In this document: piece by piece, positions 1 through 64,000 of the stretch
How the letters are laid out: every line of letters begins with the position of its first letter
Position numbering within the stretch: the first letter of the stretch is position 1
NCBI RefSeq assembly: GCF_040215725.1
Contig: NZ_CP157967.1
Location: forward strand, 1,922,001-1,986,000
DNA length: 64,000 bases
Source of the DNA: Rhizobium sp. ZPR4
GTDB lineage: Bacteria > Pseudomonadota > Alphaproteobacteria > Rhizobiales > Rhizobiaceae
Direction: 5' to 3'
Notes under the pieces: generated by a model
The model's input: the letters and a program-made list of their open reading frames with translations, nothing else
What the model was told of the DNA's origin: nothing
Database searches by the model: none
Translations under genes and position numbers: made by a program

Positions 1-693
1 GTTTTGGTAAAGATTCGGTGAAATTTCCGCCGGCAAGACATGTTTTGACCCCCCCTTGGCGTACTTGGCATCGTAATCATAGAAGCTGTGGCCGAGCGGC
101 ACGATCTCCGTCACGCCGAGAACCTTGCCATCCATGACGCCGCAGGTCAGCTCGCGCCCGTAAACATAGCGCTCCACAAGCACCTCGTCGCCGTAGCGCC
201 ACTCGGCGGACGTGACGATCTGCGGCGGATGCGCCTGATCTTCCTTGACGATGACGACACCGAAGCTCGAACCTTCACGCACCGGCTTGACGACATAAGG
301 CGGCTTCATCGGGTGCTCGCCGACAATAGCGAAGCGATCCATGACGATCGAGTTGGCAACCGGAATACCGGCTGCCGCGGCAACCGTTTTCGCGCGGGAC
401 TTGTCCATGGCAAGAGCCGAGGCAAGCACGCCGGAATGCGTATAGGGAATCTGCAGGTACTCCAGAATGCCCTGAATGGTGCCGTCTTCGCCGAAAGGAC
501 CATGCAATGCATTGAAGACGACGTCGGGCTTCAGCTCGGCCAGGTGGCTGGCGACATCATGATCGACATCGACACGGGTAACCTGGAAGCCTTCCGCTTC
601 GAGGGCATCGGCACATGCCTTTCCCGAAGAAAGGCTGACGGGCCTCTCCGAGGAAAATCCGCCCAAAAGGACAGCCACATGCTTGCCACCCAT
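1..693 (-). CDS. ddl: D-alanine--D-alanine ligase, 3' part cut by window edge
   Basis: ATP-dependent ligase that makes the D-Ala-D-Ala dipeptide used by MurF in cytoplasmic peptidoglycan precursor synthesis. The visible 231 codons start with [12 protein letters not shown] (the usual Ddl N-terminal strand and glycine loop), followed by the LHGPFGEDG motif near residue 65 and the central ATP-grasp segment around [12 protein letters not shown]. The family is about 305 residues, so the C-terminal quarter lies beyond position 1. I chose the ATG at 693; a G-rich stretch just upstream could serve as ribosome site. In rhizobia ddl is normally followed by ftsQ, ftsA and ftsZ, which would lie left of the window. 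Confidence 0.93.
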
Positions 694-789
694 CAATACC
701 CCCGACTTCACGGTCTCTACTCTGCTTCTTGCAGGGCCACGCCTAACCGCGATTCTCGCCCCGCTTTCAATAGGTCGATTAGAACGACA

Positions 790-820
790 TTAAGGTTAAT
801 GAAGCGTTTACTTTCGTTAA
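790..820. promoter_or_regulatory. Possible CtrA-like boxes upstream of ddl
   Basis: An AT-rich stretch in the 694-940 gap holds TTAA at 790-793, TTAA at 796-799 followed after exactly 7 bases by TTTA at 807-810, and TTAA at 817-820. TTAA-N7-TTAA is the known consensus of the alphaproteobacterial cell-cycle regulator CtrA. The match is imperfect and such AT-rich words can occur by chance. Nothing else is visible in this 250-bp gap. Confidence 0.3.
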
Positions 821-940
821 CTTTCCGCCGTCCTGGCGATGGTCGATTGGTTCGAATCAAACCGACTTAAAGAATTCTGCCATTAGAATCATGGAGTTGC
901 TACTTTTGAAATCGCTACATTTAGATTTTTTTAAACAATA

Positions 941-970
941 AGCCCCGCATCGAGGGGTCGATGCGGGGCT
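941..970 (-). terminator. Terminator after aqpZ
   Basis: A 13-bp perfect stem (AGCCCCGCATCGA and its complement) with a short G-rich loop, followed on the minus strand by a loosely T-rich stretch. It sits just downstream of the aqpZ stop and insulates it from ddl. Confidence 0.8.
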
Positions 971-994
971 CAAGGCTTTAAAATGACACCGATA

Positions 995-1681
995 TCACTC
1001 GCTGTCGTCGACCAGTTTCCAGACCAATCCGCCCAGCGCTCCGCCGATGATGGGCGCGACCCAGAACAGCCAAAGCTGCTGCAGAGCCCAGCCGCCGACA
1101 AACAGGGCCTGCCCTGTCGAGCGGGCCGGATTGACCGACGTGTTGGTGATCGGAATCGAGATCAGATGGATCAGTGTCAACGCCAGGCCGATGGCGATCG
1201 GCGCGAAGCCGGCCGGCACCTTGCTGCTCGTTGACCCCAGAATCACGACCAGGAAGAACAGGGTCAGCACGATTTCGGCTACCAATGCCGACACCATGGA
1301 ATAGCCGCCAGGGGAATGTTCCCCGTAACCGTTCGCCGCAAAGCCGCCGAGCTGGAAATCAGCCTTGCCGCTTGCGATCAGATAGAGCACCGCCGCCGCG
1401 GCGATCGCGCCGATCACCTGCGCGACGATATAGGGAACGAGCTGCCCGCCGGGAAAGCGGCCAGCCACCGTCAGGCCGACCGAAACGGCCGGATTGAAGT
1501 GCCCTCCCGATATGCCGCCCACGGCAAAAGCCATGGTCAGCACGGTCAGACCGAACGCAAAGGCAACACCTAGAAAACCAATACCGAGGCTCGGAAATGC
1601 CGCTGCGAAGATCGCACTGCCGCAGCCGCCGAATACGAGCCAAAACGTCCCAAGAAACTCAGCGATGAGTTTTTTCTGCAT
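995..1681 (-). CDS. aqpZ: Aquaporin Z
   Basis: Inner-membrane water channel of the MIP family, 228 aa, six membrane helices. Both hallmark NPA boxes are present: HFNPAVSVG in the first half and SVNPARSTG in the second, the latter with the selectivity-filter arginine expected for a water-specific channel. The open frame extends 39 codons further upstream, but [13 protein letters not shown] is the typical AqpZ start and has GAGGAG about 8 bases before the ATG. It is divergent from the metabolite symporter at 1937, and the two together sit between murB and ddl. Confidence 0.95.
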
Positions 1682-1878
1682 GAAACCCTTCTCCTCAGCC
1701 CGCAATCCAAGCGAGAATCGGTCATTGGTGAAAAAGATTCCGGTAAGGACTCGCCGGAGCACGCCTCTCCAACAACAAACGCCCGCCTGATTGCTCACGA
1801 ATCAACAATTACGGCAAAATAATAGCACGCAACCGCTGATTTCTTGCGCAGTTAACGTTTGCGTTGAACAAAAATTAC

Positions 1879-1915
1879 GCTAAGGACAATTTTTATCCGC
1901 TAAGCGCGCCTTAGC
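1879..1915. promoter_or_regulatory. GCTAAG repeats in the aqpZ/symporter divergent region
   Basis: GCTAAG occurs at 1879-1884 and 1899-1904 (20 bp apart), with an inverted copy CTTAGC at 1910-1915 that makes a small dyad with the second. They lie 22-58 bp before the symporter start, a position suited to an operator. No regulator can be named. Confidence 0.25.
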
Positions 1916-1936
1916 ATCATCTGAATTGGTGGGAAC

Positions 1937-3268
1937 ATGACTGACGCGATATCTCCCTTATCGCCGACTCCCTCGTCATCGAACAATGCTGTTGCGAATT
2001 CCCCGGCACGTGTTCTGATCGCGAGCCTCATCGGCACAACGATCGAATTTTTCGATTTCTATGTTTATGCAACGGCGGCGGTTATCGTCTTCCCGAAGCT
2101 GTTCTTCCCGGCAAGCGATCCGACATCTGCAACCTTGCAGTCCTTCGCGACCTTCTCCATCGCCTTCTTCGCGCGCCCGATCGGCGCGATGATCTTCGGC
2201 CATTTCGGGGACCGGATCGGCCGCAAGGCGACGCTGGTTGCTGCGCTGATGACCATGGGCCTCTCGACGGTCGTGATCGGCATGCTGCCGACCTATGAGT
2301 CGATCGGCGTTCTCGCACCGATTCTTTTGGCGCTTTGCCGCCTCGGCCAAGGCCTTGGTCTCGGCGGCGAGTGGGGTGGCGCTGTATTGCTTGCGACGGA
2401 AAACGCACCGGAAGGCAAGCGCAGCTGGTATGCCATGTTCCCGCAGCTCGGCGCACCCATCGGCTTCATCCTTTCGGCAGGTCTCTTCCTGATTCTGCGC
2501 GAAACCATGGCAGATGCGGATTTCCTCAACTATGGCTGGCGCGTTCCCTTCCTGATCAGCATCGTGCTGGTGGCCGTCGGTCTTTATGTCCGCCTGAAGA
2601 TCACCGAAACCCCGGAGTTCCAGCGCGCCATCGAGAAGGAAGAGCGCGTTTCTGTTCCGATCGCGGTCATCTTCCGCTCGCACTTCCGCAGCCTGATCCT
2701 CGGCACCATCATCGCGGTCGCGACCTTCGTGCTGTTCTATCTGATGACGGCATTCACGCTGAGCTGGGGCACTCGCCCTCCAGGCAACGGTGCGCTTCCG
2801 GCCGGTCTCGGCTATTCCCAGGGCCAATTCCTCGTCGTTCAGCTTGTCGGCGTCGTCTTCTTCGGCCTGATGATCCCGATCTCGGGCCTGTTGTCAGATC
2901 GGTATTCGCGCCGTCTGGTCCTCATCCTGACGACGATCGGCATCCTGATCTTCGGTCTGTTCTATTCGTCGCTGCTGACGGCTGGTCTTGCCGGTGCCTT
3001 CGCCTGCTCGATCATCGGTCTGGCCCTGATGGGCTTTACCTATGGCCCGATCGGCGCGGCTCTGGCTGCGCCCTTCCCGACCACCGTGCGCTATACCGGT
3101 GCTTCGATGACCTTCAATCTCGGCGGCATCGTCGGTGCATCCCTGGCGCCCTACATCGCCACGTGGCTCGCAACCAACTACGGCCTCGTCTATGTCGGTT
3201 ACTATCTGGCGGCGGCCGCGGTTCTCTCGCTGATCGGCATTCTGCTTTCAGGCAATGACGAAGTCTGA
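1937..3268 (+). CDS. MFS transporter, metabolite:H+ symporter (MHS) type
   Basis: Inner-membrane proton symporter of 443 aa with about 12 hydrophobic segments. The first helix (TTIEFFDFYVYATAAVIVF, near residue 35) and the loop GHFGDRIGRKATL are characteristic of the MHS subfamily (ProP, ShiA, KgtP relatives). The centre has the family signature GLGLGGEWGGAVLL. Substrates in this family include shikimate, proline/betaine, 2-oxoglutarate and dicarboxylates; the sequence alone does not tell which. It stands alone on the plus strand between murB and aqpZ and is closed by a strong terminator, so it is not part of the division operon. Confidence 0.88.
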   Translation: MTDAISPLSPTPSSSNNAVANSPARVLIASLIGTTIEFFDFYVYATAAVIVFPKLFFPASDPTSATLQSFATFSIAFFARPIGAMIFGHFGDRIGRKATLVAALMTMGLSTVVIGMLPTYESIGVLAPILLALCRLGQGLGLGGEWGGAVLLATENAPEGKRSWYAMFPQLGAPIGFILSAGLFLILRETMADADFLNYGWRVPFLISIVLVAVGLYVRLKITETPEFQRAIEKEERVSVPIAVIFRSHFRSLILGTIIAVATFVLFYLMTAFTLSWGTRPPGNGALPAGLGYSQGQFLVVQLVGVVFFGLMIPISGLLSDRYSRRLVLILTTIGILIFGLFYSSLLTAGLAGAFACSIIGLALMGFTYGPIGAALAAPFPTTVRYTGASMTFNLGGIVGASLAPYIATWLATNYGLVYVGYYLAAAAVLSLIGILLSGNDEV

Positions 3269-3290
3269 GAGAACAAGCATAACCAATTGA

Positions 3291-3317
3291 AAAGGCCGGG
3301 TGAAAACCCGGCCTTTT
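3291..3317. terminator. Terminator between symporter and murB
   Basis: AAAGGCCGGG paired with CCCGGCCTTT around a short A-rich loop, with T residues after it on the plus strand and A residues before it. It can stop plus-strand transcripts and, because both flanks are A/T-rich, the convergent murB transcript as well. Confidence 0.9.
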
Positions 3318-3360
3318 TCTTGAATCATTTCGTGAAGTTGGCGCCGATTGCGGCCCGGGC

Positions 3361-4335
3361 CTACTCCGTCGTCACACCCTGGAACGGGCGGACTTCCCGG
3401 CCTGGCATGAAGTGGCCGAGGCGCTTGATTTCCCACTCCAGCTTGACGCCGGATTTTTCGAAAACCTCGCGACGCACCTGCTCGCCGAGATATTCCAGAT
3501 CATAGCCGGTCGCCTGCTCCATGTTGATCATGAAGTTGCAATGCAGCGACGACATCTGCGCACCGCCGATAACCAGACCGCGGCAACCCGCCTCGTCGAT
3601 CAGCTTCCAGGCGGAAAGACCATCCGGATTCTTGAAGGTTGAGCCGCCTGTCTTTTCCCGTACCGGCTGCACCGTTTCGCGATGAGCGCGTACCGCATCC
3701 ATCTCGGCGCGAATCTTGGCTCTATCTTCCGGATAACCCTCGAAAAGGACGTGCGTGAAGATCAGATCCTCAGACGCATCGGAATGGCGATAGCTGTAAC
3801 CCATCTCCGCGTTGGTTAGGACGTGCTTGTCACCCTTGCGGTCGACCGCATGCACTTCGATGACGCGCTCACGGGTTTCGGCACCATTGGCACCTGCATT
3901 CATCCGCGCAGCACCACCGATGCTGCCAGGAATGCCGTAATAGAAATGGAAACCGCCGATGCTGTTGTCCATCGCCATGGCGGCGACATGCTTGTCCGGG
4001 CAGATCGCGCCGGCCAGGATGCGGTTCTCGCCGGCAAGCTCGACCGAGCCGAAGCCCTTGGCCGAAAGCCTGAGGACGACGCCCGGAATGCCGCCATCAC
4101 GCACCAATATGTTCGAACCCACGCCGACGACCGTCAGCGGCACTTCTTCCGGCAGGATCTTCAGAAATGCGATCAGATCATCCGTGTCGTGAGGCTGGAA
4201 CATCAATTCCGCCAGCCCGCCAGCGCGGAACCACGTCACACGATCCATCGGAGCATCCGGCGTCAGCCGGCCCCTGATGTCCTTTACACCGTCGCCGAGC
4301 GACGCCAGAAGCTTTTCCCCATCTACCTGTTTCAT
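3361..4335 (-). CDS. murB: UDP-N-acetylenolpyruvoylglucosamine reductase
   Basis: FAD-dependent enzyme that reduces UDP-GlcNAc-enolpyruvate to UDP-MurNAc with NADPH, the second committed step of peptidoglycan synthesis. 324 aa. The FAD-binding N-terminal domain carries [13 protein letters not shown] (near 70) and the [18 protein letters not shown] region (near 130); the C-terminal part has GGSTFKNP with the catalytic serine of type I MurB and the LHCNFMIN stretch. Its ATG overlaps the murC stop by four bases (ATGA), so the two are translationally coupled. It is the last gene of the upstream block of the dcw cluster here. Confidence 0.96.
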
Positions 4336-5747
4336 GCGGACTTACCCGAGAGGCCTTCCAATTCCTTTGGCAATGATGCTGCCCAATATGTGATGCTACC
4401 AGCCCCCAACAGAACCACAAAATCACCCGGTCGCGCAATCTCTGCAACCATGGCGGCAAGATCTTCCTGTGATGGCAGATAGCGCGCATCGCGATGACCG
4501 CCGGCCTTGATGCGCGAAACCAGTGTCTGCGAATCGACACCCTCAATCGGATCTTCGCCGGCAGCATAGACCGGCGCCAGAAAGATGCTGTCGGCATCGT
4601 TGAAGCAGGCGGCGAATTCCTCGAAGAGGCTCGACAGGCGCGTATAGCGGTGTGGTTGATGAACGGCAATGATGCGGCCCGCGCAGGCTTCGCGCGCAGC
4701 CTTCAGCACCGCCTTGATTTCGACAGGGTGATGACCGTAGTCGTCGAAGACTTTGACCCCGTTCCATTCACCGGTCAGCGTGAAGCGGCGCTTGACGCCG
4801 CCGAAGGATGCAAGCCCCTTGGCGATCGCCTCGCTGGAAATCCCGAGCCGATTGGCAACAGCAACAGCAGCCGTCGCATTGGAAATATTGTGGCGGCCCG
4901 GCATCGGCATGACCAGATCCTTGATCTGGATCACTTTGCCCGTACGGCGTCTGCGAATTTCGATATCGAACAGCGAACGCGTGCCATCGATGCGTACATT
5001 CGAGAAACGCACGTCCGCCTGCGGATTTTCGCCATAGGTGATGACTTTTCGATCCTCGATGCGCCCGACCAGCGACTGAACTTCCGGATGGTCGATGCAC
5101 ATGACGCCGAAGCCGTAGAACGGCACGTTCTCGACGAACTGCCGGAAGGCGGCACGCACGGCATCGAAATTGCCGTAATGATCCAGATGCTCCGGATCGA
5201 TATTGGTCACGACGGCGACATCCGCCGGCAGCTTCAGGAAGGTGCCGTCCGATTCATCGGCTTCGACCACCATCCACTCGCCGGCGCCCATGCGCGCATT
5301 CGTGCCATAGGCATTGATGATGCCGCCATTGATGACCGTGGGATCAAGTCCGCCGGCTTCGAGCAGCGTTGCCACGAGCGACGTCGTCGTGGTCTTGCCA
5401 TGCGTGCCGCCAATGGCGATGGCGTTGCGGAAACGCATCAACTCGGCCAGCATTTCGGCACGGCGCACGACCGGCAGCAGCTTTTCGCGCGCGGCTACCA
5501 GCTCCGGATTGGTCTTCTTGATGGCCGTGGACACGACGACGACTTCTGCATCGCCAAGGTTCTCAGCCTTGTGACCGATATGGACCGGGATGCCCTTGTC
5601 GCGCAGCCGCTGCACGTTGGCGCTTTCCGATTGATCGGAACCCTGTACGCGATGACCGAGGTTATGCAAAACCTCGGCAATGCCGCTCATTCCGATGCCA
5701 CCGATACCGATAAAATGCACAAGGCCGATTGCCTTCGGCAGCTTCAT
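4332..5747 (-). CDS. murC: UDP-N-acetylmuramate--L-alanine ligase
   Basis: Adds L-Ala to UDP-MurNAc in the cytoplasm using ATP. 471 aa, three Mur-ligase domains: N-terminal Rossmann part with [17 protein letters not shown] (UDP-substrate binding), central ATP-binding loop [17 protein letters not shown] near residue 115, and C-terminal domain with [12 protein letters not shown] and HQPHRYTR near 320. Start ATG overlaps the murG stop by four bases and the stop overlaps murB in the same way, giving a tight murG-murC-murB unit. Confidence 0.97.
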
Positions 5748-6865
5748 GCGCCTGCCCCCTTGAATTGCTGAATTGAACGTCCCGCGGCAATAGCCTCAAC
5801 CATGTCGGCAAGCAAGTTTGCCGCATCCGGCCTGCCTGCCTGCTTGGCTGATGCCGCCATCTTTGCGAGCTTTTCCGGCATGGTCATGGCGCCGCGCAGA
5901 ATGGTGGAAAGTTTCTCTGACGTCAGTTCCGACTGCGCGATAACTTTCACGCCGCCGGTTGCCGCCAATGCCGCGGCATTGGCGGCCTGATCGTGATCGA
6001 GCGCATGCGGATAGGGAACCAGGATCGCCGGGCGTCCGATAACTGCAAGCTCGGAAACCGTGGAAGCACCAGAGCGGCAGAGAACCAGATGCGCAGCGCC
6101 AATGCGCTCCGCCATGTCGTTGAAGAACGGCGCAACATCGGCGCCCATGTCAAGCTTTCTTGTGCAGCTGTTGACCGTCTCCATATCCTCGGGGCGCACT
6201 TGCTGGGTGATCCGCAGGCGCTTGCGCAGCGGCTCCTCAAGCAGGCTGATTGCCGTAGGAACGGCCTTCGAGAAATACTGAGCGCCCTGGCTGCCGCCAA
6301 AGACGACAAGGTTGAACGGATCTTCCGGACCAGACGGCACATAGGGACGCTTCGCAGCCTCGATGACAGCCGGGCGCACGGGATTGCCCGTGGTCACCGT
6401 CTTCTCGCCAAATGCGCCGTTGTCCGTAAGGAAGCCACCGGCAATCGCGCGCACGCGCGTCGCCAGCATCTTGTTGGCGCGGCCCATGACGGCATTCTGC
6501 TCATGCAGCATGGACGGTACGCCCATGCGCGTCGCCGCCAGAAGCGGCGGAACCGTCGGATAACCACCGAAGCCGACGACACAGACGGGCTTGATGCGCT
6601 GGATCAGCTTGCGCGCAGCGCGCATACCGGTCCACAGCGTCCAAAGAGCTTGCGCAACCTTTACCGGGTTCTTCGAACCGATCGTAGCCGAGGGCACGAC
6701 ATGAATCTCGTCTGCCGGAAACTTGCCGGCATAGCGTTCGGCACGGCTGTCGGTGACGAGATGCACGGAATAGCCGCGCTCCTTCAGCTTGTAGGCCAGT
6801 GCTTCGGCCGGAAATACGTGACCGCCGGTTCCGCCGGCGGCAAGAAGGACAATGCCTTTACTCAT
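5744..6865 (-). CDS. murG: UDP-GlcNAc:lipid I GlcNAc transferase
   Basis: Peripheral inner-membrane glycosyltransferase (GT28) that turns lipid I into lipid II. 373 aa with two Rossmann-like halves: N-terminal [16 protein letters not shown] near residue 9, [14 protein letters not shown] near 95, [14 protein letters not shown] near 122, and C-terminal [13 protein letters not shown] and [24 protein letters not shown] for UDP-GlcNAc binding. A GGGAG ribosome site precedes the ATG. The 181 bp between ftsW and murG are spanned by a short open frame (see 6862-7050). Confidence 0.96.
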
Positions 6866-7050
6866 AATTTTCGCTCCCGCGAATACCCCACTACTCGGGG
6901 CATCTCCCTAATATAGGAAGCCGCCCCGACCGCGTCATCGGCGCGGGCCAAGCTCCCCTCATAGCCCGGCACCTCGTGAAAAGCGACCGGAGAATGAGAG
7001 GAAGGCTGGAGATATGAAGAGCAAATAAACAGCAGTTCCAAGACGATCAC
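6862..7050 (-). CDS. Doubtful 62-aa frame bridging ftsW and murG
   Basis: A GTG-started frame of 62 codons whose start overlaps the ftsW stop by four bases (GTGA) and whose stop overlaps the murG start by four bases (ATGA). That fit is exactly how real genes are packed in this cluster. The peptide begins [15 protein letters not shown], a short hydrophobic stretch, and continues polar; I recognise no family. I see no good ribosome site, and the frame may be accidental. It could act only to carry ribosomes from ftsW to murG. Confidence 0.25.
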
Positions 7051-8201
7051 TCCGCCGGCAAACCGTGCGTCACGCGGAACATGGTACGGTCCTGTGCACG
7101 CTTTTCCGGCCTATGACGCGTCAGCGCCAGAATGAAGCCAGCCGTCACGCAGATCGCGGTCATCGACGAGCCGCCATAGGAAATGAGCGGCAGCGTCATG
7201 CCCTTGGCCGGCAGCAGCTGCAGGTTCACGCCTATGTTGATGATCGACTGGATGCCGATCTGCAGCACCAGACCGGCCACGGCGAAGCGGTTGAAATCGT
7301 TCTTCTCCTTATAGGCATGCGAGAGGCCGCGCAGCACGAGGAAGGCGAAGATCAGCACGAGCACCATACAGAAGATGGCGCCGAACTCCTCGGCCGCGAC
7401 CGAGAAGATGAAGTCGGTGTGGGCGTCCGGAATGATGCGTTTGACGGTACCCTCACCCGGACCGACGCCGAACCAGGTGCCATGAACGATCGCTTCCTTG
7501 GCGGTGTCGACCTGGAACGTATCGCCCTCGCCCGTCAGGAACTTGTTCACACGTTGCGCGACGTGATCGAAGACGTAGTAAGCCGTGACGAAACCGCCTG
7601 CGCCGAGACCGCCGAGTACGATGATCCACAGCCAGGGCATGCCGGCCATGAAGAACATGCCACCCCAGACGGCGGTCGTCAGGATCGTCTGGCCAAGGTC
7701 AGGCTGCGCGACGAGCAAGGCGACGACAATGCCGAAGAGGATGATAGCAAAGAGATTGCCAGGAATCTCGGGCTGGCGCGCATGTTCGGAAAACAGCCAG
7801 GCGCAGACGACGACGAAAGCCGGCTTCATGAATTCAGAAGGCTGGATCGACAAGGCCGCGATATTGACCCAACGGCGAGAACCCTTCACTTCAATGCCGA
7901 AGAAAAGCGCGAAAAGCATCATCGCCAGCGATACGATGAGCAGAATGACCGCGGTCCTTCGCACCTGCCTGGGCGTCATGAAGGAAATACCGATCATCGC
8001 TGCAATCGCCGGGACGAGGAATAGGGCATGGCGCTTGACGAAGTGGAACGGCTCAAGACCGATACGCTCCGCCACCGCGGGCGACGCCGCGAAGGACAGC
8101 ATGAAGCCGATGCCGATCAAGAGGATGAAAAGGGCGAGAAATACGCGGTCGATGGTCCAGAACCACTCGGCCAAGGCCCCACGTTCAACGCGGCTTACCA
8201 T
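7047..8201 (-). CDS. ftsW: Septal peptidoglycan polymerase FtsW
   Basis: SEDS-family membrane glycosyltransferase that polymerises lipid II at the division septum together with the ftsI product. 384 aa with about ten membrane helices. Family marks are VNIAALSIQPSEFMKPA near 130, AQPDLGQTILT near 180, and the C-terminal LLPAKGMTLPLISYGGSS near 345. It starts one base after the murD stop, as expected for the dcw order murD-ftsW-murG. Confidence 0.96.
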   Translation of the reverse strand: MVSRVERGALAEWFWTIDRVFLALFILLIGIGFMLSFAASPAVAERIGLEPFHFVKRHALFLVPAIAAMIGISFMTPRQVRRTAVILLIVSLAMMLFALFFGIEVKGSRRWVNIAALSIQPSEFMKPAFVVVCAWLFSEHARQPEIPGNLFAIILFGIVVALLVAQPDLGQTILTTAVWGGMFFMAGMPWLWIIVLGGLGAGGFVTAYYVFDHVAQRVNKFLTGEGDTFQVDTAKEAIVHGTWFGVGPGEGTVKRIIPDAHTDFIFSVAAEEFGAIFCMVLVLIFAFLVLRGLSHAYKEKNDFNRFAVAGLVLQIGIQSIINIGVNLQLLPAKGMTLPLISYGGSSMTAICVTAGFILALTRHRPEKRAQDRTMFRVTHGLPAE

Positions 8202-8202
8202 A

Positions 8203-9615
8203 TCATTTGCCTCCAGCTGCTGAACCGATCAGCATGGTGACGCCATCGATCGCAGCGACATGGCTGACGAAGGCGTCGCCTCTGACCTCGAAATTCTTGT
8301 ACTGATCGAAGCTTGCGCAAGCCGGCGACAACATCACCGCTGCGGACTCGTGTTCATCCCTATCCGCATCAACAGCAGCGTGCGCGACGGCGCGTTCCAG
8401 CGTGCCGGAAATTTCATAAGGCACCTGCTCGCCGAGCGTCGCCGCAAAGGCGGGCGCCGCCTCACCGATCAAATAGGCCTTGGCGATACGCGGAAAGAGC
8501 GGCGCCAGGCTGGTGATCCCACCCTCTTTCGGCAGACCGCCGGCGATCCAGTAGATATTCTCGTAGCTCGAAAGCGCGGGGGCTGCCGCATCCGCATTGG
8601 TCGCCTTGGAATCGTTGACGAAGACCACTCGGCCGCGCCGTCCGACCGGCTGCATGCGATGCTTGAGACCAGGGAAGGATTTCAGCCCGGCCCGGATCTC
8701 CTCGGCGGAAATGCCGACAGCAAGGCAGGCAGCGATCGCTGCTGCTGCATTCTGTGCGTTGTGGCCGCCGCGCAAGGTCTGGATGCCGTCGAGATCGGCG
8801 ATCTCGCTTGCCGCACCGTTCGATGCCTCCAGGATGCGGCTGCCCTCTGCATAAAGGCCATCCGCCAAGGCATGTCGGCGCGAAATCCGCATCACCTTGA
8901 TACCCGCCCGCTCGACGCGGTCGGCGATCAGGGAGGCATAGCTGTCGTCGACGCCGACGACGGCAACGTCGCTCCCGGCGACGAGCCGTTCCTTGATGTC
9001 AGCATAGTGCTGCATCGTGCCATGGCGATCGAGATGATCGGGCGTCAGGTTCAGCAGGATGCCGGCCGAAGGGTTGAGCGTCGGCGCCAGATCGATCTGA
9101 TAGGAAGAGCATTCGACCACATAGAACCGACCGGCCTTCGGCGGGTCGAGCGTCAGTACGGCGGTGCCGATATTGCCGCCGAGCTGCGTGTCGCGACCGC
9201 TCGATTGCAGGATATGGGCGATCAGCGCCGTCGTCGTCGACTTGCCGTTCGTTCCGGTAATGGCGATGAAAGGGCAATCCGGTGCATGCGCTCGCCGTTC
9301 CCTAACGAAAAGCTCGACATCGCCGATGATTTCGACGCCAGCTGCATGAGCAAGATCGACGGTCCAGTGGGGCTTGGGATGCGTCAGCGGCACGCCGGGC
9401 GACAGCACGAAGACCGACAGGCTGTTCCAGTCGATGGTGCGCAAATCGGCGACCGCTATTCCCTCGGCAGCCGCCTTCGCCACGCTGTCCGGATTGTCGT
9501 CCCAGGCCGTGACATCGGCGCCGCCGGCGACGAGCGCACGCGCCGTGGCAAAGCCCGAGCCGCCGAGGCCGAAGAGAGCGACCTTCTTTCCGTTCAGCGT
9601 GGTGACAGGGATCAT
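8203..9615 (-). CDS. murD: UDP-MurNAc-L-Ala--D-glutamate ligase
   Basis: Cytoplasmic Mur ligase that adds D-Glu to UDP-MurNAc-L-Ala. 470 aa. N-terminal nucleotide-sugar domain with [15 protein letters not shown] near 15, ATP loop [18 protein letters not shown] near 118, [12 protein letters not shown] near 190, and the C-terminal [11 protein letters not shown] region near 325, all diagnostic of MurD. It lies 7 bp after mraY and one base before ftsW. Confidence 0.96.
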
Positions 9616-9622
9616 CGACGCC

Positions 9623-10744
9623 TCACCGCAGCTTCAGGGTGGAGAGGCCGACCATCGCCAGAATGACGGCAACGATCCAGAACCGCACGACGACCTGGCT
9701 TTCCGTCCAGCCCTTCTTTTCGAAGTGGTGGTGGATCGGCGCCATCAGGAAGACGCGGCGCTTGGTCATCTTGAAGAAACCGACCTGGATGATGACGGAA
9801 AGCGCCTCAAGCACGAACAGGCCGCCGATGATCGCCATGACGATCTCGTGCTTGGTGGCGACGGCAACCGAACCGATCATGCCGCCGAGTGCCAGCGAGC
9901 CCGTGTCGCCCATGAAGATTGCGGCCGGCGGCGCATTGAACCACAGGAAGCCGAGACCCGCGCCGATGACGGCGCCGAGCACCACCGCGAGCTCGCCCGT
10001 GCCGGGCACGAAATTGATCGCCAGATAGTCGGCAAAGACGAAGTTGCCGGCGAGATAGGAGATGATGCCGAAGGATGCAGCGGCGATCATGACGGGCACG
10101 ATGGCAAGCCCGTCCAGGCCGTCCGTGAGGTTGACGGCATTGCCGGCAGCCACAATGACGAAGGCGCCGAACAGCACGAAGAACATGCCGAGATTAAGCA
10201 GCAAGCTCTTGAAGAAGGGGAAGGCGACCGAGGAGCCGAAGGTCGAGCCGGCAGGGCCGGAGGACAATGCCGTCGTCATCATAAAGTAGACAGCGATGGC
10301 GGCAATGACGAATTCGATGCCGAGGCGCGCGCGACCGGAAAAGCCCTTGTCGCTCTGCTTGGTCACCTTGAGATAGTCATCATAGAAGCCGATCGCCCCG
10401 AAGCCGAGTGTGACGAGCAGCGTGGCAACGACATAGACATTGGCAAGATCGGCCCAAAGCAGCGACGAGACGACGATACCGGCCAGAATCATCAGGCCGC
10501 CCATGGTCGGGGTACCGGCCTTCTTGAAATGCGTCTGCGGACCATCGGCGCGGATCGGCTGCCCTTTACCCTGACGCACGCGCAGAGAGGAGATGATTCG
10601 CGGTCCGAACAGGAAGACGATCAACGCTGATGTGAACAGGGCACCGCCGGTACGAAATGTGATGTATCTGAACAGATTGAAGAATCTGAAGTGGGTACTG
10701 AAAAAATGAATATGGTCCGACAGTTCGGCAAGCCAGATCAGCAT
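9623..10744 (-). CDS. mraY: Phospho-MurNAc-pentapeptide translocase
   Basis: Integral membrane enzyme that transfers phospho-MurNAc-pentapeptide to undecaprenyl phosphate to give lipid I. 373 aa with about ten helices. The cytoplasmic loops carry the family motifs: [14 protein letters not shown] near 75, [12 protein letters not shown] near 120 with the paired aspartates, [10 protein letters not shown] near 205, and a C-terminal [11 protein letters not shown] near 340. It sits 11 bp downstream of murF. Confidence 0.97.
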
Positions 10745-10755
10745 AAGAGCCCTTT

Positions 10756-12216
10756 CTAAAGCCCCTGATGGGTTTGAGGGCCCGTGTCGGAAAATGCGGG
10801 AAACTTGTCAAGCAAGCCCGCTACGATCTTTCCAAACCCCATTCCCAGCGACGATTTCACCATCAAGACGTCGCCGGCGGCGACAGAATTGAGCGCGAAT
10901 TCCGAGAGTTCCTCAGTCGTCTCGTGATATTCGACATGAACACTTTCCGGCAGCTCATCCCTCAAAGCCGCCATCTCCGGACCCGCCAGCCAGACATGCT
11001 CGATGCCAGCCGCCAAGAGCGGCCCGGCAAGGTTGGCATGGACCCGCTGGGCATAATCCCCCATTTCCAACATGTCGCCGAGCATGGCGATCCGCCTGCC
11101 CGACCGTCCGCCCGGCCCTGCATGCGGCGATGTCGTCGCCAGCAGCGCGATGGCCGCGCGCATGGATGCAGGGTTGGCGTTGTAGCTTTCGTCGATCAGC
11201 GTGAAATAGCCGTTGCCGATCGCGCGCTTGTGGCGTTGTCCCCTGCCCTTTTCCGGCTGCAGGTCCGCTAGCGCATCGACCGCCTGATCGAGATCGGCCT
11301 CGACGAGCATGACCGCACCGAGCACGGCAAGCGCATTTTCCGCGATATGGCGGCCAGGCGCACCAAGCGCCACTTCCATGGTCTCGCCGCCGATGGTCAG
11401 CCAAAGCGTTGAATTCTCTTCCGAAGCATTGAACTCCGCGAGGCGCACATCGGCCTTGGCATGCTGGCCGAAGCTGTGCACGTGCTCGATGCCGGCCGCC
11501 ACGGCGGCCTTCTCCAGCATCTCGAACTGATCGTTGTCGTGATTGAGAATGGCATGACCGCCCGGCACGACGCCGTCGAAAATTTCCGCCTTCGCGGCAG
11601 CGATTTCGCTGATGCTATTGAAATTGCCGAGATGGGCCGGCGCGATCGTGGTGATGATTGCCACGTGCGGCTGCACCATCTTGACGAGCGGCCTGATCTC
11701 TTCGGGATGGTTCATGCCGATCTCGAAAACGCCGAAATCGGTATCCTCGGGCATGCGCGCCAATGTCAGCGGAACGCCCCAATGATTGTTGAAGGAAGCA
11801 ACGGAGGCGTGCACCTTGCCCGAAGGCGTCAGCGCCCGGCGCAGCATCTCCTTGGTCGTCGTCTTGCCGACGGAACCCGTGACGGCGATGATCTTTGCCT
11901 GCGTACGCTTGCGGGCGGCGACACCGAGCCGTGCAAGCGCCGCCAAGACATCGTCCACGACCACCTTCGGCACGGTCAGACTGCCCATTGCCGGCAGGCG
12001 TGCCTCACTGATGACGATGAAGGCTGCACCGTTCGCCATGGCGATATTGGCATAGTCGTGACCGTCGACGCGATCACCCTTGATCGCAAAGAAAGCCTCG
12101 CCGGGCTGGATGGAACGACTGTCGATGGAAATGCCCGTGATGCCAGCGGGCAGCGATCCGACGAAGCGGCCCGAAATTGCAGCGATCAGATCCTCAGTTG
12201 TCCATAGCCAGTTCAA
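10756..12216 (-). CDS. murF: UDP-MurNAc-tripeptide--D-Ala-D-Ala ligase
   Basis: Joins the D-Ala-D-Ala dipeptide made by Ddl to UDP-MurNAc-tripeptide. 486 aa. N-terminal domain with [20 protein letters not shown] near 30, ATP loop [14 protein letters not shown] near 112, [14 protein letters not shown] near 140, and [16 protein letters not shown] near 330, the last being a MurF hallmark. Its ATG overlaps the murE stop by four bases. Confidence 0.96.
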
Positions 12217-13676
12217 GACTTCAGTTCCTCCAATGCTTTGCGCAATTCGGCATGGTCGGAGAACGGCAGCGTCACGCCGCCGATCGTCTGACCTTCCTCA
12301 TGCCCCTTGCCGGCGACGATCAGCGTATCGCCGGATTTCAGCAGTCCGACTGCCTTGCGGATCGCTTCGGCGCGATCGCCGATCTCCGTCGCGCAGGCGG
12401 CAGCCGCCATGATCTCCGCGCGGATCGTTGCCGGATCCTCGGAGCGCGGATTGTCGTCGGTGACAACGACGACATCGGCAAGACGGCAGGCTATTTCGCC
12501 CATGATCGGACGTTTGCCACGATCGCGATCCCCACCGCAGCCGAAAACGACGATGACGCGCCCCGTCGTGAACGGCCGCACCGAATTCAGGACGTTTTCA
12601 AGCGCATCCGGCTTGTGGGCATAGTCAACATAGGCAAGCGCGCCGTCATGCGTATGACCGACGAGCTCCAGGCGACCGGATGCACCGACAAGCTTCTCCA
12701 GTGCCGCCATGGCGACCGATGCGGCAACGCCGGTCGAGATTGCGAGACCGGCAGCGACAAGCGCATTGGCGATCTGGAAATCTCCGGCAAGCGGGATATG
12801 AACTTCGAAGATGTCGTCACCGACATGCACTTCGGCGATCTGCTTGTGCCGGAAGTGCTCGACGCGCTTCAACGCAAGGAAATCGCCCTTGCGCCCGACT
12901 GTGCGGACATCCTGCCCCGCATCGCGGGCAGCAGCAATTGCCTGAGGGGACCACGCGTCATCGGCAAAGATAACGGTCGGCGAGCCCTTCGGCAGCAAGT
13001 CGCGGAATAGCCGCATCTTGGCGGCCATATAATCCTCGACCGTCGGATGATAATCCATGTGATCGCGGCCAAGATTGGTGAAGCCGGCGGCGGCAAGCTT
13101 CACGCCATCAAGCCGAAACTGGTCGAGGCCATGGCTGGATGCTTCCATGGCCGCATGCGTGACACCCTCGTCGGCAAGCTCGGCCAGCAGCTTGTGCAGC
13201 GACACCGGATCGGGCGTCGTCAACGCACCATATTCGTTGCGGGTCGGCGAAACGACGCCGGTCGTGCCGATCATGGCGGCGGGGTGGCCGGCATAGGCCC
13301 AGATTTGCCGTGTGAAGGAAGCAACCGAGGTCTTGCCCGCAGTTCCCGTCACAGCCACCATCGTTTCCGGCTGCCGTCCGTAGAAACGTGCAGCGGCGAC
13401 AGCGAGGAACCGGCGTGGCTCGGAGACCTGCAAGACGGGCACATTACCGGCGTTGGCCTCATGACCCGCAACGATGACGGAGGCACCGCGCGAAACAGCG
13501 TCGGCGATGAAACTTGCGCCATCGGCCTTCGTGCCGGCAACGGCGACAAATGCCATGCCTGGCGCCACCTTGCGGCTGTCGGCAGAGATCCCGCTTATCT
13601 CAAGATCGCCAAGCGCCCCGCCAATATGTGTGTTGAGTTCCGGAAACGCATTCCCGGCAATATCCCGCAAGTTCAT
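12213..13676 (-). CDS. murE: UDP-MurNAc-dipeptide--meso-diaminopimelate ligase
   Basis: Adds the third stem-peptide residue. 487 aa. ATP loop [17 protein letters not shown] near 110, [15 protein letters not shown] near 150, [11 protein letters not shown] near 178, and a DNPRSEDP motif near 405, which in this family marks use of meso-diaminopimelate rather than lysine. A 66-bp gap separates it from ftsI; I see no terminator there, so it is probably in the same transcript. Confidence 0.96.
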
Positions 13677-13742
13677 CGAATGTACTTTTCGCCTTCTCGA
13701 TCAGTCCGCCCCTCGCGAATCGACGTGTGTATTCTTTCACGC

Positions 13743-15497
13743 TTAATAAGACGCCAGCAAGGCCGAGTCATCTTTTCCAAAACTGGGCTGTACCCCGAGA
13801 ATCGGCGCCGAGCGGGCGACGATATCACGGGCGATCGGCAAGGCCGTAAAGGCCGAAATCGTTCCGCCGCCGCGCTCGCCGCTCTTCGGCTCGTCGATGA
13901 AGGTCATGACGATGTATTGCGGATTGTCGATCGGAAACACAGCCATAAAGGTATTGAAGTTCAGCGTATTGGAATACCGGCCGTTGACGACCTTATCGGC
14001 CGTGCCGGTCTTGCTGCCGACATTGTAGCCGGGAACGCGTGCATTGCGACCCGAGCCTCTCGTGCCGTTGAACTCGAGAAGAAAGCGGACGTCGTCGCTG
14101 GTGCTCTTCTTCACGACCATCTTGGCAATGGCATCCGCCTGGTCGCGCGTGCGCGGCAGGAAGGTCGGCTCGATCAGCTTACCGCCATTGACGAGTGCGG
14201 CTCCCGCGACAGCTGTCTGCAGCGGCGTCGTCGAGACACCATGACCGAAGGAGATCGTGATAGAATTGATCTTTTTCCAGACGCGTGGCTGCGACGGCAT
14301 TTTCACCTCGGGCAATTCGGTCTGCATCTTCGTGAGTAGGCCGATACGGGTGAGGAATTCCTTATGGCCATCGATACCGACGAGATCGGCGATCTTGGCC
14401 GTGCCGATGTTCGAGGAATACTGGAAAATTTCAGGAACGGTCAAAACGCGACGCTGGCCGTGGAAATCCTTGATGGTAAAGCCACCGATACGGATCGGAT
14501 TAGTGGCATCGAAGGCATTACGTAACGTTATCTTGCCATCATCCAGCGCCATCGCCATGGTGAAGGTCTTGAAGGTCGATCCCATTTCGAACGTTCCGTT
14601 CGTCATGCGGTTGAGCCAGCCTTCGGTGGCGCCCTCGTTCGGATAATTCGGATCGAAGTCGGGAGCCGAGGCCAAGCCCAGCACCTCACCCGTATGCACG
14701 TCGAGCACCGCGGCGCCCGCGCCCTTGGCTTGAAAATTCTTCACTGCGTTGACGACCGCATCGCGGACAATACCCTGCACGCGCAGATCGATCGAAAGCT
14801 TCACCGGCTGCAGCGGCTGATCGTTGGTCATGCCGGCAGCAGCGAGATCGGCAAGCCCCTGGTCGTCGATATATCTCTCCATTCCGGCAACGCCGCGATT
14901 GTCGATATTGACGTAGCCGAGAATGTGAGGGGCGGTCGTACCGCCTGGATAGAAGCGGCGCTTCTCGGGGCGGAAGCCGATGCCGGGAATGCCGAGCGCC
15001 AGAATCTGGCTCTGCTGCTTCGGCGTCAGCTGCCGACGCAGCCAGGCAAAGTGCGAGGACTTCGCCGAAAGCTTCTTATAGGTCGACTTGGCGTCGAGAT
15101 CCGGCAGGACCTTGCGCAATTCCTCAACAGCTTCGTCCACATCGATGATCTTGTTCGGCTCGGCAAACAGCGAGACGGTGCGGATGTCGGTTGCAAGCAG
15201 GGCGCCGTTGCGGTCGACGATATCAGGACGCGAGGCCATCAGACGATCCGGCGGCAGAATGCTCGACGTCATATCCGGCAAGGTCATGGCGAACTGGGCA
15301 AGCCGGCCGCCGATCACGCAGTAGACTGCAACGAAGCTCGCGACCAACAGGACGACGCGGCTTTTTGCCTGATTGGACTTGCGCTTGCGCACGCCCTCGA
15401 AGCTCGAACGAGAGGATCCGTCGCCCGGGCGGTTGTTGCCGTCGGTGGAGAAGTGGGCCTTGCTCTTCAGGACCATGATGCGAGAAAGAAAAGACAT
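13743..15497 (-). CDS. ftsI: Septal penicillin-binding protein 3 (FtsI)
   Basis: Monofunctional class B PBP, the D,D-transpeptidase of septal peptidoglycan and partner of FtsW. 584 aa: a cytoplasmic tail of about 45 residues, one membrane helix (about 46-70), a dimerisation/pedestal domain, and the transpeptidase domain with STFK at about 307-310 (catalytic Ser), SSN at about 361-363 and KTGT at about 496-499. The first base of its ATG is the last base of the preceding stop codon (TAATG), which couples it to the ftsL-like gene. Confidence 0.96.
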   Translation of the reverse strand: MSFLSRIMVLKSKAHFSTDGNNRPGDGSSRSSFEGVRKRKSNQAKSRVVLLVASFVAVYCVIGGRLAQFAMTLPDMTSSILPPDRLMASRPDIVDRNGALLATDIRTVSLFAEPNKIIDVDEAVEELRKVLPDLDAKSTYKKLSAKSSHFAWLRRQLTPKQQSQILALGIPGIGFRPEKRRFYPGGTTAPHILGYVNIDNRGVAGMERYIDDQGLADLAAAGMTNDQPLQPVKLSIDLRVQGIVRDAVVNAVKNFQAKGAGAAVLDVHTGEVLGLASAPDFDPNYPNEGATEGWLNRMTNGTFEMGSTFKTFTMAMALDDGKITLRNAFDATNPIRIGGFTIKDFHGQRRVLTVPEIFQYSSNIGTAKIADLVGIDGHKEFLTRIGLLTKMQTELPEVKMPSQPRVWKKINSITISFGHGVSTTPLQTAVAGAALVNGGKLIEPTFLPRTRDQADAIAKMVVKKSTSDDVRFLLEFNGTRGSGRNARVPGYNVGSKTGTADKVVNGRYSNTLNFNTFMAVFPIDNPQYIVMTFIDEPKSGERGGGTISAFTALPIARDIVARSAPILGVQPSFGKDDSALLASY

Positions 15498-16018
15498 TAT
15501 TCCCTCACCGATCCCGTTGCCATGTTGTCGACATCCGGCTTCTTGCGCTTGGCAAGGGCGGGTGGTTTCGGCCTCGGCGCCGGAGCGGCAGCCACATCGG
15601 CAATGGCCTTCCTGATCTGCGCATCCGTCGTATCGCCATTGCTCGAGGCGACCGACGCGCCGCTCTTGGCGCCGCCCGCCTTGCCGCTCTTCGGATCGTT
15701 GGAGGCCGTTACCGTTGGCGGCGGAAGCTGCGAACGCAGCATCGGCAATTCGCTCGGCTGAACGATCGCCGTCGAGAGCGTCGGCTGCAGCTGAAGTTCG
15801 CTATTATAGTTATTGACGAGGCGCTCGAGCCGGTTCGGCTGAGAAACCAGCGCCCAGTCCGCCTTGAGGAGATCGATCGTATCCCTCTCAAGCTTGATTT
15901 CGGATTCGAGGCGATGAACCTCTTCCAGCTTCAGCTCGGCACGATGCTTGATCGTATAGGTCACGCTGGCCATGGCCGTCATGACGCCGATCAGCACGAT
16001 GTCAAAAGTCTTCAGCAT
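15497..16018 (-). CDS. ftsL: FtsL-like cell division protein
   Basis: 173-aa bitopic protein in the FtsL position between rsmH and ftsI. A membrane helix near the N-terminus (about 5-20, TFDIVLIGVMTAMASVTY) is followed by a charged heptad-like coiled coil (about 24-60) and the short LVSQPNRLERL motif typical of FtsL, where it contacts the divisome. The C-terminal half is proline/alanine/lysine-rich and low in complexity. The start at 16018 lies one base after the rsmH stop; a longer frame upstream overlaps rsmH and was rejected. FtsL sequences diverge strongly, so the name rests mainly on topology and synteny. Confidence 0.88.
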   Translation of the reverse strand: MLKTFDIVLIGVMTAMASVTYTIKHRAELKLEEVHRLESEIKLERDTIDLLKADWALVSQPNRLERLVNNYNSELQLQPTLSTAIVQPSELPMLRSQLPPPTVTASNDPKSGKAGGAKSGASVASSNGDTTDAQIRKAIADVAAAPAPRPKPPALAKRKKPDVDNMATGSVRE

Positions 16019-16019
16019 T

Positions 16020-17045
16020 TTAGCCCCCAAGCTTTCCGAGACTGGCGAGATTGGGCAGATCGAAAATCGAAAGATCTGCAGCCTCCGCCGGAGCCAAAGT
16101 GCGAACCCCCGCACGCAATTTGGCCGAACGAGCGCGCGGATTGACTTCCGCCTCAGCGTCACTCGCAGAAATCATCGACTTGCCGACCGGCTCGAAGGTG
16201 GCAGGCCGCTCATTTACGATCGGCATGTGACGCGATCCGGCAGCACGGCCCGAGCGATCGGCGAAGAACTTCTTGACGATCCGGTCTTCCAGCGAATGGA
16301 AGGTGACAACAACGAGGCGGCCGCCCGGCTTGAGGGCGCGCTCTGCCGCAAACAATGCCTGGGCCAGCTCGCCGAGCTCGTCATTGACGAAAATCCGCAA
16401 GGCCTGGAAGACCCGCGTCGCCGGATGAATCTTGTCCTTGGCCTTTCGCGGCGTCACGATCTCGATCAGCCCGGCCAGATCGCGGGTGGTCACGAAAGGA
16501 GCTTCTGCACGACGCTTCTCGATCGCATGCGCGATGCGCGGCGCCTGCTTTTCCTCGCCCAGAAACACGAAGATGCGAATGAGATCGGCGAGCTTTGCGC
16601 GATTGACGACATCTGCGGCCGACACGCCGCTTGCCGACATGCGCATATCGAGCGGGCCGTTCTTGCTGAAGGAAAAGCCGCGCTCGGCTTCGTCGATCTG
16701 CATGGACGAGACGCCGATATCGAGCACGACGCCATCAAGGCCGCCATCGGGCGCGTGATCGGCCAGCTCGGAAAACTGCGATTGAATAAGATTGAGGTGG
16801 CCGGCATGGGCAGAAACGAGCGCCTGCCCTGCAGCAATCGCCGTCGGATCGCGATCGAGCGCGATCACATTGGCACCGGTCTTGAGGACGGCCGACGTAT
16901 AACCGCCAGCCCCGAACGTTCCATCGAGGATGATCTTGCCGGGCGCCGGAGCCAGCGCCTCGATCACTTCTGGAAGAAGAACCGGAATGTGACGAACTGG
17001 TCCGCCACCGGCATCAGAAGAACCTCCGCCTGAATTCGCCGCCAT
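16020..17045 (-). CDS. rsmH: 16S rRNA m4C1402 methyltransferase
   Basis: S-adenosylmethionine-dependent enzyme (former MraW) that N4-methylates C1402 of 16S rRNA in the decoding centre. 341 aa: [13 protein letters not shown] near 18, the SAM loop [14 protein letters not shown] near 40, [18 protein letters not shown] near 110, and [14 protein letters not shown] near 265. The open frame runs much further upstream through mraZ, but MAANS at 17045 with GGAGAAG before it is the natural start. Confidence 0.95.
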
Positions 17046-17059
17046 TCCGCTTCTCCGCT

Positions 17060-17500
17060 CTATTCCGAGCGCCTGCCCGCCAGCCTGCGCTCCTCTCGTG
17101 CCTGCGACTGCAAGGCCAGGAAGGCCTCCGGTCGCCACAATTGAAAATGATCCGCCCGACCGACAAAGGTCACTTCGCCTGCAATTCCGGTAAAGTCGCG
17201 GATGAAATCCGTGACCATCAACCGCCCTTCGGCGTCGAGCTTCATGAAGACCCCGCCCCCGTGAATGAGGAGCGACATCTGGTTCGCCGCCGGCGAAAAC
17301 GGATCGTCCGCCGCAATCTGCCGCTCGAAGCGATCGAGCAGATCGAGACCGCCGACGCTGATCGCCGGAAACACAAAATCCTGAAAGCAGTACAGCTCCT
17401 GGATATTGCGCTCCGCCAGTACGGAACGAAAGGCCGCAGGCACGGAAACCCGCCCCTTGGAATCGATCCGGTTGGTCGCATTTGACAGGAAGCGGTTCAT
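17060..17500 (-). CDS. mraZ: Transcriptional regulator MraZ
   Basis: Ring-forming DNA-binding protein with two SpoVT/AbrB-like halves; in E. coli it represses its own dcw promoter. 146 aa. First half has [16 protein letters not shown], second half [17 protein letters not shown], the two diagnostic DxxGR loops. The ATG at 17500 gives the usual MNRF start; an in-frame GTG at 17512 has a better-spaced G-rich ribosome site and is possible. It is the first gene of the cluster, and its putative operator lies at 17677-17710. Confidence 0.93.
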
Positions 17501-17619
17501 GACGCGAAACACCCGTCCCCCATGACCCGCAAGCCGCTACTCGCTTACAGGCACAGCCAAAATCGGACACAGCTTCGCAAGCCGAAAGAGCCGACACCCT
17601 CTCGACACCCCCAGAACGG

Positions 17620-17650
17620 GAGCAATCATGGCTTTGCGATGATTGGGCTC
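17620..17650 (-). other. Stem-loop in the mraZ mRNA leader
   Basis: GAGC-AATCAT at 17620-17629 pairs with ATGATT (17639-17644) and GCTC (17647-17650), leaving a two-base bulge and a 9-base loop. It lies within the predicted leader of about 170 nt between the mraZ promoter and start codon. No riboswitch family is recognised. Confidence 0.4.
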
Positions 17651-17676
17651 TGATTTGCCCTTGTGCAGTGTTGTTT

Positions 17677-17710
17677 TGGGATACCATGGGACCATATGGG
17701 CGTCAATGGG
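17677..17710 (-). promoter_or_regulatory. dcw promoter with MraZ-type operator
   Basis: On the plus strand TGGG occurs at 17677, 17687, 17697 and 17707, exactly 10 bp apart. TGGG direct repeats with 10-bp period are the known target of E. coli MraZ. On the minus (transcribed) strand the same segment contains TTGACG (17701-17706), a 17-bp spacer and TATCCC (17678-17683), a credible sigma-70 promoter pointing at mraZ. The operator therefore covers the -35 to -10 region. Relative to mraZ the boxes are inverted compared with my recollection of the E. coli arrangement. Confidence 0.75.
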
Positions 17711-17762
17711 ATGAAGCCACGTCAGACGCGGCCGCAGCCTGAATATTCATAAGACGTTAAGT

Positions 17763-17777
17763 TTAACGAAAGGTTAG
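17763..17777. promoter_or_regulatory. Possible CtrA-like box upstream of the dcw promoter
   Basis: TTAA, seven bases, TTAG, close to the CtrA consensus TTAA-N7-TTAA. The minus strand here contains CTTTCGTTAA, a 10-mer also found upstream of ddl at 811-820. Suggestive only. Confidence 0.3.
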
Positions 17778-17932
17778 GATCGGCTTCAGGAGACGTCCCG
17801 AAACGGATTGTTTTCACAAGCGAAAACCCTCGCCCACCGAGGCCGGGAACCCCAGAAACTCAGGGCATTCGGCAGCGTCCAAAATTATTTCGCGGGAGCG
17901 TCGGACGCGCCTTTCGAAGTGACGCGATGATT

Positions 17933-18333
17933 TGCCAGTTGGCCTGTAAGCCGGGTTCTGTATGGCTCCGACCGAGGCCGGAACGTGGCAGCCATTCATC
18001 TGGGACGGCGCTTGCGCGACGCCTCTTGCAACCCACCCGGATGACCGGCCCGGAAACAGGCTGGAGCGCTTGCGCGCTCCGTGTCATCCCTATTCGGTTT
18101 TGCTCCCGGTGGGGTTTTCCGTGCCGTCGCTGTTTCCAGAGACGCGGTGGGCTCTTACCCCACCCTTTCACCCTTACCCGATCCTGAGATCGGGCGGTTT
18201 GCTTTCTGTGGCACTTTCCCTGAGGTTGCCCCCGCCGGACGTTATCCGGCACCGTGTTTCCGTGGAGCCCGGACTTTCCTCACCTCATCGCCTTTCGGCA
18301 TTGATGAAGCGCGGCTGCCCGGCCAACTGGCAC
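17933..18333 (-). ncRNA. rnpB: RNase P RNA, bacterial class A
   Basis: Catalytic RNA that trims the 5' leader of tRNA precursors. On the minus strand the 5' part contains the near-universal GAGGAAAGTCCGGGCTCC (P3/P4 side) and the 3' part ends with GAACCCGGCTTA. An 11-bp P1 helix closes the molecule: 18321-18331 pairs perfectly with 17934-17944. The length of about 400 nt is normal for class A. End positions are set from P1 and may be off by a few bases. The stretch from here to mraZ (17501-17932) holds no gene, only the dcw leader and promoter. Confidence 0.97.
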
Positions 18334-18397
18334 AGGCTCATTAACCGAGACCGCTCGCAATTGCCATCGAAATATGCTGATTTGTGAAGAGCGGATG

Positions 18398-19591
18398 TCA
18401 GTTGCGGAAATGCGCTGAGAAATCCGTGCTGTAGCCTTCGTCCTTGATTCGACCTGCGAGCAGCATCTCCGCCCCGAGCCTGCCGATTTCATCTGAACTC
18501 TTGGCAGCCGTGCCGCAGCCGCCCGTCAGAACCGCAACGCGCGGCGAAGAGGTGTAGCCGATCATGGGGTAGCCGGTCGGCGAATAGGAGACAGCGCAGG
18601 AATTGGTGAAAGCCGGTGGCCGTTTTACGCCAGGAACGAGCCCGTGGAATATCCGCACCAGATGCTCGCGCGCCTTCTCGCGGCCGGCGGTACGGAACCA
18701 TGCGCGCAGTTCCGCCTCGGTCTTGAATTGCAGATCGTCGGGATCGCCACCGATCTTCATGTAGTATTTGCCATCCGGATAGCGGATCGGCGGCAACATG
18801 TAGATGCTGTCCACATCGTCAGCTGCTTTCGATATCAGCGAAGGCATGCCGGAAAGCGCCTCAGCCTCGGTCTCACTGACCTCGAAGAAAGTGACCGTGC
18901 GGCCATAAACCTTCATCTCAACCGGCTGCTGCAAGAGATTCTCGGCAATGGAGAAACCGCCGGCGGCGAGCAATATTCTTTCGGCGCTGAATGTCTCGCC
19001 CTCGGCGGTTGTCACGGCTGCAAATCCGCCCTCGTCGCGGATCGACAGCGCCGTCTGCTTGATGACGCGCGCGCCGGCTTTCTCTGCCAGCAGAGACTGC
19101 GCCTTGACCAGCCGGCGCGGGCTGATATGGCCGGCCCCGTGCGGTTCGAACACCCCTTCGCTTCCCGATGCGAAGGAGAAGAAGGGAAACCTCGCCTTGA
19201 GCTCGGCATCGTCGAGAATGTCCGTCTGTACGCCGAGACGTCCGGCCGCTTCTACGACATCACCGACATAACTCGTTTCGCCGCCCCGCTTCGGACCGAC
19301 GACAAGGCAGCCGACCGGCGCATAGAATTGGATGCCGCTATCCCGTTCGATATCCGCATAGCGACTGATCGAACGGTTTGCGAGGCGAGCCCAATCCGTG
19401 TCCGGATCGATCGTGCGGGTGATGCGGCCCTCATCGTAATGACTGCCGAAGACGCCCTGATGGCTGGCGTGATCTTCAGGTTCATCCGGCCCGATGACGG
19501 CAACGCCGTCCGTTTGGTTTGCCAGGTGACGGGCAGCCGCTGCTCCCATCATGCCCCGGCCAACGACGATGAACCTGAAATCCGCTGCCAT
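18398..19591 (-). CDS. FAD-dependent amino-acid/sarcosine oxidase-like protein
   Basis: 397-aa flavoprotein of the DAO fold. N-terminal dinucleotide loop VVGRGMMGAAAARHLA (near 8), then IGPDEPEDHASHQGVFGSHYDEGRITR (near 35-65), which resembles the monomeric sarcosine oxidase / N-methyltryptophan oxidase group where flavin is attached, and a C-terminal GGCGTAAKSSDEIG segment. It should oxidise a secondary or N-methyl amino acid to an imine with release of H2O2; the substrate is not predictable. Start at 19591 is favoured by GAGGG 8 bases upstream. It stands upstream of rnpB on the same strand. Confidence 0.8.
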   Translation of the reverse strand: MAADFRFIVVGRGMMGAAAARHLANQTDGVAVIGPDEPEDHASHQGVFGSHYDEGRITRTIDPDTDWARLANRSISRYADIERDSGIQFYAPVGCLVVGPKRGGETSYVGDVVEAAGRLGVQTDILDDAELKARFPFFSFASGSEGVFEPHGAGHISPRRLVKAQSLLAEKAGARVIKQTALSIRDEGGFAAVTTAEGETFSAERILLAAGGFSIAENLLQQPVEMKVYGRTVTFFEVSETEAEALSGMPSLISKAADDVDSIYMLPPIRYPDGKYYMKIGGDPDDLQFKTEAELRAWFRTAGREKAREHLVRIFHGLVPGVKRPPAFTNSCAVSYSPTGYPMIGYTSSPRVAVLTGGCGTAAKSSDEIGRLGAEMLLAGRIKDEGYSTDFSAHFRN

Positions 19592-19669
19592 GCTGTAACC
19601 CTCATCCATAGTCGCGATTTCGATAGCACGGAAAGCGATTCCGCCCTACTCGAAATCCTAGCATGAATG

Positions 19670-20227
19670 TCAATCCAGAAGTGCAAGCACCTTGCCGCAA
19701 TAGCGCTTCGAGATCGGGTTCATGCGCGTGGCACCATGCCCGGCATTGTATTTGAGGATGGTGTTGCAGGTCGGACCGCCGCCGAGATCCTGTGCCATGG
19801 CAAGATATTTCATGCCGAACTTGATGTTCGTCTCGGGATCGTACAGCCCCTTGGCTCGTCCGGAATATCCCATCAGCCGGGCCGTTGCCGGCTTGATCTG
19901 CATCAGGCCGATCTCGCCCGCGCTACCCCGGGTTTGCGGATTAAAATTGCTTTCGATCTTGATGACGGCGGTCGCCAGTTCAACTGCAACGCCGTTTTGC
20001 TTGGCATATTTGGCAATCAGTGCGGAATAGCGATTTTGCCGTGCGAAGGAGGTCTCGGCGTCGCGCAATTCGGCGGGAACATTGGGAACCGGAAAGCCGG
20101 TGGTGCGGCTGACGATCTTGAGAGGAACAGTTTTCTGTTTTGCGTGACGCTGGCCCGCAAAGGCGCAATCATATCCCACCAGCAGCACGCCCACGCATGC
20201 CACAGCCGCAACAATCAAATTTTTCAT
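19670..20227 (-). CDS. Exported lytic transglycosylase, SLT family
   Basis: 185 aa with an N-terminal signal peptide (MKNLIVAAVACVGVLLVGY, cut after CAFA). The Slt-type catalytic core follows: IKIESNFNP with the catalytic glutamate near residue 95, GLMQIKPATARLMGY, and a C-terminal YNAG. It cleaves the MurNAc-GlcNAc bond in the periplasm to leave anhydro-MurNAc. The ATG at 20227 is preceded by GGAGA; the longer frame adds an unlikely leader. It is a clear paralogue of the lipoprotein at 24341. Confidence 0.9.
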   Translation of the reverse strand: MKNLIVAAVACVGVLLVGYDCAFAGQRHAKQKTVPLKIVSRTTGFPVPNVPAELRDAETSFARQNRYSALIAKYAKQNGVAVELATAVIKIESNFNPQTRGSAGEIGLMQIKPATARLMGYSGRAKGLYDPETNIKFGMKYLAMAQDLGGGPTCNTILKYNAGHGATRMNPISKRYCGKVLALLD

Positions 20228-20448
20228 GTAGTCTTTTGTCTCCAGGGGCGGGACCGCGGACAGCACAAGCCATCACGTCCGGCTGGAGGCAAAAAGAGCC
20301 GCCGGAATGCACAGTCCCCATTGGTCGTCTACGGCCGCGCGACACACAAACCCAGACGGCGCGACCGCCGTTCAGCGAGCGTCGTTAGACCAATGCAATG
20401 CGGAGATAATAGGGAAAAGCTGTGGCGTAGCAGGGAGTTACGCTTTTT

Positions 20449-20474
20449 TGCATCTATAGCCGGCTATAGATGCA
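20449..20474. repeat. Perfect 26-bp palindrome without loop
   Basis: Each half-site is TGCATCTATAGCC and its exact complement. It lies 20 bp past the amidase stop and about 220 bp upstream of the transglycosylase gene start. A run of six T precedes it on the plus strand, i.e. A residues follow it on the minus strand, so it is not a standard terminator for the amidase gene. Confidence 0.85.
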
Positions 20475-20493
20475 GACCACGGGATCGAACGAG

Positions 20494-21255
20494 TTACGAA
20501 TAACGGGGCAAAGTCGAAAGTAGGCGATGCAGCGTATCGATCGTGGAGAAATCAGCAATGCCGTCCACTCGCTCCTGCCGGAAATGACGTTGGAAGGCCT
20601 CAACGTCCCCTTTGAGCTTTTCCGAGAATTCGCCATTTATTTCAGTGCTGTAGCCATAGAGCGAAAGCATCGACTGCAGAGCCTCGATCGGCTGACCCAC
20701 ATCGCCCTTCTGGAAGAAGCGACCGCCGGTGATCGAAGCCGGCTCAACCCAGTGTCCGACACCTGCCGCAGCCAGCCGTGCCCAAGGGAATTTCTCGCCT
20801 GGATCGACCTTGCGCACAGGCGCGACATCGGAGTGTCCAAGCACATGTTCGGGTGCGATTGCCCAGCGTTGGCCGCAATCGCGACACAGTTCGATCACCG
20901 CTTCGATCTGCGCATCGGGGAATTCAGGCAGTCCGCCGGGGTGGCCGGCATTGGCGATCTCTATGCCGATCGACGATGAGTTGATGTCTGTTTCGCCATG
21001 CCAGGAGCTCTTGCCCGCATGCCAGGCTCGGCGCTCCTCTGGAACAAGCTGCATGACGCGACCGTCCTCGAAGACGAAATAGTGGCTCGACACCTGACTC
21101 TCCGGACGACAGAGCCAGTCCAAAGCTCCTTCGGCGGTCCCCATGCCGGTATAATGCAGAAGGATGATATCAGGCCGACGTCCATCTCGCCTCTCGCCAT
21201 GGTTCGGCGAAGGCTGCACCTGGGCGCGAGCGAAATCGGCCTTGAATGCACTCAT
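20494..21255 (-). CDS. N-acetylmuramoyl-L-alanine amidase, AmpD/AmiD type, with PG-binding domain
   Basis: Zinc amidase (amidase_2 fold) that cuts the MurNAc-L-Ala bond. 253 aa. The catalytic domain has ILLHYTGM (first zinc His, near 34), RAWHAGKSSWHG (near 75), SIGIEIANAG (near 95) and VLGHSDVAPVRKVDPGEKFPW (near 138-155). A C-terminal peptidoglycan-binding domain (about 185-245) follows. I see no signal peptide, which favours a cytoplasmic recycling role as for AmpD, although the binding domain recalls AmiD. Its start overlaps the stop of the J-domain gene by four bases. Confidence 0.9.
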   Translation of the reverse strand: MSAFKADFARAQVQPSPNHGERRDGRRPDIILLHYTGMGTAEGALDWLCRPESQVSSHYFVFEDGRVMQLVPEERRAWHAGKSSWHGETDINSSSIGIEIANAGHPGGLPEFPDAQIEAVIELCRDCGQRWAIAPEHVLGHSDVAPVRKVDPGEKFPWARLAAAGVGHWVEPASITGGRFFQKGDVGQPIEALQSMLSLYGYSTEINGEFSEKLKGDVEAFQRHFRQERVDGIADFSTIDTLHRLLSTLPRYS

Positions 21256-21962
21256 GCTGCGCGGCGTTCTTTCTCGATCTCGGCATAAGCCGCATTCAGA
21301 GCTGCCATGCGCTCATTGGCGATGACGTGGAACTCCTCGGGAACCCCTCGCGACACGAGGCGATCCGGATGGTTCTCGTAGACGAGGCCATGGTAGCGGC
21401 GGCGGATCGTCGGGAAATCGTCCTGGCGCGAGACACCGAGCACCTTGTAGGGATCGCGACCGCCGACATTGACATGTCGCGCCATGATCTGCTCGAACCG
21501 CTCCTCGCTCATATGGAAGATTTCGGCCACATGCTGAAGGAACGCCATTTCCTTCTCATGGATCAGACCGTCGGCCTTGGCGATATGGAAGAGGCCGTCC
21601 AGCACGTCTTCCAGCACAGGGCAATTCTTCGTGCAGGTTTCGCAAAGAGAGGAAAGCCGCTCCGCATAGGCTTCGTAGCCGGCCACGTCCTGACGTGCCA
21701 GATTATAAAGACGAGCGACATTTTTCGCCTGATCGGGCGGAAATTCGAAGATCTCGCGAAACGCGTTGACCTCGTTTTCCGTCACCACGCCGTCCGCTTT
21801 CGCCATTTTGGCGGAAAGAGCGATTATGGCGACGGAAAATGCCACTTTGCGGCGCGTTTCTGGATCGCCTTCAAAGACGGTGCGAATAGCCTCGACCACC
21901 GCCGACAGGGCATTGCCGGCGGTGCTACCGATAGCATTCAGCAATTTTTCCCAGAACGACAT
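21252..21962 (-). CDS. TerB-like / DnaJ-domain protein (DjlA-like)
   Basis: 236 aa. Residues about 30-150 form a helical TerB-like domain with acidic DGVVTENEV and DGLIHEKEM repeats; residues about 170-236 form a J domain with DPYKVLGVSR and the HPD motif in NHPDR. Such proteins are DnaK co-chaperones; the E. coli counterpart DjlA is membrane-anchored. Here the N-terminus (MSFWEKLLNAIGSTAGNALSAVVEAI) is amphipathic rather than a clear membrane helix. It is coupled by ATGA overlap to the amidase gene. Confidence 0.85.
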   Translation of the reverse strand: MSFWEKLLNAIGSTAGNALSAVVEAIRTVFEGDPETRRKVAFSVAIIALSAKMAKADGVVTENEVNAFREIFEFPPDQAKNVARLYNLARQDVAGYEAYAERLSSLCETCTKNCPVLEDVLDGLFHIAKADGLIHEKEMAFLQHVAEIFHMSEERFEQIMARHVNVGGRDPYKVLGVSRQDDFPTIRRRYHGLVYENHPDRLVSRGVPEEFHVIANERMAALNAAYAEIEKERRAA

Positions 21963-22236
21963 GCCGGTCTCTATATCCTACTCAAATAGTAGAACACCTT
22001 GATCAAATAATGGTTGCCATTGCAAGCAGTCCATTCGTCGCAAGCCCGAAAACACTTTTCACAATTTGGTAATGATGCTGCATTGCGAACTGTCGTCCAA
22101 TTGCCCTCGCCCGGCTTTTGAAGACGAAACAAACCGCCGCTTTCTTAAATTCTTTACTTTACACCCTTGCCTGCCTGTCGCATCCATTCCACCGCAACCA
22201 TTGAAATGACGCAGCTTGCCTGCAAGGAGGATCCCC

Positions 22237-23448
22237 ATGGCCAAACAGAAAGTCGCAATGCTCACTGCCGGTGGATTGGCGCCCTGCCTTTCGTCTGCCG
22301 TTGGCGGGCTGATCCAGCGCTATAGCGATGTGGCGCCCGATCTCGACATGATAGCCTATCGTTCCGGCTACCAGGGGGTTCTGCTGGGTGACAGCATCGA
22401 GGTGACGCAGGCCATGCGAGAAAAGGCCTATCTGCTGCACCGCTATGGCGGTTCGCCGATCGGCAACAGCCGCGTCAAGCTCACGAACATCGCAGACTGC
22501 GTCAAGCGCGGCCTGGTCAAGGAAGGCGAAAACCCGCTGCGCGTCGCAGCCGAGCGGCTGGCTTCCGACGGCGTCACCATCCTTCACACGATCGGCGGCG
22601 ACGACACCAATACGACCGCCGCCGATCTCGCTGCTTATCTCGGCGCCAACGGCTATGATCTGACCGTCGTCGGCCTGCCGAAGACCGTCGACAACGACGT
22701 CGTGCCGATCCGTCAGTCCCTTGGCGCCTGGACGGCCGCCGAAGTCGGCGCTGACTTCTTTGACAATGTCAGCAACGAACAGACCGCCGCACCGAAAACA
22801 CTCGTCATCCACGAAGTGATGGGCCGTCACTGTGGTTGGCTGACGGCAGCGACCGCGCGCGCCTACATCCAGAAGACCAGCGCCAACGAATATGTCGAAG
22901 GCTTCATGATGAATGCCGACCTGAAGCGCATCGACGGCCTTTACCTGCCGGAGATGGTGTTCGATATCGAGGCGGAAGGCGAACGGCTGCGCAACATCAT
23001 GGAGAAGACCGGCCAGGTAACGCTCTTCGTGTCGGAAGGCGCCGGCCTCGACTCCATCGTCACCGAACGGGAAGCCTCGGGCGAAACCGTCAAGCGCGAT
23101 GCCTTCGGCCATGTGAAGATCGACACCATCAATGTCGGCGGCTGGTTCCAGAAGCAGTTCGCAGCAATCATCGGCGCCGAACGCTCCATGGTGCAGAAGT
23201 CGGGCTATTTCGCACGCTCCGCGCCTGCAAACGGCGAAGACCTGCGCCTGATCCAGGGCATGGTCGATCTCGCAGTGGAAAGTGCGCTGAATAAGGTATC
23301 GGGCGTCACCGGACATGACGAAGGTCAGGGCGGCAAGCTGCGCGTTATCGAATTCCCGCGCATCAAGGGCGGCAAGGCCTTCGATATCTCCGCTCCCTGG
23401 TTCGCCGAAGTCATGGACCATATCGGGCAGAAATACACACAGATCTGA
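22237..23448 (+). CDS. pfp: Pyrophosphate-dependent 6-phosphofructokinase
   Basis: 403 aa. Phosphorylates fructose 6-phosphate, probably with PPi as donor: the phosphate-binding loop reads GGDDTN (near 120) instead of the GGDGS of ATP enzymes, and the catalytic PKTVDND motif is near 150. Other family marks are LTAGGLAPCLSS at the N-terminus and VIHEVMGRHCGWL near 195. The start at 22237 has a near-perfect AAGGAGG at 22224-22230; the longer frame is unlikely. Rhizobia mostly use Entner-Doudoroff and pentose phosphate routes, so a reversible PPi enzyme may serve gluconeogenesis. Monocistronic. Confidence 0.93.
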   Translation: MAKQKVAMLTAGGLAPCLSSAVGGLIQRYSDVAPDLDMIAYRSGYQGVLLGDSIEVTQAMREKAYLLHRYGGSPIGNSRVKLTNIADCVKRGLVKEGENPLRVAAERLASDGVTILHTIGGDDTNTTAADLAAYLGANGYDLTVVGLPKTVDNDVVPIRQSLGAWTAAEVGADFFDNVSNEQTAAPKTLVIHEVMGRHCGWLTAATARAYIQKTSANEYVEGFMMNADLKRIDGLYLPEMVFDIEAEGERLRNIMEKTGQVTLFVSEGAGLDSIVTEREASGETVKRDAFGHVKIDTINVGGWFQKQFAAIIGAERSMVQKSGYFARSAPANGEDLRLIQGMVDLAVESALNKVSGVTGHDEGQGGKLRVIEFPRIKGGKAFDISAPWFAEVMDHIGQKYTQI

Positions 23449-23487
23449 GTCATCGGTGATCAACCGGACTGATCTGCGATCAATCGG

Positions 23488-23504
23488 CCTGATTGATAAT
23501 CAGG
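23488..23504. other. Short hairpin after pfp
   Basis: CCTGAT and ATCAGG separated by five bases, 40 bp after the pfp stop. It has no T run, so a terminator role is weak. Confidence 0.3.
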
Positions 23505-23569
23505 TGGATTGACGGATGGCCAATCCGATGTCTTTGCTGGCGGCGAAATAGGAATTAGGGGAGGATTCC

Positions 23570-24205
23570 ATGTCCATCGAAACCTGGCTCGCTTTCGCCG
23601 CCGCGTCCTGCATCATGTTGGCCATACCGGGTCCTACCATTCTCCTTGTCATATCCTATGCGCTTGGCCACGGCCGCAAAACGGCCCTGGCAACGGTGAC
23701 GGGCGTCACGCTTGGCGATTTCACGGCGATGACCGCCTCGCTCGCTGGTCTCGGCGCCCTCCTCGCCACATCAGCGACATTATTCACGATTCTTAAATTG
23801 ATCGGCGCAGCCTACCTCGTTTTCCTCGGAATCAAGCTGTGGAGAGCACCCATCGTAACAGGTCCGCTCGGCGATAATGACAATCTCCCAGAGGAAAAAC
23901 CGTTAAAAATTCTCTTACACGCATATGTTGTAACTGCCCTCAACCCAAAAAGCATCGTTTTCTTCATTGCGTTCGTCCCGCAATTTCTCGACATGTCGAA
24001 GCCATTTCTTGAGCAAACGCTTATTCTAGAGGCAACTTTCCTCACTTTAGCCGCGCTGAACTCGCTCATTTACGTGTTCGTCGCGGACATGGCACGCGGC
24101 TTCATCCGCAAGGCAAGCGTGCAACGCGCCGTTAACAGAACGAGCGGAACCTTGCTGATCGCAGCCGGTGCAGTGACAGCCGGATACCGCCGGATGGCCG
24201 CCTGA
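23570..24205 (+). CDS. LysE/RhtB family amino-acid exporter
   Basis: 211-aa inner-membrane protein with about six helices. The N-terminal MLAIPGPTILLVISYALGHG region and FLGIKLWRAP after the third helix are typical of the LysE/RhtB exporters, which pump out basic amino acids, homoserine or threonine. A GGGGAGG ribosome site lies just upstream. The middle third (about 23870-24060) is noticeably more AT-rich than its surroundings, which may mean a different history. Confidence 0.85.
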   Translation: MSIETWLAFAAASCIMLAIPGPTILLVISYALGHGRKTALATVTGVTLGDFTAMTASLAGLGALLATSATLFTILKLIGAAYLVFLGIKLWRAPIVTGPLGDNDNLPEEKPLKILLHAYVVTALNPKSIVFFIAFVPQFLDMSKPFLEQTLILEATFLTLAALNSLIYVFVADMARGFIRKASVQRAVNRTSGTLLIAAGAVTAGYRRMAA

Positions 24206-24265
24206 AGCGGTGCAGGGTTGCGGGGTGATCACGGATAGGTTAATGGGGATTCATAATTTTATCGA

Positions 24266-24301
24266 TCCTGTGACCGAATTTGGCGGTCCTGTGGCCGAAT
24301 T
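24266..24301. repeat. Two 15-bp direct repeats, 21 bp apart
   Basis: TCCTGTGACCGAATT (24266-24280) and TCCTGTGGCCGAATT (24287-24301) differ at one base. The 21-bp step equals two helical turns, and the pair lies 40-75 bp before the transglycosylase start at 24341, so it could be a tandem activator or repressor site. Confidence 0.5.
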
Positions 24302-24340
24302 GCATCGAAATTAGGTTTGGTTTTTTTCGAAAGTGACAGA

Positions 24341-25498
24341 ATGGTAACGATCGGATTTCCCAGCCTGAAGCGCAGCGTTGCCTTATCGGCAGTGATGTGC
24401 GGCGCGCTCGCCGGGTGCGCAAGCACTCAGCAGCAGACGTCTCAGGCAGAACTCCCGTCGGCACACACCAACGTGCCGCATCCGAATACGACCCTGACCG
24501 CAACCGGCGCAGTCGCGCCTGCAGGTAGCGCGACAATCGCCGCGGTCGCTCCGGGCTTCATCGGCCCGCGCCAGCCGCAACAGACAGCAATCTTAAAGTC
24601 CGGTCGCGTTGTTCCGGGCACGACAAACGTTGCGGCCGCGGCTGTAGCTCAGCAGCAGATGGACGCGGGCCGCTTCGGCGCGCCGGCGGCAAACGCGACC
24701 AATCAGGGCACCGCCGCAATCGCTGCGGCAACGGGCGCATCCGCTGGCGGCACATCAACGGCTGCGGCCTATGCAGCATCAGACGTGCCTCTGGTGCCTT
24801 CCGTGGTCGCGATCCCGATGCCCAATCCGGCACGCCCCGGCGATGCCGCGCTCACGCCGGTTTCCGCCTCCGTGGCTCAGAGAGAGCCGACCATTCCGAT
24901 GACATCGGATGTCGCGGCCATCCAGGTTGCGGTGCCGACGCCGCGTCCCGATTCGATGGCACAGGCAGAAGTCGCCTTCGCCACACCCGCTCAGATCGGC
25001 GTACAGCGCTATGCGGACAACCGCATGCATTATGACTTCAATTTCGACAGCAGCGGCCCGACGGTCGTCCCGGCTGTCATGACCACCACCAACACTCCGA
25101 ATTATGATTCCGATGTTCCGGCGGCAGAGAAGAGCTACGTTTCGAAGCTCATCCAGAAATACGCCAAGCTCTACGAAATTCCGGAATCCCTGATCCATCG
25201 CGTCGTTCACCGCGAAAGCCGCTACAATCCAAAGGCCTATAACCGCGCTGGATATTTCGGCCTGATGCAGATCAAGTACAATACGGCGAAGTCCATGGGC
25301 TACGAAGGCCCGGCGTCCGGCCTTCTCGATGCCGAAACCAACATCAAATACGCCGCCAAATATCTGCGCGGCGCCTGGATGACGGCAGACAGCAAGGCAG
25401 AAAACAAGGAAGTCAATGCGGTCCAGCTCTACGCTCGTGGCTACTACTACGATGCCAAGCGCAAAGGCCTGACGGACGTTGCCAACGGCAATTACTGA
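24341..25498 (+). CDS. Lytic transglycosylase lipoprotein
   Basis: 385 aa. A lipoprotein signal with lipobox LAGC places cysteine near residue 26 for lipidation. A long low-complexity linker rich in A, T, Q and P (about 30-255) leads to a C-terminal Slt-type domain (about 265-385): HRVVHRESRYNPKAYNRAG with the catalytic Glu, GLMQIKYNTAKSMGY, and ETNIKYAAKYLRGA. The last 100 residues closely resemble the SLT protein at 19670. The linker could let the enzyme reach through the periplasm. I prefer the ATG at 24341 over an upstream TTG because it gives a clean signal peptide. Confidence 0.9.
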   Translation: MVTIGFPSLKRSVALSAVMCGALAGCASTQQQTSQAELPSAHTNVPHPNTTLTATGAVAPAGSATIAAVAPGFIGPRQPQQTAILKSGRVVPGTTNVAAAAVAQQQMDAGRFGAPAANATNQGTAAIAAATGASAGGTSTAAAYAASDVPLVPSVVAIPMPNPARPGDAALTPVSASVAQREPTIPMTSDVAAIQVAVPTPRPDSMAQAEVAFATPAQIGVQRYADNRMHYDFNFDSSGPTVVPAVMTTTNTPNYDSDVPAAEKSYVSKLIQKYAKLYEIPESLIHRVVHRESRYNPKAYNRAGYFGLMQIKYNTAKSMGYEGPASGLLDAETNIKYAAKYLRGAWMTADSKAENKEVNAVQLYARGYYYDAKRKGLTDVANGNY

Positions 25499-25518
25499 TC
25501 TTATCGAGATAGTCTGAA

Positions 25519-25544
25519 AAGCCGGCCTAGTTCGTGGCCGGCTT
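25519..25544. terminator. Bidirectional terminator
   Basis: AAGCCGGCC and GGCCGGCTT around an 8-base loop, T-rich on the plus side. It lies between convergent genes; the stop codon of the hydrolase at 25527 is inside the stem. Confidence 0.8.
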
Positions 25545-26915
25545 TATTACATCCATGATCCGCTTCACCAGGATTTGTGGCCGATAGTCCGCCCAGGTCG
25601 GCGTCAACCCCATCCGCACGACAACGAGATTGGCAGACGGAACGATTGCGATCGTTTGGCCGTCGTGACCGGTCATCCAGAAGGTATCTGCAGGCAGGCC
25701 AAATTGTGCATTGGAGCCGCCGGGGCCTGCAAGCCAGGCCTGAACCTGCGAGTAAACGCTCTCGGAAGCCTTCGTCGGCGTGCGCATGGCGCCGACAAAA
25801 CCTTCCGGCAGCAGGCGATGCCCATTCCAGACCCCGTCCTGCAGCAGAAAGAGGCCGAAGCGTGCCCAGTCCCGGGCGTTGGCGTAGAGATAGGAGCTGC
25901 CGACGAAGGTGCCGCGCTCATCGGCCTCGAAAACGGCGCTGTACATGCCGAGCGGCCCGAAAAGTGCCTCGCGCGGATAGGAGATGGCAGCGCTGAGATT
26001 AGGCAGCCGGTTCATCCAGAGGCGCGAAAGCAGTGCTGCCGTACCGCTGGAATAGCTGAAACGCTCGCCGGGCGCAGCCAATTGATGCGCGTTGGCTGCG
26101 ATGCTGGTCACATCCGGATCGAGATAGAGCATACGCGTCACGTCCGATACGGTGCCATATGACTCGTTGAAGGCAAGGCCGCTCTCCATGGCGAGAAGAT
26201 CGCTGAGCTTGATGTCCTTGCGTGAGTCCGCACTCCATTGCGGCAGAAGATTCCGATCGTCGAAGGACATGCGCCCGGCCAGCATGAGGCGGCCGATGAT
26301 GGCGGCATTGACCGTCTTGGTCATCGACCAGCCGATCAGGGGTGTCCCCTTGCTGAAGCCATCGCCATAGGTCTCCGCGACGATGCGCCCATCCTTGACG
26401 ACGACGATCGCGCGCATGGCAGGCCCGGCGAGATCCGAATTCGATACGATGTTGGCAAGCTTCGTCCCCTCGTCGCCCTGACCGAGGTTTACCGTATCCC
26501 CATCCGGCCACACAGCATCGCTCTTCGGCGCCTTGACCTTATTGAGGAAGACGGCGCTGCGAGCCGCCTGCAGATCTCCGTCCGGCACCAGCGCACAGCC
26601 GAGCGCGCCGCGATAGAGCGCACGGTTCGGCGCGAACAATCCGAGGAAGCGGGCCGTGACAACCCCTTCGTCGCGGTCGACGAAGACCCGAATGAGCTTA
26701 AGCGCCGGATTGCCGGGAGCCTGCACATCCTCCTCCATTACCTTGTCCGGGTCTCGTTTGGCCACGAACGTATTGGAGCAGACGATCTTTGCCGCATAGC
26801 CGTCGCCAACCCTGAGCAATTCCGGCGGATAAACAGACAGCCATACGGCCCCGCCGGCGACAATGATCAGCAGCAGAACAACCAGAGCCCCGATCACTCT
26901 CGATATCAAACGCAT
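25527..26915 (-). CDS. Serine hydrolase of the class C beta-lactamase fold
   Basis: 462 aa. An N-terminal membrane anchor or uncleaved signal (about 5-28) is followed by a domain of unknown role and then the beta-lactamase-like fold (from about 165): SMTK with the nucleophilic serine near 198, YSS near 290 as the second motif, and HDGQ near 425 in place of KTG. This variant is common in esterases, D-aminopeptidases and 6-aminohexanoate-dimer hydrolase-like enzymes rather than true beta-lactamases. It would act in the periplasm. Substrate unknown. Confidence 0.82.
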   Translation of the reverse strand: MRLISRVIGALVVLLLIIVAGGAVWLSVYPPELLRVGDGYAAKIVCSNTFVAKRDPDKVMEEDVQAPGNPALKLIRVFVDRDEGVVTARFLGLFAPNRALYRGALGCALVPDGDLQAARSAVFLNKVKAPKSDAVWPDGDTVNLGQGDEGTKLANIVSNSDLAGPAMRAIVVVKDGRIVAETYGDGFSKGTPLIGWSMTKTVNAAIIGRLMLAGRMSFDDRNLLPQWSADSRKDIKLSDLLAMESGLAFNESYGTVSDVTRMLYLDPDVTSIAANAHQLAAPGERFSYSSGTAALLSRLWMNRLPNLSAAISYPREALFGPLGMYSAVFEADERGTFVGSSYLYANARDWARFGLFLLQDGVWNGHRLLPEGFVGAMRTPTKASESVYSQVQAWLAGPGGSNAQFGLPADTFWMTGHDGQTIAIVPSANLVVVRMGLTPTWADYRPQILVKRIMDVIKPATN

Positions 26916-27040
26916 GTTACATACCCTCCAGAAAGGTAGGCGGAGACAATCAGGAAACGTAACAAGATGAAAGGCCTATCGTCATGGCAGCTCGTTAAAT
27001 CTGCGTAACGGTCCATTTCCGCGAAATCTGCCAACAGCCC

Positions 27041-27058
27041 GCGTCATCAGACTGTAGC
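27041..27058 (+). promoter_or_regulatory. Possible Pho box upstream of btaA
   Basis: GCGTCAT, four bases, CTGTAGC: nine of fourteen matches to the PhoB half-sites CTGTCAT-N4-CTGTCAT, about 50 bp before the btaA start. Betaine-lipid genes are known to be induced by phosphate starvation, which agrees, but the match is moderate. Confidence 0.4.
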
Positions 27059-27107
27059 ATTGCCGGGTTACACGCCCTGAACTTCACAAATCGGTGACAA
27101 GACTCAG

Positions 27108-28355
27108 ATGACGGAATTCGCCCCGGATGCCGGTCTCCAAAAGAACCGGAAACTCAAGGACGCTCTGCTACAGCACAAGGCACTGTCTAAAGCTGGCCTC
27201 TCCGAGCGCCTGTTCGGGATGTTGTTTTCCGGCCTCGTCTATCCGCAAATTTGGGAAGATCCGGATATCGATATGGAGGCGATGGAGCTGCAGGCGCATC
27301 ATCGCATCGTCACCATCGGTTCGGGCGGCTGCAACATGCTCGCCTATCTCTCGCAAAATCCTGCATCCATCGACGTCGTCGACCTCAATCGCCACCATAT
27401 CGCGCTGAACAAGCTGAAGCTCGCGGCCTTCCGCCTGCTTCCCGGCCACGCGGATCTGGTGCGCTTCTTCGGAACGCCAGACATTACGGCCAATAGCCAG
27501 GCCTACGACCAGTTCATCGCGCCGCGCCTCGACACGGCAACGGCGGCGTACTGGGACGGTCGCGATCTCTACGGCCGCCGCCGCATCACGGTCTTCAACC
27601 GCAATATCTACAAGACCGGCCTTCTCGGCCGGTTTATCGGCGCCGCCCATATATTGGCACGCTTGCACGGCGTTCGCCTCGACAAGATGACGGAAGCCCG
27701 CACCATGCGCGAGCAACGGCAGTTCTTCGAAGAGGAAATCGCTCCGATCTTCGACAAGCGCGCCGTTCGCTGGCTGCTCGGCCGCAAAAGCTCGCTCTTC
27801 GGCCTTGGCATCCCGCCGCAGCAATATGACGAGCTTGCGAGCCTCGCCGGCGACGATTCCATTTCCTCCGTGCTGAAGCACCGTCTGGAAAAGCTCGCCT
27901 GTCATTTCCCGATGCGCGACAATTACTTTGCCTGGCAGGCATTCTCGCGCCGCTACGCGGCTCAGCATCAGGGTCCTCTGCCAACCTATCTGAAGCCTGA
28001 GCACTATGCCGCGATCCGCGCCAATGCCGACCGCGTCGACGTGCATCACGCCAATTTCACCGAGCTTCTCGCTTCCAAGCCGGCAGCCTCGCGCGATCGC
28101 TACATCCTGCTCGATGCGCAGGACTGGATGACCGACGAGCAGCTCAATGGCCTCTGGGCGGAGATCACTCGCACGGCGCGCGAAGGCGCCCGCGTCATCT
28201 TCCGCACGGCCGCGGAAAAGAGCATCATCGAAGGCCGCCTCTCTCCAGCGATCCGCGACCAGTGGGTCTATTTCGAAGAGCGTTCACAGGAACTCAACGC
28301 CCGTGACCGTTCGGCCATCTACGGCGGCTTCCACATCTACGGGAAAAAAGCGTGA
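27108..28355 (+). CDS. btaA: SAM:diacylglycerol 3-amino-3-carboxypropyltransferase
   Basis: First step of diacylglyceryl-N,N,N-trimethylhomoserine (DGTS) synthesis: transfers the aminocarboxypropyl group of SAM onto diacylglycerol. 415 aa, DUF3419 family. The N-terminal part has VYPQIWEDPDIDMEAMEL (near 45-65), then IGSGGCNMLAYLSQNP with the SAM loop near 75 and VVDLNRHHIALNKLKL. The C-terminal part has YILLDAQDWM near 330. DGTS replaces phospholipids when phosphate is scarce. The last bases overlap the GTG start of btaB, so the two form a coupled operon. Confidence 0.93.
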   Translation: MTEFAPDAGLQKNRKLKDALLQHKALSKAGLSERLFGMLFSGLVYPQIWEDPDIDMEAMELQAHHRIVTIGSGGCNMLAYLSQNPASIDVVDLNRHHIALNKLKLAAFRLLPGHADLVRFFGTPDITANSQAYDQFIAPRLDTATAAYWDGRDLYGRRRITVFNRNIYKTGLLGRFIGAAHILARLHGVRLDKMTEARTMREQRQFFEEEIAPIFDKRAVRWLLGRKSSLFGLGIPPQQYDELASLAGDDSISSVLKHRLEKLACHFPMRDNYFAWQAFSRRYAAQHQGPLPTYLKPEHYAAIRANADRVDVHHANFTELLASKPAASRDRYILLDAQDWMTDEQLNGLWAEITRTAREGARVIFRTAAEKSIIEGRLSPAIRDQWVYFEERSQELNARDRSAIYGGFHIYGKKA

Positions 28356-29026
28356 GCCAGGCGGATACGGGCGTAGAAACCAGCGCGAATAACCACGCCA
28401 AGCTGATGGACGGCATGTACCGCTATCAGCGTCACATCTATGACCTGACCCGCAAGTATTACCTGTTCGGCCGCGATCGAACGATCGAGCAGCTGAATGT
28501 ACCCACCGGCGGCTCGCTCTTGGAAGTGGGCTGCGGCACGGGCCGCAATATGCTGCTCGCCTATCGGCGCTTCCCTTCAGCCCGGCTCTATGGCCTCGAC
28601 ATCTCGCAGGAAATGTTGATCTCGGCGCGCGGCAATTTTCGCGGCTTGAAGGAGATGCCGGATTTTCGCGTCGCCGATGCCACGGCCTTTTCGCCGGCCG
28701 ATTTCAGCGTCGACGGCTTCGACCGCGTCATGATCTCCTACGCGCTCTCGATGATCCCGGACTGGAAAAATGCCATCGACGCATCGCTCGACGCAGTCGC
28801 GCCGGGTGGCGAGCTTCACATCGTCGATTTCGGCCAGCAGGAAGGGTTGCCGGGCTGGTTCCGCGCCATGCTCAAGGGCTGGCTGAAGAAATTCCACGTC
28901 ACTCCCCGTGCCGATCTTCTGACGGTGCTGGAAGAGAAGGCTGCAGCGCGAGGGATGTCGGTGAAAACCGAAAAGATCGGCCGCGGTTATGCCTGGCGAG
29001 CCGTGGCGACCCGGCACGCCGCCTGA
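28352..29026 (+). CDS. btaB: Diacylglycerylhomoserine N-methyltransferase
   Basis: Completes DGTS by three successive SAM-dependent N-methylations of the homoserine headgroup. 224 aa class I methyltransferase: motif I LLEVGCGTGRNMLL near 49, YGLDISQEML near 75, VMISYALSMIPDW near 125, and GGELHIVDFGQQ near 150. It starts with GTG overlapping the btaA stop (GTGA). Function is assigned from the btaA partnership as much as from sequence. Confidence 0.92.
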   Translation: MSQADTGVETSANNHAKLMDGMYRYQRHIYDLTRKYYLFGRDRTIEQLNVPTGGSLLEVGCGTGRNMLLAYRRFPSARLYGLDISQEMLISARGNFRGLKEMPDFRVADATAFSPADFSVDGFDRVMISYALSMIPDWKNAIDASLDAVAPGGELHIVDFGQQEGLPGWFRAMLKGWLKKFHVTPRADLLTVLEEKAAARGMSVKTEKIGRGYAWRAVATRHAA

Positions 29027-29240
29027 GTAGCGATGGATTCCAGCGTAAAATCCGGCCCTGGAAGCCGCCAAGCATAAGAATTTGCTTGAAGATAACGCAT
29101 TTTTTACGTTGATATGGTGAATAAAGTGGCAAGACCAGCTGGCAACGGTATGGTCTGCCGCTCCTTCGGATTCTCGGGGACCATATTACGGAAGCCAAAT
29201 CTTGGGGCAGCAAGATCACTCGCGCCATTACAGGAAACCT

Positions 29241-30032
29241 ATGCGCCGGCTTCTGGCATGCCTACTGCCGCTCGCTCTCTTTTTGAATGGCTGCACGACA
29301 GGCTACGATGCCCTGTCGACAGCGGCCCTTCCCAAGACCAGGTTCGCCGATACGAAACCCCAGGACTTCGGCCGCGATCATCCCGAGCGCCACCCCATCC
29401 ATGGCATCGATATTTCCAAATGGCAGGGCGATATCGATTGGAAAGCCGTCAAGAACTCCGGCGTTGCCTTTGTCTTCATCAAGGCGACGGAGGGCAAGGA
29501 TCGGATCGATCCTCGTTTCACCGAGTATTGGAACGAGGCCAGCGCCGCAGGACTTCTGCACGCGCCCTATCATTTCTTCTATTTCTGCTCCACCGCCGAC
29601 GAACAGGCCGATTGGTTCATCCGCAACGTGCCGAAGGATGCCATGGCGCTTCCGCCCGTCGTCGACGTCGAATGGAACCCTGGCTCCCCGACCTGCAAGA
29701 CCAGACCGGCTCCTGAAACGGTGCGAACGGAAATCAAGCGGTTCATGGATCGCCTGGAGGCCTATTACGGCAAGCGCCCGATTATCTATACTTCGGTCGA
29801 CTTCCACCGCGAAAATCTTGTCGGCTATTTCAAGGACTATCACTTCTGGGTTCGCTCGGTCGCCAAGCATCCGAAAGAGACCTACGCAGACCGCAGCTGG
29901 GCCTTCTGGCAATATACCTCGACGGGCGTAATCCCCGGCATCAAAGGCCCGACGGACATCAATGTTTTTGCCGGCTCCGAGCAGAACTGGCAAAACTGGG
30001 TGGCTGCAGTAGAGAAGCAGGGAAATTCTTAA
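29241..30032 (+). CDS. GH25 lysozyme, probable lipoprotein
   Basis: 263 aa. N-terminal signal with a cysteine in LFLNGC suggests lipidation at about residue 17. The GH25 muramidase domain follows (from about 53): HGIDISKWQGDIDW with the first catalytic Asp, FVFIKATEGKD near 78, YHFFYFC near 112, VVDVEWNP with the DxE catalytic pair near 145, and IIYTSVDF. It should hydrolyse the MurNAc-GlcNAc bond. ATG at 29241 is chosen over the upstream frame because of AGGAAA and the signal peptide. The 29027-29240 gap shows only an AT-rich region. Confidence 0.88.
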   Translation: MRRLLACLLPLALFLNGCTTGYDALSTAALPKTRFADTKPQDFGRDHPERHPIHGIDISKWQGDIDWKAVKNSGVAFVFIKATEGKDRIDPRFTEYWNEASAAGLLHAPYHFFYFCSTADEQADWFIRNVPKDAMALPPVVDVEWNPGSPTCKTRPAPETVRTEIKRFMDRLEAYYGKRPIIYTSVDFHRENLVGYFKDYHFWVRSVAKHPKETYADRSWAFWQYTSTGVIPGIKGPTDINVFAGSEQNWQNWVAAVEKQGNS

Positions 30033-30111
30033 TACTGAGCCCATTTCACTCTTGCTTATGTCACAATCTTCTGTGAAAGCGACCCTATTCTATCACTAGG
30101 AAGGATCGCTC

Positions 30112-31356
30112 ATGGATCGTCACACCATTCGACGCGGCGCTCTTGCGTTGCTCCTCGCTTCCGCCATGACCGGTACGGCAATGGCACAGAGCGCGGCTCC
30201 GGCCGCAGTGCCGCCCGCAAGCAGCGACGCAACGCCAAAAGTAGCCTGCGGCGGCGATCTCGCGGCTTTTCTGGCTGGCGTAAAGGCTGAGGCGATTGCC
30301 GATGGTGCGGATGCCGCGGCCGCCGACAAGACGTTCGCCGGTGCGCAGATCGACCCCAAGGTTCTAGCAATGGACCGCAGCCAGGGTGTCTTCCGCCAGA
30401 CCTTCCTCGAATTCTCGCAGCGCACCGTCAGCCAGGGCCGCCTCGACATCGGCCGCCAGAAGATGAAGCAATATGCCGACGTCTTCGCCAAGGCTGAACA
30501 GGACTATGGCGTGCCTCCCGGTGTCATCACCGCCTTCTGGGCGATGGAAACGGATTTTGGCGCCGTTCAGGGCAATTTCAACACCCGCAATGCGCTGGTC
30601 ACCCTCTCGCATGATTGCCGCCGGCCGGACTTCTTCCGCCCGCGCCTGATTGCACTGATCGAACTCGTCCAGCGCGGCGACGTCGACCCGGCAACGACGA
30701 CGGGTGCATGGGCTGGCGAGATCGGCCAGACGCAGATGTTGCCGCCCGATATCATCGCTTACGGCACGGACGGCGACGGCGACGGGCATGTCAATCTCAA
30801 GACCAGCGCACCCGACGTCATCCTGACGACAGCGCGCTTCCTCCAGCATCTCGGCTTCCAGCGCGGCCAGCCCTGGCTGCAGGAAGTCACGGTTCCGGAT
30901 AACCTTCCCTGGGAAAAATCCGGCATCGGCGGCACGCTGACGGCTGCTGACTGGTTCAAGCTTGGCGTCACACCGCGCGACGGAAATACCAACTTCGGCT
31001 CCCTGCCGGCAGCACTCATTCTGCCGCAGGGCCGCAAGGGACCTGCCTTCCTCACCTATCCGAACTACAATACCTATCTCGGCTGGAACCAGTCGTTCAT
31101 CTACACGACCTCGGCCGCCTATTTCGCCACCCGCTTTGCCGGCGCTCCGCCCTATAACAAGGGCAACCCCGAGGCGGGTCTCAACGATGTCGACATGAAG
31201 GCGCTTCAGACCAAGCTCGTGGCCCGCGGCTACGATGTCGGCAAGATCGATGGCATTTTGGGTTCCGGCACGCGTGTCGCCATCCAGAAGGAACAGTTCC
31301 GTCTGGGGTTGCCGGCAGATGGCTGGGCGACGGCGGCGCTGCTCAACGCGCTCTGA
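30112..31356 (+). CDS. Periplasmic lytic murein transglycosylase, MltB family
   Basis: 414 aa with a signal peptide ending at AMAQ. The MltB-type (SLT_2) catalytic domain covers about 45-340: FWAMETDFGAVQGNFNTRNALVTL with the catalytic Glu near 148, and GAWAGEIGQTQMLPPDIIAYGTDGDGDG near 205. A C-terminal peptidoglycan-binding domain (about 355-412) holds LQTKLVARGYDVGKIDGILGS. Unlike E. coli MltB it has no lipobox. It lies 80 bp after the GH25 gene on the same strand and may share its transcript. Confidence 0.93.
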   Translation: MDRHTIRRGALALLLASAMTGTAMAQSAAPAAVPPASSDATPKVACGGDLAAFLAGVKAEAIADGADAAAADKTFAGAQIDPKVLAMDRSQGVFRQTFLEFSQRTVSQGRLDIGRQKMKQYADVFAKAEQDYGVPPGVITAFWAMETDFGAVQGNFNTRNALVTLSHDCRRPDFFRPRLIALIELVQRGDVDPATTTGAWAGEIGQTQMLPPDIIAYGTDGDGDGHVNLKTSAPDVILTTARFLQHLGFQRGQPWLQEVTVPDNLPWEKSGIGGTLTAADWFKLGVTPRDGNTNFGSLPAALILPQGRKGPAFLTYPNYNTYLGWNQSFIYTTSAAYFATRFAGAPPYNKGNPEAGLNDVDMKALQTKLVARGYDVGKIDGILGSGTRVAIQKEQFRLGLPADGWATAALLNAL

Positions 31357-31376
31357 TTTCTCCTATACATCGATCG

Positions 31377-31403
31377 AAAAGGCGGCTCCGGGCCGCCTTT
31401 TTT
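31377..31403 (+). terminator. Terminator after the MltB-like gene
   Basis: AAAA-GGCGGC, a short loop, GCCGCC-TTTTTT: a compact intrinsic terminator 20 bp after the stop. Confidence 0.92.
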
Positions 31404-31511
31404 GTACCTGCTCCCCTTATAGCCGTGAGCACCCACAACCCCAAAGCAGCAAGAAACGGGTGGAGAGCCCGCACTCTTCCGGTTTAGATGCATCGAAAGA
31501 GGAGAGATGCC

Positions 31512-32438
31512 ATGAATGGCGAACATCGAATGAGCGCTTCAACCTGGGGCCTGCTGCTGTTGCTGGGGCTGATCTGGGGTGGCTCCTTCTTTTTCGCGCG
31601 CATCGCAGTTCACCATGTGCCACCTTTCACGCTCGTCCTGCTGCGTCTGTCCTTGGCGGCGGTGGCGCTGCACATCTACCTTGCCGGTCGCCTTGGCATC
31701 TATCAGTCGCTGCGGCAGCATTGGCGGCAATTTCTGCTGCTGGGCTTGATCAACAATGCGATTCCGCATGCGCTGATCTTCTGCGGCCAGACGCAGATGG
31801 GCGCCGGGCTTGCATCGATCCTGAACGCGACGACGCCGATGTGGACCGTATTGATCGGCAATCAGCTTACCACCGACGAACGTCTGACATCGGCCAAGCT
31901 GATCGGCTGTCTCACCGGCCTGCTCGGAACGGCGGTGTTGCTCGGGCCGAGCATCACCAGCAGCGGCTCGGTTCCCTTTTGGGCGCTGTCATTGCCGATC
32001 CTCGCCGCGATCTCCTATGGCTTTGCCGCGATCTATGCCAAGCGCTTCAAGGGCATCGCGCCGCCGGTCGTGGCGGCGGGCCAGCTGACCGGCTCCTCGC
32101 TCATCATGCTGCCGCTTGCGCTGCTGATCGACCAGCCTTGGACGCTTGCCGTCCCGCCGGTGACGGCGATTGCCGCCATTCTCGGCTTGGCGCTCTTGTC
32201 GACCGCGTTTGCTTACATCCTCTATTTTCGCATCATCGAGCTTGCCGGCGCCACCAACACCTCCCTCGTCACACTGCTGGTGCCGCCAAGCGCGCTATTA
32301 CTTGGCTTCCTCTTTCTCGGCGAGCGGATAGGGCCTGCCGAAATCGCCGGCATGCTGCTCATCGCCGCAGGTCTGCTCGTTCTCGATGGGCGACTTTTCA
32401 TGTGGATGAAACGCAGCGTCAGAACGCGGGAAATATGA
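31512..32438 (+). CDS. DMT-superfamily transporter (EamA type)
   Basis: 308-aa inner-membrane protein with ten helices in two EamA repeats: the first begins LLLLGLIWGGSFFFARIAV and the second LSLPILAAISYGFAAIYAKRF. The final motif GATNTSLVTLLVPPSALLLGFLFLGE is typical. Such proteins export amino acids or metabolites; the substrate is unknown. ATG at 31512 is preceded by GGAGAG; the alternative at 31488 adds eight basic residues. Confidence 0.85.
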   Translation: MNGEHRMSASTWGLLLLLGLIWGGSFFFARIAVHHVPPFTLVLLRLSLAAVALHIYLAGRLGIYQSLRQHWRQFLLLGLINNAIPHALIFCGQTQMGAGLASILNATTPMWTVLIGNQLTTDERLTSAKLIGCLTGLLGTAVLLGPSITSSGSVPFWALSLPILAAISYGFAAIYAKRFKGIAPPVVAAGQLTGSSLIMLPLALLIDQPWTLAVPPVTAIAAILGLALLSTAFAYILYFRIIELAGATNTSLVTLLVPPSALLLGFLFLGERIGPAEIAGMLLIAAGLLVLDGRLFMWMKRSVRTREI

Positions 32439-32601
32439 TCTCACGCTCCACTCAGATGGCCCGCAGTCACAACATATTAATATTTATTCACAGCCCGTCA
32501 TTGAGCTCACAATCGCCTTTTATAAAGCAAATTCAAATCATTGCCACAAAGCCATGAATCACGTCGCGAGCTCGATACCGCGCCGCAGCATCGAATGTTC
32601 T

Positions 32602-32630
32602 TTGCAAGCAACACATTTTCGACATAAAAT
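32602..32630 (+). promoter_or_regulatory. Sigma-70 promoter for the 25-aa gene
   Basis: TTGCAA at 32602-32607, a 17-bp spacer and TAAAAT at 32625-32630. Transcription would start near 32637, about 19 nt before the ATG at 32656, giving an mRNA of about 195 nt ending at the terminator at 32831. The rest of 32439-32600 shows nothing recognisable. Confidence 0.6.
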
Positions 32631-32655
32631 TTAACGGCTGACTGAGGAGGAAGAC

Positions 32656-32733
32656 ATGGGATTAACGCGATCCATCAACGTCCTAGTGGTCGGTGCGGCC
32701 TTCGCTTTCGTCGTGACGATGCTTTTCATCTAA
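32656..32733 (+). CDS. 25-aa single-span membrane peptide
   Basis: Too short for ordinary gene calling. The peptide begins MGLTRSIN and then has one continuous hydrophobic segment to its C-terminal LFI, enough for one membrane helix with the basic N-terminus inside. GAGGAGG at 32644-32650 is among the best ribosome sites in the window, a good promoter lies upstream and a strong terminator downstream. That set is hard to explain unless it is expressed. I do not recognise the family and assign no function. Confidence 0.7.
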   Translation: MGLTRSINVLVVGAAFAFVVTMLFI

Positions 32734-32797
32734 CGGCTTCGGCGAAATTCGCAGACGACCAAACTCCGAAAAGCTAACAAAACCCCTGTTTCATTAG

Positions 32798-32831
32798 AAA
32801 AGCGCATGTCCCAGCAGGACATGCGCTTTTT
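32798..32831. terminator. Bidirectional terminator
   Basis: A 10-bp perfect stem (GCGCATGTCC / GGACATGCGC) with a 5-base loop, flanked by A4 and T5. It ends the small-peptide transcript and also lies just past the metF stop on the other strand. Confidence 0.93.
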
Positions 32832-32853
32832 ATGAGTAAATTGGGCGAAAGTT

Positions 32854-33756
32854 TTAGGCAGCGGCGCCGGCGCGCGCATCCACCTTGCGCTCAAGACCCA
32901 GCCGTTCGAGGACGGCCGAGACGAGCGCCGAACGGTTCATCGTGTAGAGATGAAACTCATGGATGCCACGGCGCATCAGATCCTGGATCTGCTCGGCAGC
33001 AACTTCAGCGGCGACCCTGGCACGCTCTTCGGTATTCTCCTCCAGACCGTCGAAACGCTCGTCGAGCCAGGACGGAATAGTCGTGCCACAAGCACCGGCA
33101 AAGCGTTTCAGCTGGGTCAGGTTCTGGATCGGCATGATGCCCGGCACGACCGGAATCTTGATGCCAGCCGCGCGAACGCGATCATGATAGCGCTCAAACG
33201 CATCATTATCGAAGAAGAACTGGGTCAGCGCCCGATCGGCACCGTTTTCCGCTTTACGCTTCAGCATATCGATATCGGCTGCCGTATCACGGCTTTCCGG
33301 ATGCTTTTCCGGATAGGCCGACACGGAGATATCGAAATCGCCGCGCTCACGCAAAGCTCCCACCAGTTCAGCAGCATTGGCATAGCCGCCCGGATGCGGC
33401 TGATAGGCCGAGCCAACGCCGCCCGGCGGATCGCCGCGCAGGGCGACGAAACGGCGAACGCCCGCAGCCAGGAACTCGTCGATCACCCGATGGGTGTCCT
33501 CACGCGTTGCCCCGACGCAGGTCAGATGCGATGCGGTCGTGAACGGCGTCTCATGGATCATCTTGCGCACGGCGGAAAGCGTTGGCGCCTTGGTCGAGCC
33601 GCCTGCTCCATACGTGACTGAAACGAACTCAGCGTCCCAATCGCTGAGCTCCTCAACGGTGTTCCACAGCTGCTGCTCGGCCTCTTCCGACTTCGGCGGA
33701 AAGAACTCGAAGGAGATGCGGATACCGTCGTTACGGCTTTCTGATCTCGAAGACAT
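32854..33756 (-). CDS. metF: 5,10-methylenetetrahydrofolate reductase
   Basis: FAD enzyme that makes 5-methyl-THF for methionine synthesis. 300 aa TIM barrel: ISFEFFPPKSEEAEQQLW with the catalytic Glu near 13, VTYGAGGST near 48, HLTCVGATRED near 78, ALRGDPPGG near 105, and VPGIMPIQNLTQLKRFA near 203. The start at 33756 follows the regulator stop by one base (TGA c ATG) with GGGAG before it. It is thus translated from the same message as its likely repressor. Confidence 0.96.
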   Translation of the reverse strand: MSSRSESRNDGIRISFEFFPPKSEEAEQQLWNTVEELSDWDAEFVSVTYGAGGSTKAPTLSAVRKMIHETPFTTASHLTCVGATREDTHRVIDEFLAAGVRRFVALRGDPPGGVGSAYQPHPGGYANAAELVGALRERGDFDISVSAYPEKHPESRDTAADIDMLKRKAENGADRALTQFFFDNDAFERYHDRVRAAGIKIPVVPGIMPIQNLTQLKRFAGACGTTIPSWLDERFDGLEENTEERARVAAEVAAEQIQDLMRRGIHEFHLYTMNRSALVSAVLERLGLERKVDARAGAAA

Positions 33757-33757
33757 G

Positions 33758-34783
33758 TCAAACTCTCCCGGCAAGAATGGGGGATGACTGGTGGCCCTGG
33801 TCGGACGCAATCAGCAATCGCGGGTCGCGCGCCAGCCAGATGGTGACGGTCAGCGCCTGACCGCCTTCCCTCCCCGAATGAAGGTCCTGCACGCGCTCCA
33901 CATCCAGCCCCGCCAGCTTCAACCAATCCGACATGGTCTGATGCGAGAAGCCGAGACGCAGATGCGCATGCTCGTCACGCAGATATTCAAGCCCGTGCGG
34001 TGCGAGATCGATGATGACGAGCCGACCGCCGGGCCGCAGCATTCGCGCAGCCTCGTTGATGGCGATCTCCGGCTGATCGAGGAAATGCAGCACCTGATGG
34101 ATGGTGATGAGGTCGAAATCCTGCTGTTCGAGCGGCAGGTTGAAAATATCGCCATGGCGCACCGAAGCGCTTGTGATGTTGGCCCGGTCGAGATTGGCGC
34201 GCGCAACCGCCAGCATGTCACGGCTGGCATCGATGCCGATGGCGCGGCGGTAATGGCCGGTCAGAAGCTGCAGCATCCGGCCCGTGCCCGTGCCGAGATC
34301 GAGAAAGGAGTCGATCGGCTGCGGACCGATCAGATCGATCAACGCCTTGTCGACATCCTCATCGGCGACATGGAGGCGTCGCAGCTCGTCCCATTCGGCG
34401 GCATTGCGGCTGAAATAGGCCTGCGCACGTTCGGCACGAACACGCTTCACCGAGGTAAGCCGCTCGCCATCGCGCAGCAGCACTGTATCTTTCTCGGCGG
34501 TGTGGCGCAGCAGAGCGCGCGCCAGCGTGACGGCCTTGCCCTCTTGCTTCAAACGGAAATAAGCCCAGGCACCCTCCTGATAACGATCGATCAGGCCGGC
34601 TTCGCCGAGCAGTTTCAAATGTCGGGAAATACGCGGCTGCGACTGGCCGAGAATTTCAGTAAGATCGGTGACAGTGAGATCGCCGGCCGCGAGGAGTGCC
34701 AGGAGACGCAGCCGCGTCGGCTCGCCGACCGCCTTCAGCACATCCACCACATCATCCAAGCCGAGTTTAACCAGATCCGTCAT
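33758..34783 (-). CDS. sahR: ArsR-family regulator with methyltransferase-fold domain (SahR-like)
   Basis: 341 aa. Residues about 1-95 are an ArsR winged helix (DVLKAVGEPTRLRLLALL; QPRISRHLKLLGEAGLI as recognition helix) without the metal-site cysteines of true metalloregulators. Residues about 140-310 form a SAM-methyltransferase fold (FLDLGTGTGRMLQLL; GGRLVIIDLAPHG). This two-domain design matches SahR, a described repressor of the S-adenosylmethionine cycle that lets go of DNA when S-adenosylhomocysteine rises. Coupling to metF supports that. A perfect palindrome over its promoter (34802-34817) would be the operator. The name is an inference from family and context. Confidence 0.8.
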   Translation of the reverse strand: MTDLVKLGLDDVVDVLKAVGEPTRLRLLALLAAGDLTVTDLTEILGQSQPRISRHLKLLGEAGLIDRYQEGAWAYFRLKQEGKAVTLARALLRHTAEKDTVLLRDGERLTSVKRVRAERAQAYFSRNAAEWDELRRLHVADEDVDKALIDLIGPQPIDSFLDLGTGTGRMLQLLTGHYRRAIGIDASRDMLAVARANLDRANITSASVRHGDIFNLPLEQQDFDLITIHQVLHFLDQPEIAINEAARMLRPGGRLVIIDLAPHGLEYLRDEHAHLRLGFSHQTMSDWLKLAGLDVERVQDLHSGREGGQALTVTIWLARDPRLLIASDQGHQSSPILAGRV

Positions 34784-34801
34784 TCCACACCCAATCAAGA
34801 T

Positions 34802-34839
34802 ATAAAGATATCTTTATGTGATTTGGGTTCGATCTGCAA
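34802..34839 (-). promoter_or_regulatory. sahR-metF promoter and 16-bp palindromic operator
   Basis: ATAAAGAT and its exact complement ATCTTTAT form a perfect palindrome at 34802-34817. On the minus strand TTGCAG (34834-34839), a 17-bp spacer and TAAAGA (34811-34816) form a promoter, so the palindrome covers the -10. This is the layout of a classical repressor site, 19 bp from the sahR ATG. Confidence 0.7.
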
Positions 34840-34925
34840 GAGCCAATCGCTCGCGACGCTAATTCGACGTCGGAAATCTGTTAGTTTCTGACGAAAACGG
34901 AATATCCGATTACGCCGATGGGCAA

Positions 34926-34950
34926 ACAAAAACCCCGGACAAGCCGGGGT
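34926..34950 (-). terminator. Terminator after ettA
   Basis: ACCCCGG / CCGGGGT stem with a 5-base loop, followed on the minus strand by TTTTTG. It closes the ettA transcript. Confidence 0.85.
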
Positions 34951-34973
34951 CTTCGAAGAGCGAAATCGAGAGC

Positions 34974-36623
34974 TTAGCGCGTCAGTCGCTTGTGCGCCTG
35001 GCTGCCCGGATTGAGGGCATCGGGACCGAGGCGGCGGATCTTGTCCTGCTCGTAATCTTCGAAATTGCCTTCGAACCATTCGACATGGCCTTCGCCTTCA
35101 AAGGCTAGGATATGCGTGGCCAGACGGTCGAGGAACATGCGATCGTGGCTGATGATGATGGCGCAGCCGGCGAAGTTTTCGAGCGCGCTTTCCAGAGCCC
35201 CCAGCGTTTCCGTATCGAGGTCGTTTGTGGGTTCGTCGAGCAGAAGCACGTTGCCGCCAGCCTTCAGCATCTTGGCCAGATGAACACGGTTGCGCTGACC
35301 GCCGGAGAGATTGCCGACCTTCTGCTGCTGGTCGCCACCCTTGAAGTTAAAGGCGCCGCAATAGGCGCGCGAGTTCATGTCGAACTTGCCGAGCTTGATG
35401 ATTTCGGCGCCGCCGGAGATTTCCTCCCATACGGTTTTATTGCCGTCAAGCGCATCGCGGCTCTGGTCGACATAGCTGAGATGCACCGTCTCGCCGATAC
35501 GGACCGAGCCGGAATCCGGCTTTTCCTGCCCCGTGATCATCTTGAACAGCGTCGTCTTGCCGGCGCCGTTCGGGCCGATGATGCCGACGATGCCGCCCGG
35601 CGGCAGCTTGATCGACAGATCGTTGACCAGCGTGCGGCCTTCGAAGCCCTTGGTGATGCCCTCCATCTCGATTACCACCTGGCCGAGACGCTCGCTGACC
35701 GGAATGATGATCTGCGCATCACCGGGACGCTGATTTTCGGCAGCGTCGACCAGCTGTTCGTAAGCGTTGATACGCGCCTTGGACTTGGCCTGACGAGCCT
35801 TGGGGCTGGAGGCGATCCATTCCTGTTCGCGGCTGATTGCCTTTTGACGGCCAGCTTCTTCGCGGGCTTCCTGCTGCATGCGCTTAGCCTTGGCCCGCAG
35901 ATAGGCGGAATAGTTGCCTTCGTAGGGAATGCCACGGCCGCGGTCGAGTTCGAGAATCCAGCCGGTAACATTGTCGAGGAAGTAGCGATCGTGGGTGATC
36001 ATCATCACAGCGCCCGGATAGTCGCGCAGGTGCTTTTCCAGCCAGGCAATGGTCTCGGCGTCGAGATGGTTGGTCGGTTCGTCGAGCAGCAGCAGGTCCG
36101 GCTGCGAGAGAAGCAGGCGGCAGAGCGCGATACGGCGGCGCTCACCACCGGAAAGGCTGGTGACTTCGGCATCGCGCGGCGGGCAGCACAATGCTTCCAT
36201 CGCCATCTCGACCTGACTTTCCAGATCCCAGAGATTCTGGCTGTCGATGATGTCCTGGAGCTTGGCGCCCTCGTCCGCCGTCTCGTCGGAATAGTTCATC
36301 ATCAATTCGTTGTAGCGATTGAGGATTTCGGTTTTCTTGGCAACGCCTTCCATGACGTTTTCGAAAACCGTCTTGTTGGGATCGAGCTGAGGCTCCTGCG
36401 CCAGGTACCCGATGGTCGCGCCTTCGGCCAGCCAGGCCTCGCCGGTATATTCCTTGTCGAGGCCGGCCATGATGCGCAGCACCGTCGACTTACCCGCGCC
36501 GTTCGGACCGAGAATACCAATCTTGGCATCGGGGTAGAAGGAGAGATGGATATTCTCAAGGATCTTCTTGGCGCCATAGGACTTATTCAGTCCGGCCATA
36601 TGATAAATAAACTGACGTGCCAT
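34974..36623 (-). CDS. ettA: Energy-dependent translational throttle protein EttA (ABC-F)
   Basis: Soluble ABC-F ATPase that binds the ribosomal E site and gates the first elongation step according to ATP/ADP. 549 aa with two nucleotide-binding domains: Walker A GPNGAGKST near 38 and GPNGAGKTT near 352, signatures LSGGERRR near 160 and LSGGQRNR near 445. The arm insertion sits between the signature and the switch of the first domain, and the linker contains ISREQEWIASSPKARQAKSK. Near-perfect family length. The start MARQFIYHMAGL matches the family. Single-gene transcript. Confidence 0.96.
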   Translation of the reverse strand: MARQFIYHMAGLNKSYGAKKILENIHLSFYPDAKIGILGPNGAGKSTVLRIMAGLDKEYTGEAWLAEGATIGYLAQEPQLDPNKTVFENVMEGVAKKTEILNRYNELMMNYSDETADEGAKLQDIIDSQNLWDLESQVEMAMEALCCPPRDAEVTSLSGGERRRIALCRLLLSQPDLLLLDEPTNHLDAETIAWLEKHLRDYPGAVMMITHDRYFLDNVTGWILELDRGRGIPYEGNYSAYLRAKAKRMQQEAREEAGRQKAISREQEWIASSPKARQAKSKARINAYEQLVDAAENQRPGDAQIIIPVSERLGQVVIEMEGITKGFEGRTLVNDLSIKLPPGGIVGIIGPNGAGKTTLFKMITGQEKPDSGSVRIGETVHLSYVDQSRDALDGNKTVWEEISGGAEIIKLGKFDMNSRAYCGAFNFKGGDQQQKVGNLSGGQRNRVHLAKMLKAGGNVLLLDEPTNDLDTETLGALESALENFAGCAIIISHDRMFLDRLATHILAFEGEGHVEWFEGNFEDYEQDKIRRLGPDALNPGSQAHKRLTR

Positions 36624-36749
36624 AGCTTGGGTTACTCCACGGACGGATAACATTGCGAATTGTGCCGCTATGTAGGCGAAACCCGGCCCTCGGGCAACGG
36701 CGAAACCTTGTCCGAGGGCATTTATCCGCGTCGCAAAGCCCGGATTAGG

Positions 36750-37496
36750 CTAGAAACCGGCCGCGTCCACCACGCCGCGGTCGCAGCCGAACGAGGTGCT
36801 GCCCGCACTTTGGATCAACTTGGCGAGCCGCGGCTCATTACCCTGCTGTGGATCGATCGCATCTTCCGAGAGACCGATGGTCAGCTCCGAAATCATCCTG
36901 ACGTTGCCGACCCGGCGGCAGCTCATCTTGATGCGCGCATTGGCGCCTTCGCCGAAGCTCTGGTCGAAGGCTGCCTTGATGCTTTCGGCATCCAGCTCCT
37001 TGCCGATATTCTGCGCGAAGAGCTCGCGCACGGCCGATGCATTGAGCTCGGTGATCAGGCCGGCGGCGATGGCGAAATACTGGTCGGCGCTGAGCTTCGT
37101 GCAGGTGCCGTGCTTGATCCATTCGTGCCGCTCGAGGCCGGATTGGGTGCCCGGCATCACCTTGTCGAGCTTCGTCTTCACGTCCTGCGACAGCTGCACC
37201 GCCGGCAGATCCTTCCAGTCACTGCTGCGATCCGCCTGCTTCAGATCCTCGGAAACATCGCAATATTCCTGCCGCATCGGCCAGAGGCCATGCAGCGAGA
37301 AGTTCGTGGCATCATGACTATCCGACGACTGGTTCCGGCATTCCGCCTTCTTCTGGTTCGTCGCACAAAATGCCGGCTCCCAGCTTGCCGCCAGGATAAA
37401 GCGTGTCCGCCCGCGGCTATGTTCCTGCGCCATGGCGCCCGTCACGGTGCCGATCGAAAGGATTGCAACCGCAAATACCCGAAGCCAATGCTTCAT
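36750..37496 (-). CDS. Ribonuclease T2 family protein
   Basis: Exported acid-type endoribonuclease, 248 aa, with a signal peptide ending AMAQ. Both catalytic blocks are intact: CAS I FSLHGLWP (near 66) and CAS II HEWIKHGTC (near 124), containing the histidines and the glutamate needed for 2',3'-cyclic phosphate cleavage. Several cysteines suit periplasmic disulfides. Members in bacteria, such as RNase I of E. coli, scavenge RNA from the periplasm. Single gene, divergent from the hydrolase at 37663. Confidence 0.93.
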   Translation of the reverse strand: MKHWLRVFAVAILSIGTVTGAMAQEHSRGRTRFILAASWEPAFCATNQKKAECRNQSSDSHDATNFSLHGLWPMRQEYCDVSEDLKQADRSSDWKDLPAVQLSQDVKTKLDKVMPGTQSGLERHEWIKHGTCTKLSADQYFAIAAGLITELNASAVRELFAQNIGKELDAESIKAAFDQSFGEGANARIKMSCRRVGNVRMISELTIGLSEDAIDPQQGNEPRLAKLIQSAGSTSFGCDRGVVDAAGF

Positions 37497-37662
37497 TCCC
37501 TGCCTCCAACTAGAACATTATAGGAACAAATAAGCAGTTTGATCGAGCGGATGCAATCCTCAATCGCAGCGCTCGGAAAGATTTATTTCTGTGAGCTTTA
37601 CCACCTATCCATTGCAATCGGGCGGATGATAACCTTTCGTCCTACCGGGGAGGACCGAATAC

Positions 37663-38595
37663 ATGTTCGCCGAGACACAGCGCCTGAACAGTCCGACGGG
37701 CGCGACCCTTGCCTATCATCATTTGCCGGCTGCGACCGATGCTCGCGGTATCCTGCTGATATCACATGGTCTCGCCGAGCATTCCCGCCGCTATGAAGCC
37801 TTCGCGGGCGCGATGGCCGCCCAAGGCTTTCATGTCTATGTCCATGACCATCGCGGCCATGGCGAGACCATTGCCCCCGATGCGCCGATCGGGCGCTTTG
37901 CCAGAAGAGATGGTGTCGAACAGGTCATCGCCGACGTGCTTGCCATGCGTGAGCTTGCCGCAAGCACCCATCCCGGCCTGCCGATCATCCTGTTCGGTCA
38001 CTCCATGGGCGGACTGATCAGCCTGAACACCGTCGTCACCCATCCGGACAAGTTCGATGCCGTCACCGTGTGGAACTCCAATTTCAATCCGGGTCTTGCC
38101 GGCCGCGCCGCTCAACTCATTCTCAAGACCGAGCGCATGTTCAAGGGATCGGATGTACCGAGCGGACCATTGCCGAAATTGACATTCGGCACCTGGGGCA
38201 AATCGATCGCAGATCGCCGTACGGACTTCGACTGGCTCTCCCGCGTCCCGGAACAGGTCGACAAGTATATCGCCGATCCCCTTTGCGGCTTCGATGCCTC
38301 CGTCTCGCTCTGGCTTGATCTATTCGAGTTGACCTTCCGCGCACCGCAAAAGACGTATCTTGACCGTCTCCGGCGCAACATGCCCATCCATCTCGTCGGA
38401 GGCGGCAAGGACCCGGCAACCGACAATGCGAAAGCGATTTCCTGGCTGGAAAATCATTTGAAAAGTGCTGGCCTCTCTCATATCACCATCGAGATCTATC
38501 CGCACACGCGGCACGAGACGCTCAACGACATCGGCGCCGAGCAAGCCATTTCCGACTTTGCCGATTGGTGCAAGAAGGTGACGGCAAACAACTGA
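37663..38595 (+). CDS. Alpha/beta hydrolase, lysophospholipase-like
   Basis: 310 aa. Serine hydrolase of the monoglyceride lipase / PldB group: ISHGLAEHSRRYEAFAGAMA (oxyanion region, near 30), VHDHRGHGET near 64, nucleophile elbow GHSMGGLI near 112, a late aspartate in VGGGKDPAT near 249 and catalytic histidine in HTRHETLND near 285. It probably cleaves lysophospholipids or monoacylglycerols. GGGGAGGA precedes the start. No signal peptide is visible. Confidence 0.88.
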   Translation: MFAETQRLNSPTGATLAYHHLPAATDARGILLISHGLAEHSRRYEAFAGAMAAQGFHVYVHDHRGHGETIAPDAPIGRFARRDGVEQVIADVLAMRELAASTHPGLPIILFGHSMGGLISLNTVVTHPDKFDAVTVWNSNFNPGLAGRAAQLILKTERMFKGSDVPSGPLPKLTFGTWGKSIADRRTDFDWLSRVPEQVDKYIADPLCGFDASVSLWLDLFELTFRAPQKTYLDRLRRNMPIHLVGGGKDPATDNAKAISWLENHLKSAGLSHITIEIYPHTRHETLNDIGAEQAISDFADWCKKVTANN

Positions 38596-38614
38596 TTCTC
38601 AAGGAAATTCCGCA

Positions 38615-39573
38615 ATGAACACCTCCGGTGGCTCCTCGGTCCGATTGCCGCAATCGGAGCTGACCTTCGGCCTGTTGATGATGTTTCTCTCCGTCGTCCT
38701 CTCGCCGATCATCGACATCTTCTCCAAGCTCGCGGCAGCCACGATCCCGCCAGGCGAAGTTACCGCCGCCCGCTTTATCTTCCAGGCTCTCTTCGCGCTG
38801 CCGATGATGGCGATGCGCTGGCAATGGGGCGCGTGGACATGGCGGCGCAGTGGCGTTCATGCCATCCGTGCCGCCGTGCTGACGTTGTCCATGGTGTCGT
38901 TCGTGACCACGCTGCAGGTGATGGAAGTGGCCGATGCTATCGCCATCTTCTTCGTCGAGCCGATGATGCTCACCATCCTGAGCAGCATCTTCCTGAAGGA
39001 AACCATCGGCTGGCGCCGCTACACGGCCTGCGCCGTCGGCTTTTTGGCGCGATGCTGATTATCCAGCCAAGCTTTCAGGAGGTCGGTTTCGTCGCCCTGC
39101 TCCCCGTCGTCACCGCGCTTTGCATCGCCGTCTATGTGATGATCACGCGCATCGTATCTCATAGCGAGGATGCCTGGTCGATGCAGTTCCAGACCGCCGT
39201 GTGGGGCACCGGCTTCAGCCTGATCCTACTTGCCATCGGCCGGGCGACCGGGGCTGTAGTCCTCGATCCGGTCATGCCGGATCTGACGGCCATGCTCTAT
39301 CTCTTCGGTGTCGGAGCCACTGCAGCGGCCGCCGGTATCCTGACGGTCTACGCCTACCGCGCCGTGCCTGCCTCGACGCTCGCGCCGCTGCAATATTTCG
39401 AGATCGTCTCGGCAACGATCTTCGGCTGGCTCGTCTTCGACAACTTCCCCGACGCGATCAAATGGCTCGGCATCCTCATCATCATGGGCTCGGGGCTCTA
39501 CATCCTCTGGCGTGAGCGGCGCTTTGCTTCCAGACCCGTATCCGATACATCTGAAACAGCATTCACGCCCTAG
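38615..39573 (+). pseudogene. DMT-superfamily transporter gene broken by a frameshift
   Basis: The first frame (38615-39058) encodes an EamA-type membrane protein that stops abruptly after residue 147; the -1 frame from about 39046 continues the same fold with IIQPSFQEVGF, the second EamA repeat and a normal C-terminus, to 39573. The break is at a run of five T (39041-39045); one more T would join both parts into a 319-aa transporter. Either a recent single-base deletion, a sequencing slip in the homopolymer, or much less likely ribosomal slippage. An AAGGAAA ribosome site precedes the ATG, 19 bp after the hydrolase gene. Confidence 0.85.
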
Positions 39574-39674
39574 AGCCTTTCCGCTTTTCTTCGAATCGCA
39601 AAAACGCTCTATCATTTTGTTTCGACGCAATTCCGGACGGAAAACCGCTTCGCACTTTTCCTGGAATTGCTCTA
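39572..39674. repeat. Rhizobial intergenic palindromic repeat (RIME-like)
   Basis: About 100 bp fill the gap between the transporter and the CoA-transferase. Two dyads are visible: AGAGC...GCTCT at 39572-39611, and AATTCC...GGAATT around a G/C-rich core at about 39629-39667, with GCTCTA at the end. I recall this AATTCCGGACGG/CACTTTTCCTGGAATT text as a frequent intergenic repeat of Rhizobium, Sinorhizobium and Agrobacterium chromosomes. The first bases supply the transporter stop codon. Confidence 0.75.
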
Positions 39675-39693
39675 AGCGGCAGAGCGGACAGAC

Positions 39694-40896
39694 ATGACAG
39701 AACAAAAGACCAAGAAACCTCCGCTTTCCGGTATTCGTGTCATCGAGCTTGCCCGCGTGCTCGCCGGTCCCTGGGCCGGGCAGATGCTCGCCGATCTCGG
39801 CGCCGATGTCATCAAGGTGGAAAATCCCGATGGCGGCGACGACACGCGTCAATGGGGACCGCCCTTCGTCGAAGGCAAGGATGGCGAAAATCTCTCCGCC
39901 GCCTATTACCATTCCGCCAATCGCGGCAAGCGCTCCATCACCGCCGACCTCAGAACAGAGGAAGGTCAGGAACTGGTGCGCCGGCTGGTGAAGACGGCCG
40001 ATGTGGTGATCGAGAATTTCAAGCTCGGCGGTCTGGTCAAATACGGGCTGGATTACGAAAGCCTGAAAACGATCAACCCACGTATCGTCTATTGCTCGAT
40101 TACCGGCTTCGGGCAGACCGGCCCCTATGCCAACCTCGCGGGCTACGACTATATCGTCCAGGGCATGTCCGGCTTCATGTCGATAACAGGTGAGCCGGGT
40201 GGCCAGCCAATGAAAGCTGGTGTGGCGATCGCTGACATCTTCACCGGCATCTATGCGGTTTCGGCGATCGAGGCGGCCCTGATCCATGCCCTGAAGACGG
40301 GCGAAGGGCAGCTCATCGACATGGCGCTGCTCGACGTTCAATCCGCCGTGCTTGCCAATCAGAACATGAACTATCTGATCTCCGGCAAGTCGCCGGTGCG
40401 GCTCGGCAACGCCCATCCCAACATCTCGCCCTATGAAGTCGTGCCGACGGCCGACGGTTATCTCATTCTTGCCGTCGGCAACGACGGACAGTTCCGGCGC
40501 CTGTGCGCCATTCTCGGCATGGAAGCCAATGCCGACGACGAACGCTATGCCACCAACAAGGCCCGCGTCGCCCATCGCAACGAGGTGCGCGCTTTTGTCT
40601 CCACTGAGACGCTGAAATGGAACAAGGCGGATCTGCTTCGAGCCTGCGAAGCCAATGCCGTCCCGGCCGGCGCTATCAACACGATCGAGGATATGTTCGC
40701 CGATCCGCAGATTGTGGCGCGTGGCTTGAGGATCGATCTCGAGGATAATGCCGGCACCGTCATTCCGAGCGTGCGCACGCCAATCGTGCTCTCGGAAACG
40801 CCGCTCACCTATACGCGGCCGAGCCCGCGTCTCGGCGAACATCAGGAGGAAGTTCTGGCCGAATTGGCCGAACTGGAGGGAAAGGCAAGCACATGA
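39694..40896 (+). CDS. Class III CoA-transferase (CaiB/BaiF, formyl-CoA transferase-like)
   Basis: 400 aa. Family III CoA-transferases move CoA between carboxylates through an aspartyl-CoA intermediate. Motifs: GIRVIELARVLAGPWAGQMLADLGADVIKVE (residues 10-40), SANRGKRSITADLRTEEG near 72, DVVIENFKLGGLVKYGLDY with the catalytic Asp shortly after (near 125-175, GFGQTGPYANLAGYDYI), and C-terminal PLTYTRPSPRLGEHQEEVL. Substrate acid unknown. The stop overlaps the next gene's ATG by four bases, so it works with the thiamine-diphosphate enzyme. Confidence 0.9.
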   Translation: MTEQKTKKPPLSGIRVIELARVLAGPWAGQMLADLGADVIKVENPDGGDDTRQWGPPFVEGKDGENLSAAYYHSANRGKRSITADLRTEEGQELVRRLVKTADVVIENFKLGGLVKYGLDYESLKTINPRIVYCSITGFGQTGPYANLAGYDYIVQGMSGFMSITGEPGGQPMKAGVAIADIFTGIYAVSAIEAALIHALKTGEGQLIDMALLDVQSAVLANQNMNYLISGKSPVRLGNAHPNISPYEVVPTADGYLILAVGNDGQFRRLCAILGMEANADDERYATNKARVAHRNEVRAFVSTETLKWNKADLLRACEANAVPAGAINTIEDMFADPQIVARGLRIDLEDNAGTVIPSVRTPIVLSETPLTYTRPSPRLGEHQEEVLAELAELEGKAST

Positions 40897-42551
40897 AACG
40901 AACGGGCGGGCAACTCATCGTCGAGGCATTAAAGGCCAATGGCGTGCAGCGCATTTCCTGCGTGCCGGGCGAGAGCTTTCTCGCTGTGCTCGATGCCCTG
41001 CATGACAGCGATATCAAGGTGCTCGTCTGTCGCCAGGAAGGCGGCGCGGCCATGATGGCGGACACCTGGGGCCGATTGACCGGCGAGCCGGGCATCTGCA
41101 TGGTTACCCGTGGTCCCGGCGCCACCAACGCGTCTGCCGGTCTCCACATCGCGCGGCAGGATTCGATCCCGATGATCCTGTTCATCGGCCACGTCCAGCG
41201 TGATGCCCGCGAACGCGAAGCCTTTCAGGAAGTGGAATTCCGGCGCGCCTTTACCGAATTCGCCAAATGGGTCGGCGAGATCGATGATGCCGCCCGCATT
41301 CCGGAATTCGTCACCCGCGCCTTCGCGGTCGCGACGTCTGGGCGTCCCGGCCCCGTCGTGCTGACCCTGCCTGAGGATATGCTGCGCGATGAGGTCGAAG
41401 CGCCGGAAGCGCTGCCTTATGTCCCCGTTGCCGCTCATCCGGGCCGCAACCAGCTTGCAGATCTCCGGAAGCGCCTCGCGACTGCGGAACGGCCGATGGT
41501 CATTCTCGGCGGCACGCGCTGGAACGAAGACGCGGTTGCCGGCATCAGGCAGTTCGCAGAGCGTTTCAAGCTACCGGTCGGCTGCTCCTTCCGCCGGCAG
41601 ATGCTGTTCGACCACCTGCATCCAAACTATGCCGGCGATGTCGGCATCGGCATCAACCCGGCGCTGGCAAAGGAGATCAAGGAAGCGGATCTGCTGATCC
41701 TTCTCGGTGGCCGCCTCTCCGAAATGCCGTCCTCCGGCTATACGCTGGTCGATATCCCCTACCCGCGCCAGCAACTCGTCCACATTCATCCCGATCCCTC
41801 CGAACTTGGTCGCGTCTACCGGCCAGATCTGGCCATTTGCGCGAGCCCGACTGACTTCGTTGCTGCCCTCGCAGATTTGGCCCCACCGCACGAAGCGCCC
41901 TGGGCGGAGCGCACGGAACGCATGCACGCGGTCTACCTTGCCTGGTCGACGACACCGGAAAAGAGCCCCGGCGCGGTACACATGGGCCGCATCATGGATT
42001 GGATCGAAGCCAACACCGCTGACGATACGATCTTCACCAACGGCGCCGGCAACTATGCGACCTGGCTGCACCGCTTCCATCGCTTCCGCCGCTTCAACAC
42101 GCAGTCCGCACCGACATCTGGCTCAATGGGTTACGGCCTGCCGGCAGCGGTCGCCGCGAAACAGCTCTTCCCTGAGCGCGAGGTTATCTGCTTTGCCGGC
42201 GACGGTTGTTTCATGATGCATGGGCAGGAATTTGCGACCGCCGTCCAGCATGAACTGCCACTCATAGCCTTGGTTATCAATAATGGTATGTACGGCACCA
42301 TCCGCATGCATCAGGAGCGGGAATACCCCGGCCGTGTCAGCGCTACGGCGCTCGACAATCCGGATTTTGCGGCTCTTGCCCGTGCCTATGGGGGCCATGG
42401 CGAGACCGTGAAGGCAACGGAAGAGTTTGGCCCGGCCTTCGAGCGGGCGCGCGCCAGCGGCAAGCCGACAATCATCGAGATTGCGCTCGATCCGGAAGCG
42501 ATCACACCCTCCCGCACGCTGACGGAAATTGCCCAAACAAAAAGCCGGTGA
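40893..42551 (+). CDS. Thiamine-diphosphate-dependent enzyme, acetolactate-synthase-like
   Basis: 552 aa with the three-domain ThDP lyase fold. The catalytic glutamate is in LVCRQEGGAAMMADTWGRL near 50; the central domain holds RPMVILGG; the C-terminal cofactor site has GDGCFMMHGQEFATAVQHELPLIALVINNGMYG near 430-465 (the GDG-N30-NN motif). It resembles IlvB and benzoylformate decarboxylase, but pairing with a CoA-transferase recalls the frc-oxc (oxalate) and 2-hydroxyacyl-CoA lyase systems. Not the biosynthetic IlvB: no IlvH partner. Substrate open. Confidence 0.85.
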   Translation: MKRTGGQLIVEALKANGVQRISCVPGESFLAVLDALHDSDIKVLVCRQEGGAAMMADTWGRLTGEPGICMVTRGPGATNASAGLHIARQDSIPMILFIGHVQRDAREREAFQEVEFRRAFTEFAKWVGEIDDAARIPEFVTRAFAVATSGRPGPVVLTLPEDMLRDEVEAPEALPYVPVAAHPGRNQLADLRKRLATAERPMVILGGTRWNEDAVAGIRQFAERFKLPVGCSFRRQMLFDHLHPNYAGDVGIGINPALAKEIKEADLLILLGGRLSEMPSSGYTLVDIPYPRQQLVHIHPDPSELGRVYRPDLAICASPTDFVAALADLAPPHEAPWAERTERMHAVYLAWSTTPEKSPGAVHMGRIMDWIEANTADDTIFTNGAGNYATWLHRFHRFRRFNTQSAPTSGSMGYGLPAAVAAKQLFPEREVICFAGDGCFMMHGQEFATAVQHELPLIALVINNGMYGTIRMHQEREYPGRVSATALDNPDFAALARAYGGHGETVKATEEFGPAFERARASGKPTIIEIALDPEAITPSRTLTEIAQTKSR

Positions 42552-42567
42552 GCGCGAGCCCACCGGC
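42544..42567. terminator. Terminator over the end of the ThDP gene
   Basis: GCCGGTG / CACCGGC stem with a 10-base loop, overlapping the stop codon and followed by CTTT; AAAA precedes it. It separates the convergent ridA gene. Confidence 0.65.
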
Positions 42568-42592
42568 CTTTCCAAAACACTGATCGGGCGAC

Positions 42593-42934
42593 TTAGAGCG
42601 CCGCCGTCACGATGAACTCAACCTTGTACTTCGGCGCAGCGAGCTTGGCTTCGCTGGTGGCGCGGGCCGGCGTATTGGCCGGATCGACCCAGGCTTCCCA
42701 GGCAGCGTTCATTTCGGCGAAGTAGGAAATGTCGGAGAGGTAGATGAGCGTCTGCAGGATCTTCGACTTGTTGGAGCCGGCTGCAGCGAGCAGGCGATCG
42801 ACTTCAGCCAGCGCCGACTTGCACTGATCGGTGACGCTTTCGCCTTCGCCAACCTGGCCGGCGAGATAAACGGTGTTGCCGTGGATAACTGCGCCGCTCA
42901 TGCGGGCGCCGACGTCGATACGCTTGATGCTCAT
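42593..42934 (-). CDS. RidA family protein (enamine/imine deaminase)
   Basis: 113-aa trimeric Rid/YjgF fold protein that hydrolyses reactive enamine/imine intermediates from PLP enzymes. Motifs: VIHGNTVYLAGQVG near 16, TDQCKSALAEVDRLLAAAGS near 37, and NTPARATSEAKLAAPKYKVEFIVTA at the C-terminus. The usual RidA arginine is present in PARAT. It is one of the Rid subfamilies other than classic RidA, judging from the C-terminus. ATG at 42934 has AGGAGAAG upstream. Confidence 0.85.
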   Translation of the reverse strand: MSIKRIDVGARMSGAVIHGNTVYLAGQVGEGESVTDQCKSALAEVDRLLAAAGSNKSKILQTLIYLSDISYFAEMNAAWEAWVDPANTPARATSEAKLAAPKYKVEFIVTAAL

Positions 42935-43021
42935 GGTCTTCTCCTGATGTTGTTTTCGACGAGTAGACAGGGCAAGGCCCATAGCCTGCCCTGCAATCTA
43001 AAGGGCCGAGGAAACAGCCGT

Positions 43022-43360
43022 TCAGCCGCGAATGTGATGCGTCTTCTGATAAATCGCCGTCGAGCGTGCGCCGGAACGGCAATAGCCGAGCATCGGCCGC
43101 GGGAATTCGTCCAGCGCATCGACCATGCCCTGCACAGCCTCTTCGGTCACGCCCATCGGGCCGACGGGCACATGGGTGATCTCCAGGCCGAGTTCCTTGG
43201 CACGGGCTTCGATGACACCAAACGGCGTCTGATCCGGGCTCTCGCCATCGGGGCGATGGCAGACGATGGACTTGAAACCCAGGGCCTTGATCTCATCGAG
43301 ATCGTCTACGGCAATCTGGCCGGAGACCGAGTATTCATCGTCGATCGGGCGGATATCCAT
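43022..43360 (-). CDS. TIGR01244-type dual-specificity-phosphatase-like protein
   Basis: 112 aa. The fold is that of a small cysteine phosphatase or sulfurtransferase: YSVSGQIAVDDLDEIKALGFKSIVCHRPDGE at the start and the active-site loop YCRSGARS near 93. It matches the N-terminal domain of Blh-type proteins, which in rhizobia belong to a BigR-controlled H2S/persulfide detoxification system. Here it is a free-standing domain with no persulfide dioxygenase next to it. Transcribed towards ridA, 88 bp away. Confidence 0.8.
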   Translation of the reverse strand: MDIRPIDDEYSVSGQIAVDDLDEIKALGFKSIVCHRPDGESPDQTPFGVIEARAKELGLEITHVPVGPMGVTEEAVQGMVDALDEFPRPMLGYCRSGARSTAIYQKTHHIRG

Positions 43361-43432
43361 GGTTCATGTCCTCTCTAAAACCGTGGCCTTGATCTACGCC
43401 GCGACAGGGCGAGCGTCAACCGCGGCACACCC

Positions 43433-44272
43433 TCAAACGAAGGCAAAGTTGAGCATGAAATTGCGGGCTTCGCCGGGCTGGAGAATATTGAATTCGCCCG
43501 CCTCTTCCAGCTCGGCGCGCGAGACCCAACGGTGCGAAACCGGCTCGATGCCCAGCACATGCGCCGGCGCGCGCTGATTGCGCCAGACCTGCAGGAAAGG
43601 CAGCGTATCGGTGCCGAAGCGCACCCTCAAAGTCTTGCCGCCGATGGCCGCGATGGGACCAAGGCTGATCTCCGCCCAATCCTCCCCCTTGCCTTGCGTC
43701 GGCACGCAGAAGATATCGCCCCCCTCCTCGCCGAAGGTCCAGGGAAAGCCACCATTCTCCAGCATCTGTCCGGCGAGGCGCGTGCCGTTGTCGAACCATT
43801 TGCCGCCGATGTTCATGTGGTACATCAGGAAGACCGGCATCGCCTCCGTACTCGTATTGACGATACGGTCGGCAAGCGAGACCTCGCCGGTCGCGCCATC
43901 GATCTGCCAAAGACGTTCCAGCCTTGCGGTGCGGCGTTCGGCGGTGATGACATCGATATCGGCGCGGCATTCCGCATTGCCATTCTCGAATTTGGTCCAG
44001 AGAATTTTGGCTGGATGAGACGAGAAGGAGCCATGCAGCGGATAGCGCTTGCCCTCATATGCGCCGGACATCGGCTCTGGATGGCGGATATGATCCGGCC
44101 CGCAGGTGAAGAGGAAGCCTTCCACGGAATGACTGATACGCGGATCACCATCATCGGGAACGGCACTTCCGGGCGCAAGATTGTTGCCCTCGATGATGCA
44201 GGCGCCGATATCCAGAACAGAGCCCTCGTCCAGCGTCAATTTCGGCCCCTTGGCCGCAGAAAAATCCATCAT
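43433..44272 (-). CDS. DUF4432 family protein (aldose 1-epimerase-like fold)
   Basis: 279 aa. Resembles galactose-mutarotase-like proteins: HSVEGFLFTCGPDHIRHPEP near 47, YPLHGSFSSHPAKIL near 78 with a conserved histidine, LMYHMNIGG near 150, and LGIEPVSHRW near 240. The reaction is probably epimerisation or binding of a sugar, but DUF4432 members have no firm function. GGGAGG stands before the start. No clear operon partner. Confidence 0.75.
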   Translation of the reverse strand: MMDFSAAKGPKLTLDEGSVLDIGACIIEGNNLAPGSAVPDDGDPRISHSVEGFLFTCGPDHIRHPEPMSGAYEGKRYPLHGSFSSHPAKILWTKFENGNAECRADIDVITAERRTARLERLWQIDGATGEVSLADRIVNTSTEAMPVFLMYHMNIGGKWFDNGTRLAGQMLENGGFPWTFGEEGGDIFCVPTQGKGEDWAEISLGPIAAIGGKTLRVRFGTDTLPFLQVWRNQRAPAHVLGIEPVSHRWVSRAELEEAGEFNILQPGEARNFMLNFAFV

Positions 44273-44488
44273 CCCTAAAGTCCTCCCTGATCAGCTCTGC
44301 GCGCGAACATTGTCCCAAGGTGGCGCGCGGCTGAAATAAACGGTTATTTGGCTTACCAAATCTTAACTTGAAGCCTTGATCACATAAATTTTTATATTTT
44401 ATTCAGCATGATAATCTAAATCTCCATACTGGCGTCAAAATTGCCATGTGTGTGTCAGCCGAACGACTATCCCGAGGATTCGACAGAC

Positions 44489-45946
44489 GTGAACCGGTTC
44501 GTAAAATTGAGTTTTGCCCTGGCAATGACTGCCACCGTGTCCATGCTTGCGCTCACGGACGCGCAGGCACAATACTACCGTAGCGGCAATGGCAACACGG
44601 TTCTCGTCACTCCTGACGGCCGGATCCTCGATCAGTATCCCTATGGCGGTGGATACTCCATGGCGCGCGACGGACGCGGGCGCCGGGTTCTGGTCGATGC
44701 CTATGGCAATGTCGTCGCCACGGAGATGAAGGCAAGCACCTATTATCCCCGCGCCCCTGCCCGCGATACCTATGGCAATAATGGCGGCCGCTATGGCGAC
44801 ACGCAGCTTTCCAACAACGGCGACTATCAGGATTATCGTCAGTATCGTACCGACAGCTACGGAAACTACGACGGTGCACCTAACAATGGTTACGATCAGC
44901 AGGATCGCGGCGTAGTCACCGGCGGCATTCCGCGTGACGGCGATATCCAGCGCCAGCCGCTCGACAATCAGCCATTGCCAGGCAAGAACCAAGGCCAGAC
45001 GAACCAGAACGGCAGCGATTACGCATCGATCGATCCGCAGCAGAGCACGCCTGATATCGTCAACAAGCCGGCGGACGAACCCGTCATCACGCTCAAGGGC
45101 AAGTCGAAGATGGAGATCACCGCGCTGGAGGTCTTCCTCGCGCGGCAGGGTATTTCGCCTGGTGCGATCGACGGACGCATGGGGGCAAACGTCACCAAGG
45201 CGATCTATGCCTATCAGCAGATGACTGGCCAGACGCTCGATCCGAACAATACCGACGCGATTCTCGAACAGCTGCGCATGTCCGGCGGCATGCCGATCGT
45301 CAACTATACGATCACGGCAGCCGATGCGGCCGGCCCTTATGTCGCCTCGATCCCCGAGGACTATGCGGCAAAGTCACAAATGCCTTCGCTCGGCTATACC
45401 TCGACGACGGAAATGCTGGCGGAACGCTTTCATATGGATGAGAGCTACCTGAAGGCGCTCAACCCCGGCGTCGATTTCACTGTTCCGGGCAGTACGATCA
45501 AGGTCGTCAATACCGGCCCCGGCAAGACGGGCACGGTTGCCAAGATCCTGGCGGACAAGGGCCGCAAGCAGGTTTTCGCCTATGACGCCAACGGTACCCT
45601 GATTGCGGCCTACCCGGCCAGCATCGGCTCCGCCGACACGCCTTCGCCGTCCGGCACAGTGACTGTCGAGCGCGTCGCCTTCAATCCGGGCTATACCTAC
45701 AATCCGAAGATCAACTTCCAACAAGCCGGAAACGACAAGGTTCTCAACATTCCGCCAGGCCCGAACGGCCCGGTTGGAACTGTGTGGATGGCCCTGTCGA
45801 AGCCAACCTACGGTATTCACGGGACACCCGATCCCTCGCGTATCGGCAAGACCCAGAGCCATGGATGCGTTCGCCTCACCAATTGGGATGCGACCGAACT
45901 TGCCAAGATGGTCAAGCCGGGCGTCGTCGTTGAGTTCGTCGACTAA
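44489..45946 (+). CDS. L,D-transpeptidase (YkuD) with peptidoglycan-binding domain
   Basis: 485 aa, GTG start. Signal peptide of about 28 residues ends ALTDAQAQ. A long Y/N/G/D-rich linker (about 30-190) leads to a peptidoglycan-binding-like segment (about 210-270, EVFLARQGISPGAIDGRMG), a LysM-like stretch near 300-350, and the YkuD domain (about 360-485) with IHGTPDPSRIGKTQSHGCVRLTNWD, containing the catalytic cysteine and histidine. It would form 3-3 crosslinks or attach proteins to peptidoglycan; rhizobia rely heavily on such enzymes for polar growth. The longer ATG frame at 44441 would spoil the signal. Confidence 0.92.
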   Translation: MNRFVKLSFALAMTATVSMLALTDAQAQYYRSGNGNTVLVTPDGRILDQYPYGGGYSMARDGRGRRVLVDAYGNVVATEMKASTYYPRAPARDTYGNNGGRYGDTQLSNNGDYQDYRQYRTDSYGNYDGAPNNGYDQQDRGVVTGGIPRDGDIQRQPLDNQPLPGKNQGQTNQNGSDYASIDPQQSTPDIVNKPADEPVITLKGKSKMEITALEVFLARQGISPGAIDGRMGANVTKAIYAYQQMTGQTLDPNNTDAILEQLRMSGGMPIVNYTITAADAAGPYVASIPEDYAAKSQMPSLGYTSTTEMLAERFHMDESYLKALNPGVDFTVPGSTIKVVNTGPGKTGTVAKILADKGRKQVFAYDANGTLIAAYPASIGSADTPSPSGTVTVERVAFNPGYTYNPKINFQQAGNDKVLNIPPGPNGPVGTVWMALSKPTYGIHGTPDPSRIGKTQSHGCVRLTNWDATELAKMVKPGVVVEFVD

Positions 45947-45966
45947 ACCGACTTTGAACGACAAGA

Positions 45967-45997
45967 AGCGCCGCCGGATGAACTGTCCGGCGGCGCT
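45967..45997. terminator. Terminator after the L,D-transpeptidase gene
   Basis: A 12-bp G/C-rich perfect stem (AGCGCCGCCGGA and complement) with a 7-base loop, followed by TTCATTTC. Confidence 0.85.
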
Positions 45998-46037
45998 TTC
46001 ATTTCATGAGGGTTGAAGAGAGGCGGATTGTCGTGCC

Positions 46038-46389
46038 TCAGACCCAACGGATCGCATAGACCAGAACGACCGAAAACAGCATCGCGCCCAAAAAACCGCC
46101 GAGAATGATGTTGGCCGTCACACGAGCGCCAATCTTCAACAGCCGGCCGCATATTCCTGCGACGATGATGAAGCTCAGCGTCCCGATAATGCTGGCAACG
46201 ATATCCGATATAGATAGTCCTGCTGCCAGCAGGGAAACGATGATGCTGCTGATGATCCAGGCCGATGGGTCCTTTCCAGAAACTGGCACGCGCCAATCGG
46301 GCTCCAAGCATGCCACCGCAAGCCGCACCGATCGCACCGGCAATAATGATTGCTATCGGTAGACTATCCGAGACACCAGCCGTTTCCAT
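46038..46389 (-). pseudogene. Small three-helix membrane protein split by a frameshift
   Basis: The ATG at 46389 has an excellent GGGGAGAGGG and opens METAGVSDSLPIA with a glycine-rich membrane helix, but this frame turns into non-protein-like sequence after ARASFWK. From there the +1 frame continues naturally with DPSAWIISSIIVSLLAAG and two more helices to 46038. One base too many in the T run at 46273-46275 explains it. Joined, the protein would be about 117 aa. The alternative 101-aa frame from 46343 starts with an arginine-rich stretch and no ribosome site. Family unknown. Confidence 0.6.
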
Positions 46390-46485
46390 CGCCCTCTCCC
46401 CACGCCGCGCCAGATCATCTTGAAGCTGCTCGCATCGCTGGGTTCCGCAGACCAAAAACAAAACCAAGGCGAGTAGCCCTCAAAC

Positions 46486-46514
46486 GAAAAATGCCACGCG
46501 GGATCGCGTGGCAT
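46486..46514 (-). terminator. Terminator after the alcohol dehydrogenase operon
   Basis: ATGCCACGC / GCGTGGCAT stem with a 6-base loop and TTTTTC following on the minus strand, 28 bp past the alcohol dehydrogenase stop. Confidence 0.9.
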
Positions 46515-46541
46515 AATCAATATTCAACCGAGAACTGAATC

Positions 46542-47690
46542 TCAGAAGCAGTCGCGGAACAGAGCCTTGGTGTTTTCCAAGGTCATCGCCACCGGATTGC
46601 CGCCGGCGCTTGGATCTTCGATTGCCATGGCGGAGAGCTCGTCAATCCGGTCAGGGGCGATCCCCATGGCCGAGAGGCTTTCCGGTACGCCGAGTTCCGC
46701 ACGCAACTGCAGCACATAGTCATAGAAGCCGTCAAAACCGCCCGAAATGCCGAGATAGGCTGCGGCACGTGCGATCTTGTCTTCGATGGCCTTGCGGTTG
46801 AAACGCAGGACGGCCGGCATGACGACGGCATTGGTCATGCCGTGATGCGTGTTGTAGACGGCGCCAATCGGATGGGAGAGCGCGTGGATGGCGCCAAGGC
46901 CCTTCTGGAAAGCGACGGCGCCCATGGCGGCAGCACTCATCATGTTGGCGCGAGCTTCGAGATCGGTTCCTTCGCGATAGGCGCGCGGCAGGAATTCCTT
47001 GACGAGCCGCATGCCTTCCAGCGCGATACCGGCCGACATCGGATGATAGAAGGGCGAGGAATAGGCTTCCAGGCAATGGGCAAACGCATCCATGCCCGTA
47101 CCCGCCGTAATGATCTTCGGCATGCCAACGGTCAGTTCCGGATCGGCGATGACGACGCCGGGCAGGAATTTCGGATGGAAAATGATCTTCTTCACATGCG
47201 TCGCGGAATTGGTGATGACGCTGGCACGGCCGACTTCCGAACCGGTGCCTGCCGTCGTCGGCACGGCGACGATCGGCGCGATGCCTTCGACGTTGGCGCG
47301 GGTCCACCAGTCACCAATATCTTCGAAATCCCAAACCGGCCGTGTCTGGCCAGCCATGAAGGCGACGCACTTGCCAAGATCCAGGCCTGAACCGCCGCCG
47401 AAGGCGACGACGCCATCGTGACCGCCATCCTTGAAGGCCTTCACGCCGGCTTCGAGGTTCTTCTCGTTCGGGTTCGGATCGACATCGGCAAAAAGCGCCC
47501 GGCCCAGACCCGCATCTTCCAGGATATCCAGGGCCGTCTTGGTGATCGCCATCGAGGCAAGGCCGCGGTCGGTGACCAGGAGCGGCTTCTTCATGCCCAG
47601 GCTCTTGCAGGCGTCCGCCAGTTCCTTGATCCGGCCGCGGCCGAGCTTGAAGGCGTTCGGATAGCTCCAATTGGCTGAGATGTTGCTCAT
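46542..47690 (-). CDS. Iron-containing alcohol dehydrogenase
   Basis: 382 aa of the group III metal-dependent alcohol dehydrogenases, NAD(P)-linked. GGGSGLDLGK near 100 binds the nucleotide; metal ligands lie in GTGMDAFAHCLEAY (near 195-208), and HALSHPIGAVYNTHHGMTNAVVMP (near 265-290). It starts MSNISANWSYPNAFKLG at 47690, where ATGA overlaps the stop of the aldehyde dehydrogenase gene. Together they can convert an alcohol through the aldehyde to an acid. Confidence 0.92.
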   Translation of the reverse strand: MSNISANWSYPNAFKLGRGRIKELADACKSLGMKKPLLVTDRGLASMAITKTALDILEDAGLGRALFADVDPNPNEKNLEAGVKAFKDGGHDGVVAFGGGSGLDLGKCVAFMAGQTRPVWDFEDIGDWWTRANVEGIAPIVAVPTTAGTGSEVGRASVITNSATHVKKIIFHPKFLPGVVIADPELTVGMPKIITAGTGMDAFAHCLEAYSSPFYHPMSAGIALEGMRLVKEFLPRAYREGTDLEARANMMSAAAMGAVAFQKGLGAIHALSHPIGAVYNTHHGMTNAVVMPAVLRFNRKAIEDKIARAAAYLGISGGFDGFYDYVLQLRAELGVPESLSAMGIAPDRIDELSAMAIEDPSAGGNPVAMTLENTKALFRDCF

Positions 47691-49072
47691 GCTGTTACTT
47701 TCTTCAGGTGATAGGATTTCGGGCGCGTCAGATTGTGGAAACCGATGATCGACAGCGAGCCGCCGCGGCCGGTTTCCTTGACGCCGGTCCAGCACAGTGC
47801 CGGATCGAGATAGTCGGCGCGGTTCATGAAGACGGTGCCGGTTTCGATCTCGCGGCCGATCCGCGAGGCGCGCTCGACATCCTTCGTCCAGAGCGAAGCC
47901 GTCAGGCCGTAGGGGCTGTCATTCATCAGCTCCAGCGCTTGCGCATCGCTCTTCACCTTCATGATACCGACGGCCGGACCGAAAGTCTCCTCGCGCATGA
48001 AAGCCATCGAATGATCGACGTTGACGAGGATCTGCGGCGCGAGATAGGCGCCACCGTCGTCGGCCGGGAACAGCTTCGGGTCGACCAGCGCCTTCGCACC
48101 CTTGGCAACCACATCGGCGATCTGCTCACGCACCACCTTGGCAAAGCGCTTGTGCGCCATCGGCCCGAGCGACGTCTCGGGGTCAAGCGGATTGCCGAGC
48201 TTGTAGTTCGAAACCCAGGCGACGGACTTTTCGACGAAGCTGTCGTAGAGCGATTCATGCACGTAAATGCGCTCGATGCCGCAGCAGCACTGGCCGGAAT
48301 TGAAGGTGGCGCCATCCATCAGCGTATCGACGGCAGCGTCGAGATCCGCATCTTCCATGACATAGCCCGGGTCCTTGCCGCCAAGCTCGAGCCCGAGGCT
48401 GGTGAACGTACCCGCAGCCGCCCGCTCGATCGACCGGCCGCCTTCGACGGAGCCGGTGAAATTGACGAAGTTGAAACTGCCGGCTGCGATCAGCGCCGAT
48501 GTCGTTTCGTGATCGAGGAAGACATTCTGGAAGACATCGGCGGGAACGCCGGCCTCGACAAAGGCCTGCACGAGCCGCTCGCCGACGAGCAACGTCTGGC
48601 TTGCATGTTTGAGAATGACGGCATTGCCGGCCATCAGCGCCGGGGCGACCGTATTGATCGCCGTCATATAAGGATAATTCCAGGGCGCGATGACGAAGAC
48701 GACGCCATGCGGCTCGCGCTCGATGCGGCGGGCAAAATTGGCGCTGTCCTCGACGACCAAGGGTGCCAGCGCATCAGCGGCGATCGATGCGACGTAGTTG
48801 GAGCGCTCGTTGAAGCCGCGATACTCGCCGCCATATTTGATCGGGCGGCCCATCTGCCAGGCAAGCTCCGGCACGACCACATCGGCCATCTCATTAAGCC
48901 GGGCGACACCCTTCAGCACGAGCTGGACACGATCTTCCAGCGGGCGGCGTGCCCAATCCTTCTGTGCCTTGCGAGCGCGAGCCACAACTTCCTTGGCGGC
49001 ATCCAGCGGCAAGGCCGGACGTTCGGCATAAACCTCTCCGTTCACCGGGGAGACGCATGTGATCATGGTCAT
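47687..49072 (-). CDS. Aldehyde dehydrogenase
   Basis: 461-aa NAD(P)-dependent ALDH-superfamily enzyme. APWNYPYMTAINTV near 130, FTGSVEGGRSI near 205, catalytic Glu in LELGGKDPGYV near 240, and catalytic Cys in NSGQCCCGIERIYV near 275 (three adjacent cysteines). Overall it resembles succinate-semialdehyde / gamma-glutamyl-aminobutyraldehyde dehydrogenase types. I take the ATG at 49072, with AGGAA upstream; a second ATG lies two codons later. Same operon as the glutamine-synthetase-like gene (153-bp gap). Confidence 0.93.
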   Translation of the reverse strand: MTMITCVSPVNGEVYAERPALPLDAAKEVVARARKAQKDWARRPLEDRVQLVLKGVARLNEMADVVVPELAWQMGRPIKYGGEYRGFNERSNYVASIAADALAPLVVEDSANFARRIEREPHGVVFVIAPWNYPYMTAINTVAPALMAGNAVILKHASQTLLVGERLVQAFVEAGVPADVFQNVFLDHETTSALIAAGSFNFVNFTGSVEGGRSIERAAAGTFTSLGLELGGKDPGYVMEDADLDAAVDTLMDGATFNSGQCCCGIERIYVHESLYDSFVEKSVAWVSNYKLGNPLDPETSLGPMAHKRFAKVVREQIADVVAKGAKALVDPKLFPADDGGAYLAPQILVNVDHSMAFMREETFGPAVGIMKVKSDAQALELMNDSPYGLTASLWTKDVERASRIGREIETGTVFMNRADYLDPALCWTGVKETGRGGSLSIIGFHNLTRPKSYHLKKVTA

Positions 49073-49225
49073 GATCGAATTCCTGTTTTCCTGGTCATCC
49101 AATTGATTGCCGGATGTTGCACAACCTTTGGCCGCCTTCAAAAGGAAACGGCAGGTGTGCTGGCATCTCGGCGCCTCTGCCTGACCCTAGAACGAAAATC
49201 GGGCAAGAGGCAGATCGCAAAAGCC

Positions 49226-50596
49226 TTACGCTCTTTCGAATCCGCGCGCCACTTCCCAATCGGTGATGCGACGATCGTACTCCTCCTGCTCCCATTCGGC
49301 AGCGCGGGTATAGTGATCGATGACATCGTCGCCAAAGGCGGCACGCAGCATCTTCGAATTGGTCAGGGCCTCGGTCGCGCCACGCAGGGTGCGCGGAATC
49401 TCGCGAACTTCGCGTGCGCCATAGGCGTCGCCGACGAAGGGCGCCTCCAGCTCAAGCTTGTTCTCGATCCCGTCGATGCCGGCAGCGATCAGGGCCGCAA
49501 ATGCGAGATAAGGATTGAGGTCGGAGCCGCCGACACGGCACTCGATACGGATGCTCTTGGTCTCGGCACCGCACAGGCGATAGCCGGCCGTGCGATTATC
49601 CGTGCTCCAGATCGCCTTGGTGGGGGCGAAGGTGCCGGCAACGAAGCGTTTGTAGGAGTTGATATAGGGCGCCAGGAAATAGGTGATCTCGCTGGCATGC
49701 GTCAGAAGGCCGGCAACGTAATGCCTCATCATCGGCGTCATGCCGTGTTCTTTTTCCTTGTCGAAGAACAGCGGCGTCTTGCCGTCCGCGCTCCAGAGCG
49801 ACTGATGGATATGGGATGAACTGCCGGCAGCGCTGTAATTCCACTTGGCCAGGAAGGTAATGGCCTTGCCCTTCGACCAGGCAATCTCCTTGCAGCCGTT
49901 CTTGATGATGGCGTGACGGTCCGCCATGGTCAGCGCATCGGCATAGCGGACGTTGATTTCCTCCTGGCCGGCCGAAGCCTCGCCCTTGGAGTTTTCGACG
50001 GGGATCTCGGCACCCTGCAGTCCCTTGCGGATCGCCCGCATCACATCTTCTTCCTTCGTGGTCTGGAAGATGTGGTAATCCTCGTTGTAGCCGCTGACGA
50101 GATTGAGATTGCGATAGCCGGATTCACGGGCGCTGTCGTAGCTCTGGTCGAACAGGAAGAATTCGAGCTCCGAAGCCATGTAGGCTTTCATCCCCATGGC
50201 TTCCAGCCGCTTCACCTGCTTCTTGAGGATGGCGCGCGGCGAATGCGCGACTTCCTCATGAGTATGGTGGTCAAGCACGTCGCAGAGGACGAGCGCCGTG
50301 CCTTCCAGCCAGGGGATGCGGCGCAGCGTGGCGAGATCCGGCTTCATCGTATAGTCGCCGTAGCCCTTCTCCCAGCTCGTCGACTTGTAGCCGGAGACGG
50401 TTTCCATCTCGATATCCGTCGCCTGCAGGTAGTTGCAGCTATGCGTTTCCTTCCAGGCGCTTTCGATGAAGAATTCCGCCTGGAAGCGCTTGCCCATCAA
50501 CCGGCCCTGCATGTCGACCTGACATGCCAGAACCGTATCGATGCGCCCTTCGGCCACATCTCGCTTGAGGTCGTCGAACGTATAGCTGCTGCTCAT
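49226..50596 (-). CDS. Glutamine synthetase family protein, gamma-glutamylamine ligase-like
   Basis: 456 aa. GS catalytic fold with SELEFFLFD near 142, GQEEINVRYADALTMAD near 212, the ATP/metal segment SSSHIHQSLW near 258, and the C-terminal ETKSIRIECRVGGSDLNPYLAFAALIAAG near 350. The sequence is of the PuuA/IpuC kind, which ligate glutamate to putrescine, isopropylamine or ethanolamine rather than to ammonia; the Tyr-adenylylation site of GlnA is absent. Lying between an amine-type permease and an aldehyde/alcohol dehydrogenase pair, it is probably the activating enzyme of a catabolic route. Confidence 0.88.
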   Translation of the reverse strand: MSSSYTFDDLKRDVAEGRIDTVLACQVDMQGRLMGKRFQAEFFIESAWKETHSCNYLQATDIEMETVSGYKSTSWEKGYGDYTMKPDLATLRRIPWLEGTALVLCDVLDHHTHEEVAHSPRAILKKQVKRLEAMGMKAYMASELEFFLFDQSYDSARESGYRNLNLVSGYNEDYHIFQTTKEEDVMRAIRKGLQGAEIPVENSKGEASAGQEEINVRYADALTMADRHAIIKNGCKEIAWSKGKAITFLAKWNYSAAGSSSHIHQSLWSADGKTPLFFDKEKEHGMTPMMRHYVAGLLTHASEITYFLAPYINSYKRFVAGTFAPTKAIWSTDNRTAGYRLCGAETKSIRIECRVGGSDLNPYLAFAALIAAGIDGIENKLELEAPFVGDAYGAREVREIPRTLRGATEALTNSKMLRAAFGDDVIDHYTRAAEWEQEEYDRRITDWEVARGFERA

Positions 50597-50678
50597 AATT
50601 TGGTCCGCCTGAAAGATAGAAGTGGGTCGGCCAGCGGCACGGCCGGATGTATCACCGGAGCCGCTCGTCAAGTTGGAT

Positions 50679-50698
50679 GGGGCCGCGGCCGCGGCCCC
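50679..50698. repeat. All-G/C perfect 20-bp palindrome
   Basis: GGGGCCGCGG and its complement, in the 126-bp gap between the permease and GS-like genes. As RNA it could fold into a stable processing or attenuation hairpin, although there is no T run. The flanks contain no other feature. Confidence 0.55.
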
Positions 50699-50722
50699 TG
50701 CCGGATTGATGATGGATGAGGA

Positions 50723-52294
50723 TCACACCTCGCCGACAGCTCGTTCGGCGGCGGCGATATCGGCCTGACGCTTGGCAATCATGTCCCCGATCGGTGGCCC
50801 CTGGAAACGGCGCTTTTCAAAGGCAAACCAGATGATTGCGGTCAGTACCAGGAAGCCGATTGTGATGTAGAGCGCCCATTCATTCGGCGGCTGCACGCCG
50901 ATGATGAAAATGATCGCCATAGCAATGATCACCAGAACCGAGACCAGCTTATAGGTGCCGATACCCATGTTCCACGGCCCCATCTTCGGCCATTTCGCGG
51001 TTCCGATCGCCTTGATGCCGAGGACGATCGGCACGGTGAAGGAGAGGAACAGGAAGATGACGGTGCACGACACGACGATGGTGTAGGCCGAAGAGCCGGC
51101 GATCGTGACGAGCGAAGCGCCCCAGACGAACAGGACCGCAAGAATCGCGGCCGTCCAGATGGCGACGGAAGGCGTGCGGAACCTCGGGCTGACGCTGGCA
51201 AGCGACTTCGAGAATGGCAGGCCGCCGTCACGCGAGAAGGCATAGATCATGCGCGATGCGGATGTCACGGTCGCAAGGCCGCACAGCAGCTGCGAGATGA
51301 AGATCGCAACATAGAGGATGTTGGCGACGACGGGGTTGGTGATGCTGTTGATCGTCCAGAAGAAGACGTTCCAGCCCTGCTTCGATGCCTCGTTCATGTC
51401 CGGGATCGCCAGGAGGAAGGCCAGCAGCATGATGTAGCCGAACAACGACGACCACCAGACCGAGGAGACCATGCCTCGCGGTACGGAGCTGGAGGCCTTT
51501 ACGGTCTCTTCGGACGTATGCGCAGAGGCGTCATAACCCGTGATCGTGTAGATCGGCAACAACAGACCAAGGGCGAAGACGTACCAGATATTGTCCATCT
51601 TCGGCCAAACGGAAGCATCACCTTCCGGCGTGCCGGAATAGTTGGTGAAGGTCCAGATGCGGCTGATGTCCCAGCTCTTCACGCCGATCAGGCAGACGAT
51701 GGTCAGCGCGATCGCGGCAGCGAAGATCAGGTAGCCGGACATGTCGGTCAGTTTTGCCGTGAGCCTGATGCCGAAGTGATTGATCAAGGCTTGCAGGCCG
51801 GTGATGATGGCGACGAAAATGATCTGGTTGGCAAAACCGGCCGAAGTGTTGGTATCGACGGCGATGCCGAACCAGGGGGCGATGGAGCCGCTGAAGAAGC
51901 CCCAGGTACCCACATTGATCGCGCCAAGCACGGTGATCAGGCCAAGAAGATTGAGCCAAGCCGTCAGCCAGCCGGTGAAGCGGTTACCGAGGATCGAACC
52001 CCAGTGATAGAGGCCACCGGCGGTGGGATAGGCCGAGGAAATCTGCGCCATCGAGAGCGCGAAAACACCCGAAATCAGGCAGCCAAGCGGCCACCCGATA
52101 CCGATTGCGGCACCGCCTGCACCCGACGTTGCCTGTGCGAGCGAGTTGATACCGCCTGATAGAATGCAGATGATGGAGAAGGAAATGGCGAAATTCGAGA
52201 ATGAACTCATGCGCCGTTCCAGCTCCTGGGCATAGCCCATGGAGTGCAGAATATGAATATCCTGCTTTTTGTCTAACTCTGAATAATCAGACAT
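50723..52294 (-). CDS. APC-family amino acid/amine permease
   Basis: 523-aa inner-membrane transporter with about twelve helices. The start of the first helix SFSNFAISFSIICILSGGINSL and the loop AQISSAYPTAGGLYHWGSILG (near 75-95) match the APC subgroup of GABA/choline/ethanolamine-type permeases; YDASAHTSEETVKASSSVPRGM near 270 is also typical. It should import the substrate of the adjacent ligase and dehydrogenases. Start MSDYSELDKK at 52294 has AGGGGGA. The 126 bp upstream contain a TGTGACA-type box. Confidence 0.88.
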   Translation of the reverse strand: MSDYSELDKKQDIHILHSMGYAQELERRMSSFSNFAISFSIICILSGGINSLAQATSGAGGAAIGIGWPLGCLISGVFALSMAQISSAYPTAGGLYHWGSILGNRFTGWLTAWLNLLGLITVLGAINVGTWGFFSGSIAPWFGIAVDTNTSAGFANQIIFVAIITGLQALINHFGIRLTAKLTDMSGYLIFAAAIALTIVCLIGVKSWDISRIWTFTNYSGTPEGDASVWPKMDNIWYVFALGLLLPIYTITGYDASAHTSEETVKASSSVPRGMVSSVWWSSLFGYIMLLAFLLAIPDMNEASKQGWNVFFWTINSITNPVVANILYVAIFISQLLCGLATVTSASRMIYAFSRDGGLPFSKSLASVSPRFRTPSVAIWTAAILAVLFVWGASLVTIAGSSAYTIVVSCTVIFLFLSFTVPIVLGIKAIGTAKWPKMGPWNMGIGTYKLVSVLVIIAMAIIFIIGVQPPNEWALYITIGFLVLTAIIWFAFEKRRFQGPPIGDMIAKRQADIAAAERAVGEV

Positions 52295-52342
52295 GCCATT
52301 CCCCCTAAAGCCCGGTCGTCCGCGGGATTGCGGAGAACCATG

Positions 52343-52351
52343 TGTCACATT
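52343..52351 (-). promoter_or_regulatory. AATGTGACA box upstream of the permease
   Basis: Read on the minus strand this is AATGTGACA, 49-57 bp before the permease ATG. The same nonamer (53302-53310) and a TTTGTGACA variant (53284-53292) occur in the promoter of the divergent regulator. A shared operator for the island is possible. Confidence 0.4.
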
Positions 52352-52420
52352 GACCGCTGGCGTTTTGCCATGCGGCCCGATCGCAGTTGAACTGCTCCCC
52401 GGGGTCTTTTTCTTTTATGC

Positions 52421-53188
52421 TCAGGCTTCCAGACTGCTCTGGAGAAGCCCCGTCAGATAATCGGCCATGACCCCTTGGCCGACGTCATCTCGAATGAGGT
52501 CGTTGCGGACCTCGATCATTACGTTATGCAGACCATTGGCGAGCCCATGCAGCTTCAACGTATGGGTCACACCATCTTCAGGTCCGTAAGGCTGGTTGCG
52601 CTCTGTCTGATAGAGCGGCGCCTCAGCCGAGGCATCCAGCATGCGATCGGCCAGCCAACGGTCTTCGTCATGCAGAATGCCAAGCTCCACTGCCCGTGGT
52701 TTGCCATTATAGACCGGCGTGAAACTGTGGATTGTCACGATCACGGTTTTTTGTCCGCGCGCCGCCCGCTCCTTCAAGAGCGCCCGAATGCGATCGTGAA
52801 ACGGAATGTAGAGCCCTTCCGTACGCGCCTGCCTATCCGCCTCGCCCAGATGCTGATTGCCGGGGATTGTATAGATCTCGCTCGTCTCCGGCATGGCACC
52901 AGCGCTTTCCGGCGGCCGGTTGCAATCATAAATCAGCCGGGAGAAGCGCTGAAAAACCAAGGTGGCATTCAAGCCGGCGGAAATTCCTCTTGCAACCGCG
53001 AGTGCGCCCGGATCCCAGGCGATATGGCTGGAAAGCGCCTCGACGGAAAGCCCAAGATCGCCGAACCGCTCCGGAAGCGCGAAAGAGGCATGCTCGCAGA
53101 CGAGCAGGACCGCACTGCTTCCGTCCGGTCTTTCGACCGCAACACAATCGCCGTCCGCCTTCGTCAAAATGCCTTGCTGCGCAAGCAT
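52421..53188 (-). CDS. N-formylglutamate amidohydrolase-like protein
   Basis: 255-aa zinc hydrolase of the N-formylglutamate deformylase fold. LLVCEHASFALPERFGDLGL near 29 carries the metal-binding His/Glu, HIAWDPGALAVARGI near 55, SRLIYDCNRPPES near 83, and a later IHSFTPVYNGKPRAVELG near 152. True HutG enzymes sit in histidine operons; none is here. In this context it may cleave glutamate from a gamma-glutamylated intermediate, or act on another N-acyl amino acid. First gene of the minus-strand operon, divergent from the RpiR regulator. Confidence 0.82.
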   Translation of the reverse strand: MLAQQGILTKADGDCVAVERPDGSSAVLLVCEHASFALPERFGDLGLSVEALSSHIAWDPGALAVARGISAGLNATLVFQRFSRLIYDCNRPPESAGAMPETSEIYTIPGNQHLGEADRQARTEGLYIPFHDRIRALLKERAARGQKTVIVTIHSFTPVYNGKPRAVELGILHDEDRWLADRMLDASAEAPLYQTERNQPYGPEDGVTHTLKLHGLANGLHNVMIEVRNDLIRDDVGQGVMADYLTGLLQSSLEA

Positions 53189-53283
53189 CGGAGACGCCCC
53201 ATTGCCGATTAATAAAATGTTTATAAGAAAAGAATTCTTCAGGTTTTCGTCGCTGTCAACTGGAAACTGAAATTATTTCTTCA

Positions 53284-53322
53284 TTTGTGACATTGACTCG
53301 AAATGTGACAGCGTTGTTATAT
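53284..53322 (+). promoter_or_regulatory. Promoter of the RpiR gene with two TGTGACA boxes
   Basis: TTGACT (53293-53298), an 18-bp spacer and TTATAT (53317-53322) form a promoter. TGTGACA occurs at 53286-53292 and 53304-53310, 18 bp apart, on both sides of the -35. The arrangement suits a dimeric regulator, possibly the RpiR protein itself. Confidence 0.5.
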
Positions 53323-53368
53323 CCTGAGAGGAAAGCGGCATCAGACCGTCCCGGGGAGCAAAAATCGA

Positions 53369-54241
53369 GTGAACAATGCGTCGAAGACAGTTTCGGACGT
53401 GATCAACGCGCGCTTTGACACGCTGACGCGCGCCGAAAAGCAGCTCGCCAAGAGCCTGCTCGACAACTATCCCGTTTCCGGGCTGGGCAGCATTACCACC
53501 GTTGCAGAGAATGCGCGGGTTTCGACACCGACGGTCGCGCGCATGGTGCAGAAGCTCGGATACAAAGGCTATCCGGACTTCCAGGCCCATCTTCATCAAG
53601 AGGTCGAGGCAACGATCTCCAACCCGCTGACGAAGCACGATCGCTGGGCGTCTAATGCGCCAGGCACGCATATCCTCAATCGTTTCGCCGACGCTATCAT
53701 GGGCAACCTGCGACAGACCCTGTCGGATATCGATGTGGCGACGTTCGACGGCGTTGCGGCACTGCTGTCGGAGAGGAAACGCGGCCTCTATTTCGTGGGG
53801 GGGCGCATTACGGGGGCGCTTGCCGAGTATTTCTTCACCCATATGCAGGTCATCCGACCCAACACGACGCTGCTTTCTTCCAATTCAAGCACCTGGCCGC
53901 AATATGTCCTGAACATGAATCCGGGCGATCTGCTCGTCATATTCGACATCAGGCGTTACGAGCAGGAAATGGTCAATCTGGCCGCCGCCGCCCGCCGCCG
54001 CGGCGCCGAAATCATCGTCTTCACCGACCAGTGGGCAACGCCTGCCGCCAAGCATGCGAAATACACGTTTCGCGTGCAGATCGAGGCGCCGTCCGCTTGG
54101 GATTCGTCGGTTGTCACTCTCTTTATCGTCGAAGCCCTAATCGAAGCCGTGCAAAGCTCGACATGGGACGAGACAAGCGAGCGCATGAAGACACTGGAAG
54201 GTCTTTTCGAACAAACAAAGTTGTTTCGCAAGCTAAGCTGA
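53369..54241 (+). CDS. MurR/RpiR family transcriptional regulator
   Basis: 290 aa, GTG start with GGGGAG before it. The N-terminal HTH domain (about 1-80) has LTRAEKQLAKSLLDNYPVSGLGSITTVAENARVSTPTVARMVQKLGYKGYPDF, and the C-terminal SIS domain (about 125-270) has GLYFVGGRITGALAEYFFTHM and IVFTDQWATPAAKHA. SIS domains bind phosphosugars in many members, but RpiR proteins also control amino-acid and amine catabolism. It is divergent from the catabolic operon and precedes the ABC importer, and probably controls one or both. Confidence 0.9.
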   Translation: MNNASKTVSDVINARFDTLTRAEKQLAKSLLDNYPVSGLGSITTVAENARVSTPTVARMVQKLGYKGYPDFQAHLHQEVEATISNPLTKHDRWASNAPGTHILNRFADAIMGNLRQTLSDIDVATFDGVAALLSERKRGLYFVGGRITGALAEYFFTHMQVIRPNTTLLSSNSSTWPQYVLNMNPGDLLVIFDIRRYEQEMVNLAAAARRRGAEIIVFTDQWATPAAKHAKYTFRVQIEAPSAWDSSVVTLFIVEALIEAVQSSTWDETSERMKTLEGLFEQTKLFRKLS

Positions 54242-54430
54242 AGGGGAATGAAAACACAAAATAACGGTTCGTGGAGCAGCGTGAAATACAGCGACTGTCA
54301 TACTTGTCGATTAGAAGCAAAAATCGACTGCGTTTTCAGCAAACGCAACGCTTTGAAGTCGTCACACAACCTTCATGTAACGTCATTAACAGCAACGCCA
54401 GACACTGAAAACCCAAAAGGAGGAAATGCA

Positions 54431-55534
54431 GTGATCTCGAAAATTCATCGTCTTCTGACAATCTCCACCGCGATGCTCGTCGCTTCGACGGCTATTGCGG
54501 CCGCAGAACCGAGCGCCGATCTCATCGCTGCCGCCAAGAAGGAAGGCACGCTGACCACCATCGCCCTGCCCCACAACTGGTGCGGTTATGGTGACCTGAT
54601 CGCTGCATTCAAGGCGAAGTACGGTATCGAAGTCAACGAACTGAACCCGGATGCCGGCTCGGGCGATGAAGTCGAAGCAATCCGCGCCAACAAGGGCAAT
54701 ACCGGCCCGCAGGCTCCGGACGTGATCGACGTTGGTCTCTCTTTCGGCCCGACCGCCAAGAAGGAAGGCCTGCTGCAGCCTTACAAGGTTTCCACCTGGG
54801 ATTCCATTCCGGACAGCGCCAAGGATTCCGAAGGCTACTGGTACGGCGACTACTACGGCGTTCTCTCCTTCGTCACCAACAAGGACGTCGTAAAGAACCC
54901 GCCGAAGGACTGGGCTGACCTCCTGAAGCCGGAATATGCCAACACTGTTTCGCTCGCAGGTGACCCGCGCACCTCGAACCAGGCCGTTCAGGCCGTCTAC
55001 GCCGCCGGCCTCGCTGCCGGCGAGAAGGACGCCACCAAGGTCGGTGAAGCCGGTCTCGGCTACTTCGCCAAGCTGAACAAGGCAGGCAATTTCGTTCCGG
55101 TCATCGGCAAGTCCGCTTCGCTCGCACAGGGCGCTACCCCGATCGTCGTCGCATGGGACTACAACGGTCTTTCCTGGCGCGACAGCCTGAACGGCAACCC
55201 GCCGGTTGACGTCACCGTTCCGGCTTCGGGCGTTATCGCAGGCGTTTACGTCCAGGCGATCTCGGCCTTCGCTCCGCATCCGAACGCTGCAAAGCTCTGG
55301 ATGGAGTTCCTCTATTCCGACGAAGGCCAGATCGGCTGGCTGAAGGGCTATTGCCACCCGATCCGCTTCAACGACCTGGCGAAGAACAAGAAGGTCCCGC
55401 AGGAACTTCTCGACAAGCTGCCGCCGGCCGCTGCCTACGAAAAGGCCGTATTCCCGACGCTCGACGAGCAGGATGCAGGCAAGGCCGCCATCACCACCAA
55501 GTGGGATTCCGTCGTCGGTTCGAACGTACAGTAA
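54431..55534 (+). CDS. ABC transporter periplasmic substrate-binding protein
   Basis: 367 aa with a GTG start; AGGAGG at 54418-54423 decides it, since the frame could extend 61 codons upstream into non-coding text. Signal peptide ends about AIAAAEP. The mature protein is of the Fe3+/thiamine/polyamine-like type II binding-protein cluster: LIAAAKKEGTLTTIALP, a cysteine in HNWCGYGDL, DVIDVGLSFGPTAKKEGLL, and VAWDYNGLSWRD near 240. Ligand unknown. It is separated from its permease genes by a hairpin that probably raises its level relative to them. Confidence 0.88.
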   Translation: MISKIHRLLTISTAMLVASTAIAAAEPSADLIAAAKKEGTLTTIALPHNWCGYGDLIAAFKAKYGIEVNELNPDAGSGDEVEAIRANKGNTGPQAPDVIDVGLSFGPTAKKEGLLQPYKVSTWDSIPDSAKDSEGYWYGDYYGVLSFVTNKDVVKNPPKDWADLLKPEYANTVSLAGDPRTSNQAVQAVYAAGLAAGEKDATKVGEAGLGYFAKLNKAGNFVPVIGKSASLAQGATPIVVAWDYNGLSWRDSLNGNPPVDVTVPASGVIAGVYVQAISAFAPHPNAAKLWMEFLYSDEGQIGWLKGYCHPIRFNDLAKNKKVPQELLDKLPPAAAYEKAVFPTLDEQDAGKAAITTKWDSVVGSNVQ

Positions 55535-55549
55535 TCAAACCTGACACGA

Positions 55550-55587
55550 CCTCCCCGCTCAAGCGGGGAGGTTTTCCGTTTTTTTGA
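55550..55587 (+). terminator. Partial terminator between binding protein and permease genes
   Basis: CCTCCCCGCT / AGCGGGGAGG stem (55550-55571) followed by TTTTCCG and a run of T. Such leaky hairpins after binding-protein genes are common and give excess binding protein. Confidence 0.8.
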
Positions 55588-55607
55588 CGCCGCGGATTGG
55601 GCCAATC

Positions 55608-56501
55608 ATGAGCACCGTGACAACATCAACGATCAGCAGTCCCCCCCTGATCAACAAACGCGTGGTTGTCGACTGGCTGGGCATAGCGCCCTTCCTGATC
55701 TTCGCGCTGCTGTTTCTGATTCTCCCGACGATCTACCTGATCGCCGGCGCCTTTCTGACGCCCGACGGCAGCCTGACGCTGAAGAACATCGGCGATCTGT
55801 TCACCAAGTCGATCTGGGATTCCTACTGGATCAGCATCAAGGTGTCGGTCACGTCTTCGCTCGGCGGCGCCCTGATCGGCTTCTACCTTGCCTGGGCCTT
55901 GGTCATGGGCGGCTTGCCGGGCTGGGTGCGCCACACGTTTCTCACCTTTTCCGGCGTTGCCTCCAACTTTGCCGGCGTGCCCCTGGCATTCGCGTTCATC
56001 GCCACGATCGGCCGCCTCGGCCTCGTCACCGTGTTGATGAGAGACTGGTTGGGCTTCAACCTCTATGCGACGGGCTTCAATCTCTACAGCTTCATTGGCC
56101 TGACCGTCACCTACATGTACTTCCAGATTCCGCTGATGGTGCTGATCATCACGCCCGCCCTGGACGGCATGAAGAAGGAATGGCGCGAAGCCGCCTCCAT
56201 CCTCGGAGCCACCAACTGGCAATATTGGCTGATGGTGGCGCTGCCCATCCTCTGGCCGAGCCTGCTTGGCACGACACTGCTGCTGTTTGCCAACGCTTTC
56301 GGCGCCATCGCAACGGCCATCGCGCTGACGGGCAGCTCGCTGAACATCATCCCGATCCAGCTCTATGCACAGATCCGCGGCGACGTCCTGCATAACGCCA
56401 ATCTCGGCTATGCGATGGCTCTCGGCATGATCGTCATAACAGGCATTTCCAACGTCATTTACATCATCATGCGCATGCGCGCAGAACGGTGGCAGAAATG
56501 A
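55608..56501 (+). CDS. ABC transporter permease
   Basis: 297-aa inner-membrane subunit with about six helices. The cytoplasmic EAA loop is present near 200: EWREAASILGATNWQYWLMVALPILWP. It belongs to the binding-protein-dependent permease class of the PotB/AfuB type. Start ATG at 55608 is preferred to a TTG at 55584 lying in the terminator tail. Its stop overlaps the next permease start (ATGA). Confidence 0.9.
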   Translation: MSTVTTSTISSPPLINKRVVVDWLGIAPFLIFALLFLILPTIYLIAGAFLTPDGSLTLKNIGDLFTKSIWDSYWISIKVSVTSSLGGALIGFYLAWALVMGGLPGWVRHTFLTFSGVASNFAGVPLAFAFIATIGRLGLVTVLMRDWLGFNLYATGFNLYSFIGLTVTYMYFQIPLMVLIITPALDGMKKEWREAASILGATNWQYWLMVALPILWPSLLGTTLLLFANAFGAIATAIALTGSSLNIIPIQLYAQIRGDVLHNANLGYAMALGMIVITGISNVIYIIMRMRAERWQK

Positions 56502-57286
56502 AGCTGCAGAAATTCTTCGCCTGGATCGCGGTCGTCATCGGCGCCATCTATTTCATCGTCCCGCTCATCGGCACGCTGGAATTCTCGCTGCGCATGCGCC
56601 GCGACGCCTATAGTTTCGACGCCTACGCTTCGGTCTTTTCCGACTCGCACTTTCTCTATGCGTTCGGCTATTCCATGCTCATGGCCGTGCTGACCATCAT
56701 CGTCGGCATGTTGCTCGTGGTTCCCACGGCCTATTGGGTCCGGCTTCGTTTGCCGCAGCTACGCCCGATCGTCGAATTCATCACCCTGATGCCGCTGGTC
56801 ATCCCGGCAATCGTCATCGTCTTCGGCTATTTGCGTCTCTATAATTCGTCCTCGATCCTGCCTCTGACGGGCTTCGAGCAGACCACGAATTTCCTACTGG
56901 TCTGCTCCTATATTGTCTTGTCGCTCCCCTATATGTATCGTTCGGTCGATACGGCGATGCGCACGATCGACGTCGGCACCCTGACGGAAGCGGCGGAAAG
57001 CCTTGGCGCGAAGTGGACGACCATCATGTTCCGCTGCATCTTCCCCAATGTCATGAGTGGCGTTCTCTCCGGCGCGTTCATCACACTGGCGATCGTCATG
57101 GGCGAATTCACGATGGCATCGTTGCTTAATCGGCCGGCTTTCGGCCCCTACATGCAGCTCGTCGGCGCCAACCAGGCCTATCAGTCCTCGGCACTGGCCA
57201 TCATCGCGCTTGCAGTGACCTGGCTCAGCATGGGCTTCCTGCAGCTCGTTTCCCGCTTCTCCAAATTGGCTCCGATTAAGGCGTAA
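56498..57286 (+). CDS. ABC transporter permease
   Basis: 262 aa, six helices, partner of the preceding permease (PotC/PotI type). EAA loop near 170: EAAESLGAKWTTIMFRCIFPNVMSG. The ATG overlaps the upstream stop by four bases. Start context MKLQKFFAWIAVVIGAIYFIVPLIGTL gives the first helix. Confidence 0.9.
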   Translation: MKLQKFFAWIAVVIGAIYFIVPLIGTLEFSLRMRRDAYSFDAYASVFSDSHFLYAFGYSMLMAVLTIIVGMLLVVPTAYWVRLRLPQLRPIVEFITLMPLVIPAIVIVFGYLRLYNSSSILPLTGFEQTTNFLLVCSYIVLSLPYMYRSVDTAMRTIDVGTLTEAAESLGAKWTTIMFRCIFPNVMSGVLSGAFITLAIVMGEFTMASLLNRPAFGPYMQLVGANQAYQSSALAIIALAVTWLSMGFLQLVSRFSKLAPIKA

Positions 57287-57297
57287 GGCTCCTCACC

Positions 57298-58359
57298 ATG
57301 GCTTTTCTCGAACTCACCCACATCAAGAAGTCCTTCGGCGATATCCACGTCGTTCACGATTTCAATATGAACATCGAGAAGGGAGAATTCATCTCCTTCC
57401 TCGGACCTTCGGGTTGCGGCAAGACGACCGTGCTGCGCATGATCGCCGGTTTCGAAACACCGACCGCCGGCACCCTGTCGATCAACGGCAAGGATCAGCG
57501 GGCGTTAAAACCGAACCAGCGCAATATCGGCATGGTGTTCCAGGCTTACGCGCTGTTCCCGAACATGACGGTGCACGACAACGTCGCTTTCGGCCTCAAG
57601 GTCGCCGGGATGGCGAAGCCCGACATCGACAAGCGCGTCAAGGAAATGCTTGCTCTCATCAAGCTCGATCACCTCGCCGGCCGCTATCCCTATCAGATGT
57701 CCGGCGGCCAGCAGCAGCGCGTGGCGCTCGCCCGCGCCATCGCGGTCAAGCCGCAGGTCCTCCTGCTCGACGAGCCGCTCTCGGCCCTCGACGCCAAGAT
57801 CCGTGTATCACTGCGCGAGGAAATCCGCGCCATCCAGCAGCAGCTGGGCATCACCACAGTTTTCGTGACGCACGATCAGGAAGAAGCTCTGTCGATCTCC
57901 GATCGCATCGTCGTCATGAATGCCGGCCGCGCCGACCAGATCGGCACGCCGTTCGAGATCTATAACACGCCGGCAACGCGCTTCGTCGCCTCCTTCGTCG
58001 GTACGCTGAACCTGATCGAGGGCAAGGTCGTCGATCCCGACAGCAACCGGATCATGATCGGTGATCAGGGCGTGACCCTGAAGCAGTCGGTCACGGCCTA
58101 CAAGCCGGGCGATACCGTATCGCTCGCCCTGCGTCCGGAAGCCGGCTCACTGGCGGAATCGGCCAAGGGCGACACGGCGCTGACGGGCGAGGTTTCCTCG
58201 GCACACTTCCTGGGCTCCGTCATCCGCACTCGTATGAACGTCGCTGGCAACACGATTTCCTTCGACATGTTCAACAGCCCCGGCATGATGCCTCCGAGCG
58301 TTGGCGAGAAGGTGACGCTGCGCTTCGCCTCCTCCGACCTGCTGGTCATCCAGGATTGA
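57298..58359 (+). CDS. ABC transporter ATP-binding protein
   Basis: 353-aa cytoplasmic ATPase of the PotA/FbpC kind. Walker A GPSGCGKTT at about 36-44, Q-loop VFQAYALFPNMTV near 82, signature MSGGQQQR near 135, Walker B LLLDEPLSALD near 157, switch histidine in VFVTHDQEEA near 192. The C-terminal 110 residues form a TOBE regulatory domain. It completes the importer (binding protein, two permeases, ATPase) with 11 bp to the permease gene. Confidence 0.93.
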   Translation: MAFLELTHIKKSFGDIHVVHDFNMNIEKGEFISFLGPSGCGKTTVLRMIAGFETPTAGTLSINGKDQRALKPNQRNIGMVFQAYALFPNMTVHDNVAFGLKVAGMAKPDIDKRVKEMLALIKLDHLAGRYPYQMSGGQQQRVALARAIAVKPQVLLLDEPLSALDAKIRVSLREEIRAIQQQLGITTVFVTHDQEEALSISDRIVVMNAGRADQIGTPFEIYNTPATRFVASFVGTLNLIEGKVVDPDSNRIMIGDQGVTLKQSVTAYKPGDTVSLALRPEAGSLAESAKGDTALTGEVSSAHFLGSVIRTRMNVAGNTISFDMFNSPGMMPPSVGEKVTLRFASSDLLVIQD

Positions 58360-58402
58360 GAAGCCGCCTCGCCTCATAGGGCTAGTTTGAAAAATTATTT
58401 GC

Positions 58403-58431
58403 AAACGCCGGGTCAAAAGCCCGGCGTTTTT
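58403..58431 (+). terminator. Terminator after the ABC importer operon
   Basis: AAACGCCGGG, a short A-rich loop, CCCGGCGTTTTT: a strong intrinsic terminator. Confidence 0.92.
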
Positions 58432-58433
58432 CT

Positions 58434-58462
58434 TTGATTTCCATGAGGGAAAGCATCTATAG
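58434..58462 (+). promoter_or_regulatory. Promoter of the riboswitch-ribH transcript
   Basis: TTGATT at 58434-58439, a 17-bp spacer and CTATAG at 58457-58462. The predicted start near 58469 coincides with the 5' edge of the FMN riboswitch, which supports it. Confidence 0.6.
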
Positions 58463-58465
58463 TCC

Positions 58466-58612
58466 AGGCGTTCTCAGGGCGGGGTGCAATTCCCCACCGG
58501 CGGTATGGGGATTTTCCCCGAGCCCGCGAGCGCCTTCCGAGTTTTCGGAAGGGTCAGCAGATCCGGTGAGAGGCCGGAGCCGACGGTATAGTCCGGATGG
58601 AAGAGAGCAAGC
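58466..58612 (+). promoter_or_regulatory. FMN riboswitch (RFN element)
   Basis: The conserved parts of the FMN aptamer are all present: TCTCAGGGCGGGGTGCAATT, CCCCACCGGCGGTA, a variable arm (CGCCTTCCGAGTTTTCGGAAGG), AGATCCGGTGAGAGGCCGG, and GCCGACGGTATAGTCCGGATG with a closing GAAGAGAG. FMN binding should reduce expression of the downstream ribH. Downstream (58620-58700) small hairpins lie between aptamer and start codon and could be the translation-control platform. Confidence 0.97.
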
Positions 58613-58690
58613 AGGGTCGTACCCTCCTCCGCGCGGGGAGTGCTGCGTTCATGCGTGTTCGCCCAAGGGATAATTGACAACAACCCTTGA

Positions 58691-59179
<489 letters not shown>

Positions 59180-59188
59180 ACCAGCGTA

Positions 59189-59217
59189 GTGGAGGCGCGG
59201 CCAAAGCCCGCCTCCAC
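59189..59217. other. Hairpin between ribH and the VOC gene
   Basis: GTGGAGGCG pairs with CGCCTCCAC around an 11-base loop. There is no T run; it may be a weak terminator or a message-stabilising structure. Confidence 0.5.
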
Positions 59218-59237
59218 ATCACAAGGGAGAAACGTCA

Positions 59238-59588
59238 GTGACCGTCCTACGCATCATCCCTAACCTCCCTGCCGCCGATCCCGCCACGGCCCGTCTCTTC
59301 TACCATGACCTGCTCGGCCTCGACGTCGTCATGGATCACGGCTGGATCGTCACCTTCGCCTCCGAAGCGGCAACGGTTCCGCAGATCAGCGTCGCCAGCG
59401 AAGGCGGTTCGGGAACACTCGTCCCCGATCTCTCCATCGAAGTCGACGATGTCGACGGACTCTATCAGCGCGCCACATCCATGGGCTTCGGGATACTGTA
59501 TGACCTTACGGACGAGCCCTGGGGCGTTCGCCGTTTCTATGTCCGCGATCCCTTCGGCAAGGTCGTCAACATCCTCTCCCACCGCTGA
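59238..59588 (+). CDS. VOC-family (glyoxalase/bleomycin-resistance fold) protein
   Basis: 116 aa with a GTG start after GGGAGA. One glyoxalase-fold unit pair: NLPAADPATARLFYHDLLGLDVVMDHGWIVTFAS at the N-terminus and a metal-ligand glutamate region LSIEVDDVDGLYQRA, then EPWGVRRFYVRDPFGKVVNILSH. Could be a lyase, dioxygenase or resistance protein; the fold does not decide. It may be cotranscribed with ribH. Confidence 0.82.
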   Translation: MTVLRIIPNLPAADPATARLFYHDLLGLDVVMDHGWIVTFASEAATVPQISVASEGGSGTLVPDLSIEVDDVDGLYQRATSMGFGILYDLTDEPWGVRRFYVRDPFGKVVNILSHR

Positions 59589-59609
59589 CGCAAAGCTCGC
59601 GGACGCTCT

Positions 59610-60338
59610 CTATCGCAAATCGAGATTGAACGTGGTGCGTTCAGCCGGCCAGACCGATTCCGAGTAGGTTATCGGCATACCCGCCGCATCCGCATCCACC
59701 TTGCGCGTCACCAGCAGCGGTGTTGATTTCGGCTGGCGCAAGATCCGCGCCTCCTCGGCTGTCGGCATGCGCGCCTCGATCTCCGTCTGCAAGCGCTCGT
59801 AGTCGGTAACGCCATAGCTCGCGAGTGCCGCCGAGATTGTCGGATGCTGCAATCTGGCCTTGTCGAAATCGGGAAAACGGTCAGCCGGATAATAGGAATC
59901 GCCCAATTCGACCGGAATGCTATCGGCCGTCATCACGCCGCGACGATGGATGACCAGTGCCCCAACCGCCAGCTTCAGATAGCTGGCAACGCGTTCCGTC
60001 GCCGGCACGATTTCGTGGACGAGCAACTCGCCGCCCGGCTCGAAACCTTGCTCGATCAGGTTCTTGTGAAAACGGGTGCGCTTCGACAGCGTATAGTCGA
60101 GCACGCCCCTATGAACGAAGGTTCCCCGTCCCTGCTCGGCACGCACCAGTCCGCGCTGCTCCAGATGGCCCAGCGCCTGACGCACGGTGAAGCGGCTGAC
60201 ACCGAAGCGCTGCATCAGCTCAGGCTCGGTCGGCAATTTCTCTCCTGGCGCGAAAGTCCCGGTGGCAATATCAGCCGCCAGGATCTCGCCGATCTGATGC
60301 CAGAGGGCGCTGCCGCCCTTGCGATCGATCGTCTCCAT
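59610..60338 (-). CDS. GntR/HutC family regulator with UTRA domain (PhnF-like)
   Basis: 242 aa. The N-terminal winged helix (about 8-78) holds GEKLPTEPELMQRFGVSRFTVRQALGHLEQRGLVRAEQGRGTFV; the C-terminal UTRA ligand domain (about 95-240) ends PITYSESVWPAERTTFNLD. PhnF regulators often control phosphonate genes, but none lies nearby. It starts one base after the methyltransferase stop (TGACATG), so it is cotranscribed with it. Confidence 0.88.
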   Translation of the reverse strand: METIDRKGGSALWHQIGEILAADIATGTFAPGEKLPTEPELMQRFGVSRFTVRQALGHLEQRGLVRAEQGRGTFVHRGVLDYTLSKRTRFHKNLIEQGFEPGGELLVHEIVPATERVASYLKLAVGALVIHRRGVMTADSIPVELGDSYYPADRFPDFDKARLQHPTISAALASYGVTDYERLQTEIEARMPTAEEARILRQPKSTPLLVTRKVDADAAGMPITYSESVWPAERTTFNLDLR

Positions 60339-60339
60339 G

Positions 60340-61026
60340 TCAGATGCGCTTCTCGAGCCGGAACAGAAGCTTGTATTCGGCCGGATAGCTCAACGCATCG
60401 AGAATGCTCGGATAGTATTTGCGGTCCTTCGTCGCGCGCACGAAACCGTCATAGCCGAAACGCCTGACGGAAACATCGAAGCCGGCCGTCGTGAACGCCT
60501 CGATATAGTCCTGTGGCGAGCGATCCTGCATCGGCGCATTGCTGTTGTTGCCGATCAGTTCGAGCCATTTCGGCCAAAGCGGCATTTCATTGTGGCACCC
60601 GGTCACCGCGTAATAGACGCCCCCATCGCGCATGGCCCGGAACATCCCCTCGGCATGCTCTTTCAGTTCCGGCAGCAGATAGATCACCTCATAGCTGAAG
60701 GCCACATCGAAGCTGTCGGCAAAAGGCAATAAATCGGTCGTCACATGAAACTGCAGCGGCATATTGCCGACAGCTTCGACAGCGGCAGCCACGGACTCCG
60801 AAGCGATATCAATGCCAACGCCGCGTCGGAACGGCCGCATGGCATAAAGCAGCCGCAAAAAACCACCGCGATTGCAGCCGAAGTCCAGGACAGTCTTCGA
60901 GGAGAAATCCCGCTCCGGCACCGTTTCGATGAAATGCCGCCAATAGGGGCTGTGCGATTCCGCCATTGCGGCGTCGCCCTGCGGTTCCTTGTGCCAGGTT
61001 GCATAAGTCGTTGCTGCGCTCGTCAT
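60340..61026 (-). CDS. Class I SAM-dependent methyltransferase
   Basis: 228 aa. Motif I VLDFGCNRGGFLRLL near 47, GVGIDIASESVAAA near 70, VAFSYEVIYLLPELKEH near 107. Target unknown. ATG at 61026 chosen; the longer frame adds 14 residues with no ribosome signal. First gene of a two-gene unit with the GntR regulator, so its substrate may be linked to the regulator's ligand. Confidence 0.82.
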   Translation of the reverse strand: MTSAATTYATWHKEPQGDAAMAESHSPYWRHFIETVPERDFSSKTVLDFGCNRGGFLRLLYAMRPFRRGVGIDIASESVAAAVEAVGNMPLQFHVTTDLLPFADSFDVAFSYEVIYLLPELKEHAEGMFRAMRDGGVYYAVTGCHNEMPLWPKWLELIGNNSNAPMQDRSPQDYIEAFTTAGFDVSVRRFGYDGFVRATKDRKYYPSILDALSYPAEYKLLFRLEKRI

Positions 61027-61110
61027 GATGCTCTCGCTGTTGGAGTGGACTGCCCCCTTGATAGCCACGTCTCATGACAATCATATGAATTCGTCCGGAC
61101 GACCGGACTA

Positions 61111-61503
61111 CTACACGCAATCGACCATCCATTGCACGCCATACCGATCCGTCAGCTTGCCGTAGTAGCTGCCCCAAGGCTGCACGGCGAGCGGCGTCGT
61201 TACGGTACCGCCCTCGGCAAGCCGGGCAAAAATCTCGCCAGTGCTACCGCGATCATCCATCATGAGCATGTGCGCAGAGCCGCGCATCGGCTCGGCGTCA
61301 TGATTGTCGGAGGCGAAGAACAAGACGCCTGGCCCCTCGAAGCGAGCGTGCATTACCCTGCCCCGCATTGCTTCGCGGGCAAGCGGTATCCCATCCGCAC
61401 CATGACGGACCAACAGCGTCACTTGGCCAAGCCCGCAGGCCGTATAGAAGGCAAGCGCGTCCTCACAATGCGTCGTGAAAAACAGATAATTGGCGAGTTG
61501 CAA
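61111..61503 (-). CDS. PhnB-like VOC protein
   Basis: 130 aa. LQLANYLFFTTHCEDALAFY is the typical start of PhnB/3-demethylubiquinone-methyltransferase-like VOC proteins, followed by HARFEGPGVLFFASDN and GSAHMLMMDD and the C-terminal QPWGSYYGKLTDRYGVQWMV. I take a TTG start at 61503 with GGGGAG 9 bases upstream; the open frame extends to 61683 but would overlap the tautomerase gene. Function unknown. Confidence 0.78.
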   Translation of the reverse strand: MQLANYLFFTTHCEDALAFYTACGLGQVTLLVRHGADGIPLAREAMRGRVMHARFEGPGVLFFASDNHDAEPMRGSAHMLMMDDRGSTGEIFARLAEGGTVTTPLAVQPWGSYYGKLTDRYGVQWMVDCV

Positions 61504-61573
61504 CTCCTGACTCCCCTTGTTGTCGGACGAGCGGCCCACGCGGCCGCCCGGTATTGATGCCAATTGCTTCAAC

Positions 61574-62020
61574 TCAAGCGCGATGAGCTTCGACCTCGGG
61601 CGCTGCGGCGCTCGCAATGGCGCCGACCAGATCAGCATTGCTGTAGCTTTGGCCCGCAATGCCCCAGGCGCCTTCAGGCGCATAAACTATATTCGACCAG
61701 ATATGCTCGCGCTTGATCCGCCCTTCGGCCGCCTGTTCGACGACATCAGTCGCTCTTGCAATGAAAGCGCACTTGGCTTCGGCGGTCGCGAGCGCGATTT
61801 CGGGCAGCTTGAGTTCGATGAAGGCCGCGGCAACGGGCTTTCCGGCTGCCAGCACGTGTTCGGCCGGAAGCACGTTGATCGACCCGATGACATTGGCCGT
61901 CATGAATGCATTCCCGGTCAAGCCGGCAACATCGAGGACTGCATCCGTCAATCCAGCAAAAGCTTGCGCCTGCGCTTCGGACGAAAGCAACCCTTCGGAT
62001 ACGGTGAGTGTAATGGGCAT
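61574..62020 (-). CDS. Tautomerase-family protein
   Basis: 148 aa starting with proline after Met (MPITLTVSEG), as needed for the catalytic N-terminal proline of the 4-oxalocrotonate tautomerase superfamily. It is long enough to contain two beta-alpha-beta units. ATG at 62020 has AAGGAGATAT before it. It is divergent from the TetR gene at 62141 and followed by the VOC gene, which makes a small stress- or xenobiotic-type operon. Confidence 0.72.
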   Translation of the reverse strand: MPITLTVSEGLLSSEAQAQAFAGLTDAVLDVAGLTGNAFMTANVIGSINVLPAEHVLAAGKPVAAAFIELKLPEIALATAEAKCAFIARATDVVEQAAEGRIKREHIWSNIVYAPEGAWGIAGQSYSNADLVGAIASAAAPEVEAHRA

Positions 62021-62064
62021 GGGATATCTCCTTGTTGGACCTGTGACGGCAATTGATATATACC

Positions 62065-62127
62065 GATCACTCTTTAACGATACACACCGATCACTCTCTA
62101 CGCAATAGATAAAGAGAGATCACTCTT
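62065..62127. promoter_or_regulatory. Three GATCACTCT repeats, probable TetR operators
   Basis: GATCACTCT occurs at 62065-62073, 62089-62097 and 62118-62126. The last is part of a near-perfect 16-bp palindrome (AAGAG-A-GATC-A-CTCTT, 62112-62127), 13 bp before the TetR ATG. The first two carry CCGATCACTCT. All lie in the divergent tautomerase/TetR region. Confidence 0.6.
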
Positions 62128-62140
62128 AATGGAGGCGATA

Positions 62141-62746
62141 ATGCGCTATAGCGCCGAACATAAGGAAGAAACCCGGACGCGGGTCGTCGCGGCGGCAGGG
62201 CAAGTCTTTCGCAAGGAAGGCTATGGCGGCGCGGGCATCGATGCGCTGACGAAAGCGGCCGGCGTCACCAACGGCGCCTTCTACGGACATTTCAAGTCCA
62301 AGAGCGAAGCGTTTCGCACCGCTGTCGTGGAAGGATTGGAAGAGTTGCGCCAAGCGATCCTGGTGCTCAGGCAAAATCAGCCGAAAGACTGGTTGAAGGC
62401 ACTTGCCAGCTTCTATCTCGGTTACAAGCGGACCTGCGATCTCGGCGATAGCTGCACGCTGCCGAGCCTTTCCCCCGATGTGATGCGTGCCGATGAAGAA
62501 ACACGCGGCGTCTATACGGTAGAGTTGAGAAAATTGATCGCGGATGTTGCCGCCGGCCTGCCGGAAAGCGCAAACCCTGGCGAAACAACGGCGGAGGATC
62601 GTGCCATCGTTCTTCTCGCAACGCTGAGCGGTGGTCTGACGCTTGCCCGCGCCGTCTCCGATCCCACCCTTTCCGTGCACATAGCCGAAGTCATTGAACG
62701 GGCTGCCCTGACGGCCGGCAATCCTTCGCGGCCACAAGGCGAATGA
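62141..62746 (+). CDS. TetR/AcrR family transcriptional regulator
   Basis: 201 aa. N-terminal HTH: RVVAAAGQVFRKEGYGGAGIDALTKAAGVTNGAFYGHFKSKSEAFRTAV (about 17-62). The ligand domain resembles regulators of the TetR_C_33-like group. GGAGG at 62131-62135 favours the ATG at 62141 over one at 62129. It probably represses itself and the divergent tautomerase/VOC genes via the repeats at 62065-62127. Confidence 0.9.
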   Translation: MRYSAEHKEETRTRVVAAAGQVFRKEGYGGAGIDALTKAAGVTNGAFYGHFKSKSEAFRTAVVEGLEELRQAILVLRQNQPKDWLKALASFYLGYKRTCDLGDSCTLPSLSPDVMRADEETRGVYTVELRKLIADVAAGLPESANPGETTAEDRAIVLLATLSGGLTLARAVSDPTLSVHIAEVIERAALTAGNPSRPQGE

Positions 62747-62773
62747 CGATGCAATTCACGTGATGAAGGAATA

Positions 62774-62804
62774 GCCGAGGCGAAGCTTGCCGCTCCGCCT
62801 CGGC
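62774..62804. terminator. Hairpin between convergent genes
   Basis: GCCGAGGCG / CGCCTCGGC with a 13-base loop, between the TetR and ABC ATPase stop codons. No strong T run. Confidence 0.5.
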
Positions 62805-62811
62805 GGGCCAT

Positions 62812-63816
62812 TTACGCCCGGATCGCCTTGTCGTTCGCATCGAAACGATGCATCTGGCTTGCATCCGGCGTCGCATAGACCATCTCGTCCGGCTCATATC
62901 TATGTTCGCCGAAGAGACGCGCGGTCAGAAGGCCGGTGGCCTCGGATTCGAGGTAGATGATCGTATCGGCACCGAGATGCTCGACATGGATGACCTTGGC
63001 CGCCCATGTGCCCTGATCGCGCGACAGCGTGATATGTTCGGGGCGGATGCCGACGGTCTTGGCACCGCTTTCGCCGAGCCGTTCTGCTGGGATGAAATTC
63101 ATCTGCGGCGAGCCGATGAAGCCGGCAACGAAGGTGTTGGCCGGGCGGTTATAAAGCTCCATCGGCGAACCGATCTGCTCGATCGCACCGGCATTGAGCA
63201 CGACGATCTTGTCGGCAAGCGTCATCGCCTCGACCTGGTCGTGAGTGACATAGATCATCGTCGCTTTCAGGCTGCGATGCAGCCGGGCGATTTCGAGGCG
63301 GGTCTGGACACGCAGCGCCGCATCGAGGTTCGACAGCGGCTCATCGAAAAGGAAAAGCTCGGGTTCGCGCACGATGGCGCGGCCGATGGCGACACGCTGG
63401 CGCTGGCCGCCGGAAAGCTCTGAAGGACGGCGAGCCAGATAGGGCTCGAGCGACAGCATACCGGAAGCTTTCCCGACGCGGCTTTCGATTTCGGCCTTCG
63501 CGGTACCGGCCTGCTTGAGGCCAAGCCCCATATTGTCCTTCACAGTCAGATGCGGATAGAGCGCATAGGACTGGAACACCATCGAAATGCCGCGCTTGGC
63601 CGGCGGCGTCACCGTCACATCCTGGCCATTGATCAGCACGGCACCGGAGGTCACGTCCTCCAGGCCAGCAATGCTGCGCAGAAGGGTCGACTTGCCGCAG
63701 CCGGAAGGACCAACGAAGATGACGAACTCACCATCCTGCACTTCGAGGTCGATACCCTTCAGCACGTCATGCGTACCGTAGGCCTTGCGGATGGATTTCA
63801 GTTGAAGCGATCCCAC
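62812..63816 (-). CDS. Sugar-type ABC transporter ATP-binding protein (UgpC/MalK-like)
   Basis: 334-aa ATPase. Walker [10 protein letters not shown] near 38, Q-loop [13 protein letters not shown] near 85, signature LSGGQRQR near 133, Walker [13 protein letters not shown] near 155, switch VTHDQVEA near 190, and a C-terminal TOBE-type domain with NFIPAERL and [12 protein letters not shown] take the GTG at 63816 ([14 protein letters not shown]), with AAGGAC upstream; the longer frame overlaps the neighbouring gene. Permease and binding-protein genes must lie beyond the right edge. Confidence 0.9.
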
Positions 63817-63826
63817 AGTCTTGTCC

Positions 63827-64000
63827 TTATAGATAAACAGGCTTGCCGGTGCGCACGCTCTCATCGGCGGCAAGGCATATGCGCAGCGATTGAACGGCAT
63901 CGTCCATATGGCGATTGAGGTCGATATCCTCGCGGATGGCCTTCAGCATGAAGGCCTGCTCGAAGTCGCAGAGCTCCTGATGGCCCGGTTCGCCATCCAT
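63827..64000 (-). CDS. C-terminal end of a Gfo/Idh/MocA-type oxidoreductase, cut by window edge
   Basis: Only 57 residues are visible, ending [25 protein letters not shown]. The DAVQSL...AADES...GKPV text is the usual tail of NAD(P)-dependent sugar dehydrogenases of this family. It lies 10 bp upstream of the ABC ATPase gene on the same strand, suggesting a sugar or inositol-like catabolic operon. Confidence 0.7.

Follow-up and report, generated by a model that had tools for sequence, protein, structure and literature searches.

In Rhizobium sp. ZPR4, a small transcript that Rfam lists as an sRNA looks like a small mRNA, and we consider it likely that the RNA, of 194 nt, is monocistronic, with an inner-membrane peptide as its main product that packs against a larger membrane protein and adjusts its assembly, stability or activity. 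The transcript is already catalogued, as sRNA family RF02503; the new points are that RF02503 has the look of a small mRNA and that the peptide's own family spans the order. The features of the locus are listed below, with positions counted along the window, that is, the whole 64,000-nt stretch of contig NZ_CP157967.1 that was analysed.

32602..32630, + strand: sigma-70-type promoter (CTTTGCAA ... TAAAAT), consensus scan, 9/12
32636..32829, + strand: small transcript, Rfam RF02503 Atu_C9, about 194 nt, cmscan
32644..32650, + strand: Shine-Dalgarno GAGGAGG, 5 nt ahead of the ATG
32656..32733 including the stop, + strand: 25-codon frame for a predicted single-span membrane peptide, gap-free and synonymous-biased
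32758..32769, + strand: 3'-UTR motif ACCAAACTCCGA, kept within Rhizobium only
32802..32831, + strand: intrinsic terminator, possibly bidirectional (A run left, T run right)
32854..33759, - strand: metF, convergent neighbour (TIGR00676, 342.6 bits against a cut-off of 293.7)

A preliminary description of this DNA had read a promoter, a near-perfect Shine-Dalgarno sequence, a short hydrophobic frame and a terminator within about 230 bp, and all four are present. The promoter elements TTGCAA (32602-32607) and TAAAAT (32625-32630), read in the sequence with a 17-nt spacer, were recovered by a consensus scan as two overlapping readings of 9/12 each, where shuffles expect 0.4. The GAGGAGG at 32644-32650 lies 5 nt before the ATG at 32656, and the frame runs to a TAA at 32731-32733. 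Its product, MGLTRSINVLVVGAAFAFVVTMLFI, has 25 residues and one hydrophobic span, with a best 17-residue Kyte-Doolittle mean of 2.81, which places it among small membrane proteins by size and span (at most 50 residues, one hydrophobic span). The terminator consists of the inverted repeat GCGCATGTCC/GGACATGCGC (32802-32826) followed by TTTTT (32827-32831). RNA folding recovered this hairpin; the terminator scan did not list it, and the two matches the scan returned (0.7 expected) fall inside the frame.

These elements were compared in a set of 81 sequences made up of the window and the best 80 of 293 confirmed relatives, titled Rhizobium, Neorhizobium, Ferirhizobium or unnamed Rhizobiales. Promoter, Shine-Dalgarno sequence, frame and terminator are kept across the set and the DNA between and around them much less so, and for this reason we judge the arrangement to be beyond chance. 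The mean majority-base frequency was 0.84 over the promoter (32601-32631) versus 0.58 immediately upstream (32536-32600). At the same position, ten Agrobacterium-like loci mostly carry CTTTCCAA or CTTTTCAA followed by TAATAT or similar. GGAG- or AGGAGG-like sites precede most of the homologues listed and are weaker in a few. A terminator-like hairpin was found in 78/81 (median -16.8 kcal/mol), and 75 of the 81 examined have an A run 5' of the hairpin, so that the terminator could also stop transcription of metF.

Folding of the start region was compared with that of synonymous shuffles in 60 sequences. The Shine-Dalgarno sequence was unpaired with a probability of 0.35 versus 0.25 in the shuffles (median rank 0.8), and its pairing with about codons 8-11 was raised, at 0.31 versus 0.16. 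Sequestration of the Shine-Dalgarno sequence, as in a thermosensor or riboswitch, was dropped as an explanation since the natural sequences are more open than their synonymous shuffles; an open start region fits efficient translation.

The Rfam model extends over nearly the same limits as those predicted from the promoter and the terminator. The match at 32636-32829 scored 129.2 bits against a gathering score of 40, so the transcript belongs to RF02503 (title 'Rhizobiales sRNA Atu_C9', type 'Gene; sRNA'), and it covers the full model, 1-192. The model starts 20 nt before the ATG and finishes in the terminator, and the limits of the match are in keeping with both predicted transcript ends. On our reading, the consensus line of RF02503 itself holds the 25-codon frame. 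Six Agrobacterium-like loci that were tested scored 97-106 bits. Locus and transcript limits are thus those of RF02503; what differs is that Rfam files the family as an sRNA gene, whereas the substitutions described below show a protein-coding one. The peptide family also ranges further than the RNA model: genomes of the order above the RF02503 cut-off numbered 9/397, versus 117/397 for a profile of the peptide at E<=0.001.

The pattern of substitution carries most of the argument. The 25-codon frame is intact in 80/80 relatives and in the window, and gaps occur in 0/78 frame columns versus 37/61 columns of the 3' UTR. Changes in codons 2-25, counted on the tree, fell at codon positions 1, 2 and 3 in the proportion 42/12/143, and 149 of them were synonymous versus 48 non-synonymous. 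When these changes were scattered over random sites in 1000 permutation trials, the mean was 67.6 synonymous changes and the maximum 90; read in the other two same-strand frames, they gave 32 and 17. Avoidance of stop codons, taken alone, was not significant: one inferred change, at a reconstructed node, touches the stop, and 140/1000 permutations had as few.

Because the 81 sequences had been picked for likeness of the peptide, a choice biased towards conserved peptides without gaps, loci were also taken by their metF gene, a sample that addresses this bias in part only. A metF match was obtained in 59/61 genomes of the GTDB family, and the 30 best of the 59 were used. The frame was present in 27/30 of these loci by pattern and in 28/30 by profile, the latter count superseding the former, which had missed one locus (L166) with an N-terminus outside the pattern. 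The peptide was not found in 2/30, one of them at a contig end and the other a loss; in the locus without the peptide the upstream gene extends to about 50 bp from metF. In the 27 loci, differences per codon position were 0.31/0.16/0.54. The peptide is under purifying selection. The preliminary description had proposed a real small-protein gene and had named a reading frame that was not conserved, or was broken by frame-breaking changes, in close relatives as evidence to the contrary; that comparison was run, no frame-breaking indels were seen in the relatives, and the proposal is supported. Judged by selection, the locus is a small-protein gene, and it is this same pattern that points to the peptide as the main product of the transcript. 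Gene callers would generally be expected to skip a gene of 25 codons.

The peptides form a family of 25-28 residues with the core AAFxF[VI]xA[IV]xxG, found across the order. Within the same GTDB family, the profile matched in 356/394 genomes at E<=10 and, by a hand count, in about 327 at E<=0.001 (29 of the 356 lie above 0.001); the genomes with no match include ones of 1.0-1.9 Mb and also some of 3-5 Mb. All 21 of 21 genomes had the peptide in a genus that we take to be Agrobacterium from the Rfam name and the scores. For the order as a whole, the match in 117/397 genomes at E<=0.001 is probably a lower bound, since 22/24 rows of the profile came from one family. In a sample of the class, taken for the most part from other orders, the peptide is rare, with matches in 4/385 genomes at E<=0.01 and, with a wider profile, in 5/318 at E<=0.001, both counts including the genome under study. 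Two of the weak class-level matches (L172 and L173) were treated as chance because they are located within much longer open frames. Neither Pfam nor NCBIfam had a model above its cut-off for four members of the family (best Pfam E = 0.28).

In 27 order-wide peptides aligned with MAFFT, which had been found with a profile favouring the family core, F16 and F18 never vary, and A15, A21 and a Gly at column 25 are each kept in at least 90%. With members aligned on AAFxF, N8 occurs in 24/30, a basic residue at position 5 in 26/30 and A14 in 27/30. The peptide of the window has T at position 21 and lacks the Gly of the order-wide core, which we attribute to the shortened, changed end (MLFI) of its clade. 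A test of the span for conservation repeating every 100 degrees gave no significant result (p = 0.41); the idea of a conserved helical face was dropped, and no packing face is claimed.

Two further sequences were noted in these searches. Elsewhere in this genome, a frame of 52 residues (L174) ends in a similar span, VLFSAAFLFVAAIVCGIVV, and is possibly a distant paralogue or a chance match; with E = 0.66 and no Pfam match it was left uncounted. The strongest match beyond the order is a 32-residue member ending in SLNALLVGAAFAFIAAMLFI, in a 1.5-Mb genome (L230/L171), where it adjoins what, read from the sequence, is apparently an ATP synthase a-subunit gene.

The peptide gene stands alone. Upstream on the same strand, the gene for an EamA-type transporter ends at 32438, and metF, on the opposite strand, ends at 32854; because it is convergent, metF is not in the same operon. 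Synteny near metF had been put forward as a check on the gene, and it was confirmed: the peptide is convergent to metF in 28/30 metF-anchored loci, separated from it by 100-367 bp between matches in 27 and by 1.1 kb in one, and in 77/80 of the named loci (the best 80 of 293). The other three named loci comprise a contig end and two, L110 and L122, with no metF within 3 kb. Thirty further loci of the family gave 29/30 convergent, the last lying on a short contig. Upstream neighbours vary, with the EamA gene in 51/80 and a transglycosylase gene in 79/80 of the fetched stretches at the named loci. An operon partner was considered and dropped, since the closest genes on the same strand change from one family of the order to another; these genes were picked as the longest open frames, and some picks are evidently in a wrong frame. 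In L110 and L122, which are of Rhizobium type, the peptide gene is kept at around 3001-3075.

Outside the GTDB family we read 28 loci (L204-L231), 1-5 per family, chosen from the order's matches plus one from beyond the order. In 14/28, metF or metH is no more than about 4 kb away, always downstream and convergent, with spacers reaching about 2.7 kb. A GatA-like amidase gene occurs in 11/32 loci (L204-L235, the query's own locus counted); ten of the 11 hold the peptide, and there the amidase gene is upstream on the same strand at a distance of about 150 bp to 3 kb. It is not adjacent to the peptide gene in the window. The arrangement may be read as an ancient gene order of amidase and peptide with a metF/metH operon facing them, and the peptide may have some functional connection with methionine synthesis; convergent neighbours can also persist for no reason of their own.

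Other features of the window were recorded. A gene at 33758-34798 (- strand) encodes a fusion of an ArsR-type DNA-binding domain and a methyltransferase; it adjoins metF and accompanies it in other families as well. At 27108-29026, by Pfam, a DUF3419 gene precedes one for a methyltransferase, a pair that we take to be the btaA/btaB arrangement for betaine-lipid synthesis. A ribonuclease T2 family protein gene lies at 36750-37496 (- strand), and Rfam gave clear matches to RNase P RNA class A at 17931-18330 (- strand) and to an FMN riboswitch at 58466-58612 (+ strand).

Gene order and conservation bear on three other accounts of the transcript. A leader peptide or attenuator of a neighbouring gene would explain a short frame with a hairpin nearby, but the next gene, metF, is on the opposite strand, the terminator closes the transcript, and the frame is retained though the upstream neighbours vary as described; this account is refuted by gene order and retains practically no probability. 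Size and hydrophobicity are compatible with a type I toxin, a hydrophobic, self-harming peptide restrained by an antisense RNA. Type I toxins are patchy and often multi-copy, however, and the peptide has a single clear copy in its own genome (the second match has E = 0.66) and one match each in 115 of the 117 matching genomes of the order (E<=0.001). A consensus scan, the only means applied, returned no minus-strand promoter-like site over 32440-32900, and deep synteny with strong purifying selection is unlike a toxin of this type, which we regard as very improbable. We give slightly less credence still to the account implied by the Rfam type, 'Gene; sRNA', in which the RNA is non-coding and the frame incidental. 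A non-coding sRNA has no conserved reading frame, whereas this one has a gap-free frame with 149 synonymous and 48 non-synonymous changes, the codon-position pattern of a coding sequence and a peptide conserved over the order; in a more distant genus (L011), the RNA score drops to 34.3 bits, below the cut-off, yet the peptide is still detected. What speaks for a non-coding RNA, besides its type, are the roles in growth reported for Atu_C9 as summarised in PMC5471319, which cites Wilms et al. 2012.

A second role of the RNA, alongside the peptide, was also weighed. The preliminary description had suggested a dual-function small RNA with a 3' UTR able to pair with targets; in its present form the peptide is made, and ACUCC(U) in the 3' UTR also pairs with targets or with the transcript's own Shine-Dalgarno sequence. 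Within the first 62 nt after the stop, ACTCC occurs in 64/78 distinct sequences of the named set and window, where dinucleotide shuffles, a control that ignores relatedness, expect 6.4. CUCC is able to pair with GGAG, the predicted pairing with the transcript's own Shine-Dalgarno sequence has a mean probability of 0.31 and exceeds 0.3 in 26/64, and the transcript resembles an sRNA in its size and its terminator. On the other side, the Neorhizobium, Agrobacterium-like, Sinorhizobium-sized and other distant relatives read keep the peptide but lack the motif, as do a few Rhizobium, and the rest of the 3' UTR ahead of the terminator is poorly conserved. The suggestion has weak support, from a single motif conserved in Rhizobium and missing from the other genera read. 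ACTCC is the main support for a possible second RNA function, in Rhizobium, and we hold the dual-function account only tentatively, as a minority possibility. A broader proposal seems to us rather unlikely. In it, an sRNA entry hides an unrecognised membrane peptide family of the order, the peptide serves a core membrane complex as an accessory component with an ancestral tie to the 3' end of the metF/metH operon, and its mRNA acquired base pairing through ACUCC as a second role in Rhizobium.

The reading that we prefer is that the 194-nt transcript would act as a monocistronic mRNA and that its 25-residue product would insert into the inner membrane by its single span. We infer from the sequence that it is translated in Rhizobium sp. 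ZPR4. The peptide would begin with a short tail in which residue 5 is usually basic; an Asn usually starts the span, and AAFxF comes next, with hydrophobic residues from there to the C-terminus. Its topology is probably N-in/C-out, as suggested by a basic residue close to the N-terminus and a C-terminus free of charged residues. Its helix may pack on some larger integral protein or complex of the membrane and so adjust that partner's assembly, stability or activity. Binding to a larger membrane protein is the most likely mode of action because the peptide is free-standing, strongly conserved, single-span and too small for an enzyme. Small proteins of the MgtS, AcrZ and CydX type share its size and its one hydrophobic span, a likeness of general features; they act by binding larger membrane proteins, and some are encoded by a separate small mRNA first listed as an sRNA.

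Among known rhizobial RNAs, rnTrpL/peTrpL of S. meliloti is likewise a small RNA with a functional frame, described as a dual-function sRNA with a 14-residue peptide (PMC10117765). It differs in being leaderless and in serving as the tryptophan attenuator upstream of trpE, whereas the Atu_C9 gene stands alone and has a strong Shine-Dalgarno sequence and a predicted membrane peptide. Two Shewanella candidates were named after Atu_C9 (PMC5471319), RF02503 served as a test for a search program (PMC5913331), and its name or accession also occurs in PMC4993456. None of the papers listed by our literature searches was seen to describe an Atu_C9 peptide as such, and Agrobacterium, rhizobi- and RF02503 are absent from the main text of PMC5521070, which deals with peptides from bacterial sRNAs. 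An intergenic transcript, C1_2087200F, given as 185 nt and about 200 nt on a northern blot (PMC3738593), is of the right size, a likeness by size alone.

A possible counterpart is SEP6 (sORF6) of S. meliloti, of fewer than 30 residues, with one predicted span and conserved in Hyphomicrobiales (PMC10117765). According to the same ribosome-profiling study, SEP6 is translated, was confirmed by western blot and was recovered solely or mostly in the P100 fraction (PMC10117765). Its features match those of our family well, compared by description only, and a 28-residue single-span member is present in genomes of Sinorhizobium size, a genus assignment of our own. SEP6 may belong to the family, although this is a guess; if it is the same gene, one species already has published evidence of both its translation and its location.

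A coding role would change RF02503 from non-coding to coding in a public RNA family database. It would also provide an evolutionary case of a membrane protein family of 25-28 residues without a counterpart in Pfam or NCBIfam. The function of the peptide is directly testable because its gene is free-standing, widely kept and found in tractable rhizobia, and the conserved Asn, the AAFxF core and the C-terminal Gly of most members are clear targets for mutation.
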